A stretch of DNA of 47,048 nucleotides. Source: an uncultured Ruminococcus sp. (GTDB lineage Bacteria; Bacillota; Clostridia; Oscillospirales; Ruminococcaceae). Below are positions 1 through 47,048 of the stretch, piece by piece. The notes beneath the pieces are model-generated. The model saw nothing but the letters and a program-made list of their open reading frames with translations. It was not told the origin of the DNA and searched no databases. Numbering within the stretch: position 1 is the stretch's first letter; each line of letters begins with the position of its first letter. The stretch lies in contig CAMZZN010000001.1 of assembly GCA_947345935.1 (NCBI GenBank), positions 1-47,048 on the forward strand, written 5' to 3'. Made by a program: the position numbers and the translations under genes.

Positions 1-1
1 C

Positions 2-1393
2 GCTGCACCTAGAAGCTCCATTTACAATGCAGGACTTCCGTGGGAACTCGGACTTGCCGAGGCTCATCAGACCCTTATTCTTAACGGTCTCCGCCGTCGG
101 GTACGCATTGAAACTGACGGAAAACTCATGACAGGCCGTGACGTTCTCGTGGCTGCACTGCTCGGCGCTGAAGAATTCGGATTCGCAACGGCTCCGCTTG
201 TAACAATGGGCTGCGTTATGATGAGGGTGTGCAACCTTGATACGTGTCCAATGGGTATCGCAACGCAGAATCCAGAACTCAGAAAGCGTTTCAGGGGCAA
301 GCCGGAATACATCGTGAATTTCATGCGTTTTGTCGCACAGGAACTCCGTGAATATATGGCGGCTCTCGGCATCAGAACCGTTGACGAACTTGTCGGACGA
401 AGCGATCTTCTTGTGAAAAAGAACATTCCGGAAGCAGAAAAGATCGACTTTTCAGAGATACTTGCACGTATACCGGGAACGGAAAAGCAGTGCTTCGACC
501 CTGCCGACGTATACGATTTCAGGCTGGATGAAACGGTTGATAAGACAGTTATCATGAAAAAATTCAGTTCTGCTCTCAGGAATAAAACAAAGAAAACCAT
601 TGAAATAGATGTAAAAAATACCGACCGTTCACTGGGAACTCTATTCGGCGCTGAGATCACCAGAAAATGGGGAGACAACGCTCTTGATGACGATACATTT
701 ACCGTAAAATGCAAGGGCAGCGGCGGTCAGAGCTTCGGTGCGTTCATTCCCAGGGGACTTACCCTGGAGCTTACAGGCGACAGCAACGATTATTTCGGAA
801 AGGGTCTTTCCGGCGGAAAGCTTATCCTTTGTCCTCCTGTCGGCGCAGGATTCAAGGCTGACGAAAACGTAATAGCCGGCAATGTTGCTCTCTACGGAGC
901 TACCTCCGGAAAGGCGTTTATCAGCGGAATCGCAGGAGAACGATTCTGTGTAAGAAACTCCGGTGCGATAGCCGTATGCGAGGGCGTCGGAGATCATGGA
1001 TGCGAGTACATGACGGGCGGTCGTGCGGTCATTCTCGGCAAGACCGGAAAAAACTTTGCCGCAGGTATGTCCGGTGGAATCGCTTATGTTCTTGACGAAA
1101 ACAGGGATCTCTACACCAAGCTGAACAAGGCTCTCGTTTCGCTAGAAGGCGTTACGGAAAAATATGATATTATAGAGCTGAGAAGCATAATCGAGGAACA
1201 CGCAGCTGCGACCGGTTCGGAGAAAGCAAGGCGCATCCTTGACAGCTTCGAGGAATATATACCAAAATTCAAGAAAATAATTCCACACGACTATGCGAAA
1301 ATCCGAAGCGCTGTTGCCGCTCTCGAAGAAAAGGGCATGACGGCTGAGCAGGCTGAGATAGAAGCATTTTTCATCACAAGGAAGGAGGCGTAA
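2..1393 (+). CDS. gltB: Glutamate synthase large subunit, C-terminal part (5' truncated by window)
   Basis: Glutamate synthase makes two glutamates from glutamine and 2-oxoglutarate in the cytoplasm, together with GltD. The reading frame is open from base 2, so only about the last 463 residues are present. It begins in the FMN-binding synthase domain (GLPWELGLAEAHQ, then GRDVLVAALLGAEEFGFAT). The three cysteines of the 3Fe-4S cluster are visible as C-x5-C-x4-C in GCVMMRVCNLDTCPMGIATQ. The second half is the Gly-rich beta-helix domain with repeated G-x-x-G-x-x-x-G turns, typical of the GltB C terminus. The N-terminal glutaminase domain lies outside the window. The stop is 3 nt before gltD, and the gltD ribosome binding site AAGGAGG lies within the last codons, so the two are co-transcribed. 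Confidence 0.97.
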   Translation, partial: AAPRSSIYNAGLPWELGLAEAHQTLILNGLRRRVRIETDGKLMTGRDVLVAALLGAEEFGFATAPLVTMGCVMMRVCNLDTCPMGIATQNPELRKRFRGKPEYIVNFMRFVAQELREYMAALGIRTVDELVGRSDLLVKKNIPEAEKIDFSEILARIPGTEKQCFDPADVYDFRLDETVDKTVIMKKFSSALRNKTKKTIEIDVKNTDRSLGTLFGAEITRKWGDNALDDDTFTVKCKGSGGQSFGAFIPRGLTLELTGDSNDYFGKGLSGGKLILCPPVGAGFKADENVIAGNVALYGATSGKAFISGIAGERFCVRNSGAIAVCEGVGDHGCEYMTGGRAVILGKTGKNFAAGMSGGIAYVLDENRDLYTKLNKALVSLEGVTEKYDIIELRSIIEEHAAATGSEKARRILDSFEEYIPKFKKIIPHDYAKIRSAVAALEEKGMTAEQAEIEAFFITRKEA

Positions 1394-1396
1394 GCC

Positions 1397-2881
1397 ATGG
1401 GAAAGCCTACAGGATTTATTGATTATAAAAGACTCGAAAGCAGCGCCGCCGAGCCTGCGGAGAGAATAAAGAATTTCAATGAGTTCCATAAGCCTCTTGG
1501 AAATGAAAAACGAAGGGAACAGGCTGCACGCTGTATGGATTGCGGCGTTCCGTTCTGCCAGAACGGAAAAATGCTCTGCGGTATGATTTCAGGCTGTCCT
1601 CTTAACAATCTTATTCCCGAATGGAACGATCTTCTTTACCACGACCATAAAGAGCAGGCGCTCCGCCGTCTGCTCATGACGAACAACTTTCCGGAGTTTA
1701 CTTCACGTGTATGTCCGGCGCTCTGCGAAAAGGCGTGTACCTGCGGTCTTAACGGCGACCCTGTTGCTGTAAGGGAAAACGAGTTTGCAATCATTGAAAA
1801 CGGTTTTGCAGAGGGACTTATCAAGCCGCAGATCCCCGATGTGAGGAGCAGCAAGAAGATTGCCGTTATCGGTTCGGGTCCGGCTGGTCTGGCTGCGGCT
1901 GATACTCTTAACAGGAGAGGACATAACGTGACGGTGTTTGAGCGTTCTGATAGGCCAGGCGGATTGCTTATGTATGGTATTCCGAATATGAAGCTGGAAA
2001 AGCACATAATTATGCGCCGTGTAGAGCTTATGAAGGCCGAGGGAGTCGTGTTTGTTACAAATGCAGATGTCGGAAAGAGCATAAAGGCAAGCGACATCAT
2101 GGCTGAGTACGACGCTGTAATTCTTGCCTGCGGTTCTTCCAATCCACGTGATATCAAGGCTGAAGGACGTGACGCACAGGGAATATATTTTGCCGTGGAT
2201 TTTCTGAAAGCCACCACCAAAAGCCTTCTCGATTCAAATTTGCAGGACGGAAATTATATTTCTGCAAAAGATAAAGATGTAGTAATAATCGGCGGCGGAG
2301 ATACTGGCAACGACTGTGTCGGAACTTCTGTAAGGCATGGATGCAGATCTGTTGTTCAGCTTGAAATGATGCCGAAGCTTCCGGATGAAAGAACTGAAGA
2401 TAATCCCTGGCCGGAATGGCCGAAGGTCTGCAAGACGGATTACGGTCAGGAGGAAGCCATAGCTGTTTTCGGCAGCGACCCCAGAGTATATCAGACGACC
2501 GTTAAGGAATTCGTTAAGGACGAAAACGGCGCTTTAAGCGCAGTAAAGACGGTAAGGCTTGAATTTGTTTCTGATCCTGAAACAGGAAGAAAGATTCCGA
2601 AAGAAGTTCCCGGCAGCGAGGAGGTCATTCCCTGTCAGCTCTGTCTGATAGCAGCCGGATTTCTGGGAGCTCAGCAGTATGTTGCAGACGCTTTCGGTAC
2701 GGAGCTTGACGGACGTACAAATGTAAGAACGGAAAGCGGACGTTTTTATACCAATGCGGAAAAAGTTTTTACGGCAGGAGATATGCATATAGGTCAGTCG
2801 CTTGTGGTAAGAGCGATCAGAGAGGGCAGAGACGCTGCCAGGGAAGCGGATGAATATCTTATGGGATATACGAATTTGTAA
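1397..2881 (+). CDS. gltD: Glutamate synthase small subunit
   Basis: This 494-residue protein is the electron-donating subunit of NADPH-dependent glutamate synthase. It takes electrons from NADPH through FAD and Fe-S clusters to GltB. N-terminal cysteine clusters for the 4Fe-4S centres are visible (CMDCGVPFCQ, then GCPLNN, and CPALCEKACTCGLNG). Next comes an FAD-binding GxGxxG (VIGSGPAGLAAADTL, about residues 154-168), and then a second dinucleotide-binding motif for NADPH (VVIIGGGDTGNDC, about 295-307). The length is normal for the family. The ATG follows AAGGAGG by 6 nt. It sits 3 nt after gltB and 15 nt before the glutamine synthetase-like gene, so the block reads as one operon. Confidence 0.97.
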   Translation: MGKPTGFIDYKRLESSAAEPAERIKNFNEFHKPLGNEKRREQAARCMDCGVPFCQNGKMLCGMISGCPLNNLIPEWNDLLYHDHKEQALRRLLMTNNFPEFTSRVCPALCEKACTCGLNGDPVAVRENEFAIIENGFAEGLIKPQIPDVRSSKKIAVIGSGPAGLAAADTLNRRGHNVTVFERSDRPGGLLMYGIPNMKLEKHIIMRRVELMKAEGVVFVTNADVGKSIKASDIMAEYDAVILACGSSNPRDIKAEGRDAQGIYFAVDFLKATTKSLLDSNLQDGNYISAKDKDVVIIGGGDTGNDCVGTSVRHGCRSVVQLEMMPKLPDERTEDNPWPEWPKVCKTDYGQEEAIAVFGSDPRVYQTTVKEFVKDENGALSAVKTVRLEFVSDPETGRKIPKEVPGSEEVIPCQLCLIAAGFLGAQQYVADAFGTELDGRTNVRTESGRFYTNAEKVFTAGDMHIGQSLVVRAIREGRDAAREADEYLMGYTNL

Positions 2882-2896
2882 GGAGGCAGAAAAGAA

Positions 2897-4174
2897 ATGG
2901 TCTATTCAGAAAACGAGATACTTCAGTATATAGATGAAAACGACGTAAAGTTTGTAAAGCTCACTTTTTGCAGTCTGGACGGGAAACTAAAGAATATTTC
3001 TGTTCTGTCATCGGAAATGGCAGCAGTTTTTGAAAGAGGAATACGCATTACTGCCGGAAAGATAAAGGGATTTTCGATTGCCGGAGGACGTGATATTTTC
3101 CTTTTTCCCGACTCCGGAACAATGACGATCCTCCCGTGGAGGCCCCAGCATGGCAGGGTTATCAGGATGTTCTGTTACATCAGGTATGCGGACGGTACTC
3201 CGTTCGAGGGGGACAGCAGATGGTTTCTGAAAAAGGCAATGAAAGAGGCTGTCGGCAAAGGCTATTGTTTCCGCTTCGGGACGTCAAGCGAGTTTACTAT
3301 TTTCAGGAACGATGAAAGTGGACTTCCGACCAAGACGCCCCATGATTTTGCGGGATACTGCGACATTGCCCCTGATGACAGAGGGGAAAATATACGCCGT
3401 GACGTGTGCCTTACGCTTGAGCAGATGGGAATACATCCGGTATCGTCACGTCATGAAAGCGGTTTCGGACAGCATGAAATAGACTTCAATGCGTCTTCTG
3501 CACTTAAAGCTGCCGATACTTTTCTGAGTTTTAAATCAGCGGTAAAATCCGTTGCTGAAAGAAATGGAGTCCACGCAAGCTTTATGCCAAAGCCTCTGCG
3601 TGACGCCTGCGGCAATGGTATGCATATAGCGTTCAATGTTTTTCCGGGCGGCGATTTTATCGAGGAGAGAGCCTGTGAGCCTGAAGGAGAACTGAACTAT
3701 GCGGCAGCCGGAGTTATGAAATATATCCGTGAATTTTCTCTTTTTACAAATTCGACCGTGAATTCATATAAACGTTTGGGAGAATTTTCCGCCCCCAGAA
3801 ATATAGTGTGGTCAGACGAGGAGGAAGATCAGCTTATCATGATGAACGTGAACGGCGCTGATTCTCCTGTTGAACTTAGAGCTGCCGACTGCGCCTGCAA
3901 TCCCTATTTTGTGTTTGGTCTTATTATATACGCCGCTGTGGAGGGGATCGAGAATAATTTACAGCTCCCTGAGAAAAACAGCGGCAGCGAAAAGCTTCCC
4001 ATGAATCTTGAGGAGGCGGCACAGTGCGCAGAACAGTCGGAGTTTCTGAAAAAATATATTCCCAAAGCTGTGCTGGAGCAGTATGTTCATGCAAAGAAAT
4101 CCGAGTGGAAGGAATATTCCGGGGCATACGACAAGGAAGCGTTTGAAGATCAGAAATATTTCTGTAGTTTGTGA
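2897..4174 (+). CDS. Divergent glutamine synthetase-like protein, catalytic residues altered
   Basis: A 425-residue protein that aligns along its whole length with type I-alpha glutamine synthetase (GlnA). It keeps the beta-grasp/catalytic layout and motifs such as GQHEIDF (191-197), MPKPL (230-234), GMH (241-243) and NSYKRL (289-294). Compared from memory with Bacillus subtilis GlnA, several catalytic positions differ. The DGSSIEGF loop is TAGKIKGF (52-59), so the ammonium-site Asp is Thr52. GPEPEF is GTSSEF (128-133), so one metal Glu is Ser130. The flap GYEAP is EFSAP, so its Glu is Ser298. The NRSPLIR stretch is EEDQLIM, so both Arg are lost (Glu310, Met315). Glu187, Glu194, His243, Arg293, Glu326 and Arg328 remain. 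It may therefore be inactive, regulatory or active on another substrate. RBS AGGAGG; an ANTAR regulator gene follows within 15 nt. Confidence 0.85.
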   Translation: MVYSENEILQYIDENDVKFVKLTFCSLDGKLKNISVLSSEMAAVFERGIRITAGKIKGFSIAGGRDIFLFPDSGTMTILPWRPQHGRVIRMFCYIRYADGTPFEGDSRWFLKKAMKEAVGKGYCFRFGTSSEFTIFRNDESGLPTKTPHDFAGYCDIAPDDRGENIRRDVCLTLEQMGIHPVSSRHESGFGQHEIDFNASSALKAADTFLSFKSAVKSVAERNGVHASFMPKPLRDACGNGMHIAFNVFPGGDFIEERACEPEGELNYAAAGVMKYIREFSLFTNSTVNSYKRLGEFSAPRNIVWSDEEEDQLIMMNVNGADSPVELRAADCACNPYFVFGLIIYAAVEGIENNLQLPEKNSGSEKLPMNLEEAAQCAEQSEFLKKYIPKAVLEQYVHAKKSEWKEYSGAYDKEAFEDQKYFCSL

Positions 4175-4188
4175 TCCGGAGGTTTAGC

Positions 4189-4770
4189 GTGGAAAATGTC
4201 CTAATTGTTTCAGGAAATAAAAGCGCCGCTGAAGCGCTCTCCGGATTTATAAGGGAATCGTTTCAATGCAGCATCAGAGCGGTAGAGTCGGGATATCAGG
4301 CAAAAAATATTTTCAGCAGTGATCCGTCGCTGGATCTTGTCATTATAAATACGCCCCTTATAGATGAATCAGGTATAGATCTTGCAGAGTTTATCACAGA
4401 AAACACCGCCGCCGGCTGCATTCTTATAATAAAGCCTGAAAAAGCCGAAAAGACTTCTGAGCGTGCGGAAAAAAGCGGCGTGATCGTCATGCTGCGCCCG
4501 GTAAACAGAGGATTGCTGTATCAGCTTGTGAAAACGGCGGATATAGCGGTCAGGCGTTCTCTGAAGTTTTATCAGGAAAAGCAGAGACTTGAGCGCAGAA
4601 TAGAAGAGATAAAGACCATTGACAAGGCGAAGTTCATGCTTATGGAATACAAATCAATGACAGAGGCGGAGGCTCATGAATATCTTGAGAAGTACGCCAT
4701 GAATAAGCGCAAGAAAAAATATATTGCCGCACTCGAACTGATCGACAGAATCCACGAGCAGTATATGTGA
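4189..4770 (+). CDS. ANTAR-domain regulator with degenerate receiver domain
   Basis: A 193-residue two-domain protein. Residues 1-120 have the pattern of a response-regulator receiver and residues about 136-193 are an ANTAR RNA-binding domain (RRIEEIKTIDKAKFMLME, then EAEAHEYLEKYAMNKRKK). ANTAR proteins act as transcription antiterminators that bind paired hairpins in leader RNAs, often of nitrogen genes. The receiver looks unable to accept phosphate: the aspartate position is Asn54 (LVIINTPL), the N-terminal acidic pair is absent (VLIVSGN), and the usual Lys is Arg in MLRP. The start is taken as GTG 4189 because CCGGAGG ends 6 nt before it. An upstream GTG at 4171 overlaps the previous stop and has no such site. 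Regulators of this type lie next to glnA in some Clostridia, so a nitrogen-control role is likely; its RNA targets are not visible here. Confidence 0.88.
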   Translation: MENVLIVSGNKSAAEALSGFIRESFQCSIRAVESGYQAKNIFSSDPSLDLVIINTPLIDESGIDLAEFITENTAAGCILIIKPEKAEKTSERAEKSGVIVMLRPVNRGLLYQLVKTADIAVRRSLKFYQEKQRLERRIEEIKTIDKAKFMLMEYKSMTEAEAHEYLEKYAMNKRKKKYIAALELIDRIHEQYM

Positions 4771-4793
4771 ATTCGCTGTAGTGTAAAAAGGAC

Positions 4794-6302
4794 GTGGTTG
4801 CTATATTTGATACAATACATGAAGAATGCGGAGTATTCGGCATTTATGAAAAGAACCGTGCGGATGTGGCGTCGTCGGCTTATTTCGGCTTGTATGCGCT
4901 CCAGCACCGTGGACAGGAAAGCTGCGGTATCGCAGTCAGCGACGACGGAGTTTTCCGTCATAAGAGAAACGACGGTCTTGTTTCCGAGGTTTTCGGCAGG
5001 GATGAACTCAAACATCTCGGAAAGGGAAATATGGCGGTGGGACACGTCCGTTATTCCACTACCGGCGGTAAGAATCACAATAATATACAGCCTCTGGTCA
5101 TACGTCATATCAAGGGAAATATGGCTCTTGTCCATAATGGAAACCTTGTTAACGCTGCGGAGCTGAGACGGGATTTTGAAATGTCCGGCGCTATTTTTCA
5201 CGGCACTTCCGACACCGAAGCTATAGCTTATGAGATCGTGCGTGAACGGCTTTCCTGCCGCTCGACGGAAGAAGCGGTGCAGAGAGCTATGCCACGTATA
5301 AAAGGCGCATATTCCTGTATTCTTATGACCGCAACAAAGCTGATAGCTTTCCGTGATCCTGACGGATTCCGTCCGTTGTGCATCGGTAAGACGTCTGACG
5401 GCGCATATGCCGTGGCGTCGGAATCCTGTGCGCTTGAAGCGGTCGGAGCAGAGTTTATCCGGGACGTAAAACCGGGTGAGATTGTCGTTATCGGTGAAAA
5501 CGGTCTGCGCTCGATAACTGCAAACTGTACTGATAAAAGCAATATCTGTATCTTCGAGTATATTTATTTTGCACGTCCCGATTCCGTCATTGAAGGAGTT
5601 TCCGTTCATCATGCCAGACTCCGGGCAGGAGCGATTCTTGCGGAATACAGTCCCGTTGAAGCGGATATCGTCATAGGCGTTCCGGATTCGGGTCTTGATG
5701 CCGCTCTTGGATATTCCCGTGCGAGCGGTATTCCTTATGGCGTAGGCTTTATCAAGAATAAATATATTGGCAGGAGTTTTATCCAGCCGGAGCAGACTCA
5801 GCGTGAAAGCGCCGTGAAGATCAAGCTGAACGCTATAGGCGAATCAGTCAGAAATAAAAGGGTAATAATGATCGACGATTCTATCGTTCGTGGAACAACG
5901 TGCGCCAGAATAGTTCGTTTGCTGAGAGAGGCGGGGGCTAAAGAAGTTCATGTGAGGATATCAAGTCCGCCGTTTATGCATTCGTGTTATTTCGGAACCG
6001 ATATAGATTCAGAGGAAAATCTCATTGCCAGTCAGTGCGTTTCCGTCAAGGATATTTCAGAAAGAATCGGTGCCGATTCTCTTGCATATCTGCCTGTTCA
6101 GGCTCTCGGAGAGCTTATCGGAGAACGGAAGAGCTTTTGCCGGGGCTGTTTTACCGGGGATTATCCCATAGATGTATCAGGCGCAGGCTCTAAAAATAAA
6201 TTTGATAATAAGATTCATAAGGCAGCGCCGCACAAAGATTGTGCCGGAGATGCGCAGCCGATTTTTTCATCAGATTGTACAGAAGTTTCGCAGACATACT
6301 GA
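4794..6302 (+). CDS. purF: Amidophosphoribosyltransferase
   Basis: PurF catalyses the first committed step of purine synthesis, replacing the pyrophosphate of PRPP with ammonia from glutamine. The GTG start at 4794 yields an 11-residue propeptide (MVAIFDTIHEE) before the nucleophile Cys12, the same length as in Bacillus subtilis, which supports this start although the AAGGA site is only 1 nt away. The N-terminal glutaminase domain contains EECGVFGIYE and LQHRGQESCGIA. The PRPP loop is VIMIDDSIVRGTT (about 359-371). Four cysteines expected to hold the regulatory 4Fe-4S cluster of the Bacillus-type enzyme are present: Cys252, Cys398, Cys449 and Cys452. The C-terminal tail past about residue 460 is longer than in B. 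subtilis. It lies 23 nt after the ANTAR gene. Confidence 0.96.
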   Translation: MVAIFDTIHEECGVFGIYEKNRADVASSAYFGLYALQHRGQESCGIAVSDDGVFRHKRNDGLVSEVFGRDELKHLGKGNMAVGHVRYSTTGGKNHNNIQPLVIRHIKGNMALVHNGNLVNAAELRRDFEMSGAIFHGTSDTEAIAYEIVRERLSCRSTEEAVQRAMPRIKGAYSCILMTATKLIAFRDPDGFRPLCIGKTSDGAYAVASESCALEAVGAEFIRDVKPGEIVVIGENGLRSITANCTDKSNICIFEYIYFARPDSVIEGVSVHHARLRAGAILAEYSPVEADIVIGVPDSGLDAALGYSRASGIPYGVGFIKNKYIGRSFIQPEQTQRESAVKIKLNAIGESVRNKRVIMIDDSIVRGTTCARIVRLLREAGAKEVHVRISSPPFMHSCYFGTDIDSEENLIASQCVSVKDISERIGADSLAYLPVQALGELIGERKSFCRGCFTGDYPIDVSGAGSKNKFDNKIHKAAPHKDCAGDAQPIFSSDCTEVSQTY

Positions 6303-6423
6303 CGTATTCCAAGGAATTTTTGTGTAAGATGACGGGAAAAGTGCAAACAGATTCGGTGCAAAGCCGTCAGACGAATTTTGTGCGGTGTTGCCATAATAAA
6401 TTTCTATGAAAGTGTGATTTGCT
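6303..6423 (+). promoter_or_regulatory. purF-asnB intergenic leader with possible RNA structure
   Basis: A 121-nt gap with no clear sigma-A promoter. A short palindrome with a T run (TATTCCAAGGAATTTTTG, 6305-6322) could be a weak terminator for purF. Further on, GTGCAAA occurs twice (6341 and 6356), and CGGTGCAAAGCCG (6354-6366) can form a small hairpin. The block TTTTGTGCGGTGTTGCCA (6376-6393) matches 16 of 18 bases in the pyrC leader at 10292-10309. No terminator hairpin follows, so any control would act on translation or RNA stability. The asnB ribosome binding site is weak (GAAAG near 6408). No known riboswitch class could be assigned. Confidence 0.35.
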
Positions 6424-8004
6424 ATGTGTACTATAATGTGCTGCTGCGGAAAAAAGGATGGTATGTCAAAAGTTGTCCAGGGACTTGAAGCGACTGTTTC
6501 AAGAGGTCCGGACGATCAGAGAATAGAGGAACTGAACGGCGGTGTTATGGGATTTCAGAGACTTTCGATCATGGGGCTTACTCCCGAGGGGATGCAGCCG
6601 TTTTTTCTTGACGGAAGCTATGCTGTCTGCAACGGAGAAATTTACGGTTTTAAAAAACAAAGACAGGCTCTTATCGAAAAGGGATATTCGTTTATAAGCG
6701 ACAGCGACTGCGAGATACTGCTGCCAATGTACAGAGAATATGGTACTGATATGTTCAGTATGCTTGACGCCGAGTTTGCCTGTGTGATATATGACGGTCA
6801 GTCGGATGAATTTATTGCTGCCCGTGATCCTATCGGAATACGTCCGCTTTATTATGGATATGATGCAGACGGACAGATCATATTTGCCAGCGAAGCGAAG
6901 AATCTAGTGAAGCTTTGCGAAAAAGTAATGCCCTTTCCTCCCGGACACTACTGGAAGAACGGGGAGTTCATCTGCTACTGCGACATCACGGCAGTTGACA
7001 ACGTTATCCGTGACGATATGGAAACGGTTTGCAGAAATATTCGTGAAAAGCTTGTTGCAGGCGTTGAAAAGCGTCTTGCGGCGGATGCAAAGGTAGGATT
7101 TCTTCTTTCCGGCGGTCTTGATTCTTCACTGGTCTGCTCGATCGCTCAGAGGAAAAGTGAAGTTCCCATAAAAACATTTGCTATTGGTATGAGCACTGAC
7201 GCTATCGACCTGAAATATGCCAAGGAGGTCGCCGATTATATCGGCAGCGATCACACCGAGGTGATAATTACCAAGGACGATGTTCTGAACGCTCTGGAAA
7301 CGGTCGTTAAGCTTTTGGGAACATATGATATCACGACCATACGTGCCAGCATGGGAATGTATCTTCTCTGTAAAGCCATCCATGAGCAGACGGATATACG
7401 TGTTCTGCTGACCGGTGAAATTTCCGACGAGCTTTTTGGCTACAAGTATACCGATTTTGCACCGTCTGCACAAGAGTTTCAGAAAGAGTCGGTAAAGCGT
7501 GTCAGCGAGCTTCATATGTACGACGTTCTTCGTGCAGACCGCTGTATATCTTCAAATTCCCTTGAAGCACGTGTGCCTTTCGGAGATCTTGATTTCGTGA
7601 AGTACGTTATGGCGGTTGATCCCGAAATGAAGATGAATAAGTACAATAAGGGAAAATATCTGCTTCGTCATGCCTTTGAAGGAGATTATCTCCCGCATAG
7701 CATTCTTTACCGTGAAAAAGCTGCTTTTTCAGATGCTGTAGGTCATTCTATGGTGGATTATCTTAAGGAATACGCCGAGGACCGCTATACACAGGAAGAA
7801 TATGCTGAGGGAATAAAAAAATACGATCACGCCCGTCCGTTTACAAAGGAATCCTTGCTGTATCGTGATATATTTGAAAAGTTCTATCCCGGTCAGAGTG
7901 AAATGGTCATGGACTTCTGGATGCCCAACAAGGAATGGGAGGGCTGTAACGTAAACGATCCTTCAGCCCGTGTGTTGTCTAATTACGGCGAAAGCGGTGT
8001 GTAA
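6424..8004 (+). CDS. asnB: Asparagine synthase (glutamine-hydrolysing)
   Basis: A 526-residue cytoplasmic enzyme that makes asparagine from aspartate, ATP and glutamine. The N-terminal class II glutaminase domain begins with the nucleophile Cys2 (MCTIMCC). It carries SRGPDDQ, CNGEIYGF and ARDPIGIRPLYYG. The C-terminal synthetase domain has the ATP pyrophosphatase loop LLSGGLDSSLV around residue 227-237, and later LTGEISDELFGYKY and EARVPFGD. The length is close to E. coli AsnB (554). The ATG at 6424 gives the required Cys2, so the start is firm although the ribosome binding site is weak. The gene ends only 10 nt from the stop of the convergent phospholipase C-like gene, and its likely terminator lies inside the antisense of that gene at 8149-8183. 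Confidence 0.96.
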   Translation: MCTIMCCCGKKDGMSKVVQGLEATVSRGPDDQRIEELNGGVMGFQRLSIMGLTPEGMQPFFLDGSYAVCNGEIYGFKKQRQALIEKGYSFISDSDCEILLPMYREYGTDMFSMLDAEFACVIYDGQSDEFIAARDPIGIRPLYYGYDADGQIIFASEAKNLVKLCEKVMPFPPGHYWKNGEFICYCDITAVDNVIRDDMETVCRNIREKLVAGVEKRLAADAKVGFLLSGGLDSSLVCSIAQRKSEVPIKTFAIGMSTDAIDLKYAKEVADYIGSDHTEVIITKDDVLNALETVVKLLGTYDITTIRASMGMYLLCKAIHEQTDIRVLLTGEISDELFGYKYTDFAPSAQEFQKESVKRVSELHMYDVLRADRCISSNSLEARVPFGDLDFVKYVMAVDPEMKMNKYNKGKYLLRHAFEGDYLPHSILYREKAAFSDAVGHSMVDYLKEYAEDRYTQEEYAEGIKKYDHARPFTKESLLYRDIFEKFYPGQSEMVMDFWMPNKEWEGCNVNDPSARVLSNYGESGV

Positions 8005-8014
8005 TGCTGTTTCT

Positions 8015-9058
8015 TTATTCATTCCCGATCGAATAAAACTGATTTTTTCTGTGAGGATTAAAAGGACGCAGCCTGTGGTTATTCAGCAGCACCACTTTGC
8101 CTTTGTTATCGGAAACAGGAGAAAATGTATATTTCCCGTTATATCTGTGAGCTGCTCTGAAAGGACCGCAGCTCCTTTTTTTTCCGGTTTTAACGTAAAA
8201 TGGAGAACCGTTTTCAGTGAGTTCAAGTCCGTCGTCTTTTATATTAATAGTGATATTCGTTCCGGAAATGTTGGATTTTTCTGCGGCATAATGTGTTCGT
8301 CCAGAAGGATCGGAAACATCTTTCATGAATTGGTACATCATTGCAGCCACTGCCTCTTCTGTTTTTTCTAGTCTGTGTGAAATAGAACGAACAGGGTCAG
8401 ACAGCAGTTCCGATGGTTCGTCCGTTTGTTCTTCCGCAATAGCGTTGAGCGCATCGCCGAATCCCTTTTCGGAACTGAACATATGCAGTTTTTCTTTGGT
8501 TATCGTGTGTTCCGGCACGGAATCGGGATACATAGCTCTCGCCAGTGACTCATAGGTTTTGTGGATCATAGCTTTTCGGGAAAAATATGTCATTCCTGTC
8601 GCATGGGGCAGACAGCAGATGTCCGAAAGCATATGGATAGCACGTGCAAGATATTTTGCAGCGCTTTCCGTGAATCCTGCTTTATACATGGTCAGAGCCA
8701 TAGTATAGTCCTCCTCCAGCATAGAGCGTGCGCTTTTGGCGTATTTACCTATTCCGTTTTTATAGTAGCCTCCGGAGGGATGCTTTTTCATGCCGTGGGA
8801 ATTTGCCGCACAGTAGTAGTGTCGGCCTTTTCCCTTTTCATAGTCGCCTGTGCTGTCGGGACTGCATACGTTTGAAATTATAATATCCGTCAGCGGCAGA
8901 TAGAAATCACCGGCTTCCGGAATAAGGCTGCAAATCATAGACATAGCACGGTATACCAGCGTTTTATGAACGGATATTGATTCTGATTTTCTTACGGAAA
9001 GAAAGTGTTCTTTAAGGCTGGTCATATTGGCAGCGGCATTTTTCCATTTACTTTTCAC
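8015..9058 (-). CDS. Zinc-dependent phospholipase C-like protein, no signal peptide
   Basis: A 347-residue protein whose residues about 25-220 match the zinc phospholipase C/P1 nuclease fold. Candidate zinc ligands are His31, Asp68, His80, His142, Asp146, His152, His166 and Glu170. The spacings H142-D146-H152-H166-E170 (4, 6, 14, 4) equal those of Bacillus cereus phospholipase C (H118-D122-H128-H142-E146). Unlike the secreted enzymes it has no signal peptide and no N-terminal Trp ligand, so it may act inside the cell or on another phosphoester. Residues about 250-347 form a beta-rich tail of unknown role. The start is GTG 9058, placed 10 nt after AAGGAGG; a longer reading frame upstream has no ribosome binding site. 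It has its own promoter at 9181-9209 and faces asnB. Confidence 0.75.
   Translation of the reverse strand: MKSKWKNAAANMTSLKEHFLSVRKSESISVHKTLVYRAMSMICSLIPEAGDFYLPLTDIIISNVCSPDSTGDYEKGKGRHYYCAANSHGMKKHPSGGYYKNGIGKYAKSARSMLEEDYTMALTMYKAGFTESAAKYLARAIHMLSDICCLPHATGMTYFSRKAMIHKTYESLARAMYPDSVPEHTITKEKLHMFSSEKGFGDALNAIAEEQTDEPSELLSDPVRSISHRLEKTEEAVAAMMYQFMKDVSDPSGRTHYAAEKSNISGTNITINIKDDGLELTENGSPFYVKTGKKRSCGPFRAAHRYNGKYTFSPVSDNKGKVVLLNNHRLRPFNPHRKNQFYSIGNE
8149..8183 (+). terminator. Probable asnB terminator, antisense to the phospholipase C-like gene
   Basis: GAGCTGC (8149-8155) pairs with GCAGCTC (8168-8174) across a 12-nt loop and is followed by C and eight T (8176-8183). It points in the asnB direction and lies 145 nt past the asnB stop, within the 3' part of the convergent gene. 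No nearer terminator is seen. Confidence 0.65.
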
Positions 9059-9180
9059 GGTTACAAGACCTCCTTGAATACAGATTCTTATACTGATCCC
9101 CAAAATAACAATAGACTAAAGTTCGTCATGCTGCTTCGAACATCCTCGACAGGGGATAGTATTAAAATACTTATATGCTA

Positions 9181-9209
9181 ATTATAACGTATCTGACAAT
9201 TAAAGACAA
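9181..9209 (-). promoter_or_regulatory. Sigma-A promoter for the phospholipase C-like gene
   Basis: On the minus strand TTGTCT (9209-9204) and TATAAT (9186-9181) are separated by 17 nt. The start of transcription would be near 9174, giving a 5' leader of about 115 nt before GTG 9058. Confidence 0.7.
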
Positions 9210-9229
9210 GAAAAATTTTTGAAAAACTA

Positions 9230-9258
9230 TTGGATTTTCCTATAAGATATGTTATAAT
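9230..9258 (+). promoter_or_regulatory. Sigma-A promoter for trmB
   Basis: TTGGAT (9230-9235), a 17-nt spacer and TATAAT (9253-9258) lie 36 nt before the trmB start. It is back to back with the divergent promoter at 9181-9209; the two -35 boxes are 20 nt apart. Confidence 0.75.
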
Positions 9259-9294
9259 AAAAATAATATTATCAGATTCATAAGGAGAAAAGAA

Positions 9295-9948
9295 ATGCGT
9301 ATCAGACATAAACCCTGGGCAAAGCCGGAACTTGAAGCCTGCCCCTTTTATATACATGAGCCACAGGAACAGATCGGTCGGTGGCGTGAACTTTTTGACA
9401 ATCCGGAAAAGCCGTTGTATGTTGAGCTTGGATGCGGTAAGGGCGGATTTATTTCTCAGGCGGCTCCCGTACATCCTGAAATAAACTTTATTGCTATGGA
9501 TATAAAAAATGAAATGCTTGTACTTGCCAAAAGAAAGTTGGAACAAGCTTACAATGAAAAAAATTGTCCGGTTGACAATGTGAAAATTGCTATTCAGAAT
9601 ATTGAACGAATTGATCTCGCCTGGAACAGCTGTGACAGTGCGGATAGAATATACATCAATTTCTGCAATCCCTGGCCGAAAAAGAAACATAAAAAGCGCC
9701 GTCTTACTCATACGAGGCAGCTTTTGAATTATAAAAAATTTCTGCATGGAGAGCTTTGGTTCAAGACTGACGATGACGAACTGTTTGAGGAGTCTTTTGA
9801 ATACTTTACAGAAGCCGGCTACGAGATCATCTATAAGACTTACGATCTTCACAGCGGAAGTCCCTATGAGAATTTTGTGACGGAACATGAAAAAATGTTC
9901 AGTGACGATGGGAAGAAGATAAAGTTCCTTATCGCAAGACCTGTATAG
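9295..9948 (+). CDS. trmB: tRNA (guanine-N7-)-methyltransferase
   Basis: This 217-residue S-adenosylmethionine-dependent enzyme methylates N7 of G46 in tRNA variable loops. The SAM-binding motif [10 protein letters not shown] is at about residues 43-52, the acidic motif AMDIKNEM at about 66-73, and the family signature [17 protein letters not shown] at about 122-138. The C-terminal aromatic and acidic stretch ([11 protein letters not shown]) also fits TrmB. The ATG follows AAGGAG with good spacing. It is transcribed from the promoter at 9230-9258 and followed after 12 nt by a small gene with its own ribosome binding site. Confidence 0.95.
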
Positions 9949-9960
9949 GAGGAATGAGCT

Positions 9961-10170
9961 ATGGAATTTGAAAAGAAAACAAATAATTTCTCATTTGGCG
10001 CAGGATCTCTGAAAACAGCCGGCGCAGGAAGTATTGCCAAAGCGTCGGAAGCTCCTGATATTCCGACCAGACATGATCCGGCGGCGATCGCAAAAAGCGT
10101 GGGCAACGCTGCAATAGCTCTCGCATTGCTCAGGATAAAAAAGAAACATGACAGCAAAGATAATGATTAA
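9961..10170 (+). CDS. Small protein of unknown function downstream of trmB
   Basis: A 69-residue open frame with a convincing ribosome binding site (AGGAGG at 9948-9953, 7 nt from the ATG) and tight spacing to trmB. The N-terminal half is polar with Gly/Ala-rich stretches (SFGAGSLKTAGAGSIAKAS). Residues about 40-57 are Ala/Leu-rich and could form a helix (VGNAAIALALLRI), followed by a charged tail KKKHDSKDND. No domain is recognised. It has no signal peptide, and the hydrophobic part is too short for a confident membrane span. Confidence 0.6.
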   Translation: MEFEKKTNNFSFGAGSLKTAGAGSIAKASEAPDIPTRHDPAAIAKSVGNAAIALALLRIKKKHDSKDND

Positions 10171-10193
10171 ATTATAAAAAAATAAGAAAATGC

Positions 10194-10222
10194 TGGACAA
10201 AGAGAAAAAAATATGCTATAAT
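10194..10222 (+). promoter_or_regulatory. Sigma-A promoter of the pyrimidine cluster
   Basis: TGGACA (10194-10199), a 17-nt spacer and TATAAT (10217-10222). Transcription would begin near 10229, leaving a leader of about 150 nt before pyrC that ends in a terminator-like hairpin. Confidence 0.8.
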
Positions 10223-10228
10223 ATTTAT

Positions 10229-10380
10229 GTCCTTTACGGTTGGTAATAGCCGGCAGGGCGAATATGTATACTTATGGCAATATGGCACGGTTTTTGTGCG
10301 GTACTGCCAGAAATGAGACTACAGTATGCTCGTCTGAAAGGATTCGGACGGGCTTTTATTTTTTGTTGGGAGATGAATAT
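10229..10380 (+). promoter_or_regulatory. pyrC leader RNA, probable transcription attenuator
   Basis: Possible pairings upstream of the terminator: CGGTT with AGCCG (10237-10252), GGCAG with CTGCC, GCAC with GTGC around 10285-10299, and GTACTG (10301-10306) with CAGTAT (10322-10327), the last ending where the terminator stem begins. The block TTTTGTGCGGTACTGCCA (10292-10309) is nearly repeated in the asnB leader. The PyrR-binding consensus known from Bacillus pyr leaders was not found, so the regulator or ligand is unknown. The pyrC ribosome binding site GGGAG (10368-10372) lies just after the hairpin. Confidence 0.55.
10328..10364 (+). terminator. Attenuator terminator in the pyrC leader
   Basis: GCTCGTCTG (10328-10336) pairs with CGGACGGGC (10345-10353), an 8-nt loop between them, followed by TTTTATTTTTTG. 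It stands between the promoter and the pyrC start, so it must be bypassed for expression. Confidence 0.75.
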
Positions 10381-11652
10381 ATGTCCGGAACCATTCTTTT
10401 AAAAAATATTCGTGCAGTTGACGCCGCAAAAGATATGATATCAGACGTTTTTATTAAGGACGGAATTATTGCCGGCGTGGGAAATATCCTCGGCGCTGAC
10501 GTAGATACCGTCATTGACGGAACAGGTCTTGTGCTTATGCCGTCGCTTTTCGATATGCACGTTCATTTCCGTGACCCGGGATTTACGCATAAGGAGGATA
10601 TTCTCACCGGATGCTCTGCCGCGCTGGCAGGAGGCGTTACGGGAGTTCTTGCCATGCCCAACACCGATCCGCCGTGCGATGATCCTGAAACTGTCAGGTA
10701 TATAATTGAAAAGGCTCAGGGAACAGGCGTGGATGTTTATCCTGTCGGATGTATTACAGGCGGTATGAAAGGAAACGGACTCAACAATTATGAGGCTCTT
10801 AAAGAAGCAGGATGCATCTGCATTTCTGATGACGGCCGTCCCGTAGAGAATGCGGAGATGATGCGCAGAGCGCTGGAGCTTTCAAATGAGAACGGTCTCC
10901 TTGTCGCTTCTCATTGCGAAGACCTCAGCATTATCAGCGGCGGCATCATGAATAAAGGAGCAGTTTCTGAAAAGCTGGGAGTAAAGGGCATGGACAGAGC
11001 GTCCGAGGACTATATCACCGCCCGTGAAATAATTCTGGCATCTTCCGTGAATGCAAGGATTCATATATGCCATGTTTCTACTGAGGGAAGTATTGCTATA
11101 ATAAGGTTTGCAAAATCAAGAGGCATTAAAGTTACCTGCGAGACTGCTCCTCATTATTTTATGCTGACCGATAAGCTTCTGGAAAAGCGTGACGCTGACT
11201 ACCGAATGAATCCTCCGCTGAGAACCGACGAAGATGTCAGGGCAATAATCAACGGAATAAAGGACGGTACAATCGATTGTATCATTACAGACCATGCTCC
11301 TCATTCAGCAGAAGAAAAGGCGGAATTTGAAAAAGCTCCCAACGGAGTTGTCGGACTGGAAACTTCGTTTGCTGCCGCACTTACAGCTTTGTATCATACA
11401 GGTGAAGTCAGCCTGAATAGAATAGCAGAGCTTATGTGCGTTAACCCACGAAAGATTCTCGGTCTGGAATCACCTGCTGTTGAGATTGGAAAAACAGCCG
11501 ACCTGATGATAGCAGATATCGGCAGAAAATGGACGGTTGATCCGGAGAAGCTTCATTCAAAATCACATAATACAGTTTTCAAGGGAATGACTCTCATAGG
11601 AAAGCCCCTTGTTACTATATCCAAAGGAATCATAAGATACGACGAAAGGTAA
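10381..11652 (+). CDS. pyrC: Dihydroorotase
   Basis: This 423-residue amidohydrolase closes carbamoyl aspartate to dihydroorotate in pyrimidine synthesis. The metal-binding motif DMHVHFRDPG lies at residues 58-67 (His60 and His62). AMPNTDPP follows at about 92-99, and CHVSTEGS and TDHAPHS occur further on, all typical of class I dihydroorotase. The start is ATG 10381 with GGGAG 8 nt upstream; the longer frame that opens at 10240 runs through the leader and terminator hairpin and is not likely to be translated. pyrF follows after 9 nt. Expression should be controlled by the leader attenuator at 10229-10364. Confidence 0.95.
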   Translation: MSGTILLKNIRAVDAAKDMISDVFIKDGIIAGVGNILGADVDTVIDGTGLVLMPSLFDMHVHFRDPGFTHKEDILTGCSAALAGGVTGVLAMPNTDPPCDDPETVRYIIEKAQGTGVDVYPVGCITGGMKGNGLNNYEALKEAGCICISDDGRPVENAEMMRRALELSNENGLLVASHCEDLSIISGGIMNKGAVSEKLGVKGMDRASEDYITAREIILASSVNARIHICHVSTEGSIAIIRFAKSRGIKVTCETAPHYFMLTDKLLEKRDADYRMNPPLRTDEDVRAIINGIKDGTIDCIITDHAPHSAEEKAEFEKAPNGVVGLETSFAAALTALYHTGEVSLNRIAELMCVNPRKILGLESPAVEIGKTADLMIADIGRKWTVDPEKLHSKSHNTVFKGMTLIGKPLVTISKGIIRYDER

Positions 11653-11661
11653 GGTAAAACT

Positions 11662-12588
11662 ATGTCATTTGACCGACTTATTGAAAAAATCATTGAAATG
11701 AAAAACCCTACGGTTGTAGGTCTTGACCCCAGACCTGAATATGTTCCTGAGTATATCCTCAGACGTTATCAGGACAGCGACGGCTGGACGATGAAAGCCG
11801 TTTCAAAGGCAATTTTTGACTTCAATCAGGCAATTATCGACCAGATACATGACATTGTTCCCGCTATAAAACCGCAGGCTGCATATTATGAAATGTTCGG
11901 CCATTACGGAATAAGAACCCTTGAAAAGACTATTCGTTACGCAAAACTTAACGGAATGTTCGTTATTACAGATGGAAAAAGAAACGATATCGGAGCAACT
12001 ATGGAGGCATATGCCAGCGCTCATATCGGAGCGGTAACTATATGCGATACGGAGGTAGAGCCTTTCGGAGCTGACGCTCTTACTGTGAACGGCTATCTTG
12101 GTACTGACGGCATCGCTCCTCTCCTTAAATGCTGCCGTGAACGAGATAAGGGGATTTTTGTTCTGGTCAAGACATCCAATCCCTCCAGCGGTGAATTACA
12201 GGATCTCAGGCTTGAGGACGGAACGCCGGTTTATGCAAAAATGGGCGATATGTGCGAACATTGGGGAACTGATACTGTCGGAAAGTACGGATATTCCGCT
12301 GTAGGAGCAGTCGTAGGAGCTACATATCCGGAGCAGCTTTCCGAACTCAGAAAACGTCTGCCGCATACAATGTTCCTTGTTCCCGGCTACGGTGCTCAGG
12401 GCGGCGGAGCTGAGGGGCTTAAAGGCGGCTTTGACGAAAACGGACTCGGAGCTATTGTCAACTCCAGCCGTGCGGTTATGTGCGCATATAAGAAAGAAGG
12501 CTGCGACGAACGTGATTTTGCAATCGCTGCACGTCGTGAGGCTATCCGCATGAGAGACGATATCACGCAGTACATCAATCTTGGATAA
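11662..12588 (+). CDS. pyrF: Orotidine 5'-phosphate decarboxylase
   Basis: This enzyme removes CO2 from OMP to give UMP, the last step of UMP synthesis. At 308 residues it belongs to the longer (type 2) subgroup rather than the approximately 240-residue Bacillus type. Near the N terminus VVGLDPRPEYVP gives the substrate-binding Asp. The catalytic motif appears as FVITDGKRNDIGATMEAYA around residues 97-115, with the Lys-x-x-Asp pair. Later LVPGYGAQGGG marks the phosphate-binding loop. It sits 9 nt after pyrC and is probably co-transcribed with it; a 126-nt gap with hairpins precedes carA. Confidence 0.95.
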   Translation: MSFDRLIEKIIEMKNPTVVGLDPRPEYVPEYILRRYQDSDGWTMKAVSKAIFDFNQAIIDQIHDIVPAIKPQAAYYEMFGHYGIRTLEKTIRYAKLNGMFVITDGKRNDIGATMEAYASAHIGAVTICDTEVEPFGADALTVNGYLGTDGIAPLLKCCRERDKGIFVLVKTSNPSSGELQDLRLEDGTPVYAKMGDMCEHWGTDTVGKYGYSAVGAVVGATYPEQLSELRKRLPHTMFLVPGYGAQGGGAEGLKGGFDENGLGAIVNSSRAVMCAYKKEGCDERDFAIAARREAIRMRDDITQYINLG

Positions 12589-12714
12589 TAAGAACAGCGC
12601 CGCATAATTACTGCGTTGCTGTTTAAGATCCTGCACAGCTTCAATGGCGCAGCTTTGCAGCATAGTTTCAAAAAATTGCCGGCGGGGGGCATACCCCGTG
12701 AAAGGACGATAAAA
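12589..12714 (+). promoter_or_regulatory. carA leader region with hairpins
   Basis: The gap between pyrF and carA has no clear sigma-A promoter. It contains an imperfect hairpin, AACAGC-GC-CGC with GCG-TT-GCTGTT (about 12592-12624). Just before the carA ribosome binding site there is a GC hairpin, CGGGG-GGCATA-CCCCG (about 12683-12698). The second could influence access to AAAGGA at 12701-12706. Function not determined. Confidence 0.35.
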
Positions 12715-13818
12715 ATGTCTTTATTCAATCAATCTGAAAAAGCTTATCTTATGCTTGCCAACGGAAAGATATTCCAGGGCAGAAGCTTTGGGGCAAAGGG
12801 AACAGTGATAGGCGAGGTCGTATTTACAACGGCGCTCACCGGATATCAGGAGACTCTTACAGACCCCAGTTATTATGGTCAGATCGTGACTCAGACGTTT
12901 CCGCTTATCGGAAATTACGGCGTCAACAGTCAGGACGGCGAGTCGGACAAGCCATATCTTACGGGATATATTGTCAGGGAATGGTGCAATGCGCCGTCTA
13001 ATTTCCGCTGTGAGGGAAATGTAAACGATTTTCTTACAGATAACGGAATCGTTGGTATACACGGTATTGATACACGCTGTCTTACACGTATGATCCGTGA
13101 AGCAGGCGTTATGAACGGCGTTATCACTACTGAGGATATCTACGCTGAAAAGGATCTGTTTCTTGAAAAGATACGTAAGTTTGAGGTAAAAAAAGCTGTT
13201 GAATCCGTTACCTGTGCTGAGAAAAAGACGTACGGTGAAGACGGCAAATTCAACGTTGCGCTTTTTGATTTCGGTTACAAGCGTAATATCCGTAAGGAAC
13301 TTGTGAAAAGAGGATGCCGTGTTACGGTAGTTCCTGCCGGAACTACCGCCGATGAGATAAAGGCTCTTGCACCGGACGGCATCATGTTCTCCAACGGCCC
13401 CGGAGATCCGTCGGAGAACACACAGATAATTGAAAATATCAGAGAAATACAGAAACTCGGAATTCCGATCTTCGGAATCTGCCTCGGTCATCAGCTTATG
13501 GCTCTTGCCAACGGCGGACGCACCGAAAAGCTGAAATACGGTCATCGTGGCTCAAATCAGCCGGTTATCGACCTCGAAAGCGGACTGACTTATGTCACCA
13601 GCCAGAATCACGGATATGCTGTGGTAGGAGACAGCATACCTGCCGATGCGGGCTATGTGTCCCATATTAACGCCAACGACAAGACGTGCGAGGGCATCAG
13701 ATATACCTGTGCCAATGCGTTTACGGTGCAGTTTCATCCGGAAGCTCATGGAGGTCCTCTGGATACGTCCTATCTGTTTGATGAGTTTGTAAAGACTATG
13801 GAAAGGTACGGTGATTGA
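12715..13818 (+). CDS. carA: Carbamoyl-phosphate synthase small (glutaminase) chain
   Basis: A 367-residue subunit that hydrolyses glutamine and passes ammonia to CarB for carbamoyl phosphate synthesis, serving pyrimidines and arginine. The N-terminal CarA domain has FTTALTGYQETLTDPSY. The C-terminal class I glutaminase has the nucleophile Cys256 in FGICLGHQLMALA, preceded by MFSNGPGDP, with the His-x-Glu of the triad in VQFHPEAHGGP. The start ATG 12715 follows AAAGGA by 8 nt and gives MSLFNQSEKAYL; the open frame extends further upstream but without a ribosome binding site. It overlaps the region of the carB start. Confidence 0.96.
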   Translation: MSLFNQSEKAYLMLANGKIFQGRSFGAKGTVIGEVVFTTALTGYQETLTDPSYYGQIVTQTFPLIGNYGVNSQDGESDKPYLTGYIVREWCNAPSNFRCEGNVNDFLTDNGIVGIHGIDTRCLTRMIREAGVMNGVITTEDIYAEKDLFLEKIRKFEVKKAVESVTCAEKKTYGEDGKFNVALFDFGYKRNIRKELVKRGCRVTVVPAGTTADEIKALAPDGIMFSNGPGDPSENTQIIENIREIQKLGIPIFGICLGHQLMALANGGRTEKLKYGHRGSNQPVIDLESGLTYVTSQNHGYAVVGDSIPADAGYVSHINANDKTCEGIRYTCANAFTVQFHPEAHGGPLDTSYLFDEFVKTMERYGD

Positions 13819-13819
13819 T

Positions 13820-16800
13820 ATGCCGCTTAGAAAAGATCTGAAAAAGGTGCTCGTTATAGGATCGGGACCTATAGTTATCGGTCAGGCGGCAGAGTTCGAT
13901 TACGCCGGAACACAGGCGTGCCGTGCCCTTAAACAGGAGGGGCTTGAGGTAGTTCTGGTTAATTCCAACCCTGCGACTATCATGACTGACAAGGCAATGG
14001 CTGACAAGGTATATATCGAACCGCTGACGCTCGATGTAGTGAAAAGGATCATCGAGATCGAGAAGCCGGACAGTCTGCTGTCCACGCTCGGCGGACAGAC
14101 GGGTCTGACGCTTTCAATGCAGCTTGCCGCAGAAGGATTTCTTGATTCTCATAATGTAAAGCTGCTCGGAGCAGATCCGGAGACGATACACAAGGCGGAG
14201 GACAGACAGGCTTTCAAGGACACTATGGAGAAGATCGGAGAACCGTGTATTCCATCTAAGGTGGTTGAAACCGTTGAGGACGCTGTTGATTTTGCACAGG
14301 TAATTGGCTATCCGGTAATAGTTCGTCCTGCATTCACACTGGGCGGAACAGGAGGAGGAATAGCTCAGGATGAAGCTGAACTCAGGGATATTTCTACTAA
14401 TGGTCTGCGTCTTTCACCGATCACCCAGGTGCTTATTGAAAAGTGTATAAGCGGCTGGAAAGAGATTGAATTTGAAGTTATCCGTGACGCCAAGGGCAAC
14501 GTTATAACTGTATGCTCAATGGAAAATTTTGATCCCGTCGGCGTTCATACCGGAGACAGCATTGTTATTGCCCCGGCGGTCACTCTTTCAGACCGGGAGT
14601 ATCAGATGCTAAGAACGGCAGCTATAAATATCATCAAGGAGCTTAAAGTTGAGGGCGGATGCAACTGCCAGTTTGCTCTGCATCCCACAAGCTTTGAATA
14701 TGCCGTTATCGAGGTAAATCCTCGTGTTTCGAGATCGTCTGCGCTGGCTTCAAAGGCAACCGGATATCCTATCGCCAAGACCGCCGCAAAGATTGCCGTC
14801 GGATATACCTTGGATGAGATTGTCAATCAGGTTACGGGCAAGACTTACGCTTGCTTTGAGCCTGCTCTCGACTATGTTGTAATAAAGTTTCCTAAGTGGG
14901 CTTTTGATAAATTTGTTTATGCCAAGAGAACTCTCGGTACGCAAATGAAAGCGACCGGTGAGGTCATGGCTATCGGCACAAGCTTTGAACAGGCTATGAT
15001 GAAAGCGGTTCGTTCTATTGAACTTGGTATGGATTCCATGAATCTGAAAAAGCTGAAAAAGCTTTCTGATGAGGAGATACGCAGTAAGCTCCATGTCGTT
15101 GACGACGAGAGGTCATTTGTTGTGTTTGAGGCTCTTAAGAGGGGGATTACTCCGGAGGAGGTTCATGAGATCACCATGATTGACAACTGGTTCCTGTACA
15201 AGCTTCTCAATCTTGCCGAGCTGGAAAAATGGCTTGCAGACGGAGAGCTGACTGTTGAAAAGTATAATACTGCAAAACAATACGGCTATCTTGACAGCAC
15301 TATTGAGAGGATGTCCGGTCAGAAATGTCCGGCTCACAAGACTGCCGTATTTAAAATGGTAGATACCTGTGCCGGTGAGTTCAAGGCTGAAACCCCTTAT
15401 TTTTACTCCACATCTGACGAGGAAAACGAGGCGGCACAGTTTATTGAGAGACAGAATACCGGTAAGGAAAAAGTTATTGTTTTCGGTTCCGGTCCGATAA
15501 GAATAGGTCAGGGAATCGAGTTTGACTACTGTTCTGTCCACTGTGTGTGGACGCTTAAAGAACTGGGATATGAAGCTGTTATCTGCAACAACAATCCGGA
15601 AACGGTTTCTACTGACTTTGACACCGGAGACCGACTTTACTTTGATCCTCTGACCAGAGAGGACGTAGAGGCTATCATCGAAACGGAAAAACCGTACGGA
15701 GTTGTAGTTCAGTTCGGCGGTCAGACGGCTATCAAGCTGACACGTCATTTGTCCGATATGGGAGTGCGCATCCTTGGAACATCAGCCGATATGATTGATG
15801 CTGCTGAGGACAGGGAGCGATTTGATGAGATTCTGGAAAAATGCGGCATTCCACGTCCGCAGGGTCATACGGTCATGACGACTGAAGAAGCAATAACAGC
15901 GGCTGAGGATCTCGGATATCCTGTGCTGCTCCGTCCGTCATACGTGCTTGGCGGTCAGAATATGATAATCGCTCATTCAAAGGAAGATGTAGTCGAGTAT
16001 ATGGGCATCATAACAAGTCATATGATAGAGAATCCTGTGCTTATTGACAAGTACATGATGGGAACCGAGGTCGAGGTTGACGCTATCTGTGACGGCGAGG
16101 ATTTCCTTATTCCCGGAATTATGGAACATATCGAGCGTGCTGGCGTTCACTCCGGCGACTCTATCTCGATATATCCCTCACAGCATCTTTCAGAACGAAT
16201 CAAGAAAATAATTGTGGAGTATACAAGAAAGCTTGCAAAGGAACTTCATGTTATCGGTCTGGTGAATATCCAGTATGTTGTTTATAATCATGAAGTTTAC
16301 GTTATCGAGGTTAATCCCAGATCGTCGAGAACAGTACCATATATAAGCAAGGTTACGGGCATACCTATGGTCGATATCGCAACCAAGATTATGTTTGGCG
16401 CAAAGCTTCGTGACATGGGATATGAGAGCGGACTTTATCCCGCCGGAGATTACGTTGCAGTTAAAGTGCCTGTATTCTCTTTTGAAAAGCTGACGGATGT
16501 TGATACCATGCTTGGACCTGAAATGAAATCTACTGGCGAATGCCTTGGTATCGGAAGAAATCTTGAGGACGCTCTGCTGAAAGGTCTTACGGCTGCCGGC
16601 TTTGATCTCAAGCACGAGGGCGGAGTGCTTATTTCCGTGCGTGATTCCGATAAGCGTGAGGTGCTTCCTATTGCCGATAAATTCGAGCGCATGGGATTTG
16701 ATATTTATGCAACGTCGGGTACGCAGAGTGTTCTTCACAGGAATATGATCGCTGCAAATCTTGTGCGCAAGATCTCTGACGGAGAACCGAACGTTGAAAC

Positions 16801-17011
16801 GCTTCTTGACAGTGGAAAGATCCATTATGTTATCTCTACCTCTGCCAAGGGACGTTTGCCGGAGCGTGACAGTGTAAAGATGCGCCGTAAGTCCATTGAA
16901 CGTTCGATATGCAGCCTGACTGCTATAGATACGGCTAAATCAATTGCAAAGGTACTTGAATCAGGACGTACTATCAACGATGTTGAACTTGTTGATATAA
17001 CGAAGATCTGA
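13820..17011 (+). CDS. carB: Carbamoyl-phosphate synthase large chain
   Basis: A 1063-residue synthetase subunit with the normal duplicated architecture. The first carboxyphosphate half (about 1-400) starts VLVIGSGPIVIGQAAEFDYA; the carbamoyl phosphate half (about 550-930) starts VIVFGSGPIRIGQGIEFDY. Each half carries an ATP-grasp domain (PAFTLGGTGGG and PSYVLGGQNM). The C-terminal MGS-like domain (about 930-1063) is the allosteric region that binds UMP or ornithine in relatives. ATG 13820 gives the conserved start MPLRKDLKKVLVIGSGP; a GTG at 13811 is nearer to AAAGG and adds three residues, so the exact start is slightly open. It directly follows the carA stop (13818) and ends before a strong terminator. 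Confidence 0.97.
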   Translation: MPLRKDLKKVLVIGSGPIVIGQAAEFDYAGTQACRALKQEGLEVVLVNSNPATIMTDKAMADKVYIEPLTLDVVKRIIEIEKPDSLLSTLGGQTGLTLSMQLAAEGFLDSHNVKLLGADPETIHKAEDRQAFKDTMEKIGEPCIPSKVVETVEDAVDFAQVIGYPVIVRPAFTLGGTGGGIAQDEAELRDISTNGLRLSPITQVLIEKCISGWKEIEFEVIRDAKGNVITVCSMENFDPVGVHTGDSIVIAPAVTLSDREYQMLRTAAINIIKELKVEGGCNCQFALHPTSFEYAVIEVNPRVSRSSALASKATGYPIAKTAAKIAVGYTLDEIVNQVTGKTYACFEPALDYVVIKFPKWAFDKFVYAKRTLGTQMKATGEVMAIGTSFEQAMMKAVRSIELGMDSMNLKKLKKLSDEEIRSKLHVVDDERSFVVFEALKRGITPEEVHEITMIDNWFLYKLLNLAELEKWLADGELTVEKYNTAKQYGYLDSTIERMSGQKCPAHKTAVFKMVDTCAGEFKAETPYFYSTSDEENEAAQFIERQNTGKEKVIVFGSGPIRIGQGIEFDYCSVHCVWTLKELGYEAVICNNNPETVSTDFDTGDRLYFDPLTREDVEAIIETEKPYGVVVQFGGQTAIKLTRHLSDMGVRILGTSADMIDAAEDRERFDEILEKCGIPRPQGHTVMTTEEAITAAEDLGYPVLLRPSYVLGGQNMIIAHSKEDVVEYMGIITSHMIENPVLIDKYMMGTEVEVDAICDGEDFLIPGIMEHIERAGVHSGDSISIYPSQHLSERIKKIIVEYTRKLAKELHVIGLVNIQYVVYNHEVYVIEVNPRSSRTVPYISKVTGIPMVDIATKIMFGAKLRDMGYESGLYPAGDYVAVKVPVFSFEKLTDVDTMLGPEMKSTGECLGIGRNLEDALLKGLTAAGFDLKHEGGVLISVRDSDKREVLPIADKFERMGFDIYATSGTQSVLHRNMIAANLVRKISDGEPNVETLLDSGKIHYVISTSAKGRLPERDSVKMRRKSIERSICSLTAIDTAKSIAKVLESGRTINDVELVDITKI

Positions 17012-17033
17012 GAATAAATCTAAACTCTCCATA

Positions 17034-17066
17034 AAAAGCGGCTGTATAAAAAACAGCCGCTTTTTT
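17034..17066 (+). terminator. Terminator after carB
   Basis: GCGGCTGT (17038-17045) pairs with ACAGCCGC (17053-17060), flanked by A and T runs, with six T at 17061-17066. It closes the pyrC-pyrF-carA-carB cluster. Confidence 0.9.
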
Positions 17067-17116
17067 GTGCATAATAACAAAAAATCTTTTATTTAATCTT
17101 TATTTATTCATTTCTA

Positions 17117-17145
17117 TTGACTGGAAGAGAATAAAAAGGTATAAT
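17117..17145 (+). promoter_or_regulatory. Sigma-A promoter for the zinc-ribbon/LRR gene
   Basis: TTGACT (17117-17122), 17-nt spacer, TATAAT (17140-17145), 50 nt before the start codon at 17196. Confidence 0.8.
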
Positions 17146-17195
17146 ATAATTAACATGGTTTGTGCCATTGAAAATGAAAGTATCAGGAGGCAGCT

Positions 17196-18680
17196 ATGGG
17201 AATAGTTAGTTCAAAATGTTATTACTGCGGTGAGCCGGTTCAGGTGGATATCCAGAAAGATGCGTGGATCTGTCCCGGATGCGGCGAGCCTTTTATTGTA
17301 GAAAAGTCAATAAAGCTTGCAAGAAAAAATAAAGTAAGCCATAAAAGGGTGGTCGTAAGTCCGGTGCGTGCCGGAAAGTCAAAGACTGCCGGATATTCCG
17401 AGTCCACAGATGAAGCAGAGAGCGTTCAGAAGGATACTGTACCGGCAGAGGAAGTTATCGAAGAACCGGTCAAGACAGAGGAGACAGCTGAGGAGGTAAT
17501 TGAAGCTCCGGAGATCAGCGAAGAGTCTGAATCTTCCGAGCCGGAGGAGACTACCAAGGCTTCTGAAACCAATGAAGAACCGGAAGCTGCCGAGCTGGAG
17601 GAAGTCTCCGGAGTTTCTGAAGTCATTGAAGAAACGAAAGCTCCTGAACCAAAGGTGGAAACAAAGATCCAGGAGGTAAAGGCAGAATCTGAGATCAGAA
17701 AAAATCCCGTTTCCAGACCAAGCATAGAGATTGAAAACGGCGTATTTATAAAATATTCCGGAACTTCCGATGAAATTGAGATTCCGCATAGCGTCCGCAG
17801 AATCGGCGAAAATGCTTTTGAGGACTGTAAGACTCTTAAAAAAGTGATTCTTCCCGACGGTCTTGTTGAGATCGGCGGTTATGCCTTTAGAAACTGTACA
17901 TCTCTTGAAACCGTAACGATACCTGAAAGTCTTGTAAAGATAGGCCCGTGGGCTTTCAGAGGTTGCACAAAACTCCGCTCGATGTTTCTGCCTAATAATA
18001 TCAGTGTTATAAGCGACTGCGTTTTTGCTGAGTGTGAAAGCCTGGAAAGCATTGAAATGTCCAACAAGATTTCTGAAATAGGAGCGTTCGCTTTCAACGG
18101 CTGTAAGAATCTTGAATCTATCTGGCTGCCTAATACGGTCAAGCAGATCGGGAAATATGCGTTTTCGGGCTGCGAAAAGCTGAAAACCATGCTTATTCCC
18201 GATGGAGTTTCTTCTGTTAACGAGAGAACGTTTGCCGGATGTACAAATCTTACGGACATCGAACTGCCAAAAACGATCAAAACCATTGGTCAGTTTGCAT
18301 TCCAGAACTGCGTTTCACTGAAAAAGATAGCTATTCCCTATGCCGTTACATATGTGGACGGTTTCAAGGGATGCACCTCTCTGCGTTCTGTTGAGATTCC
18401 GTCAAAGGTTACGTTTCTGGGAGATTTCAGCGGATGTACAAATCTTGAAAGCATTAAGATACCGTCCTCTGTTGTAAAGATCGATTCTGTATTTTCTGAT
18501 TGTCCCAAGCTTATGAATATCTCGTGGAATCATCTCATGGAAAATCTCAGCCGTTTTCCTGCATATCAGGAAAAGGTTGTAAACGGTTGGAAGTCAATGG
18601 GTAAGTGTTCTTTCTGCGGCGGAGATTTTAAAATGCTGGGAAAAACCTGCCGTGAATGCGGAAAGAAAAAGGATTATTGA
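17196..18680 (+). CDS. Zinc-ribbon protein with acidic linker and BspA-type leucine-rich repeats
   Basis: A 494-residue protein with four parts. Residues 8-29 are a zinc ribbon (Cys8, Cys11, Cys26, Cys29). Residues about 70-165 are Glu/Thr/Ser-rich low-complexity sequence with repeated EETxE, EAPE and SEE patterns. Residues about 178-455 are BspA/LRR_5-type repeats of about 23 residues (IGENAFEDCKTLKKVILP and similar). Residues 471-488 form a second CxxC-x10-CxxC ribbon (Cys471, Cys474, Cys485, Cys488). There is no signal peptide or membrane segment, so it should stay in the cytoplasm, unlike many BspA-type proteins. RBS AGGAGG at 17185-17190. Its partner and function are unknown; a scaffold or binding role is a guess. 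A lipoprotein gene follows 4 nt later. Confidence 0.85.
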   Translation: MGIVSSKCYYCGEPVQVDIQKDAWICPGCGEPFIVEKSIKLARKNKVSHKRVVVSPVRAGKSKTAGYSESTDEAESVQKDTVPAEEVIEEPVKTEETAEEVIEAPEISEESESSEPEETTKASETNEEPEAAELEEVSGVSEVIEETKAPEPKVETKIQEVKAESEIRKNPVSRPSIEIENGVFIKYSGTSDEIEIPHSVRRIGENAFEDCKTLKKVILPDGLVEIGGYAFRNCTSLETVTIPESLVKIGPWAFRGCTKLRSMFLPNNISVISDCVFAECESLESIEMSNKISEIGAFAFNGCKNLESIWLPNTVKQIGKYAFSGCEKLKTMLIPDGVSSVNERTFAGCTNLTDIELPKTIKTIGQFAFQNCVSLKKIAIPYAVTYVDGFKGCTSLRSVEIPSKVTFLGDFSGCTNLESIKIPSSVVKIDSVFSDCPKLMNISWNHLMENLSRFPAYQEKVVNGWKSMGKCSFCGGDFKMLGKTCRECGKKKDY

Positions 18681-18684
18681 TAAT

Positions 18685-19458
18685 ATGAATAAAAAGTATA
18701 CGGCAGTATTTCTGTCAGCTTTGCTGGCGTGTGTCGGAACGGTCTCATGCAGCAGTGAAAAATCGAAAAGCAGTTTGAAAAGTTCATATTCTGAAACGGA
18801 TGATTCGTCTATAGGAGTTCAGCCGACGGAAAAAAAAACTGCCTCCACGGAGATGACGACGGTTCCGGTTACGGAAAAGACTGTGACGACAGCCGCTGAT
18901 GTTACACAGGCTGTTACGGAGAGTGCGTCGTCGGGAAATCATCAGGCGGAAGCTTATGACAGTGGTTATACCGATAGTCTGTCAATAGCTGTGGATTTTT
19001 ATCAGGCATATCTTGAGCATAATCCGGAAAAGGTTTATAATATGTTTAATCCGGAAGAGATAGAGCGCTATAAAAAGCTTATGGCGGATCAGTTGGAAGA
19101 AAAATCGGCTGATGAAGTTTTCAGCAAGGATGCGGTGATAAAGGCGATAGACGATTCGATGTATGTGATCGAGGAAATAATGGAGGAATATAGTGATTCG
19201 GAAACTGACCGATGGACAGCCGATATTACTGAGGAGCTTTTTGACGAGGCAGCAGAAGAGGAACTATCTGCTTTTAATGAAGAACTTGGAACAAATTATA
19301 CAAGCGGAAGTATTATTAATTATATGTACTATGTAAACGCCGACAACGGTGAGCTATTTGTCGGGAACTCCAGCGCCTTTCTTGAAAAGAAAGGTCATTG
19401 GTACGTATCTTTTTCAAGTCTTATGCAGAGCGAGTTAATTAATCAGCTTGAAGTATAA
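18685..19458 (+). CDS. Lipoprotein of unknown function
   Basis: A 257-residue protein starting MNKKYTAVFLSALLACVGTVSC, a lipoprotein signal with the modified Cys at residue 22. Residues about 23-100 are a Ser/Thr/Glu-rich spacer like those found between lipid anchor and outer domain. Residues about 100-257 form a mostly helical domain (DFYQAYLEHNPEKVYNMF, then EEIERYKKLMADQLEE) ending in a beta-like segment. This resembles small secreted domains of the NTF2-like or DUF4878 kind, but no family is certain. ATG 18685 follows AAAGGA by about 11 nt and starts the signal sequence; the frame opens earlier, overlapping the upstream gene. It is probably co-transcribed with the zinc-ribbon gene. Confidence 0.85.
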   Translation: MNKKYTAVFLSALLACVGTVSCSSEKSKSSLKSSYSETDDSSIGVQPTEKKTASTEMTTVPVTEKTVTTAADVTQAVTESASSGNHQAEAYDSGYTDSLSIAVDFYQAYLEHNPEKVYNMFNPEEIERYKKLMADQLEEKSADEVFSKDAVIKAIDDSMYVIEEIMEEYSDSETDRWTADITEELFDEAAEEELSAFNEELGTNYTSGSIINYMYYVNADNGELFVGNSSAFLEKKGHWYVSFSSLMQSELINQLEV

Positions 19459-19460
19459 AT

Positions 19461-19490
19461 AAAACGCCGGACATGAATTGTCCGGCGCTT
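19461..19490. terminator. Shared terminator between convergent genes
   Basis: CGCCGGAC (19465-19472) pairs with GTCCGGCG (19480-19487). On the minus strand it is followed by TTTTATTT, so it suits the GH5 gene best; on the plus strand the T run is weak. Confidence 0.8.
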
Positions 19491-19503
19491 GATGTTTATG
19501 ATC

Positions 19504-21585
19504 TTATTTCGCACCTTCCATAACGGCAGAAAGTATTGCGGCGTTCCATGTAAGAGATCCACGGTTGAATATACCGAAGCTCTGCTCACCCGAAGAAATG
19601 TTGTTGTCCCAGATAAAACACTTGATGCCCTGTTTTTTGGCAGCGCTGATATAATATTTGTAGTATTCCTGCCGTACTGATTCAGGAGCAGCGTTGACGC
19701 ATCCGAATTCTCCGATGATAACTGGAGTTCCTCTATCTATAAATTTCTGTTTCAGTTCTGCGAACTTAGCGTCAAGTTCTGCCTTTCCGCTGTCGTCGAA
19801 TTCTGTAGACGAACCGTCGGAAAATTGCCACGGCGCATAGTAATGAACAGAAACAATTATATTTCCTGCATTGGCAGGAACTATGACATCATTGACCGCA
19901 GAAGTTTCGGCTGAAGCGGCGTAGGATGTTATAATAAGAGAACGATGGAAGTTGTTGCCTCCGGTTTTGCGGACGGTATTTACAAAGTCCTGTTCATATT
20001 TTGCAATGACCGCTCTTTCTTCAGGCGTTCCGCCCATCCATTCGTTTGCGCTTCCGACAGTTCTCGGTTCGTTCATTCCCTCAAAGATAAGCCGGTCGCC
20101 GTAATCCATGAAATAAGAAGAAATCTGATTCCATATAGATTTCAGTTTTGCGCTGTCGGCAGCGTATTCCGAGTCAAGAGGTTCAAACCATATGTAGTCG
20201 TCATGATGCATATTGAGAATGACAAACATATCCTCATTGTAGGCGTAATCTACCACTTCTTTAACACGGGCAAGCCAGTCGGCGTCAATGGTATCGCCGT
20301 TCATGTGCTCGCCCCACGTCACGGGGATACGTATGGAATTGAAGCCGGAATCCTTGACGGATTTTATCATTTCTTTTGTAGTTTTCAGATTTCCCCAGCC
20401 TGTTTCAGTTGACAGACCTGTTTTGCTTGTGTTGTAGCTGTCAAGGGTGTTTCCGAGACACCAGCCGACGTTCATGCTCTTTACTATTTCAGAAGCGGCT
20501 CTGAAATTGCTGTTCTTCGCAGGAGTTTCCGGATCGGGAGTATTATCGGGCTGGACCAGAGCGGTATTTCCGCTTCCGAGACTGTACTTAACGGTGACAG
20601 AATCGAGAGTAACGGACGGCTGCTCGCTCCACCAGTAGCCAAGAATAAGTTCTCCATCCTTTGCGGCGTAAGCTTTTGCCTGATCCGGTACGAACCATGT
20701 CAATGACAAGGATGAGCTGTCAGTGAAAACTGCCGTGTCCGGAGACTGATAAGATCCTGCCGAAGAATCATAGCCGAAAGCTCCGGTGAATTTACCAAGA
20801 GATCCGGAGGAACTGATATTATATACTACGGCTTCCGGAACGGCATTTTCCGGAAGGAATCCGGCTGTGGGAACTTTTATAATGTTGTCTGCTGCGTCAA
20901 ATGAAACGCTTTTGCCGACGTTTTCAGTGACGGTTCCGTCAACGGGGATATCTGCCGTTCTGGTATAGGTGCATACGACATTTTCGATGCGGATACTGGA
21001 TGAATTTCCCCACCAGTAACCGAAAAGAAGATCGCCTCCTGGAGAAATATAGTCCTGAATTTGTTCGGGAACGTCCCATTTTATTTCTCCGTATGTACCC
21101 TGAGTAGGCGATGTTATATTTTCTGACTGATACCAGCCCTCGTCTGTTGCTGCCGGGCAGTCGCCGGTAACGGAAATGCCGCATCCGCCCTTGAATTCGC
21201 CGATATTGCTGCCGTCGGCAGAGTAGATTATAAAAGTGAACGACGTAACCTTGTCGCCGCTCTGAATAAGATCGGCAAGAGGTATTTTAACAGTGTTGCT
21301 GCCCTCTGTATAGCTGATAGTTTTGTTCAGACTTATCTGTGAGCCGCAGGAAGCGGTGATCGTTTCTCTGGGGCTGATATGTTCTGTTGCCGGTTCTGTC
21401 GGAGCGACTGTCTTTTCGTCTGTAGTAATGATATCCGTATCTTCTGACGTTTCATCCTCTGATGCAGCTTCTGTGACCGGAACAGAAGATTTTTCCGTAG
21501 AAGATGATGATTTTTTTCCAGAACAGCCTGCCAGTGACGCCGTCATTGCGGATACCGTCAGGATTGCCATTAATTTTCTGCGCAT
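19504..21585 (-). CDS. GH5 endoglucanase-type lipoprotein with two tandem N-terminal modules
   Basis: A 693-residue surface enzyme. It starts with a lipoprotein signal whose lipobox is LAGC (Cys21), followed by a Ser/Thr/Glu spacer to about residue 72. Two similar modules of about 115 residues follow (about 75-208 and 216-336), each ending in a GYWW motif; they are probably carbohydrate-binding. The GH5 catalytic domain covers about 360-690 and resembles subfamily 4 (GWCLGNTLDSY, IRIPVTWGEH). The acid/base is Glu506 (GMNEPRT) and the nucleophile Glu626 (IIGEFGCV). It should cut beta-1,4-glucan or xyloglucan type chains at the cell surface. It has no dockerin, so it is anchored by lipid instead of a cellulosome. 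ATG 21585 follows GAAAGG and begins the signal sequence. Confidence 0.93.
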   Translation of the reverse strand: MRRKLMAILTVSAMTASLAGCSGKKSSSSTEKSSVPVTEAASEDETSEDTDIITTDEKTVAPTEPATEHISPRETITASCGSQISLNKTISYTEGSNTVKIPLADLIQSGDKVTSFTFIIYSADGSNIGEFKGGCGISVTGDCPAATDEGWYQSENITSPTQGTYGEIKWDVPEQIQDYISPGGDLLFGYWWGNSSSIRIENVVCTYTRTADIPVDGTVTENVGKSVSFDAADNIIKVPTAGFLPENAVPEAVVYNISSSGSLGKFTGAFGYDSSAGSYQSPDTAVFTDSSSLSLTWFVPDQAKAYAAKDGELILGYWWSEQPSVTLDSVTVKYSLGSGNTALVQPDNTPDPETPAKNSNFRAASEIVKSMNVGWCLGNTLDSYNTSKTGLSTETGWGNLKTTKEMIKSVKDSGFNSIRIPVTWGEHMNGDTIDADWLARVKEVVDYAYNEDMFVILNMHHDDYIWFEPLDSEYAADSAKLKSIWNQISSYFMDYGDRLIFEGMNEPRTVGSANEWMGGTPEERAVIAKYEQDFVNTVRKTGGNNFHRSLIITSYAASAETSAVNDVIVPANAGNIIVSVHYYAPWQFSDGSSTEFDDSGKAELDAKFAELKQKFIDRGTPVIIGEFGCVNAAPESVRQEYYKYYISAAKKQGIKCFIWDNNISSGEQSFGIFNRGSLTWNAAILSAVMEGAK

Positions 21586-21616
21586 TTTTAATTTCCTTTC
21601 ATACCATATTGAACTT

Positions 21617-21645
21617 ATTATACCACTTTTTACAGGGGATTGCAA
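21617..21645 (-). promoter_or_regulatory. Sigma-A promoter for the GH5 lipoprotein gene
   Basis: On the minus strand TTGCAA (21645-21640) and TATAAT (21622-21617) are separated by 17 nt, about 32 nt before the start codon. Confidence 0.75.
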
Positions 21646-21748
21646 TGTTTTCCGGCGGTAAAATAAATATTAATTGAAAATAAGAATTACGGAAAACCCT
21701 TATAATCAAATGACAAAAACGATTTCCGTCATATTATGTCAAAAGCAC

Positions 21749-21777
21749 TTGCATTTTCTGTAGATTTAGTATATAAT
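21749..21777 (+). promoter_or_regulatory. Sigma-A promoter for the DUF1846 gene
   Basis: TTGCAT (21749-21754), 17-nt spacer, TATAAT (21772-21777), 30 nt before the start codon. Confidence 0.75.
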
Positions 21778-21807
21778 AAAAATATGAATTTCAGGAGGTC
21801 TTATTAT

Positions 21808-23271
21808 ATGAAAATAGGTTTTGATAATGAAAAATATCTGAAAATGCAGTCGGAGCATATAAGACAGCGCATAGCGCAGTTCGGGGACAAGCTTTACCTT
21901 GAATTCGGCGGCAAGCTTTTTGACGATTTCCACGCTTCAAGGGTTCTTCCGGGCTTCAAGCCTGACAGTAAGCTCCAGATGCTTCTTCAGCTGAAAGACG
22001 AGGCCGAGATCGTAATTGTCATCAATGCCGGAGATATTGAAAAAAACAAGGTGAGAGGCGATCTCGGCATCACATATGACGTTGACGTTATTCGGCTTTA
22101 TAATGTATTTACAAAGATCGGTCTTTACGTAAGCAGCGTCGTGCTTACGCAGTATGAGGATCAGCCGCAGGCAGCGGCATTCCAGAGCCGCCTTGAATCT
22201 CTTGGCATAAAGGTTTATCATCATTATCATATCAAAGGCTATCCTTCCAACCTTAAGCTTATTATCAGCGACGAGGGTTATGGCAGAAATGATTATATCG
22301 AGACCTCACGCAGACTTGTCGTAATTACAGCGCCCGGTCCCGGAAGCGGAAAAATGGCTACCTGTTTGTCACAGCTTTATCATGAGAACAAAAGAGGAGT
22401 AAACGCAGGCTATGCTAAATTTGAAACATTCCCGATATGGAATCTTCCGTTGCGTCATCCTGTTAATATCGCCTATGAATCAGCAACCTCCGACCTTAAC
22501 GATGTTAATATGATAGACCCATTTCATCTTGAAGCTTACGGTAAGACTACGGTCAATTATAACCGTGATGTAGAGATCTTTCCGGTGCTTAATGCTATGT
22601 TTGAGAAGATACTGGGCGAATCACCTTATAAATCCCCTACGGATATGGGCGTAAATATGGCTGGAAACTGTATTATTGACGACGATGCAGTGTGCGCAGC
22701 GGCAAAGGCTGAAATAATTCGTCGGTATTATGTATCAAAGTGCGACTATAAAAAAGGTCTTATTTCCGAAGAAGAGACTATGAAGCAGGAGCTTTTCATG
22801 AAGCAGGCAGGCGTTACCGTTGACGACAGAAAGGTCGTTTCTGCCGCTCTTGCAAAAGAAGCGGAGACTGGAGCTCCGGCGGCTGCAATGGAACTTCATG
22901 ATGGAACGATACTTACCGGACGGACTTCAGAACTTTTAGGCGCAGTCTCGGCACTTCTTCTCAATGCACTTAAATATTTCGGAGGTATTTCCGACGATGT
23001 GCTTCTCATGTCTCCCCACGTTATCGAACCTATTATGAATCTTAAAGTTCAGCATCTCGGAAACAGCAATCCACACATACATACCGACGAGACGCTGCTT
23101 GCTCTGTCAATCTGTGCCAATACCGACGAAAATGCTAAAAGGGCAATGGAGCAGATTTCAAAACTCCGTGGCTGTGAGGTGCATTCTACCGTTATTTTGT
23201 CACAAGTGGACGAAAGGATATTCAAGCGTCTGGGAATCAATCTTACCTGTGAACCAAAATATCAGAGCTAA
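21808..23271 (+). CDS. DUF1846 family protein
   Basis: A 487-residue cytoplasmic protein of the DUF1846 family, found widely in Firmicutes and of unknown biochemical role. Family features are the N-terminal MKIGFDNEKYLKMQSEHI, the Gly-rich phosphate-binding-like loop APGPGSGKMATCLSQLYHE (about residues 175-193), and FPIWNLPLRHPVNIAYE after it. The loop resembles a P-loop, so nucleotide binding is possible. The chosen ATG 21808 has AGGAGG 9 nt upstream; earlier in-frame ATGs overlap the promoter. It has its own promoter and no clear operon partners. A weak hairpin, TTGCCG with CGGCGA, lies 10-40 nt after the stop. Confidence 0.88.
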   Translation: MKIGFDNEKYLKMQSEHIRQRIAQFGDKLYLEFGGKLFDDFHASRVLPGFKPDSKLQMLLQLKDEAEIVIVINAGDIEKNKVRGDLGITYDVDVIRLYNVFTKIGLYVSSVVLTQYEDQPQAAAFQSRLESLGIKVYHHYHIKGYPSNLKLIISDEGYGRNDYIETSRRLVVITAPGPGSGKMATCLSQLYHENKRGVNAGYAKFETFPIWNLPLRHPVNIAYESATSDLNDVNMIDPFHLEAYGKTTVNYNRDVEIFPVLNAMFEKILGESPYKSPTDMGVNMAGNCIIDDDAVCAAAKAEIIRRYYVSKCDYKKGLISEEETMKQELFMKQAGVTVDDRKVVSAALAKEAETGAPAAAMELHDGTILTGRTSELLGAVSALLLNALKYFGGISDDVLLMSPHVIEPIMNLKVQHLGNSNPHIHTDETLLALSICANTDENAKRAMEQISKLRGCEVHSTVILSQVDERIFKRLGINLTCEPKYQS

Positions 23272-23382
23272 TAATAACGTTGCCGCATGATTTTTGCACG
23301 GCGATGTCTTTGTTCGGAATTTGCATTTATAGGATAAGTGAAACATTCTGATAATGTGAAAATCTTAGGAATGATCTGTCAC

Positions 23383-23409
23383 ATATTTTTCAGACAGGTG
23401 AAAAAATAT
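23383..23409. repeat. AT-rich inverted repeat upstream of the HtrA-type gene
   Basis: ATATTTTTCA (23383-23392) and TGAAAAAATAT (23399-23409) are inverted copies (one extra A) around GACAGG. It lies 36 nt upstream of the putative -35 box of the protease gene and could be an operator or a hairpin. The rest of the 255-nt gap shows nothing else recognisable. Confidence 0.45.
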
Positions 23410-23444
23410 ACACGAAATCTTTTCTTAAATTCTACATAACCTGC

Positions 23445-23473
23445 TTAATAATATCACAAAGGGCAGGTATAAT
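23445..23473 (+). promoter_or_regulatory. Possible promoter of the HtrA-type protease gene
   Basis: TTAATA (23445-23450), 17-nt spacer and TATAAT (23468-23473). The -10 box is perfect and the -35 box is poor, which would fit activation by a regulator. Confidence 0.5.
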
Positions 23474-23526
23474 ATAGACAATGAATGAGGACGGTCTCAG
23501 AAATAATGAAAGGAATCGTGAATAAT

Positions 23527-24813
23527 ATGAATGAATACAAAATGGAAAACTTTGAGAATCAGGAAAGCGTCGGTGAAAATCCGCTTGCTGCTGTACAGGC
23601 AAAAAGAAAGAAGAAACACACCGGGCTGAAAATAACTGCATTTCTCATTGCTATGACAATGGTATCAGGAGGTTCTGTAATGGCATATTGTAGTATTGTG
23701 GGAGAAAACGGTCAGTCCGTTTCGCAGCCGGAGGACGATAATGAGAAAATTACGGAAAAATTAAAAGCTAATGCGAAGCCAATGAGCATTATCAATACGG
23801 AAGGCATTGGAAACGATGAGTGTTCTACAGAGGATATCGTTGAAAAGTCGCTGTCGTCTGTAGTTGGCATCGAGTCGGAATTTACCGTTCAGAATCCGTC
23901 CGGAAGCTATTATTACGGATTCGGCAGTAATATGCCGTCGTCATCTGAGGCAACTTCGACTGGTACAGGCGTTATTATTACTGAGGACGGATATATTGTA
24001 ACAAACGCCCATGTAATTTATGACAGTCAGTACGGTGCAGGACTTTCAGAGAAAATTTCCGTTCTTGTAAGCGACGGTGAAAGCTATGATGCAGAAGTGG
24101 TCGGATATGATACGGACTGCGATATTGCAGTGCTGAAAATAGATGCAAAAAATCTTGTTCCGGCAGAGTTCGGGGACAGCGACAGCTTGAAACTTGGCGA
24201 ACCGGTCACAGCCATTGGAAATCCACTGGGATTTGATCTTATGAATACCGTTACAAGTGGAATCGTATCGGGGCTTAACCGTCAGATCATCATAAACGAC
24301 AAGGAAATGACTCTTTTGCAGACGGATGCTGCGATTAATTCAGGAAATTCCGGCGGTCCTCTTATTAATAAGTATGGTCAGGTTATTGGAATTAATTCTT
24401 CTAAAATGAGCGCTTCTTATTCGGAAACTTCAATCGAAGGCATAGGTTTTGCAATCCCCTCGAATGAAGTGTCAAAAATTGTTGATGATCTTATAGAATA
24501 CGGTTATGTTACAGGCAGACCTCAGCTTGGTATAAATTGTCAGGATGTTACCGAGAACATTTCTAAGATGTATGACCTGCCTATGGGAGTTTATGTTATT
24601 ACTGTAAACGAGGGAAGCGCCGCTGAAAAAGCAGGTCTTGAAACAGGAGATATTATTATCGCTGTTGACGGAGAGGAGATAAGGTCTTATTCGGAATTGA
24701 AAGCAAAGAAAAATCTTCATGAAGCAGGAGACGAGGTCGAGCTGACTTATGTAAGAAAAGGCAAGACCAGAACTGTCGAAGTCATTCTTGACGAGAATAA
24801 GAACAGTGATTAA
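23527..24813 (+). CDS. HtrA/DegP-type membrane serine protease with PDZ domain
   Basis: A 428-residue quality-control protease anchored by one N-terminal membrane segment (about residues 34-57) after a polar cytoplasmic stretch with KRKKK. The outer trypsin-like domain has the catalytic triad His162 (VTNAHVIYD), Asp199 (CDIAVLKI) and Ser275 (NSGNSGGPLI). A PDZ domain occupies about 340-425 (AAEKAGLETGDIIIAVDG). It probably degrades misfolded exported proteins, which suits a cell exporting many large enzymes. The start is uncertain: ATG 23527 is taken, but GTG 23518 and ATG 23506 are in frame and closer to AAAGGA. A strong terminator follows the stop. Confidence 0.94.
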   Translation: MNEYKMENFENQESVGENPLAAVQAKRKKKHTGLKITAFLIAMTMVSGGSVMAYCSIVGENGQSVSQPEDDNEKITEKLKANAKPMSIINTEGIGNDECSTEDIVEKSLSSVVGIESEFTVQNPSGSYYYGFGSNMPSSSEATSTGTGVIITEDGYIVTNAHVIYDSQYGAGLSEKISVLVSDGESYDAEVVGYDTDCDIAVLKIDAKNLVPAEFGDSDSLKLGEPVTAIGNPLGFDLMNTVTSGIVSGLNRQIIINDKEMTLLQTDAAINSGNSGGPLINKYGQVIGINSSKMSASYSETSIEGIGFAIPSNEVSKIVDDLIEYGYVTGRPQLGINCQDVTENISKMYDLPMGVYVITVNEGSAAEKAGLETGDIIIAVDGEEIRSYSELKAKKNLHEAGDEVELTYVRKGKTRTVEVILDENKNSD

Positions 24814-24824
24814 AAAAATATCAG

Positions 24825-24851
24825 GCATCCGCTGCGGCGGATGCTTTTTTT
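24825..24851 (+). terminator. Terminator after the HtrA-type gene
   Basis: GCATCCGC (24825-24832) pairs with GCGGATGC (24837-24844) around a TGCG loop, followed by seven T. Confidence 0.92.
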
Positions 24852-24926
24852 AGTGCAAATTGACTAATCGTGTATGAAGTTCTGAATAAAAAGCACAAAA
24901 TATCAGTTAATGAGTATTATATATCA

Positions 24927-24955
24927 TTGAAATATTTATGTTTTTTCTGTATAAT
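24927..24955 (+). promoter_or_regulatory. Sigma-A promoter for the pectate lyase gene
   Basis: TTGAAA (24927-24932), 17-nt spacer, TATAAT (24950-24955). It leaves a 5' leader of about 86 nt before the ATG at 25048, with GGAGG directly upstream of the start. Confidence 0.75.
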
Positions 24956-25047
24956 ATAAACAATGAATTAAACGAAAGAATAAGGATCCGGCGAACGGAC
25001 AAAAGTGTACATATTATATTCTTAAGTTAAATTATAGGAGGAAATTT

Positions 25048-28000
25048 ATGAGAAACTTAATCATGAAGAAGAGAATTGCTTCTGTTGCGGCGGCAGCCGT
25101 AATTAGTGTAACAGCTGTTGCCGGATCTGTCGGCGGAATGAATATTATCATGACTGACAACAGCTCTGTTACAGCCTTTGCAGCAGAAAGCAGTGTTAAG
25201 TTTATTCAGACAGTCGGCTACGGCGAGGCAATGTATGCTACATGGTCTTCTGTTACAGGAGCTTCCGGCTACAACGTTTATGTTGATGGAGTTCAGATTG
25301 ATTCAATGCTCATCAGACAGTATCCTGGTTATATGAGAGCAGATGCTGTTGGTCTAAAATCAGGTAGCCATACAATGAAAGTTGTTCCTATTATAAACGG
25401 CAAGGAAGATTCCTCCAAGGCTGCTGAAACGATGGCAGCTTCCTATGCTCATGACAGAACCGGTTTCGGCTGGGTAAACGGTACATCTTCCGGAGCTTAC
25501 AATGAAGATGGTACCCTTAAATCAAATGCCGTTGTCGTTTACGTTACAGACACAAATAAAGATAACGTTAAGGCAAGCATTGATTCAACAGGCAAGGGCG
25601 CAGCTGAGATTACCGGAATTCAGAATATTATTTTAGGCTACAAAAAAGGCAAGGAATCAAGACCGCTTTGTGTAAGATTTATCGGCAACATTACTGATCC
25701 TGCCAATATGCCAAGCGGCGATCTTATGGTTGATACGGTTAAAGCGGGTCTTACAATCGAGGGTATAGGAAACGATACTGTTTTCAATGGTTTTGGTCTT
25801 GTTATGAAGAATAGCTCAAACGTTGAAGTGAGAAATATTGGTTTCATGAACTGCAACAGCAACGAAGGCGATGATTGCGGGCTTCAGCAGAAAAACGATC
25901 ACGTCTGGGTTCATAATTGCGATTTCTTCTATGGAGACGCTGGAAGTGATGCCGATCAGGTTAAGGGCGACGGAGCTCTCGATACAAAAACTTCGACATA
26001 CATAACTCATTCATACAATCATTTCTGGGATAACGGAAAGTGCAATCTTCAGGGAATGAAGAGCGAAAGCACTGAAAATTATATTACTTACCACCATAAC
26101 TGGTACGACCATTCTGATTCACGTCATCCGAGAATCAGAACCTGTTCTGTTCATATCTACAATAACTATTTTGACGGAAACGCTAAATACGGCGTCGGTG
26201 TAACAATGGGCGCATCTGCTTTCGTTGAGAATAACTATTTCAGAAACTGCAAATATCCTATGCTTATTTCCAAGCAAGGTTCTGACGATATTACAGGTGG
26301 AACTTTCTCCGGCGAGGACGGCGGAATTATCAAGTCTTTCGGAAATTATATCACAGGCGCAAAAGCTTACACGACATATAAGGACAATGCAACGGATTTC
26401 GACGCTTATGAGGTTTCAAGCGCTAAGGAAACTATTCCGTCAAGTGTAAAAGCAAAACAGGGCGGAGTTGCTTATAATAATTTTGATACATCAAGTGTTA
26501 TGTACAGCTATACTCCCGATAATGCAGATGATGTTCCTACAAATGTTACAGCTAAGGCAGGACGTGTTGACGGCGGCGACTTCAAGTGGACTTTCAATAA
26601 CGCTGTTGATGACGAAAGCTATGACGTAAACAAAGAACTCAAGGCTGCTCTCGTAAGTTATAAATCGACTGTAGTAGCTATAGGAAGCGGTTTTAAAGAG
26701 GATACAGGAAATCAGCCGATCGTTACAACTATCACAACTACAACGCAAAAGCCTGTAACGACGACCACAACAAAGACTCCGTCAGGTAATCCGTCAAATC
26801 CGACAGCAGGCAGTCAGGTACACGATTTTACAGCCAACGGAACTTCAAGCAGTTTCTATACGATCACAGGCAATCTCTCGACTTCAAAGGGAACTGTAAA
26901 TTATGCAGGCAAGGTTCTTACACAATGCCTTAAAATGGAATCAGCTACTTCTGTAAGCTTTAATGCAGCTTCCGCAGGAAAACTTACTCTGGTGTTTGCA
27001 GAGCCTGCCGCAACAATAAAGGTAGACGGCACGAAGTATACATCCTCCGGAGACGGTATAATTACTGTTGATGTTGCAGCCGGTTCGCACACGGTAATGA
27101 AAGCAGATTCAGCTAATCTTTTCTATATGGTATACAGCGGAGACGGTTCTGCTCCCATTGTTACTACCACATCTTCAAAAGTTCCTTCAGGTCAGACAAC
27201 GACTACAACGGCAAAGCCTATTGTAACAAATCCTCCTGCCGTTACTCCCGGCGACATTAAGGTCGTATATGCAGGCGGCTGGAACGAAATGGCATATATC
27301 GTATGCTCCGGTCTCAGCGATGCTGACGTAAAGGGCGTTTCATACAGCGGTGCAGCTTCCGGAACACTTACCGGTGATGATTTCAAGTATCTCGTAAGAG
27401 ATACTGATGCAGGTCTCCGTGTTGATCTCCTCGGACTGAAACCCGGCACGTATTCCATTACTCTTGAAACTTCAAAAGGATCAATTACGCAGCCTGGTAT
27501 CGTTGCAGGCGCACAGGACAGATCAGGCTATGCACACTTTAATTATGACGAGGGCGTAGGAGCTTATACGGACGGCGGTACACTTAAAGCAAACGCAAAG
27601 ATACTTTATATTACAGATGAAAACAAGGATACAGTTACCCTCACTTCAAAGGACGGAACTTCGGTTACAGGCATCGGAAACATCCTTAACTCCGTAGGTC
27701 AGGACACCGGCAACGGCAAAACCTCTAACGGTGGAACTCCTAATTCAAACAAGGGTATTATCAAAAAGCTTGCAGAGGACGGAACGCCACTCGTTATCAG
27801 GATCGTGGGCAATGTTACAGCTCCCGAGGGACTTACCGAGTTTGATTCCACTGGCAACGGCGGTTCGGTAGGCGATAACGGCTTTATGGCAAGAATGAAG
27901 TCCGGTAAGAATATTACAATCGAGGGCGTCGGTAATGATGCTACAGTAAACGGATGGGGTTTCCATTTTATATGCGAGTCTGCTGCTCCTGAGTTCGGAA

Positions 28001-29025
28001 AGAGCTTTGAAGTAAGAAATATCGCATTCAGAAACGTTCCTGAGGACTGTATCGGTATGGAGGGCGTTCAGGAGGGAACAGAAATTACGGCGTCTGTTGA
28101 AAGATGCTGGATTCATAACTGTGAATTCTATGTGCCCAAGATTTCCAATCCTGCCGAGAGCGATAAAGCGGAGGGCGACGGCGCCTGCGATTTCAAGCGT
28201 GGACAGTATTTTACGAACAGCTATTGCTATTATGAGGGATATCACAAGACAAATCTGGTAGGATCATCAGATTCGAGTCTCCAGTATCATCTGACATATC
28301 ATCACAACTACTGGAAAAACTGTGAATCAAGAGGTCCTCTTGCACGTCAGGCTGATATTCATATGTACAACAATATATACGACGGTCAGTCAAGCTACTG
28401 TCAGAATCCGAGAGCAAACGCTTACATTTTCTCAGAATACAACGCATTTGTAAACGAGTGTAAAAACCCCGGCGTGCTTGCCTCGGGCGGCGTTATCAAG
28501 AGTTATAACGATGCTTTTATAAGCCTTAAGAAAGGCGCAAAGCAGGAAGCTACGATAGTTTCAAGCAGAACAGAAAAGGTCAGCAGTGCAAACAAGTATG
28601 CAGGTTTTGAGTTTGATTCTTCAATTTCATATGTTCCGTCCGGATCTTATCAGATCACTGAAAAGACCGGTGAAGCCCTTTACACAGAGCTTGCATCACA
28701 GTTCGAGACAGACGGCGGATGCATGGACAAAATGAAGATAACCACAGGCGATGTTATTATAACGCCTCCCGATGATCCTGATAAAGGTCTTGCAGGCGAT
28801 GCAAACTGTGACGGCGAGATTCTTCTGAATGATGCGATTCTTATCATGCAGGCAATCGGAAATCCTGACGCATACGGTGTAAACGGAACAGAAGAAACAC
28901 ATATCACGGCAGAAGGAATAGAAAACGGCGACGTTGCAAACAGGGGCGACAAACTTACAAATGCTGATGCCCTTGCTATCCAGAAGTATCTGCTTCATCT
29001 TATACCGGCACTCCCCGAGTCATAA
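25048..29025 (+). CDS. Cellulosomal pectate lyase with two PL1 domains and a dockerin
   Basis: A 1325-residue secreted protein that should cut pectate by beta-elimination. Order: signal peptide (to about 46, AFAAES); an FN3-like module (about 48-130); a PL1 beta-helix (about 135-500) with NDHVWVHNCDF and catalytic Arg motif SRHPRIR (358-364); a Thr-rich linker (about 560-590); a small beta module, probably carbohydrate-binding (about 590-700); a second Thr-rich linker (about 705-731); a second FN3-like module; a second PL1 (about 860-1200) with CWIHNCEF and ESRGPLAR (1093-1100); and a type I dockerin (1250-1325). The two PL1 domains differ clearly, so they may have different specificities. 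The dockerin should dock it to a scaffoldin encoded elsewhere. RBS GGAGG is 6 nt from the ATG. Confidence 0.94.
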   Translation: MRNLIMKKRIASVAAAAVISVTAVAGSVGGMNIIMTDNSSVTAFAAESSVKFIQTVGYGEAMYATWSSVTGASGYNVYVDGVQIDSMLIRQYPGYMRADAVGLKSGSHTMKVVPIINGKEDSSKAAETMAASYAHDRTGFGWVNGTSSGAYNEDGTLKSNAVVVYVTDTNKDNVKASIDSTGKGAAEITGIQNIILGYKKGKESRPLCVRFIGNITDPANMPSGDLMVDTVKAGLTIEGIGNDTVFNGFGLVMKNSSNVEVRNIGFMNCNSNEGDDCGLQQKNDHVWVHNCDFFYGDAGSDADQVKGDGALDTKTSTYITHSYNHFWDNGKCNLQGMKSESTENYITYHHNWYDHSDSRHPRIRTCSVHIYNNYFDGNAKYGVGVTMGASAFVENNYFRNCKYPMLISKQGSDDITGGTFSGEDGGIIKSFGNYITGAKAYTTYKDNATDFDAYEVSSAKETIPSSVKAKQGGVAYNNFDTSSVMYSYTPDNADDVPTNVTAKAGRVDGGDFKWTFNNAVDDESYDVNKELKAALVSYKSTVVAIGSGFKEDTGNQPIVTTITTTTQKPVTTTTTKTPSGNPSNPTAGSQVHDFTANGTSSSFYTITGNLSTSKGTVNYAGKVLTQCLKMESATSVSFNAASAGKLTLVFAEPAATIKVDGTKYTSSGDGIITVDVAAGSHTVMKADSANLFYMVYSGDGSAPIVTTTSSKVPSGQTTTTTAKPIVTNPPAVTPGDIKVVYAGGWNEMAYIVCSGLSDADVKGVSYSGAASGTLTGDDFKYLVRDTDAGLRVDLLGLKPGTYSITLETSKGSITQPGIVAGAQDRSGYAHFNYDEGVGAYTDGGTLKANAKILYITDENKDTVTLTSKDGTSVTGIGNILNSVGQDTGNGKTSNGGTPNSNKGIIKKLAEDGTPLVIRIVGNVTAPEGLTEFDSTGNGGSVGDNGFMARMKSGKNITIEGVGNDATVNGWGFHFICESAAPEFGKSFEVRNIAFRNVPEDCIGMEGVQEGTEITASVERCWIHNCEFYVPKISNPAESDKAEGDGACDFKRGQYFTNSYCYYEGYHKTNLVGSSDSSLQYHLTYHHNYWKNCESRGPLARQADIHMYNNIYDGQSSYCQNPRANAYIFSEYNAFVNECKNPGVLASGGVIKSYNDAFISLKKGAKQEATIVSSRTEKVSSANKYAGFEFDSSISYVPSGSYQITEKTGEALYTELASQFETDGGCMDKMKITTGDVIITPPDDPDKGLAGDANCDGEILLNDAILIMQAIGNPDAYGVNGTEETHITAEGIENGDVANRGDKLTNADALAIQKYLLHLIPALPES

Positions 29026-29058
29026 TTGGTTCGGGTTCCTCTAAAAATATAATGGTAC

Positions 29059-29094
29059 ACAGAAACAGGAGTTCTTACGGGCTCCTGTTTCTGT
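29059..29094. terminator. Strong shared hairpin between pectate lyase and hpt genes
   Basis: ACAGAAACAGGAG (29059-29071) pairs with CTCCTGTTTCTGT (29082-29094), 13 bp with a 10-nt loop. It directly abuts the hpt stop codon (29095-29097) and serves both convergent genes. Confidence 0.85.
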
Positions 29095-29628
29095 TTATTC
29101 TTCAAATTCAGCGATATACGGGAGATTACGATAGTATCCGTCATAGTCGAGACCATATCCCACCACGAAATAATCCGGTATGGTAAACAGGGAGAGGTCG
29201 GCGTTGAGATCCGACGTTCTTTTTGAAGGTTTATCAAGAAGCGTTACAATCCTGACTGAGAGGGGATTGCGTTCCTTTATTATTCTGACAACTTCTTTAA
29301 GGGTTCGTCCGGTATCAATGATATCCTCGATGATAATGACATGATATTTGCTTACATCGTGTTTGAGATCCATGATTATCTCGACCCTGCCGCTTGATTC
29401 GGTACCTCCAAAATAACTTTTCGTTTCCATGAAATCCACACGACAGTTAATATCCATTCGGCGGCATATATCGCCTAAAAATATAAATGCTCCCTTTAAA
29501 ATACTGACGAGGAGAACCGGTTTTCCGGCATATTCCTGTGAAAGTTTTTTTCCGGCTGTTTCAACGGCTTTGCTGATCTCTTCTTCGGAAATGATTATGC
29601 GTTTTATTTTTCCGTGATTGTTTTCCAT
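29095..29628 (-). CDS. hpt: Hypoxanthine phosphoribosyltransferase
   Basis: A 177-residue purine salvage enzyme that joins hypoxanthine or guanine to PRPP. The PRPP-binding loop VIIIEDIIDTGRTL is at about residues 97-110, and the N-terminal substrate-side motif LVSILKGAFIFLGDI and DFMETKSYFG also fit Hpt. The C-terminal DYFVVGYGLDYDGYYRNLPYI is a strong family signature. The start is ATG 29628 with AGGAG 7-12 nt upstream; a longer frame adds seven residues without support. It lies 75 nt downstream of ftsH on the same strand, so the order is ftsH-hpt; in many Firmicutes hpt comes first. Confidence 0.96.
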   Translation of the reverse strand: MENNHGKIKRIIISEEEISKAVETAGKKLSQEYAGKPVLLVSILKGAFIFLGDICRRMDINCRVDFMETKSYFGGTESSGRVEIIMDLKHDVSKYHVIIIEDIIDTGRTLKEVVRIIKERNPLSVRIVTLLDKPSKRTSDLNADLSLFTIPDYFVVGYGLDYDGYYRNLPYIAEFEE

Positions 29629-29703
29629 AAGTCTGCTCCTTTGTGGCAATTCTTCATCTTTATAATAACATAGATCCGGCAGAATTGCAAGAAGAAAGTC
29701 AAC

Positions 29704-31521
29704 TTATGATTCAAGAATATCTATAAATTTATCGCCGCTGATAGTTTCTCTTTCAAGCAGGAATTCAGACAATTCATGGAGCTTGTCTATTTTCTCGCTG
29801 AGAATATTCATTGCTTTTTCATGGCATATTTTTATAAGCTTTTTTACTTCATTATCGATCATGTAAGCTGTTTTTTGCGAGCAGATAAGCGAAGCATCAC
29901 CGCTCAGATAACGGTCATTAACTGTTTCCAGTGCGACCATGCCGAAACTTTCGCTCATACCGAACCGGGTTATCATTGATCTTGCCAGTTTTGTGGCTTT
30001 TTCAATGTCGTTTGAAGCGCCGCTGGTACACGTTCCGAAGATCAGTTCTTCAGCTGCTCTGCCTCCGGTCAGAACAGTTATTTTTGCAAGAGCCTCTTCT
30101 TTGGTCATGAGGAATTTTTCTCCCTCGTCGATTTGCATGGTATACCCAAGGGCGCCGGAAGTACGGGGAATTATTGTGATTTTATGTACCGGTGCAGAAT
30201 TTTTCTGTACTGCTGCGACTATTGCATGACCTATCTCATGATAAGCAACAATTTTTCGTTCATTTTGAGAAATAACGGCATTTTTGCGTTCATATCCGGC
30301 GATAACAACCTCAACGCTTTCCTCAAGGTCAGTCTGCAAAACTGATCTCCGTCCGCTTCTGACGGCTCTCAGTGCTGCTTCGTTTACAATATTGGCAAGT
30401 TCTGCGCCGGACGCACCGGAAGTTGCTCTTGCAATTACAGCAAAATCAACGGATGCATCGGTTTTTATTTTTTGGGCATGAACTTTCAGAATAGCTTCTC
30501 TGCCTGACATATCGGGAAGCTCAACCGGAATGCGTCTGTCGAATCGTCCTGGGCGAAGAAGCGCCGGATCAAGGGAATCCGGGCGATTGGTCGCAGCAAG
30601 GATGACAACTCCTTTTTTGCCGTCAAATCCGTCCATTTCGGTAAGAAGCTGATTCAGTGTCTGTTCACGTTCGTCGCTTCCTCCCATTTGACCGTCACGT
30701 TTTTTCCCAATGGCGTCGATCTCGTCAATGAACACGATACACGGAGCTTTTTCGTTTGCCTGTCTGAACAGATCACGAACCTTTGCAGCGCCCATTCCCA
30801 CGAACATTTCTACGAATTCCGAGCCGGATATCGAGAAGAACGGTACATCTGCCTCTCCGGCAACAGCTTGGGCAAGAAGAGTTTTTCCTGTTCCGGGCGG
30901 TCCGACCAGGAGCGCTCCTTTGGGAAGTACAGCTCCGATTCCGGCATATTTTTCCGGGTCATGGAGAAAATCTACAATTTCTGCCAGAGTTTCCTTGGCT
31001 TCGTCTTGCCCTGCGACATCTTCGAATGTCTTGCGTGTCTGAGCTTTAACATAAATTTTTGCATTGCTTTTTCCGATGGACGTAATATTTCCCGGTACGC
31101 CTGTACGATTGCTAACTTTTTTAGTAAAAATTTTAAAAATCACAATAATAAATATTAAAGGCAGCAGCCATGACAGAAAAAATTCAGCAGAAGGATTTGT
31201 TTTCTTTATACTGCCGGTAAATTCAATATTTCCATTATTGTGCAGCCTTTCCACAAGTTGTCCGTCATCAAGCCTGACCGTTGAATAACGCTGTTTTTTG
31301 CCGTTTTTATCTTTTATTTCAAAGAGTACGGAAGATTCGCCGATTTCTGCGTCTGTGACGTTACCTTTGTCGACCTGCTCCAGAAAGAAGCTGTAGTCCG
31401 CCTCCTTAATACCGGTTTTTTTTACCGATGGTATAACGAATGCGTTATACAGAATCACAAGAACAAGCGCTGTCAGAATAAATACAAGGTAATTTTTTTT
31501 GTTTTTTTCGTTGCCTTCCAT
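29704..31521 (-). CDS. ftsH: ATP-dependent zinc metalloprotease FtsH
   Basis: A 605-residue membrane protease that unfolds and degrades membrane and short-lived proteins. Two membrane segments (about 11-31 and 113-133) bracket the extracellular domain. The AAA+ domain has Walker A GPPGTGKT (207-214), Walker B VFIDEIDA (263-270) and the second-region-of-homology RPGRFDRR (323-330). The zinc site is HEIGH (428-432), where HEAGH is more usual; the HExxH pattern is intact. The ATG 31521 is 14 nt from AGGAG, somewhat long, but there is no better in-frame start. It has its own promoter at 31552-31580. Confidence 0.96.
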
Positions 31522-31551
31522 TGGTAAAAGTTCAACTCCTTTTCTGAATAA

Positions 31552-31580
31552 ATTATAACATAAGACAGCGAAAAAGACAA
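31552..31580 (-). promoter_or_regulatory. Sigma-A promoter for ftsH
   Basis: On the minus strand TTGTCT (31580-31575) and TATAAT (31557-31552) are separated by 17 nt; transcription would start about 25 nt before the ATG. Confidence 0.8.
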
Positions 31581-31600
31581 CAGGTAAGTTATGGGGGAAA

Positions 31601-31629
31601 ATTAAAGGACGCTCATGAGAGCGTCCTTT
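31601..31629 (-). terminator. Terminator of the GH26-GH9 operon
   Basis: AAAGGACGCTC (31604-31614) and GAGCGTCCTTT (31619-31629) form an 11-bp stem with a 4-nt loop. Reading on the minus strand it continues AATTTTCCCC. It separates the GH9 gene from the ftsH promoter. Confidence 0.85.
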
Positions 31630-31635
31630 ATTATT

Positions 31636-34095
31636 TTATGATTCCGGCAGTTTATCAATAAGGTGGAGAAGATATTTCTGGATAGCCAGAGCGTCGGCAT
31701 TAGTCAGTTCGTCGCCTACATTGGCAACGTCTCCGTTGATTTTGCCCTGAGCCGTGATGTGAGATTTATCAGAACCGTTTACGCCGTAAACATCTGGATT
31801 TCCGATAGCCTGCATGATTAGTATAGCGTCGTTCAGAAGAACTTCGCCGTCGCAGTCTGCATCGCCGTAAATGACCTTATCGTCAGGATCTTTTGTTCCT
31901 GTATCTGGAACGCTGCCGTCAGGTTCGGTTCCGCCAACGTGTACGCCGTCAGAATAAACGCAGATATTTTCAGCCTTGACTTCGTTTCCTGTTCCGAAAA
32001 ATGCATCGTCTTCCTTGAAGATCTTTAGACCGTCGTAGCTTGTATCGTTTGTAGGATCCCATTTGTCGCCGTAGTACATTCCGAGTGTAAACTGGTATTT
32101 CTTGCCGGAATTGGCAATGGTATATCCGTCCCACTTGATCTCAACATAGTAGGTATTGTCGAGCTTGTCATACTTGTAAGGACCGCTTATAACACCGTCG
32201 GCAGGAGCAGCCTCAACTGCCGCCTGATCGTAAAGCTCTGAGGGCTTAACATTGTCAATATTGGAAATTTCAGAGGAATTGAAGTAATAGCGTACGGAAA
32301 TATCCTTTGAAGCCTTTGTAGAATCAGTCATTACCATAAGAGAAACTTTGGTAACGCCGCAGCCGTCTGCATTGAGGTCGTCTATACCGCAGGCATTTAC
32401 CCAGTAATTGTTTCCGCCGCCTTCGCCGTTTCCGCTGAAGGAAGGTTTCGGAGGAAAGTTCTTGGTGGGCTGCATATCTTCTGTTCCGAAGAATTCGTAC
32501 AGACCTGCGCAGGCGCCTACAAATGCTGCATTATAGTCGATCGTAACCTCGTTATAGATCCAGTCCTTGGTAATGTCATTGTGTTCGTCCTGATTGCCCG
32601 GACCGCCTGCCAGAGCACCATAGAGAACATATCTGTGCTCGTCGGGATCTTCACATTTTGTGAGACCGGAACAGGCTCTGTGGTGCGGATATTTAACGGA
32701 ATTCTCGTTGTAACCGACAATATATGAACGTCCCAGAGGGTTGTCGCCCATAAGGTATTCCATCTGACCTTTTGCCCATTCGCTGAATTTGCCGGGTTTT
32801 CCGCCGTTATTGTATTTATCGTAAACAAGAGCCACAAGCTGACCCGCCGTGTTATATCGTGCAGAACCCCATGTGTCCATCCACCAGAAACCGCCGGGAG
32901 TAAGCGTTCCCGGAGAGCCGCTCATGTAAGAATTTACAGCTTTTTCGATAGACTTCCATGCGTTCATATCCTCGTAGGGGCTTTTACCGGCTGCCGCCTT
33001 GTATTCCTCTTCAAAACCTGGGAAAACGTGTTCGCCTTCTTTTGCAGGGGTATCAGCAGAAATTTCAGCAATAATGCATTGTGCGCCTCCCCATACGTCG
33101 TTCCAGCAGTGTACATAGCACGGAGCTGCGTAGTAATCATAGGCGGTGTAGATCTCTTCAAGATACTTATGATCGCCTGTTATCTTATACATCCAAGCGC
33201 AAGCCCAGCAGTAATCATCCTCCCATTTTGAGGAACGGTAATAGCTTTTCGGACCATCCTCGTTTACAGAAAGGGTTTTGGGATTTGAGATAGCAAAGTC
33301 CATAAGGGCTGTTGCATAATCCAGAGACTTTTCGGCATATTCGGGATCAGTGTCTTTGAAATTGAGATAGTTTATAGCAAGCGACGCAGCGGCAGAAGCA
33401 ACATAGTCAGTTGAGGGATTGGCAGCGGTAAGGAAGAACGCCGGTCTGCCCATTTCGTCAACTTCAGGAGAATTCCAGAAACTATGGTCGATATCGCCGT
33501 CGCCTACCTGGTAACAGTGAGCGACCACCGTTCCGTTTTCGTCACGGAAAGTACATTTCATGAGATAGTCGTTAAAGTACCGGAGGATCGTCTCAATATG
33601 ATCGTCCTGTCCCGTTTTCTTATATGCATCACGGAATTCGTAATATCCCCAGCCAAGAGTAGACGCAGCGTAGTTTTCCGGCATACCGAATTCAACATGG
33701 TCGCCGGCGTCATGGAATCCGCCTGCAACGTCAACACATCCGTCTCCGTCGGGGTCGAGAATATCACTGTATTCGTCGATAAAACTCTGTGGGAGATTGG
33801 TTCCGACAAAGTCGGTGATGCCTGCGGTAAGCTTTATTTTGGCGTCATACGTATGACAGTCTCCACGCCATGTATAGCGGTTGTTTTCGTCTACTTCAGT
33901 GCCGCACATATTGGCGTCGTAGAAATAGATAGAATATTGCAGGGCACGGGCAAAATCATAATCAAGTCCCGAATCGTTGGCAAGAGAATCTTTGAGTTCC
34001 TCAGCGCCGTTAGTCTCAGGCAGAGGAATCGCCGCCTGTGAGAGCGTTACTGCGCCGCACATGACGGCTGCAATAAGCTTTTTTGATAATTTCAT
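31636..34095 (-). CDS. Cellulosomal GH9 cellulase with CBM3-like module and dockerin
   Basis: An 819-residue secreted cellulase. A signal peptide (about 1-22) is followed by the GH9 (alpha/alpha)6 domain (about 43-538). GGFHDAGDHVEF gives the catalytic base region Asp129/Asp132, YPHHRACSG (469-477) is the substrate-binding motif, and the acid is Glu516 in YNEVTIDYNAAF. Residues about 565-715 resemble a family 3c carbohydrate-binding module (KVSLMVMTDS, DISVRYYFN), an arrangement linked to processive endoglucanases. The C terminus is a type I dockerin (744-819). RBS AAAGGTG. The start is 21 nt after the GH26 stop, so both are one operon. Confidence 0.95.
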   Translation of the reverse strand: MKLSKKLIAAVMCGAVTLSQAAIPLPETNGAEELKDSLANDSGLDYDFARALQYSIYFYDANMCGTEVDENNRYTWRGDCHTYDAKIKLTAGITDFVGTNLPQSFIDEYSDILDPDGDGCVDVAGGFHDAGDHVEFGMPENYAASTLGWGYYEFRDAYKKTGQDDHIETILRYFNDYLMKCTFRDENGTVVAHCYQVGDGDIDHSFWNSPEVDEMGRPAFFLTAANPSTDYVASAAASLAINYLNFKDTDPEYAEKSLDYATALMDFAISNPKTLSVNEDGPKSYYRSSKWEDDYCWACAWMYKITGDHKYLEEIYTAYDYYAAPCYVHCWNDVWGGAQCIIAEISADTPAKEGEHVFPGFEEEYKAAAGKSPYEDMNAWKSIEKAVNSYMSGSPGTLTPGGFWWMDTWGSARYNTAGQLVALVYDKYNNGGKPGKFSEWAKGQMEYLMGDNPLGRSYIVGYNENSVKYPHHRACSGLTKCEDPDEHRYVLYGALAGGPGNQDEHNDITKDWIYNEVTIDYNAAFVGACAGLYEFFGTEDMQPTKNFPPKPSFSGNGEGGGNNYWVNACGIDDLNADGCGVTKVSLMVMTDSTKASKDISVRYYFNSSEISNIDNVKPSELYDQAAVEAAPADGVISGPYKYDKLDNTYYVEIKWDGYTIANSGKKYQFTLGMYYGDKWDPTNDTSYDGLKIFKEDDAFFGTGNEVKAENICVYSDGVHVGGTEPDGSVPDTGTKDPDDKVIYGDADCDGEVLLNDAILIMQAIGNPDVYGVNGSDKSHITAQGKINGDVANVGDELTNADALAIQKYLLHLIDKLPES

Positions 34096-34116
34096 AATAA
34101 AAACACCTTTCGTTAT

Positions 34117-35982
34117 TTATTTTAATTCTGATACGAGATGGAGAAGATACTTCTGTATCTCCAATGCATCAAGATTGGTCAGACCGTCGCCGTCTCCGGT
34201 AACATCAGCATTTACATATCCTTGTTCTGTAATATGATTTTTATCGCTGCCGGCTATTCCGTATACATCCGGATTTCCGATAGCCTGCATAACAAGTATA
34301 GCATCGTTCAGCATGATATTTTTGTCGCAGTCGGCGTCGCCGGGAAGTGTTTTTTTATTATCTGGAGGAACAATGGGATCGTCGTCATTTCCGTTTATAG
34401 GATAGGATTTCAGATCGGGCAGTTCGTCAAGGGTAATGCAGTAGTCGCTGTTGTATATCTCGACGAGACTATCGACAGGATTGTTCTGTTCACTGGTGAG
34501 ATAATTCATATACCAGGGACAGAAGTAAAGCCAGCCGGCTTTGTCGTTGATAAGATTTTCCAGGGAGGGGATAGAATCGTTTTCTGACATTGCAACCATT
34601 TTCTGACCGTCAGTACTCTGTACCAGACTGTAGAAAGTGGAGGCGATAGAGCTGAGATTGGGCAGTCCGTCAACGGCGTTGTATTTATCGTAGCCAATTA
34701 TGTCGACAACGTCGTCGCCTGGATACCAGTCTGCGGAAGTCGGGTAAGCATATCCGGTCCATATCCAGATCAGATTGTCAAGACTGTATTCGTTGGTAAG
34801 CTTATCATAAAGAAGTCTGTACAGCTTTTTGCATGGTTCTGCGCCCTCGGCTCCCCACCAGAACCAGCCGCCTTCCGCTTCGTGGAGAGGTCTCCATAAT
34901 ACGGGAACGTCGGCTTCTTTGAGTTTTGTAAGTTCTGCGGCAATAGCGTCGATATCGGCTAAAAGCTGTTTGTTTTCCCATGTTCCTTCTTCAAGTGCAT
35001 TAGTAATGCTGAATGTAGTGAACGGACTGTTTCCGGTGGATTCTACATAAAATGCAACATCGTCTCCGCCGTCTTCCGTTGACGGAACATTCCAGTGCCA
35101 AGTCAGTGTGGCAATGCCTTTATATTTGTTTACCCATTCGATAGCACGCTCCGGAGCGTGATCCGTCCAGTTGGTGTTTGCACGGTATGCAAGGAGATCG
35201 ATTCCACGAATAGCAGGCTGTTTGCCTGTTTTGTCAAGGATATACTCAAACTCTGCTTCGTTGTCCTTTATAAATGTATCAGGGTCTGACCAGAGGTTAT
35301 AATTGTGTTCGCCGCAGTATTCCTGCTGACCGGCAATTATGTGTTTGCCGTATTGATCGCAGAGATAACTGTACAGCCTTTTTGCGGAATCTGAAGCATT
35401 AGGATTGGAGAGCGTTCTGACCGGAGAGAGATTTGAAAGTTTTTCGTCTGCTGGAGCGAGAGTCAGATAATCAAAAAAGGTGTATCCCCAGTAACCCTTG
35501 AGTTCAATGGTGTTTTTTCCCTTTCTGAGATTTACAACGCCTCCGGAAGTTTCCTCGAATTTTAAATTGTGAATAAAGCTCAGTTCACCCTGATTTACGC
35601 CGTTTACCTGGAGATACTGTACTTTTTTGTTGGTATCGTAGGGCTCACAGTAGCAGATATTCATTTCGTAAAGTCCTGCTTCGGGGACGTCCACTTCAAC
35701 GCTGACGGTCGTTCCTTTCTGGTCAAGGTATGAGAATCCGCTTCCGGAGAAAGAAGTGAGATCCATCTCTTCACCGCTTCCGTCCTCCTGTGTATTGCCT
35801 TTCCATCCCTCGGTATGTATTTTTCCGCCGGATGTAGAGCCGTCTTCAAATTCGTATTTCAGCACGCCTGTTTCGGCTGAAACGGGATTTTTCTCAGGTG
35901 CCGACTGAGAAAATACTGTTCCCGTCATTAAAACAGCTGCTGCAAACGTGGTTGAGAGGGTTTTTGTAATAGTTTTTTTCAT
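34117..35982 (-). CDS. Cellulosomal GH26 beta-mannanase-type enzyme with CBM35-like module and dockerin
   Basis: A 621-residue secreted enzyme. Signal peptide about 1-36. A CBM35-like module spans about 40-178 (LKYEFEDG, GLYEMNICY, NTIELKGYWG). The GH26 domain spans about 185-525; the acid/base is Glu368 in WRPLHEAEGGWFWWG and the nucleophile Glu467 in AMSENDS. A dockerin occupies 548-621. The likely substrate is beta-mannan or glucomannan, judged from the family. ATG 35982 is chosen because it starts MKKTITKTL and is preceded by GGAAG; five extra residues upstream have no support. It leads the operon with the GH9 gene, pairing mannan and cellulose attack. Confidence 0.93.
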   Translation of the reverse strand: MKKTITKTLSTTFAAAVLMTGTVFSQSAPEKNPVSAETGVLKYEFEDGSTSGGKIHTEGWKGNTQEDGSGEEMDLTSFSGSGFSYLDQKGTTVSVEVDVPEAGLYEMNICYCEPYDTNKKVQYLQVNGVNQGELSFIHNLKFEETSGGVVNLRKGKNTIELKGYWGYTFFDYLTLAPADEKLSNLSPVRTLSNPNASDSAKRLYSYLCDQYGKHIIAGQQEYCGEHNYNLWSDPDTFIKDNEAEFEYILDKTGKQPAIRGIDLLAYRANTNWTDHAPERAIEWVNKYKGIATLTWHWNVPSTEDGGDDVAFYVESTGNSPFTTFSITNALEEGTWENKQLLADIDAIAAELTKLKEADVPVLWRPLHEAEGGWFWWGAEGAEPCKKLYRLLYDKLTNEYSLDNLIWIWTGYAYPTSADWYPGDDVVDIIGYDKYNAVDGLPNLSSIASTFYSLVQSTDGQKMVAMSENDSIPSLENLINDKAGWLYFCPWYMNYLTSEQNNPVDSLVEIYNSDYCITLDELPDLKSYPINGNDDDPIVPPDNKKTLPGDADCDKNIMLNDAILVMQAIGNPDVYGIAGSDKNHITEQGYVNADVTGDGDGLTNLDALEIQKYLLHLVSELK

Positions 35983-36047
35983 AAAATTCACTTCCATAGC
36001 AGATCTGCGTGAAATTCAAGACAGATCGTTGTAATTTTTCTAAATTT

Positions 36048-36076
36048 ATAATATCACATTATTTATGAAAAATCAA
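36048..36076 (-). promoter_or_regulatory. Possible promoter of the GH26-GH9 operon
   Basis: On the minus strand TTGATT (36076-36071) and TATTAT (36053-36048), 17 nt apart, about 65 nt before the GH26 start in an AT-rich gap. Confidence 0.5.
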
Positions 36077-36133
36077 TAGTATCGGAGAAAAAACTTTACA
36101 ATTTTCATCATTTCGCAATATTTGAAAAACTTC

Positions 36134-36985
36134 TTAATTTCTGCTGTTTCTGAAAGCTGAGATAACTGCCATTATCAGAAAGAAAATACCGGCGAACATA
36201 AAAATACCAGGCAGTTCAACAGGGGAGTTTCTGCTTTCTCCGGGAGCGAAAGCGTCGGCTGCTGCCGGTTGTCCGGAAAAAATAAAGCCGTTTTGCACAG
36301 CGTATTCTTCTGCTGGCGATCCGACCTTTCCGATAATGGAAAATTCCGCAGCCACTCCGTTTTCATCATAACCCAGCGAATGAGCGCCGATATTATTTAC
36401 GGAATCCGGAATATAGATTTCTTTGACAGAGGGACAGCCAAAAAATGCGAGATCGCCGATATCTGTAAGGCGTCCGCTGAGGGATATATCAGAAAGGGAG
36501 GTACATCCGGCAAAGCAGAATTTCTGTATCTCCGTAATATTCTGCGGAATAATCACAGCATTAAGCGAAATGCAGTCACGGAAGCAGGAATCAGGAAGTA
36601 TTGTCAGATTTTCGGGGAGAATAGCTTCACGGAGCGAAGAACATCCGTAAAAGCATCCCATACCAATTTCTGAAACGCTGTCGGGAAGGCTTATACTTTT
36701 CAAGGATGTGCATCCGTAAAAGCAGTGATGTCCCATTTTTTCAAGGCCTGCCGGAAGAGAGATCGTTTTAAGTGATGTACATTTATAGAATGCATTATCA
36801 CGTATCTCGACAACAGGAGCGCCGTCTAATTCTGACGGAATATCCAGGTTTTCCGGTTCGCCTGTATACCCCGTAACGGTGGCTTTGCCATCTATTATGG
36901 TATATTCAAGATCGCCGGCGTGTGCGTTCAGACCAGAAAAATGCAGCATTAAAATAAGTATAGTGAATATAATTGACTTTTTCAT
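36134..36985 (-). CDS. Exported BspA-type leucine-rich-repeat protein with C-terminal membrane anchor
   Basis: A 283-residue protein with a signal peptide (about 1-23, ILILMLHFSGLNAHA). Residues about 45-215 contain seven or so LRR_5 repeats of 23 residues (CTSLKTISLPAGLEKMGHH and related, with regular Cys in FYGC, FRDC, FAGC). A hydrophobic segment at about 257-276 (GIFMFAGIFFLIMAVISAF) precedes a short basic tail NSRN. It is probably displayed on the outer face of the membrane for binding or adhesion; the ligand is unknown. RBS AAGGAG 7 nt before the ATG. It is divergent from spoIIR, with a 168-nt AT-rich gap and no convincing promoter. Confidence 0.85.
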   Translation of the reverse strand: MKKSIIFTILILMLHFSGLNAHAGDLEYTIIDGKATVTGYTGEPENLDIPSELDGAPVVEIRDNAFYKCTSLKTISLPAGLEKMGHHCFYGCTSLKSISLPDSVSEIGMGCFYGCSSLREAILPENLTILPDSCFRDCISLNAVIIPQNITEIQKFCFAGCTSLSDISLSGRLTDIGDLAFFGCPSVKEIYIPDSVNNIGAHSLGYDENGVAAEFSIIGKVGSPAEEYAVQNGFIFSGQPAAADAFAPGESRNSPVELPGIFMFAGIFFLIMAVISAFRNSRN

Positions 36986-37153
36986 TTTTTTCTCCTTGAC
37001 AAGTGATATTTATATTATAATTTATTTTAAGCGCAGAATTTGTCAGAAGCAGGGAACGCAAAAGAAATATGTTATTCGGTTTTTACGGCGGATGAATATT
37101 CTTCCTGGACGCAGCCAATGATATGAATGAAAATCAGAACAGAGGTGTTAAAA

Positions 37154-37762
37154 ATGACAAAACGCAATACGCTGCTGATAGCGGCGGGACTTATACTTAC
37201 GATCATTATTTCAAATTCCGTGAGTTTTATCAGGGACGGAAGACGGCTGGAGCAGCTGCGGAAAAGCGTACTTCGTCTCCATATTCTTGCAAACTCCGAC
37301 AGCGAAGAGGATCAGCGGCTGAAACTCTGCGTTCGTGACGCTCTCCTTGAACACAGTGAGGAACTCTTCGGCAGTTCCGGGAATCTGGAAGAAGCCGAAG
37401 CGGCTGCCCTTGAAGCAATGCCGGAAATTATATCCATTGCGGAAGAAACTTTAAGGGAGCAGGGCTGCCGTTCGTCAGTAACGGCAAAGCTTGCGGATAT
37501 AACTTTCGATGAGCGTGTTTACGGAAACATAACAATGCCGGCAGGAGAATATCGTGCGCTTCGTATTGAGATTGGCGAGGCGAAAGGACATAACTGGTGG
37601 TGCGTCATGTATCCGCCGCTGTGTCTGCCGGCAGCGGAAGATGTTGAAAGCCGTGATGAAAAGAAATATTTTGATGACGATGAACTCGATATAGTATATC
37701 ATCCCAAAAAATATCGTGTAAGATTTGCTATATGGGATAAAATTACAGATTTTTTCAGCTGA
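37154..37762 (+). CDS. spoIIR: Stage II sporulation protein R
   Basis: A 202-residue protein with an N-terminal membrane/signal segment (about 7-24). In Bacillus, SpoIIR is made in the forespore under sigma-F, is exported, and triggers SpoIIGA to process pro-sigma-E in the mother cell. The family motifs are plain: VLRLHILANSDSEEDQRLKL near residue 40-60, and EIGEAKGHNWWCVMYPPLCL near 140-160. ATG 37154 follows AGAGGTG by 7 nt; the frame opens nine residues earlier but without a ribosome binding site. No sigma-F promoter could be identified. It stands alone, between the LRR gene and the infC leader. Confidence 0.93.
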   Translation: MTKRNTLLIAAGLILTIIISNSVSFIRDGRRLEQLRKSVLRLHILANSDSEEDQRLKLCVRDALLEHSEELFGSSGNLEEAEAAALEAMPEIISIAEETLREQGCRSSVTAKLADITFDERVYGNITMPAGEYRALRIEIGEAKGHNWWCVMYPPLCLPAAEDVESRDEKKYFDDDELDIVYHPKKYRVRFAIWDKITDFFS

Positions 37763-37797
37763 TTTTTGTGGGAATATACAAAATAATCTAATTTACT

Positions 37798-37826
37798 TGA
37801 CAAACAGATCAAACAGGTGTATACTA
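37798..37826 (+). promoter_or_regulatory. Sigma-A promoter of infC-rpmI-rplT
   Basis: TTGACA (37798-37803), exact 17-nt spacer, TATACT (37821-37826). A near-consensus promoter for the translation operon, with a leader of about 165 nt. Confidence 0.9.
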
Positions 37827-37832
37827 AATCAG

Positions 37833-37990
37833 TAAACAAAGCAGAACTATGCGTTCTCACCGTAAGGCAATGCTTAAACGGTCGATATTAAACTGAATCC
37901 GGTCTTATTTGTATAGCCGGGATGAGTTAGTATTGTGTGAGTGCGGATATTTTCTGCACTCATTTTTGTTTTAATAAACTAAAGCTGGAG
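37833..37990 (+). promoter_or_regulatory. infC leader RNA, probable L20-type autoregulatory leader
   Basis: The leader between the promoter and infC contains a hairpin around 37858-37882 (ACCGT with ACGGT, and AAG with CTT), further pairing sequence, and a terminator just before infC. Firmicutes infC-rpmI-rplT operons are known to be repressed by ribosomal protein L20 through such a leader. The match here is by position and layout, not by a scored model. Confidence 0.65.
37938..37971 (+). terminator. Attenuator terminator before infC
   Basis: TGAGTGC (37938-37944) pairs with GCACTCA (37956-37962), followed by TTTTTGTTTT. It lies between the promoter and infC, so readthrough decides expression of the operon. 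Confidence 0.85.
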
Positions 37991-38000
37991 GTGCTTGACT

Positions 38001-38519
38001 ATTAGCAAACAGGAACTGCAGGTCAACGAAGAAATAAGAGATAAGGAAATTCTCGTAATCGACGATGACGGAAAGAAACTCGGAGTTTTATCTGCAAAAG
38101 AGGCACAGCAGATTGCCTTTGACAAAGACCTTGATCTCGTGAAAATTGCTCCGCAGGCAACACCGCCTGTGTGCCGCATCATGGATTACGGCAAGTACTG
38201 CTTTGAACAGGCTAAGCGTGAAAAGGAAGCAAGAAAGAATCAGAAAGTGGTTTCAATCAAGGAAATCAGAATGTTCTCTACAATTGATACTCATGACTAT
38301 GAAACAAAGGTAAATCAGGCTGTAAAGTTTCTCCAGGGAGGAGATAAGCTTAAAGTCTCGGTAAGATTCCGTAAGAGAGCTATCGCTCACCCTCAGCTGG
38401 GAGAAGAGCTGCTCAATCGTTTCAAGGAGGCAGTTTCAGCAGTCGGCACTGTTGATAAGCCGGCAAAAATGGAAGGACGCAGCATCGTTATGTTTGTTTC
38501 GCCCAAAGCCGGTAAGTAA
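38001..38519 (+). CDS. infC: Translation initiation factor IF-3, probable AUU start
   Basis: IF-3 binds the 30S subunit, checks the start codon and prevents early subunit joining. The protein has 172 residues from ATT 38001, with the N-domain motif LQVNEEIRDKEILVIDDDG, the linker PPVCRIMDYGKYCFEQ and the C-domain KMEGRSIVMFVSPK. The start is argued as ATT 38001: GGAGG (37987-37991) is 9 nt upstream, and the product reads M-S-K as in other IF-3 proteins. The alternative TTG 37995 is only 3 nt from GGAGG. AUU is the known start of E. coli infC and allows IF-3 to repress its own translation. No ATG or GTG is available nearby. Confidence 0.92.
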   Translation: MSKQELQVNEEIRDKEILVIDDDGKKLGVLSAKEAQQIAFDKDLDLVKIAPQATPPVCRIMDYGKYCFEQAKREKEARKNQKVVSIKEIRMFSTIDTHDYETKVNQAVKFLQGGDKLKVSVRFRKRAIAHPQLGEELLNRFKEAVSAVGTVDKPAKMEGRSIVMFVSPKAGK

Positions 38520-38531
38520 GGAGGATTTATA

Positions 38532-38735
38532 ATGGCAAAGGTTAAGGTTAAAACTCACTCAGGCGCTAAGAAGCGTTTTAAAATTACAGGAAACGGTAAG
38601 GTTAAGTATCAGCACACTAACAAGAGACACAGACTTACCCAGAAGGATACAAAGCGCAAGAGAATTGCTCGTAACGCAGGCGTTTGCGATACAACAAACG
38701 CACCTACGATCAAGAAGCTCGTTCCTTATATGTAA
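38532..38735 (+). CDS. rpmI: Ribosomal protein L35
   Basis: A 67-residue, very basic protein of the 50S subunit ([20 protein letters not shown] at the start, then the family-typical [12 protein letters not shown]). Length and composition are normal for L35. AGGAGG lies 7 nt before the ATG. It is 12 nt after infC, in the usual infC-rpmI-rplT order. Confidence 0.97.
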
Positions 38736-38790
38736 TCCGGTACGGACCGGTTGATCGTTTTCGTAATTTTTATTTTGGAGGTATAAGACT

Positions 38791-39144
38791 ATGGCACGTA
38801 TTAAAGGTGCAATGATGACTCGTAAGAGAAGAAATAAAACTTTAAAGCTTGCTAAGGGCTATTTCGGCGCTAAGAGCAAACATTTCAAGATGGCTAAGCA
38901 GGCTGTGATGAAGTCCGGTAATTATGCTTATATTGGCAGAAAGCAGAAGAAGAGACAGTTCAGACAGCTCTGGATCACAAGAATCTCAGCTGCTGCAAAG
39001 CTTAACGGCATGAACTACTCAACATTCATGAACGGCTGCAAGAAGGCTGGCATCACTCTTAACAGAAAGATGCTCTCTGAGATCGCTATCAATGATGCAG
39101 CAGGCTTTACCGCTATTGCTGACAAGGCTAAGGCAGCTCTTTAA
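38791..39144 (+). CDS. rplT: Ribosomal protein L20
   Basis: A 117-residue 50S protein needed early in ribosome assembly and, in Firmicutes, the repressor of its own operon through the leader RNA. The N-terminal basic stretch [20 protein letters not shown] and the later [20 protein letters not shown] are characteristic. RBS GGAGG is 10 nt upstream. It is followed by a strong terminator, which separates it from the AT-rich GIY-YIG gene. Confidence 0.97.
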
Positions 39145-39151
39145 TTCGACT

Positions 39152-39193
39152 AAAAACACGCTCCTTTATTATATTAAAAGAGCGTGTTTTTAA
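39152..39193 (+). terminator. Terminator after rplT
   Basis: AAAAACACGCTC (39152-39163) pairs with GAGCGTGTTTTT (39180-39191), a 12-bp stem with a 16-nt loop and its own T run. Confidence 0.9.
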
Positions 39194-39215
39194 ATAATAA
39201 AAAGAGGTTTTTAAT

Positions 39216-40505
39216 ATGGAGCATTTTGGATGTAGAGTAATGACAAAAGAGCCAAAGTTAACTCGTTCTAACTATGCGCCTATAACGTTAGCAACGAGAA
39301 AAAATGGCTTTAGGAAGCTTGGGATGTATTCAGTAGGTGAAAAAGGAAATTATTCTTCTATGGATGAAGCTTTATCAGTTTTTTTTAAAAATGAAGGAGA
39401 TGCTATAGTTGAAAAGTATATGATCGAATTGGATGAATATAAGAAACGCATAAATGATATAAAAACAAATGATAAGCTTGCCAAAGTATATTATGCAGGT
39501 TTTATTAATTTTGAACATAAAAGATGTATTAGTAATTTTTTTTCGCTTGGTTGTTTAAATTGGAAAGAAAAAAATTATATCAATGTTAGCTTTTATAAAT
39601 CATGGATGGAAAATTCCTCAGAAATTAAAAAAAAGTCTTGGAAAAAATTTGAAAAAAAATTAAAAAAAACAAAGTCAATAGAAGAATTTATATCATACAG
39701 TGAGCTTCTATCTTTACAATGGGGAGAAAAATTAATAAAAAAAGCAATTAAAAAAATATATTTAAACGAAGTCAAAGAATCGTTGTGTGAAGTTAAAGAA
39801 AAGTTGGATGAAGTTTCATTATATACTATTGAAGATATGCTTGAAAGTGATTTTTTAAAGCCTAAATGGATGCGTTCAGATAATACTTATCATTGGCCAA
39901 GTTCATGGAAAACAAATTTATTAGATATTCCATTATCAAGGATGAAAAAAATAGTTCAGGAAGAAAGATTTCCCTATCATACTGATGAAATTTGTGAAGA
40001 ATTGCAAAAAGATGCACTATATAATTTTGATTTGAATATGGCGTTTTATGAAAAATTAGACAGAAATGAGTTTAATGAAGAAATAGAACACTTTATATCT
40101 ACGAATACAAAATTTGTCGAAGTTAAGGATCTTAAGAAATATAAAAGTGCTACAGGTATTTATATAATGGTTCTTGATGAATATAAACAAATATATATTG
40201 GAATTACAAATAGTTCCAAACTTGGAATCAAAGGCAGGATACAGCAACATTGGAGTGCTACTAAAACGTTAGATCGTCTAATTTTTGGTGGTATTGACAA
40301 ATCTATTTTAAGTATTGATTCATTTAGGCACTTAGATACAACACGTATTTTTGTTTGTACAGATATTAACGAGGAAGATTTAGATTCTGAAGAATTTAAT
40401 CTCACAGAAAATGCTTTTTCGTCAAAATTTAAAGCCAATCGTGTTCCAGGTGGTCATTATGATCTTTTGGATATATTGACTTCAAAAAAATCAAGAGATT
40501 TATAA
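39216..40505 (+). CDS. Large protein with C-terminal GIY-YIG nuclease domain, probably acquired
   Basis: A 429-residue protein. Residues about 310-415 are a GIY-YIG nuclease domain: GIY at 314-316, YIG at 327-329, the catalytic Arg at 341 (KGRIQQHW), the metal-binding Glu at 398 (LTENAF) and Asn at 408. Residues 1-300 match nothing recognised; they are Lys/Glu-rich and probably helical, with a patch WMRSDNTYHWPSSWKTN around 225-240. This part may recognise DNA or a partner. The gene is much more AT-rich than its neighbours and uses many AAA, ATA and TTA codons, which points to transfer. RBS AAGAGG is 8 nt from the ATG. A role in defence, restriction or mobility is possible but unproven. No toxin or methylase partner is adjacent. 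Confidence 0.82.
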   Translation: MEHFGCRVMTKEPKLTRSNYAPITLATRKNGFRKLGMYSVGEKGNYSSMDEALSVFFKNEGDAIVEKYMIELDEYKKRINDIKTNDKLAKVYYAGFINFEHKRCISNFFSLGCLNWKEKNYINVSFYKSWMENSSEIKKKSWKKFEKKLKKTKSIEEFISYSELLSLQWGEKLIKKAIKKIYLNEVKESLCEVKEKLDEVSLYTIEDMLESDFLKPKWMRSDNTYHWPSSWKTNLLDIPLSRMKKIVQEERFPYHTDEICEELQKDALYNFDLNMAFYEKLDRNEFNEEIEHFISTNTKFVEVKDLKKYKSATGIYIMVLDEYKQIYIGITNSSKLGIKGRIQQHWSATKTLDRLIFGGIDKSILSIDSFRHLDTTRIFVCTDINEEDLDSEEFNLTENAFSSKFKANRVPGGHYDLLDILTSKKSRDL

Positions 40506-40624
40506 TAAGCTGTTGTGAAACTTTTGACATCGTGGTGAAGTATTAAGAAAATCCATTAAATATATTGAGGAAAAGTATAGCCAATTATTATTTGGGTTCA
40601 TATTATTGGTGATAGGTATATAGA

Positions 40625-41410
40625 ATGTTGGAAAATATAATCACATCTAAAGATAATTCTATTATAAAGCTGTATCAGAAGCTCTCGTCCTCGAAAAAGG
40701 AGAGGCTGCAATACGGCTTATTCGTGTTGGAGGGGCTGAGGATCGTTCAGGACGCACTCAGAGAAAAGTCCGGATTGTCGCATCTTATCTTTACAGCCGA
40801 CGCTTATGAAAAATATTCGGATATGCTGTTTCAGGCTGATTTGAGAAATACAAGAGTCGTTGTCATTTCAAATGAGCTTGGAAAGAAGATAGCTTCAACG
40901 GATAATACCCAGGGCATTTTTGCCGTATGCCGGATGCTCGTGGACAAAAAGCCGTTATTCCGTGAAAACGGACGATATATCGTTTTGCACTGTCTTCAGG
41001 ATCCGGGAAATTTGGGCATGATAATAAGAACGGCAGACGCACTTGGGATTGACGGCATAATTCTCTGCGGATGCTGCGATCTTTACAGCCCCAAGGTGAT
41101 ACGATCAACTATGGGATCGGTTTTCAGAGCTGATATATTTATTGAAAACGACGAGAACAGGCTTTTTGAGCTTCTTGAGAAAAACGGAGTATTGTCATCA
41201 GCCGCCGTAATAGACAGCGGTGCGCAGCTGCTGACAGAATGTTCATTTGAGGGTACCCATGCAGTGTTTATAGGAAACGAGGGAAATGGTTTGCCTCCTG
41301 AGTTATCGCAGCGATGCAGCAGACGTATAATTATTCCTATGAATGGAAATATCAATTCGCTCAATGCTGCTATGGCGGCGGGGATCATAATGTGGGAACT
41401 TAGAAAATAA
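40625..41410 (+). CDS. SpoU-family RNA 2'-O-methyltransferase (TrmH/RlmB-like)
   Basis: A 261-residue SPOUT methyltransferase that should methylate a ribose in rRNA or tRNA. A substrate-binding N-terminal domain (about 1-100, ITSKDNSIIKLYQKLSSSKK) precedes the knotted domain. All three SpoU motifs are visible: DPGNLGMIIRTADALGIDG (motif 1), VFIGNEGNGLPPEL (motif 2) and INSLNAAMAAGI (motif 3). The ribosome binding site is weak (ATAGG). A gene of this type directly follows the infC-rpmI-rplT region in some Firmicutes; here the AT-rich gene lies between. It is probably co-transcribed with dprA, 12 nt later. Confidence 0.92.
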   Translation: MLENIITSKDNSIIKLYQKLSSSKKERLQYGLFVLEGLRIVQDALREKSGLSHLIFTADAYEKYSDMLFQADLRNTRVVVISNELGKKIASTDNTQGIFAVCRMLVDKKPLFRENGRYIVLHCLQDPGNLGMIIRTADALGIDGIILCGCCDLYSPKVIRSTMGSVFRADIFIENDENRLFELLEKNGVLSSAAVIDSGAQLLTECSFEGTHAVFIGNEGNGLPPELSQRCSRRIIIPMNGNINSLNAAMAAGIIMWELRK

Positions 41411-41422
41411 GGGGGAATATGC

Positions 41423-42703
41423 GTGGATGATACAAAATACTGGATATGGCTTACAATGGTTTTCGGTGTTGGAAATCGCAGAATATGGGATACTGTAAAT
41501 ATATACGGCGACGCTGAAGATACTTATTCCGCACTTGTTTCCGGCGGAAGCGGTATTTCCATAACTCATACGGAAAAGCGGAATATAAAGAATGTCTCAC
41601 TTGAACAGGCTCAGAAGTATATCGAGCAGTGTGCCGGAAAGGGAATCAGTATAATCGGTTACGGAAGCCGTGAGTATCCTCCGCAGCTGCGCAATATTTT
41701 CAATCCGCCTGCAATACTTCACTACAGGGGAAATATTGCCTGTCTCACAGGTACGAGAACTATAACAGCCGTAGGAACGAGAACTCCGTCCGGTTACGGT
41801 GCAGATTCAGCCTATAAGATCTGCCGTCAGCTTGCCGGAGACGGTTTTGTGATAGTCAGCGGATTTGCAGTCGGAACGGATATTGCAGCACATATGGCGG
41901 CTGCGGACAGCAGACGTCCGACAGCCTGTATTCTGGGCTGTGGAATTGATGTGAATTATCCGAAGCCGAATATCAGATTTCGTGAGAAAATCCTTGAAAA
42001 CGGCGGCGTTTTTGTTTCGGAATATCCTCCGGGAACATCGCCGTATTCTCAGAATTTTCCGAAGAGAAACAGGATAATGGCTGCGCTCGGCAGATTGACT
42101 ATCGTATTTGAAGCTTCTCAGAAAAGCGGTTCGCTGATAACTGCAAATATGGCAGCCGACTGCGGCAGAGATGTCTTTGTGCTTCCTCCTGCGGATATAT
42201 TCGGGAATACCTATTCCGGCAATATAGCGCTTCTTCGTGACGGTGCACAGCCGCTTTACGGTACGGGTGAAATAATAGAATGTTTCAGTATCGGCGGATC
42301 GCTCGATGCGGAAGTACGGGCTGACCGTTATTCCTGTATGGGCGTATTAAGGAATTCCTCTGCGGATTGTGATAATAATGAGGATTCTTCAATAGATGTT
42401 ATAAAAACGTCCGGGAAGTCCGGCAGAAAAAGGCAGCAGCCGGAAAAACAGAATCAGGAAGATGAAAATGACGGATCAGTAATGGAAGAAGCCGAAGCTG
42501 TCGAACCTGTGCGAGCTTTGGAACTTACGGAAGTACAGCAGAGGATATGCTCGGCTCTTTCCGGGGAGAAGCTTCATATAGAAGTTCTTGCTCAGATTCT
42601 GGACACTGATCCTGCCGGACTCATGACGGAGCTGACTGAACTGGAGATCCTCGGAGCCGTTCGGCAGCTTCCCGGAAAAACGTTTGAATTATGTATTATT
42701 TAA
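41423..42703 (+). CDS. dprA: DNA processing protein DprA
   Basis: A 426-residue protein that binds incoming single-stranded DNA and loads RecA in natural transformation. After an N-terminal helical domain, the Rossmann-like DprA core is clear: VGTRTPSGYG (about 115-124), VSGFAVGTDIAAH (about 148-160), ILGCGIDVNYP, and FPKRNRIMAALGRLTIVFEA. A Ser/Glu/Lys-rich segment (about 315-355) leads to a C-terminal winged-helix (LTEVQQRICSALSGEKLHIE). GTG 41423 has GGGGGAA 5 nt upstream. dprA-topA-trmFO is a common Firmicutes order, so its presence alone does not show competence. Confidence 0.94.
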   Translation: MDDTKYWIWLTMVFGVGNRRIWDTVNIYGDAEDTYSALVSGGSGISITHTEKRNIKNVSLEQAQKYIEQCAGKGISIIGYGSREYPPQLRNIFNPPAILHYRGNIACLTGTRTITAVGTRTPSGYGADSAYKICRQLAGDGFVIVSGFAVGTDIAAHMAAADSRRPTACILGCGIDVNYPKPNIRFREKILENGGVFVSEYPPGTSPYSQNFPKRNRIMAALGRLTIVFEASQKSGSLITANMAADCGRDVFVLPPADIFGNTYSGNIALLRDGAQPLYGTGEIIECFSIGGSLDAEVRADRYSCMGVLRNSSADCDNNEDSSIDVIKTSGKSGRKRQQPEKQNQEDENDGSVMEEAEAVEPVRALELTEVQQRICSALSGEKLHIEVLAQILDTDPAGLMTELTELEILGAVRQLPGKTFELCII

Positions 42704-42717
42704 GGGGTTAAGTATAA

Positions 42718-44799
42718 ATGTCGGATCTGGTAATAGTAGAGTCGCCTGCAAAGGCAAAAACAATACAGAAGTATCTCGGCCCGGGGTATGAGGTCATTGC
42801 ATCCATGGGGCATATACGTGATCTTCCAAAATCCAAAATGGGCGTTGACAAGGAAAATGATTTCAAACCTCAGTATACCGATATGAAAGGCAAGGAGGAT
42901 GTTATCAAGGAACTTAAAAAACGTGCTAAAAAGTGCGGTAAAATATATCTTGCAACCGACCCTGACCGTGAGGGAGAGGCTATTTCATGGCATATAGCAC
43001 AGATGCTTAAGCTTGATATGGATGACAATAACCGTGTCGCTTTCAATGAGATCACCAAAACCGGAGTTCAGCGTGGAATGAGCAATCCTCATAAGATCGA
43101 CGTCGATCTTGTAAATGCTCAGCAGGCAAGACGTATTCTGGACAGACTTGTCGGATACGAACTCAGTCCGTTTCTCTGGAAAAAGGTGAAAAGGGGGCTT
43201 TCTGCCGGCAGAGTTCAGTCAGTCGCAGTAAAGCTTATAGTTGACAGGGAAAATGAAATAAGAAAATTTGTACCGAAAGAATACTGGTCGATAGATGTAA
43301 AACTTATTGCACCATCCTCAAAAAAAGTATTTGAAGCTTCTCTTGTTGCTGTTGACGGCAAAAAGCTGGAGATTCCGGGGCAGGCCGAGGCGGATTCGCT
43401 TCTTGAAAGGCTTTCTGGAGCTGTATATAAGGTGACATCCGTCAAGAAGAGAGTTACAAAAAAGCAGCCTTCACCGCCTTTTATTACTTCCACTTTGCAG
43501 CAGGACGCTTCACGCCGCCTTGGTTTTACGGCAAAGCGAACCATGAAAGCTGCTCAGGAACTTTATGAAGGTGTGGATGTTGAGGGCGTAGGCGCTGTCG
43601 GTCTTATAACTTACATGAGAACGGACAGTTTGCGTATTTCTGACGAAGCAAAAAATGCCGCCGCCGAGTATATCGGAACGGTATACGGAAAGGAATACCT
43701 GCCGCCAGAGCCGAGAAATTATAAATCGAAAAACAATGCTCAGGATGCGCACGAGGCGATACGTCCCTCAACGCCTGAGTTTACTCCGGAAAGGGTAAAA
43801 TCCAGTCTTACATCAGATCAGTTTAAGCTTTACAAGCTTATCTGGGAAAGATTTATTGCAAGTCAGATGGCAAATGCTCTTCTGGATACGGTTTCCGTTG
43901 ATATTGAAGCAAACGGCTGTACATTCAGAGCTTCCGGATATTCCGTGAAATTTGACGGTTTTATGGTACTTTATTCCGAATCCACAGGCGATGGGGAGAA
44001 CGGAAAAAAGATGCTCCCGGCGCTTAATGCGGACGACGTGGTCAAATTGAAATCCATTGCCGGAAATCAGCATTTTACTCAGCCTCCTCCAAGATATACC
44101 GAAGCTTCTCTTATCAAGGCGCTGGAGGAAAACGGTATCGGACGTCCGAGTACCTATGCTCCTACGATCACTACTATTACGACAAGGCAGTATGTTGAGC
44201 ATGAAGGGAAAGCTCTTAAGCCGACTAATCTTGGAGAAGCTATCACACAGCTTATGACGGAACATTTTACAAAGATAGTAGACGCTAAATTTACCGCTCA
44301 GATGGAGAGCGATCTTGACGAGGTTGAACATGGCAGCAAAAATTGGGTAAGCGCTCTTCACGAGTTCTACGATGAATTTGAAGTAACATTAAAAAATGCA
44401 GAAACAGCTATGGACGGCAAGCGCATAAAAGTTCCTGATGAGGTAACTGATGTCGTATGCGAGCTTTGTGGGAAGAATATGGTCATTAAATATAGCAAAT
44501 ACGGGAAATTTCTTGCTTGTCCCGGTTTCCCGGAGTGTAAGAACGCCAAGCAGATCGTAACGGAAACGGATGGAAACTGTCCGAGATGCGGAAAGAAAAT
44601 TTTGCTGAAGAAATCAAAGAAGGGTAGGAGCTTCTATGGATGTGAGGGGTATCCCGAATGTAATTTTATGACATGGAATGTTCCTACAAAGGAAATTTGT
44701 CCACAGTGCGGAAAGACGCTGTTCAGCAAGGGCGGCAAATCGGGACGTCTTATTTGCGAGAACGAGGGTTGCGGATATGAAAGAGAGCTGGCTAAATGA
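42718..44799 (+). CDS. topA: DNA topoisomerase I
   Basis: A 693-residue type IA topoisomerase that relaxes negative supercoils. The Toprim domain begins LVIVESPAKAKTIQKYLG (4-21) and continues with ATDPDREGEAISWHI. The active-site tyrosine is Tyr299 in TYMRTDSLRIS. Three C-terminal zinc-ribbon modules carry four-cysteine sets (CELCGKNM...CPGFPEC, CPRCGKKI...CEGYPEC, CPQCGKTL...CENEGC, about residues 581-690). It lies 14 nt after dprA, and its stop overlaps the trmFO start (ATGA), implying coupled translation. Confidence 0.97.
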   Translation: MSDLVIVESPAKAKTIQKYLGPGYEVIASMGHIRDLPKSKMGVDKENDFKPQYTDMKGKEDVIKELKKRAKKCGKIYLATDPDREGEAISWHIAQMLKLDMDDNNRVAFNEITKTGVQRGMSNPHKIDVDLVNAQQARRILDRLVGYELSPFLWKKVKRGLSAGRVQSVAVKLIVDRENEIRKFVPKEYWSIDVKLIAPSSKKVFEASLVAVDGKKLEIPGQAEADSLLERLSGAVYKVTSVKKRVTKKQPSPPFITSTLQQDASRRLGFTAKRTMKAAQELYEGVDVEGVGAVGLITYMRTDSLRISDEAKNAAAEYIGTVYGKEYLPPEPRNYKSKNNAQDAHEAIRPSTPEFTPERVKSSLTSDQFKLYKLIWERFIASQMANALLDTVSVDIEANGCTFRASGYSVKFDGFMVLYSESTGDGENGKKMLPALNADDVVKLKSIAGNQHFTQPPPRYTEASLIKALEENGIGRPSTYAPTITTITTRQYVEHEGKALKPTNLGEAITQLMTEHFTKIVDAKFTAQMESDLDEVEHGSKNWVSALHEFYDEFEVTLKNAETAMDGKRIKVPDEVTDVVCELCGKNMVIKYSKYGKFLACPGFPECKNAKQIVTETDGNCPRCGKKILLKKSKKGRSFYGCEGYPECNFMTWNVPTKEICPQCGKTLFSKGGKSGRLICENEGCGYERELAK

Positions 44800-46124
44800 C
44801 AAATATCGTGAATGTTATCGGTGCGGGACTGGCAGGCTGTGAAGCGGCATGGCAGCTGGCGCAGGCAGGTATAAAAGTATGGCTTTACGAGATGAAGCCG
44901 GAGAAGTATTCTCCTGCCCATAAATACAGCGGTTTTGCGGAGCTTGTCTGTTCAAATTCCCTTAAAGCCGCAAGGATAGAATCGGCGGCAGGGCTGCTTA
45001 AATACGAAATGGAAATGCTTGGTTCTCTGACAGTTCCGTGTGCAAAGGAAAATTCGGTTGAGGCAGGAGGCGCTCTTGCCGTTGATCGGGAAAAATTTTC
45101 TGACAGCGTAACGGAAAAAATCAGAAATCACCCTTATATAGAAGTTGTCGTAGCAGAGGTGACGGAACTTCCGGCTGGAATATGCGTCATTGCAACAGGA
45201 CCGCTGACTTCCGGAGCAATGGCGGACGTAATAAAAGAACTATGCGGCGAGGGACTTAGCTTTTACGATGCCGCTGCGCCTATCGTTACCTATGAAAGCC
45301 TTGATAAGGAACGTGTTTTCTTTGCTTCACGATATGACAGAGGAGATGCGGATTATATCAATTGTCCCATGGACAAAGATGAGTATCTGGCGTTTTACGA
45401 GGCTCTTATGGCGGCGGAAAGAGTTCAGCTAAAGGATTTTGAAACGCATCCGTTCAGTGTTTACGAAGGATGTATGCCTATCGAAGAGCTTGCACGCCGT
45501 GGCGTTGATACCATGCGTTTCGGGCCAATGAAGCCGGTGGGGATTACCGACGCCAGAACCGGACGTCGGCCGTATGCGGTGGTTCAGCTCCGCAGGGAGA
45601 ACCGTGAGGGAACGCTGTTTAATCTGGTTGGATTCCAGACAAACCTGAAATTCGGGGAGCAGAAACGTGTTTTTTCAATGATCCCCGGTCTGGAAAACGC
45701 TGAATTCATGCGTTACGGCGTTATGCACCGGAACACGTTTATAAACAGTCCGCAGCTTCTGAACAGTGATTTTTCCATGAGAAGCAGACCAGACGTTTAC
45801 TTTGCCGGTCAGATCACGGGAGTGGAAGGATATATGGAATCAGCAGCAAGCGGTATTATAGCAGGTATTTCCGCTTCCAGAAAAATAAAGGGACTTGAAC
45901 CGCTGAAACTTCCTGCCGATACCATGACAGGAGCGCTGAGCGCATATATCAGCGATCCGTACAACAGCGGAAAATTCCAGCCTATGGGGGCAAATATGGG
46001 AATTCTCCCGGATATCGGCGTAAGAATAAAGGACAAAAAGGAAAAGTACGGATTATATGCAAGCCGTGCGGTCGAATCACTTAAAAAGGAGATGGAGAGA
46101 GCGGGCTATGAAAGTAATCGTTGA
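44796..46124 (+). CDS. trmFO: Methylenetetrahydrofolate-tRNA (uracil-5-)-methyltransferase
   Basis: A 442-residue FAD and folate-dependent enzyme making m5U54 in the tRNA T-loop of Gram-positive bacteria. The FAD-binding motif VIGAGLAGCEAAWQLAQAG is at about residues 5-23, followed by YEMKPEKYSPAHKYSGFAEL and VCSNSLKA, which are family-specific. EGCMPIEELARRGVDTMRFG and PYAVVQLRREN also fit. The start overlaps the topA stop by 4 nt and its end overlaps plsX by 17 nt. Confidence 0.96.
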   Translation: MTNIVNVIGAGLAGCEAAWQLAQAGIKVWLYEMKPEKYSPAHKYSGFAELVCSNSLKAARIESAAGLLKYEMEMLGSLTVPCAKENSVEAGGALAVDREKFSDSVTEKIRNHPYIEVVVAEVTELPAGICVIATGPLTSGAMADVIKELCGEGLSFYDAAAPIVTYESLDKERVFFASRYDRGDADYINCPMDKDEYLAFYEALMAAERVQLKDFETHPFSVYEGCMPIEELARRGVDTMRFGPMKPVGITDARTGRRPYAVVQLRRENREGTLFNLVGFQTNLKFGEQKRVFSMIPGLENAEFMRYGVMHRNTFINSPQLLNSDFSMRSRPDVYFAGQITGVEGYMESAASGIIAGISASRKIKGLEPLKLPADTMTGALSAYISDPYNSGKFQPMGANMGILPDIGVRIKDKKEKYGLYASRAVESLKKEMERAGYESNR

Positions 46125-47048
46125 CGCTTTCGGAGGAGACAACGCTCCTCTTGAGGTTATAAAGGGATGTTCGGAAGCTGTTTCAGAACTGGGAGTAAAT
46201 ATCATTCTTACCGGCAGCGAGAAAGTAATAAAAAAGTGCGCTTCCGATAACGGGATAAGTCTTTCCGGAATGGAGGTCGCTCACACCGAAGAGATCTTTG
46301 ATATACATGACGAACCGAACGAGATCATAAAATCGAAGAAGAATACTTCCCTGGGATTAGGATTGCAGCTTCTTGCCGAGGGAAATGGCGACGCCTATGT
46401 TTGCGCAGGAAGCACGGGAGCTCTTGTTATGGGAGCTACGTTTATCGTAAAGCGTATCAAAGGGATCAAGCGTATCGCACCTTCGCCTGTTCTTCCAGCT
46501 GACAAGGGAAGTTTTGTTCTGGTGGATGCCGGCGCAAATACGGAATGCCGTCCGGAAATGCTCGTGCAGTTTGCGGTCATGGGCAGCGCTTATGTGGAAA
46601 AGGTAATGGGAATTCAAAATCCGAAGGTAGCGCTTCTTAATATAGGAGCGGAAGAGACCAAGGGGCGTGATCTTGAAATAGAGGCACATAGGCTTCTCAG
46701 TGAGTCGGGTCTGAATTTTGTCGGAAACATCGAGGCAAGGGATATGCCGAAAGGCGAAGTGCAGGTCGTTGTTACCGACGGTTTTACGGGAAACGTGGTT
46801 CTCAAGCTTTATGAGGGAATGGGATCGTTTTTCAGCCATAAGCTCAGGTGGATATTTTCCGGAATCGGCAAGGCAGGAGCGATTTTCTCACTTGGAAAGA
46901 TAAATGCTCTCCGTCGTCAGATGGACTATAAACAGGTGGGCGGTTCGGCTTTGCTGGGCGTTAAAAAGCCTGTTATAAAGGCACATGGAAGTTCGGACGC
47001 AACGGCTTTTTTCAATGCCGTAAGACAGGCTAAAAAATGTGTTGAAGC
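46108..47048 (+). CDS. plsX: Phosphate acyltransferase PlsX (3' truncated by window)
   Basis: PlsX turns acyl-ACP into acyl phosphate, the acyl donor for phosphatidic acid synthesis. 313 complete codons are present and the frame is still open at the window end. The N terminus VIVDAFGGDNAPLEVIKG (residues 3-20) is diagnostic, followed by AGSTGALVMGATF, LVDAGANTECRP, and VVTDGFTGNVVLKLYEG. The ATG at 46108 overlaps the trmFO end by 17 nt; the internal GGAGA at 46089-46093 may serve as ribosome binding site. Genes usually found after plsX (acpP, fab genes, rnc) would lie beyond the window. Confidence 0.95.
   Translation, partial: MKVIVDAFGGDNAPLEVIKGCSEAVSELGVNIILTGSEKVIKKCASDNGISLSGMEVAHTEEIFDIHDEPNEIIKSKKNTSLGLGLQLLAEGNGDAYVCAGSTGALVMGATFIVKRIKGIKRIAPSPVLPADKGSFVLVDAGANTECRPEMLVQFAVMGSAYVEKVMGIQNPKVALLNIGAEETKGRDLEIEAHRLLSESGLNFVGNIEARDMPKGEVQVVVTDGFTGNVVLKLYEGMGSFFSHKLRWIFSGIGKAGAIFSLGKINALRRQMDYKQVGGSALLGVKKPVIKAHGSSDATAFFNAVRQAKKCVE

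Follow-up and report, generated by a model that had tools for sequence, protein, structure and literature searches.

A degenerate glutamine synthetase paired with an ANTAR protein as a candidate nitrogen sensor in Ruminococcus

Species of Ruminococcus are major degraders of fibre in the rumen and gut, and a 47,048-nucleotide stretch of DNA from an uncultured member of the genus (hereafter the window) raises the question of why a glutamine synthetase (GS) homologue that has lost several catalytic residues should be kept within a glutamate synthase operon. An earlier note on this DNA had held the gene to be no normal GS, to be under selection, and to encode, perhaps, a glutamine- or ATP-binding sensor or an enzyme acting on another substrate. 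After following the gene, which we call copy A, through its orthologues, its neighbours and the leaders of nitrogen genes, we consider it probable that the product is a GS unable to work as a GS, predicted to be catalytically dead, which acts as the ligand sensor in a switch that it forms with the ANTAR antiterminator encoded behind it (Table 1).

The 425-residue product of copy A carries both the N- and C-terminal GS Pfam domains in profile searches (PF00120, 238 bits), aligns with the Bacillus subtilis GS over residues 3–407, and gives an AlphaFold2 model with a pTM of 0.85 and a mean pLDDT of 77. The GlnA equivalog profile TIGR00653 scores 264 bits on it, below the cut-off of 429, and a domain search found no GSIII_N domain of the type III GS (GlnN, ~700 aa) in copy A. 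The ANTAR gene likely starts at GTG 4189, behind a GGAGG, rather than at the GTG 4171 of the open reading frame listing, and its product scores 27.5 bits against PF00072, under the cut-off of 30.2.

Table 1. Features of the window, with the paralogue and the leader found elsewhere in the same genome.
Feature	Location	Strand	Evidence
gltB, 3' part; frame open to contig start	2..1393	+	PF01493, PF01645; translation without stop
gltD, glutamate synthase small subunit, operon of copy A	1397..2881	+	TIGR01317, 669.5 bits
Degenerate GS I-alpha homologue (copy A), putative ligand sensor	2897..4174	+	ORF, Pfam, alignment
Thr52 codon, replaces catalytic Asp (D50 loop)	3050..3052	+	Alignment
Ser130 codon, replaces metal-ligand Glu (GTSSEF for GPEPEF)	3284..3286	+	Alignment
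Ser298 codon, replaces flap Glu	3788..3790	+	Alignment
Glu310 codon, replaces active-site Arg	3824..3826	+	Alignment
Met315 codon, replaces active-site Arg; this lineage only	3839..3841	+	Alignment
GGAGG, likely ribosome-binding site of ANTAR gene	4178..4182	+	Sequence
ANTAR response-regulator-like protein, Asn at phosphoacceptor position	4189..4770	+	PF03861, 53.6 bits; PF00072, 27.5 bits
purF, next downstream	4794..6302	+	TIGR01134, 513 bits
asnB, asparagine synthase	6424..8004	+	NF006949, 624 bits
Copy B, 431-aa GSI-like paralogue	C1:64990-66264	-	PF00120
gltB leader unit of the same genome	G000:C44:16187-16233		Hairpin A1 + G4 overlapping terminator

Throughout, GS sites are given by what we take to be the Salmonella residue numbers, and residues of the window protein by their own. 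At least 80 named-genome loci carry relatives of copy A, and 66 among these matches were treated as R. flavefaciens-type orthologues; within the same genus, copy A is met at 69–78% identity in 25 of 35 other genomes, many of them incomplete. Alignment to the B. subtilis GS, together with the orthologue rows, rules out a misalignment in the earlier note, whose five substitutions (Thr52, Ser130, Ser298, Glu310, and Met315) come out at the same places. Four of these sites are common to the orthologues; the fifth is not, since Met315 recurs in one of 66 (L040, the nearest relative) and the site is otherwise Arg (54), Lys (9), or Val (2). Among the 66 orthologues listed, Asp50 is lost in all 64 that are readable there, Glu129 and the flap Glu327 in all 66, Arg339 (site 310 of the window protein) in 65, Arg355 in all 64 readable, and Ser273 in 56, losses that bear out the view that this is not a normal GS. 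Kept in all 66 are Arg321, Arg359, Glu220, and Tyr179, and in most of them Glu131 (65), Gly265 (64), Glu212 (64), and His269 (63). By alignment the window protein retains Glu132, Glu187, Glu194, His243, Glu326, and Arg328, so that the claim that the other metal ligands stay holds for Glu187, Glu194, His243, and Glu326 in this protein, although Glu326 is gone in 29 of the 66 orthologues.

Pocket roles were assigned by matching residue numbers to a published account of GS (PMC9249791). On that matching, Asp50 and the flap Glu are catalytic, and Arg355 and Ser273, both lost in the orthologues, contact the adenine. Arg321 receives the ligand carboxylate, Glu131 and Gly265 the ligand amine, while Arg359 and His269, both kept, touch phosphate (PMC9249791). 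When aligned with a catalytic GlnA, copy A falls short at the catalytic Asp, the GPEPEF Glu, the flap Glu, and an active-site Arg. As judged from these residues, the phosphoryl-transfer and ammonium machinery is mostly gone, and much of the amino-acid pocket is retained under purifying selection. Between the two ligands that had been put forward, glutamine and ATP, an amino acid is the better supported and ATP the less so, because most of the nucleotide-contact residues are lost.

The genome that holds the window has four PF00120 matches, namely copy A, copy B, and two type III GS (GSIII) genes. The separate glnA or glnN for which the earlier note had advised looking is thus present in the form of the two GSIII genes, whose predicted products can supply glutamine, and no canonical glnA is among the four matches. 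The same genome has two ANTAR matches, one behind each GSI-like gene, and therefore two GS–ANTAR pairs. Both GSI-like copies are degenerate, mostly at different sites: in 25 of 25 rows copy B has lost Glu129, Glu212, His269, and the flap Glu, and has kept Asp50 and Ser53. Both copies occur in 12 of 12 R. flavefaciens-type genomes, A without and B with the D50-loop Asp, and in the R. albus group (L104, L105, L109, L110, L112) there is one GSI-like gene, with the D50-loop Asp kept in 5 of 5.

This complementarity invites the suggestion, which we regard as unlikely, that A and B assemble into mixed rings, with B providing the D50 loop, and so make up one enzyme or one composite sensor. Copy A lacks the Asp50 and Ser53 that B keeps, B lacks the Glu212 and His269 that are mostly kept in A, the distribution over the two groups of genomes follows the same division, and GS active sites sit between subunits (PMC9249791). 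Any mixed site would nevertheless miss Glu129 and the flap Glu, which makes catalysis unlikely; moreover, the correlation between A and B amounts to one event on the tree, and some genomes of the same genus (e.g., G030) show B with no A.

It is also rather improbable that copy A is an active ligase for another amine or acid, akin to a gamma-glutamylpolyamine or gamma-glutamylmethylamide synthetase. GS-fold enzymes of this kind exist and match copy A (glutamate-methylamine ligase 9qur), and Glu131, Glu212, Glu220, and His269 are kept, but the GPEPEF Glu, the flap Glu, and two nucleotide/phosphate Arg are gone in nearly all 66 orthologues, the profiles NF045547 and TIGR03105 reach 160 of 650 and 206 of 470 bits, far under the cut-off, and the ANTAR neighbourhood suits regulation. 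As between the sensor and the other-substrate enzyme that had been proposed for the gene, the ANTAR partner, the second pair, and the leaders described below favour the sensor, a role that we infer.

In each of the 80 named loci among the matches listed, the GS gene is followed by an ANTAR gene in the same orientation. The gap between the two genes is small in most loci, but in five that belong to the R. albus group it measures 294 to 934 bases. No GS–ANTAR fusion in one frame was seen when open-frame lengths in two census tables were compared by eye. Profile searches divide the ANTAR protein into a receiver-like domain and an ANTAR domain. By alignment only, the phosphoacceptor Asp is missing from all 68 copy-A partners (Asn 52, Tyr 13, His 2, Ser 1, with Asn in the window protein) and from all 25 copy-B partners (Asn 19, Cys 4, Ser 1, Phe 1). 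Elsewhere the Asp is present in 3 of 91. All 21 partners of canonical GlnA show Gly, Ser, or Tyr at this column, although their alignment is less certain. Lacking the phosphoacceptor, the partner of copy A is expected to be switched by something other than ordinary phosphorylation. AmiR likewise has a non-phosphorylated pseudo-receiver (PMC3369936), and ANTAR proteins of this type are switched by a ligand-binding partner (PMC3369936; PMC3795266).

The ANTAR protein could instead be switched otherwise, for example by the PII domain of an ammonium transporter (Amt) fusion, with the pseudo-GS acting elsewhere, for example in trimming GSIII activity. We give this little credence. An Amt–PII fusion and a GSIII gene do lie in a linked nitrogen cluster, and 32 of 148 ANTAR matches in the order stand away from any GS, but adjacency to an ANTAR gene is near complete, in the 80 named loci as well as in 93 of the 95 census rows that belong to the GS-like clade.

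With pairs counted only at a dS of 0.05 to 1.2, the median dN/dS of the pseudo-GS is 0.06 (8 usable of 91 pairs from 14 sequences), beside comparison medians of 0.05 over 21 pairs of gltD and 0.07 over 22 pairs of the ANTAR gene, and this ratio, with the losses common to the orthologues, confirms that the gene is under selection. The same ratio, the open frames, and the residues shared across 66 orthologues rule out a decaying pseudogene, to which the absence of several catalytic residues might have pointed.

The reading of copy A as the ligand sensor of its ANTAR partner can be set within the history of the family. In a FastTree tree of 192 rows, which takes in 26 of the 66 A-type rows and omits the fragments L187, L215, and L248, A and B are separate, fully supported clades, and A is sister to a group of R. 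albus and R. bicirculans (support 98). A and B likely lost their residues independently, although the deeper branches are less sure and stop short of proving it; the least number of changes on the tree is 9 for any loss among 11 residues, and 16 without the flap Glu.

A census of the order took in 197 genomes at least 90% complete, with genes counted as GSI-like at E ≤ 1e-40 to the copy A product and as ANTAR-linked when an ANTAR gene followed within 1.5 kb downstream on the same strand. It gave 131 GSI-like places, 116 of them ANTAR-linked and 15 without a near ANTAR gene; 129 places outside the genome of the window were fetched, and two contig-edge fragments were left out of the counts of intact and non-intact genes. 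Taking as non-intact any gene with a change at one or more of the 11 scored residues, ANTAR-linked genes are non-intact in 76 cases and intact in 38 (n = 114), and unlinked genes in 3 and 10 (Fisher p 0.0045). The proposition that ANTAR linkage predicts loss was dropped all the same, because the association is a clade effect: the canonical GlnA rows are intact in 32 of 32 although 21 of the 32 are ANTAR-linked, so that pairing alone is no predictor. Within the GS-like clade, 19 of 160 tree rows are intact. About half of the non-intact genes deviate at the flap Glu alone (mostly Lys), and for those full inactivity is therefore not claimed. At many loci in the range L124–L217, ~400-aa ANTAR-linked GS-like proteins have mostly Lys at the flap Glu and the other scored residues intact, and end ~35 residues before canonical GS.

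All 71 genomes that have GSI-like genes but no intact one carry GSIII, and it is missing from 12 of 44 with an intact GSI (Fisher p 3.4e-6, a value that ignores kinship); of the 19 genomes without GSIII, 7 are also without a GSI-like match at E ≤ 1e-40. The ancestor of the lineage was probably an active GS that already had an ANTAR partner, and catalysis disappeared in the presence of a type III GS. If the sensor reading is true, a gene annotated as glnA would not always make glutamine, a caution that touches the 76 changed genes among the 114 counted above.

The start of the gltB gene in this genome and its leader lie at the end of contig C44 and not on the contig of the window; C44 and C1 presumably join. 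In order, the leader has TTGACA, a TAAAAT box, a hairpin GAAC-AAGGAC-GTTC and, directly after it, a terminator, with bases common to hairpin and terminator. Folding puts the leader in the terminator form (-24.4 kcal/mol, z -9.2) and a short 5' piece by itself in that of the hexaloop hairpin. Divergent from gltB on C44 are genes for an Amt–PII fusion, for a CTP-synthase-like protein (by resemblance), and glnN; the fusion gene (PF00909 + PF00543) is at L038:8169-10109 on the minus strand, with glnN in the same cluster. By eye, two hexaloops stand in the amt leader, CAGC-AAAGGC-GCTG and CATACAC-AAAGGG-GTGTATG.

A pattern scan in which A1, G4, a stem of four pairs, and a terminator overlapping the hairpin were all required was run over 1.26 Mb of named loci and returned 89 hairpin–terminator matches, against 0 in one dinucleotide shuffle; over the pieces of the genome studied here, the gltB site was the only match. 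By signature the genes behind the matches are amt (44, some of them tandem), gltB (30), pyrG (6), glnN (3), a presumed amidotransferase-like gene (2), the pseudo-GS itself (1), L074, which is gltB, and two unexplained, so that 87 of 89 precede one of the named genes, in loci that are centred on the GS–ANTAR cluster and hence favour nitrogen genes. The second loop base, which the scan does not demand, is A in 89 of 89, and a promoter-like match lies within 50 bases upstream in 70. At L089 the hexaloop–terminator unit stands directly before the pseudo-GS, and no gltD was found there. The loop reads AANGAC in 28 of 30 classed gltB leaders and AANGGN in 42 of 44 classed amt leaders, and the two ANTAR proteins might read these different loops.

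A relaxed test, which had no shuffle control, finds the hairpin in 43 of 52 gltB leaders and misses it in nine; strict matches to a second hairpin (P1), as in the dual ANTAR motif, occur in two of the 52, one of them inside gltB. In ten genomes the gltB-type pattern has 8 distinct sites, which lie in six genomes (four have none) and fall 6 at gltB and 2 before asnB-like genes, and the reversed pattern gave 2. The unit also precedes asnB kin in R. flavefaciens FD-1 and 007c, and by eye no hairpin was seen before the asnB, the copy-B GS, or the second GSIII gene of the genome studied here. Both sides of a pair have changed in 29 of 104 cells, once 2 of 28 distinct hairpins are set aside as probable chance matches, a count that lends weak support because the sites were chosen by a scan that demands pairing. 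The gltB, amt, pyrG, glnN, and asnB leaders, in this genome or its relatives, carry an ANTAR-type hexaloop that is predicted to exclude a terminator.

Parts of this arrangement have counterparts elsewhere. Lengsin and other GS-fold non-enzymes of eukaryotes show the same fold without GS activity and are not known to take part in gene control. In Clostridium saccharobutylicum, where glnA and nitR are presumably neighbours, the GS is taken as a working enzyme, whereas here it is degenerate, in two copies, and accompanied by GSIII. AmiC, the partner of AmiR, we take to be of the periplasmic-binding-protein fold. NitR, the ANTAR protein of C. saccharobutylicum, likewise controls GS/GOGAT genes, inducing them on nitrogen limitation (PMC6316151). 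In AmiC–AmiR and NasS–NasT a ligand-binding protein keeps the ANTAR protein inactive until the ligand arrives (PMC3795266), and the adjacent, co-conserved sensor and ANTAR genes and the Asp-less receiver are seen here too; NasS is periplasmic nitrate-binding-like (PMC3795266), whereas the candidate sensor here has the GS fold. The Bacillus GS passes a glutamine signal to GlnR through its flap and D50 loop (PMC9249791), but in the GS–GlnR and GS–TnrA systems of Bacillus and relatives the GS is active and the partners bind DNA rather than RNA. The eut, nas, and ami target RNAs share with the present leaders a loop with A1 and G4 that overlaps an intrinsic terminator, and the published eut element AGCAANGRRGCUY (PMC3369931) differs from the commonest amt-type site, AGCAAGGGAGCTG, in its last base only. 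Published ANTAR sites have two hairpins (PMC3369931; PMC3369936), as in the eut, nas, and ami motif, whereas here there is one, close behind the -10 box. It was already known that ANTAR proteins control nitrogen genes, that glutamate synthase genes can have ANTAR leaders, and that GS can partner a regulator (PMC3369931; PMC6316151; PMC9249791), and a literature search, with subscription papers largely outside it, found no ANTAR protein whose partner is a catalytically dead GS.

The kept pocket, the lost chemistry, an ANTAR protein without a phosphorylation site, and likely targets among nitrogen genes together make the pseudo-GS, most simply, the sensor. With nitrogen plentiful, the pseudo-GS would bind glutamine (or glutamate) and hold the ANTAR protein inactive, and the terminators would form. 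As the amino acid falls, the ANTAR protein would be released and would hold the hexaloop hairpin, letting polymerase read into the operon. We infer the ligand, its binding, and the direction of the switch; NitR induction and the signalling of Bacillus GS to GlnR lead us to expect that it is the ligand-bound pseudo-GS that holds the ANTAR protein. Against glutamine as the ligand, it touches the flap Glu in GS–GlnR structures (PMC9249791), and with that residue lost here glutamate or another acid is possible. Against the sensor reading itself stand the kept Arg359 and His269, which are also phosphate contacts (PMC9249791), the position of the leader on another contig, its single hairpin, the nine gltB leaders without one, the wide gaps in the R. 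albus group, the ANTAR linkage of intact canonical GlnA, and the unlinked GS and ANTAR genes in the order. It is possible, if somewhat doubtful, that a GS-fold clade in the order and some relatives turned from enzymes into nitrogen sensors on more than one occasion, each time with an ANTAR protein that ordinary phosphorylation cannot reach, and that the two sensors of R. flavefaciens read nitrogen for different operons.

In Bacillus, a working GS doubles as a nitrogen sensor. If the sensor reading is true, a related branch would have split the two jobs and kept the sensor only, controlling RNA read-through instead of DNA binding, and a nitrogen signal input would be named for ANTAR antitermination in Ruminococcus. 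The pseudo-GS and its ANTAR protein make up a small purifiable pair with predicted RNA targets, which renders the proposal directly testable.

Two further observations concern the leaders. Hexaloop–terminator units stand in tandem before amt at L066, L081, L082, L083, and L114. None of the three Rfam matches found on seven loci lies in a gltB or amt leader; two are tRNAs, and the third is a T-box leader at L108:1557-1807 on the minus strand, with 111 bits.
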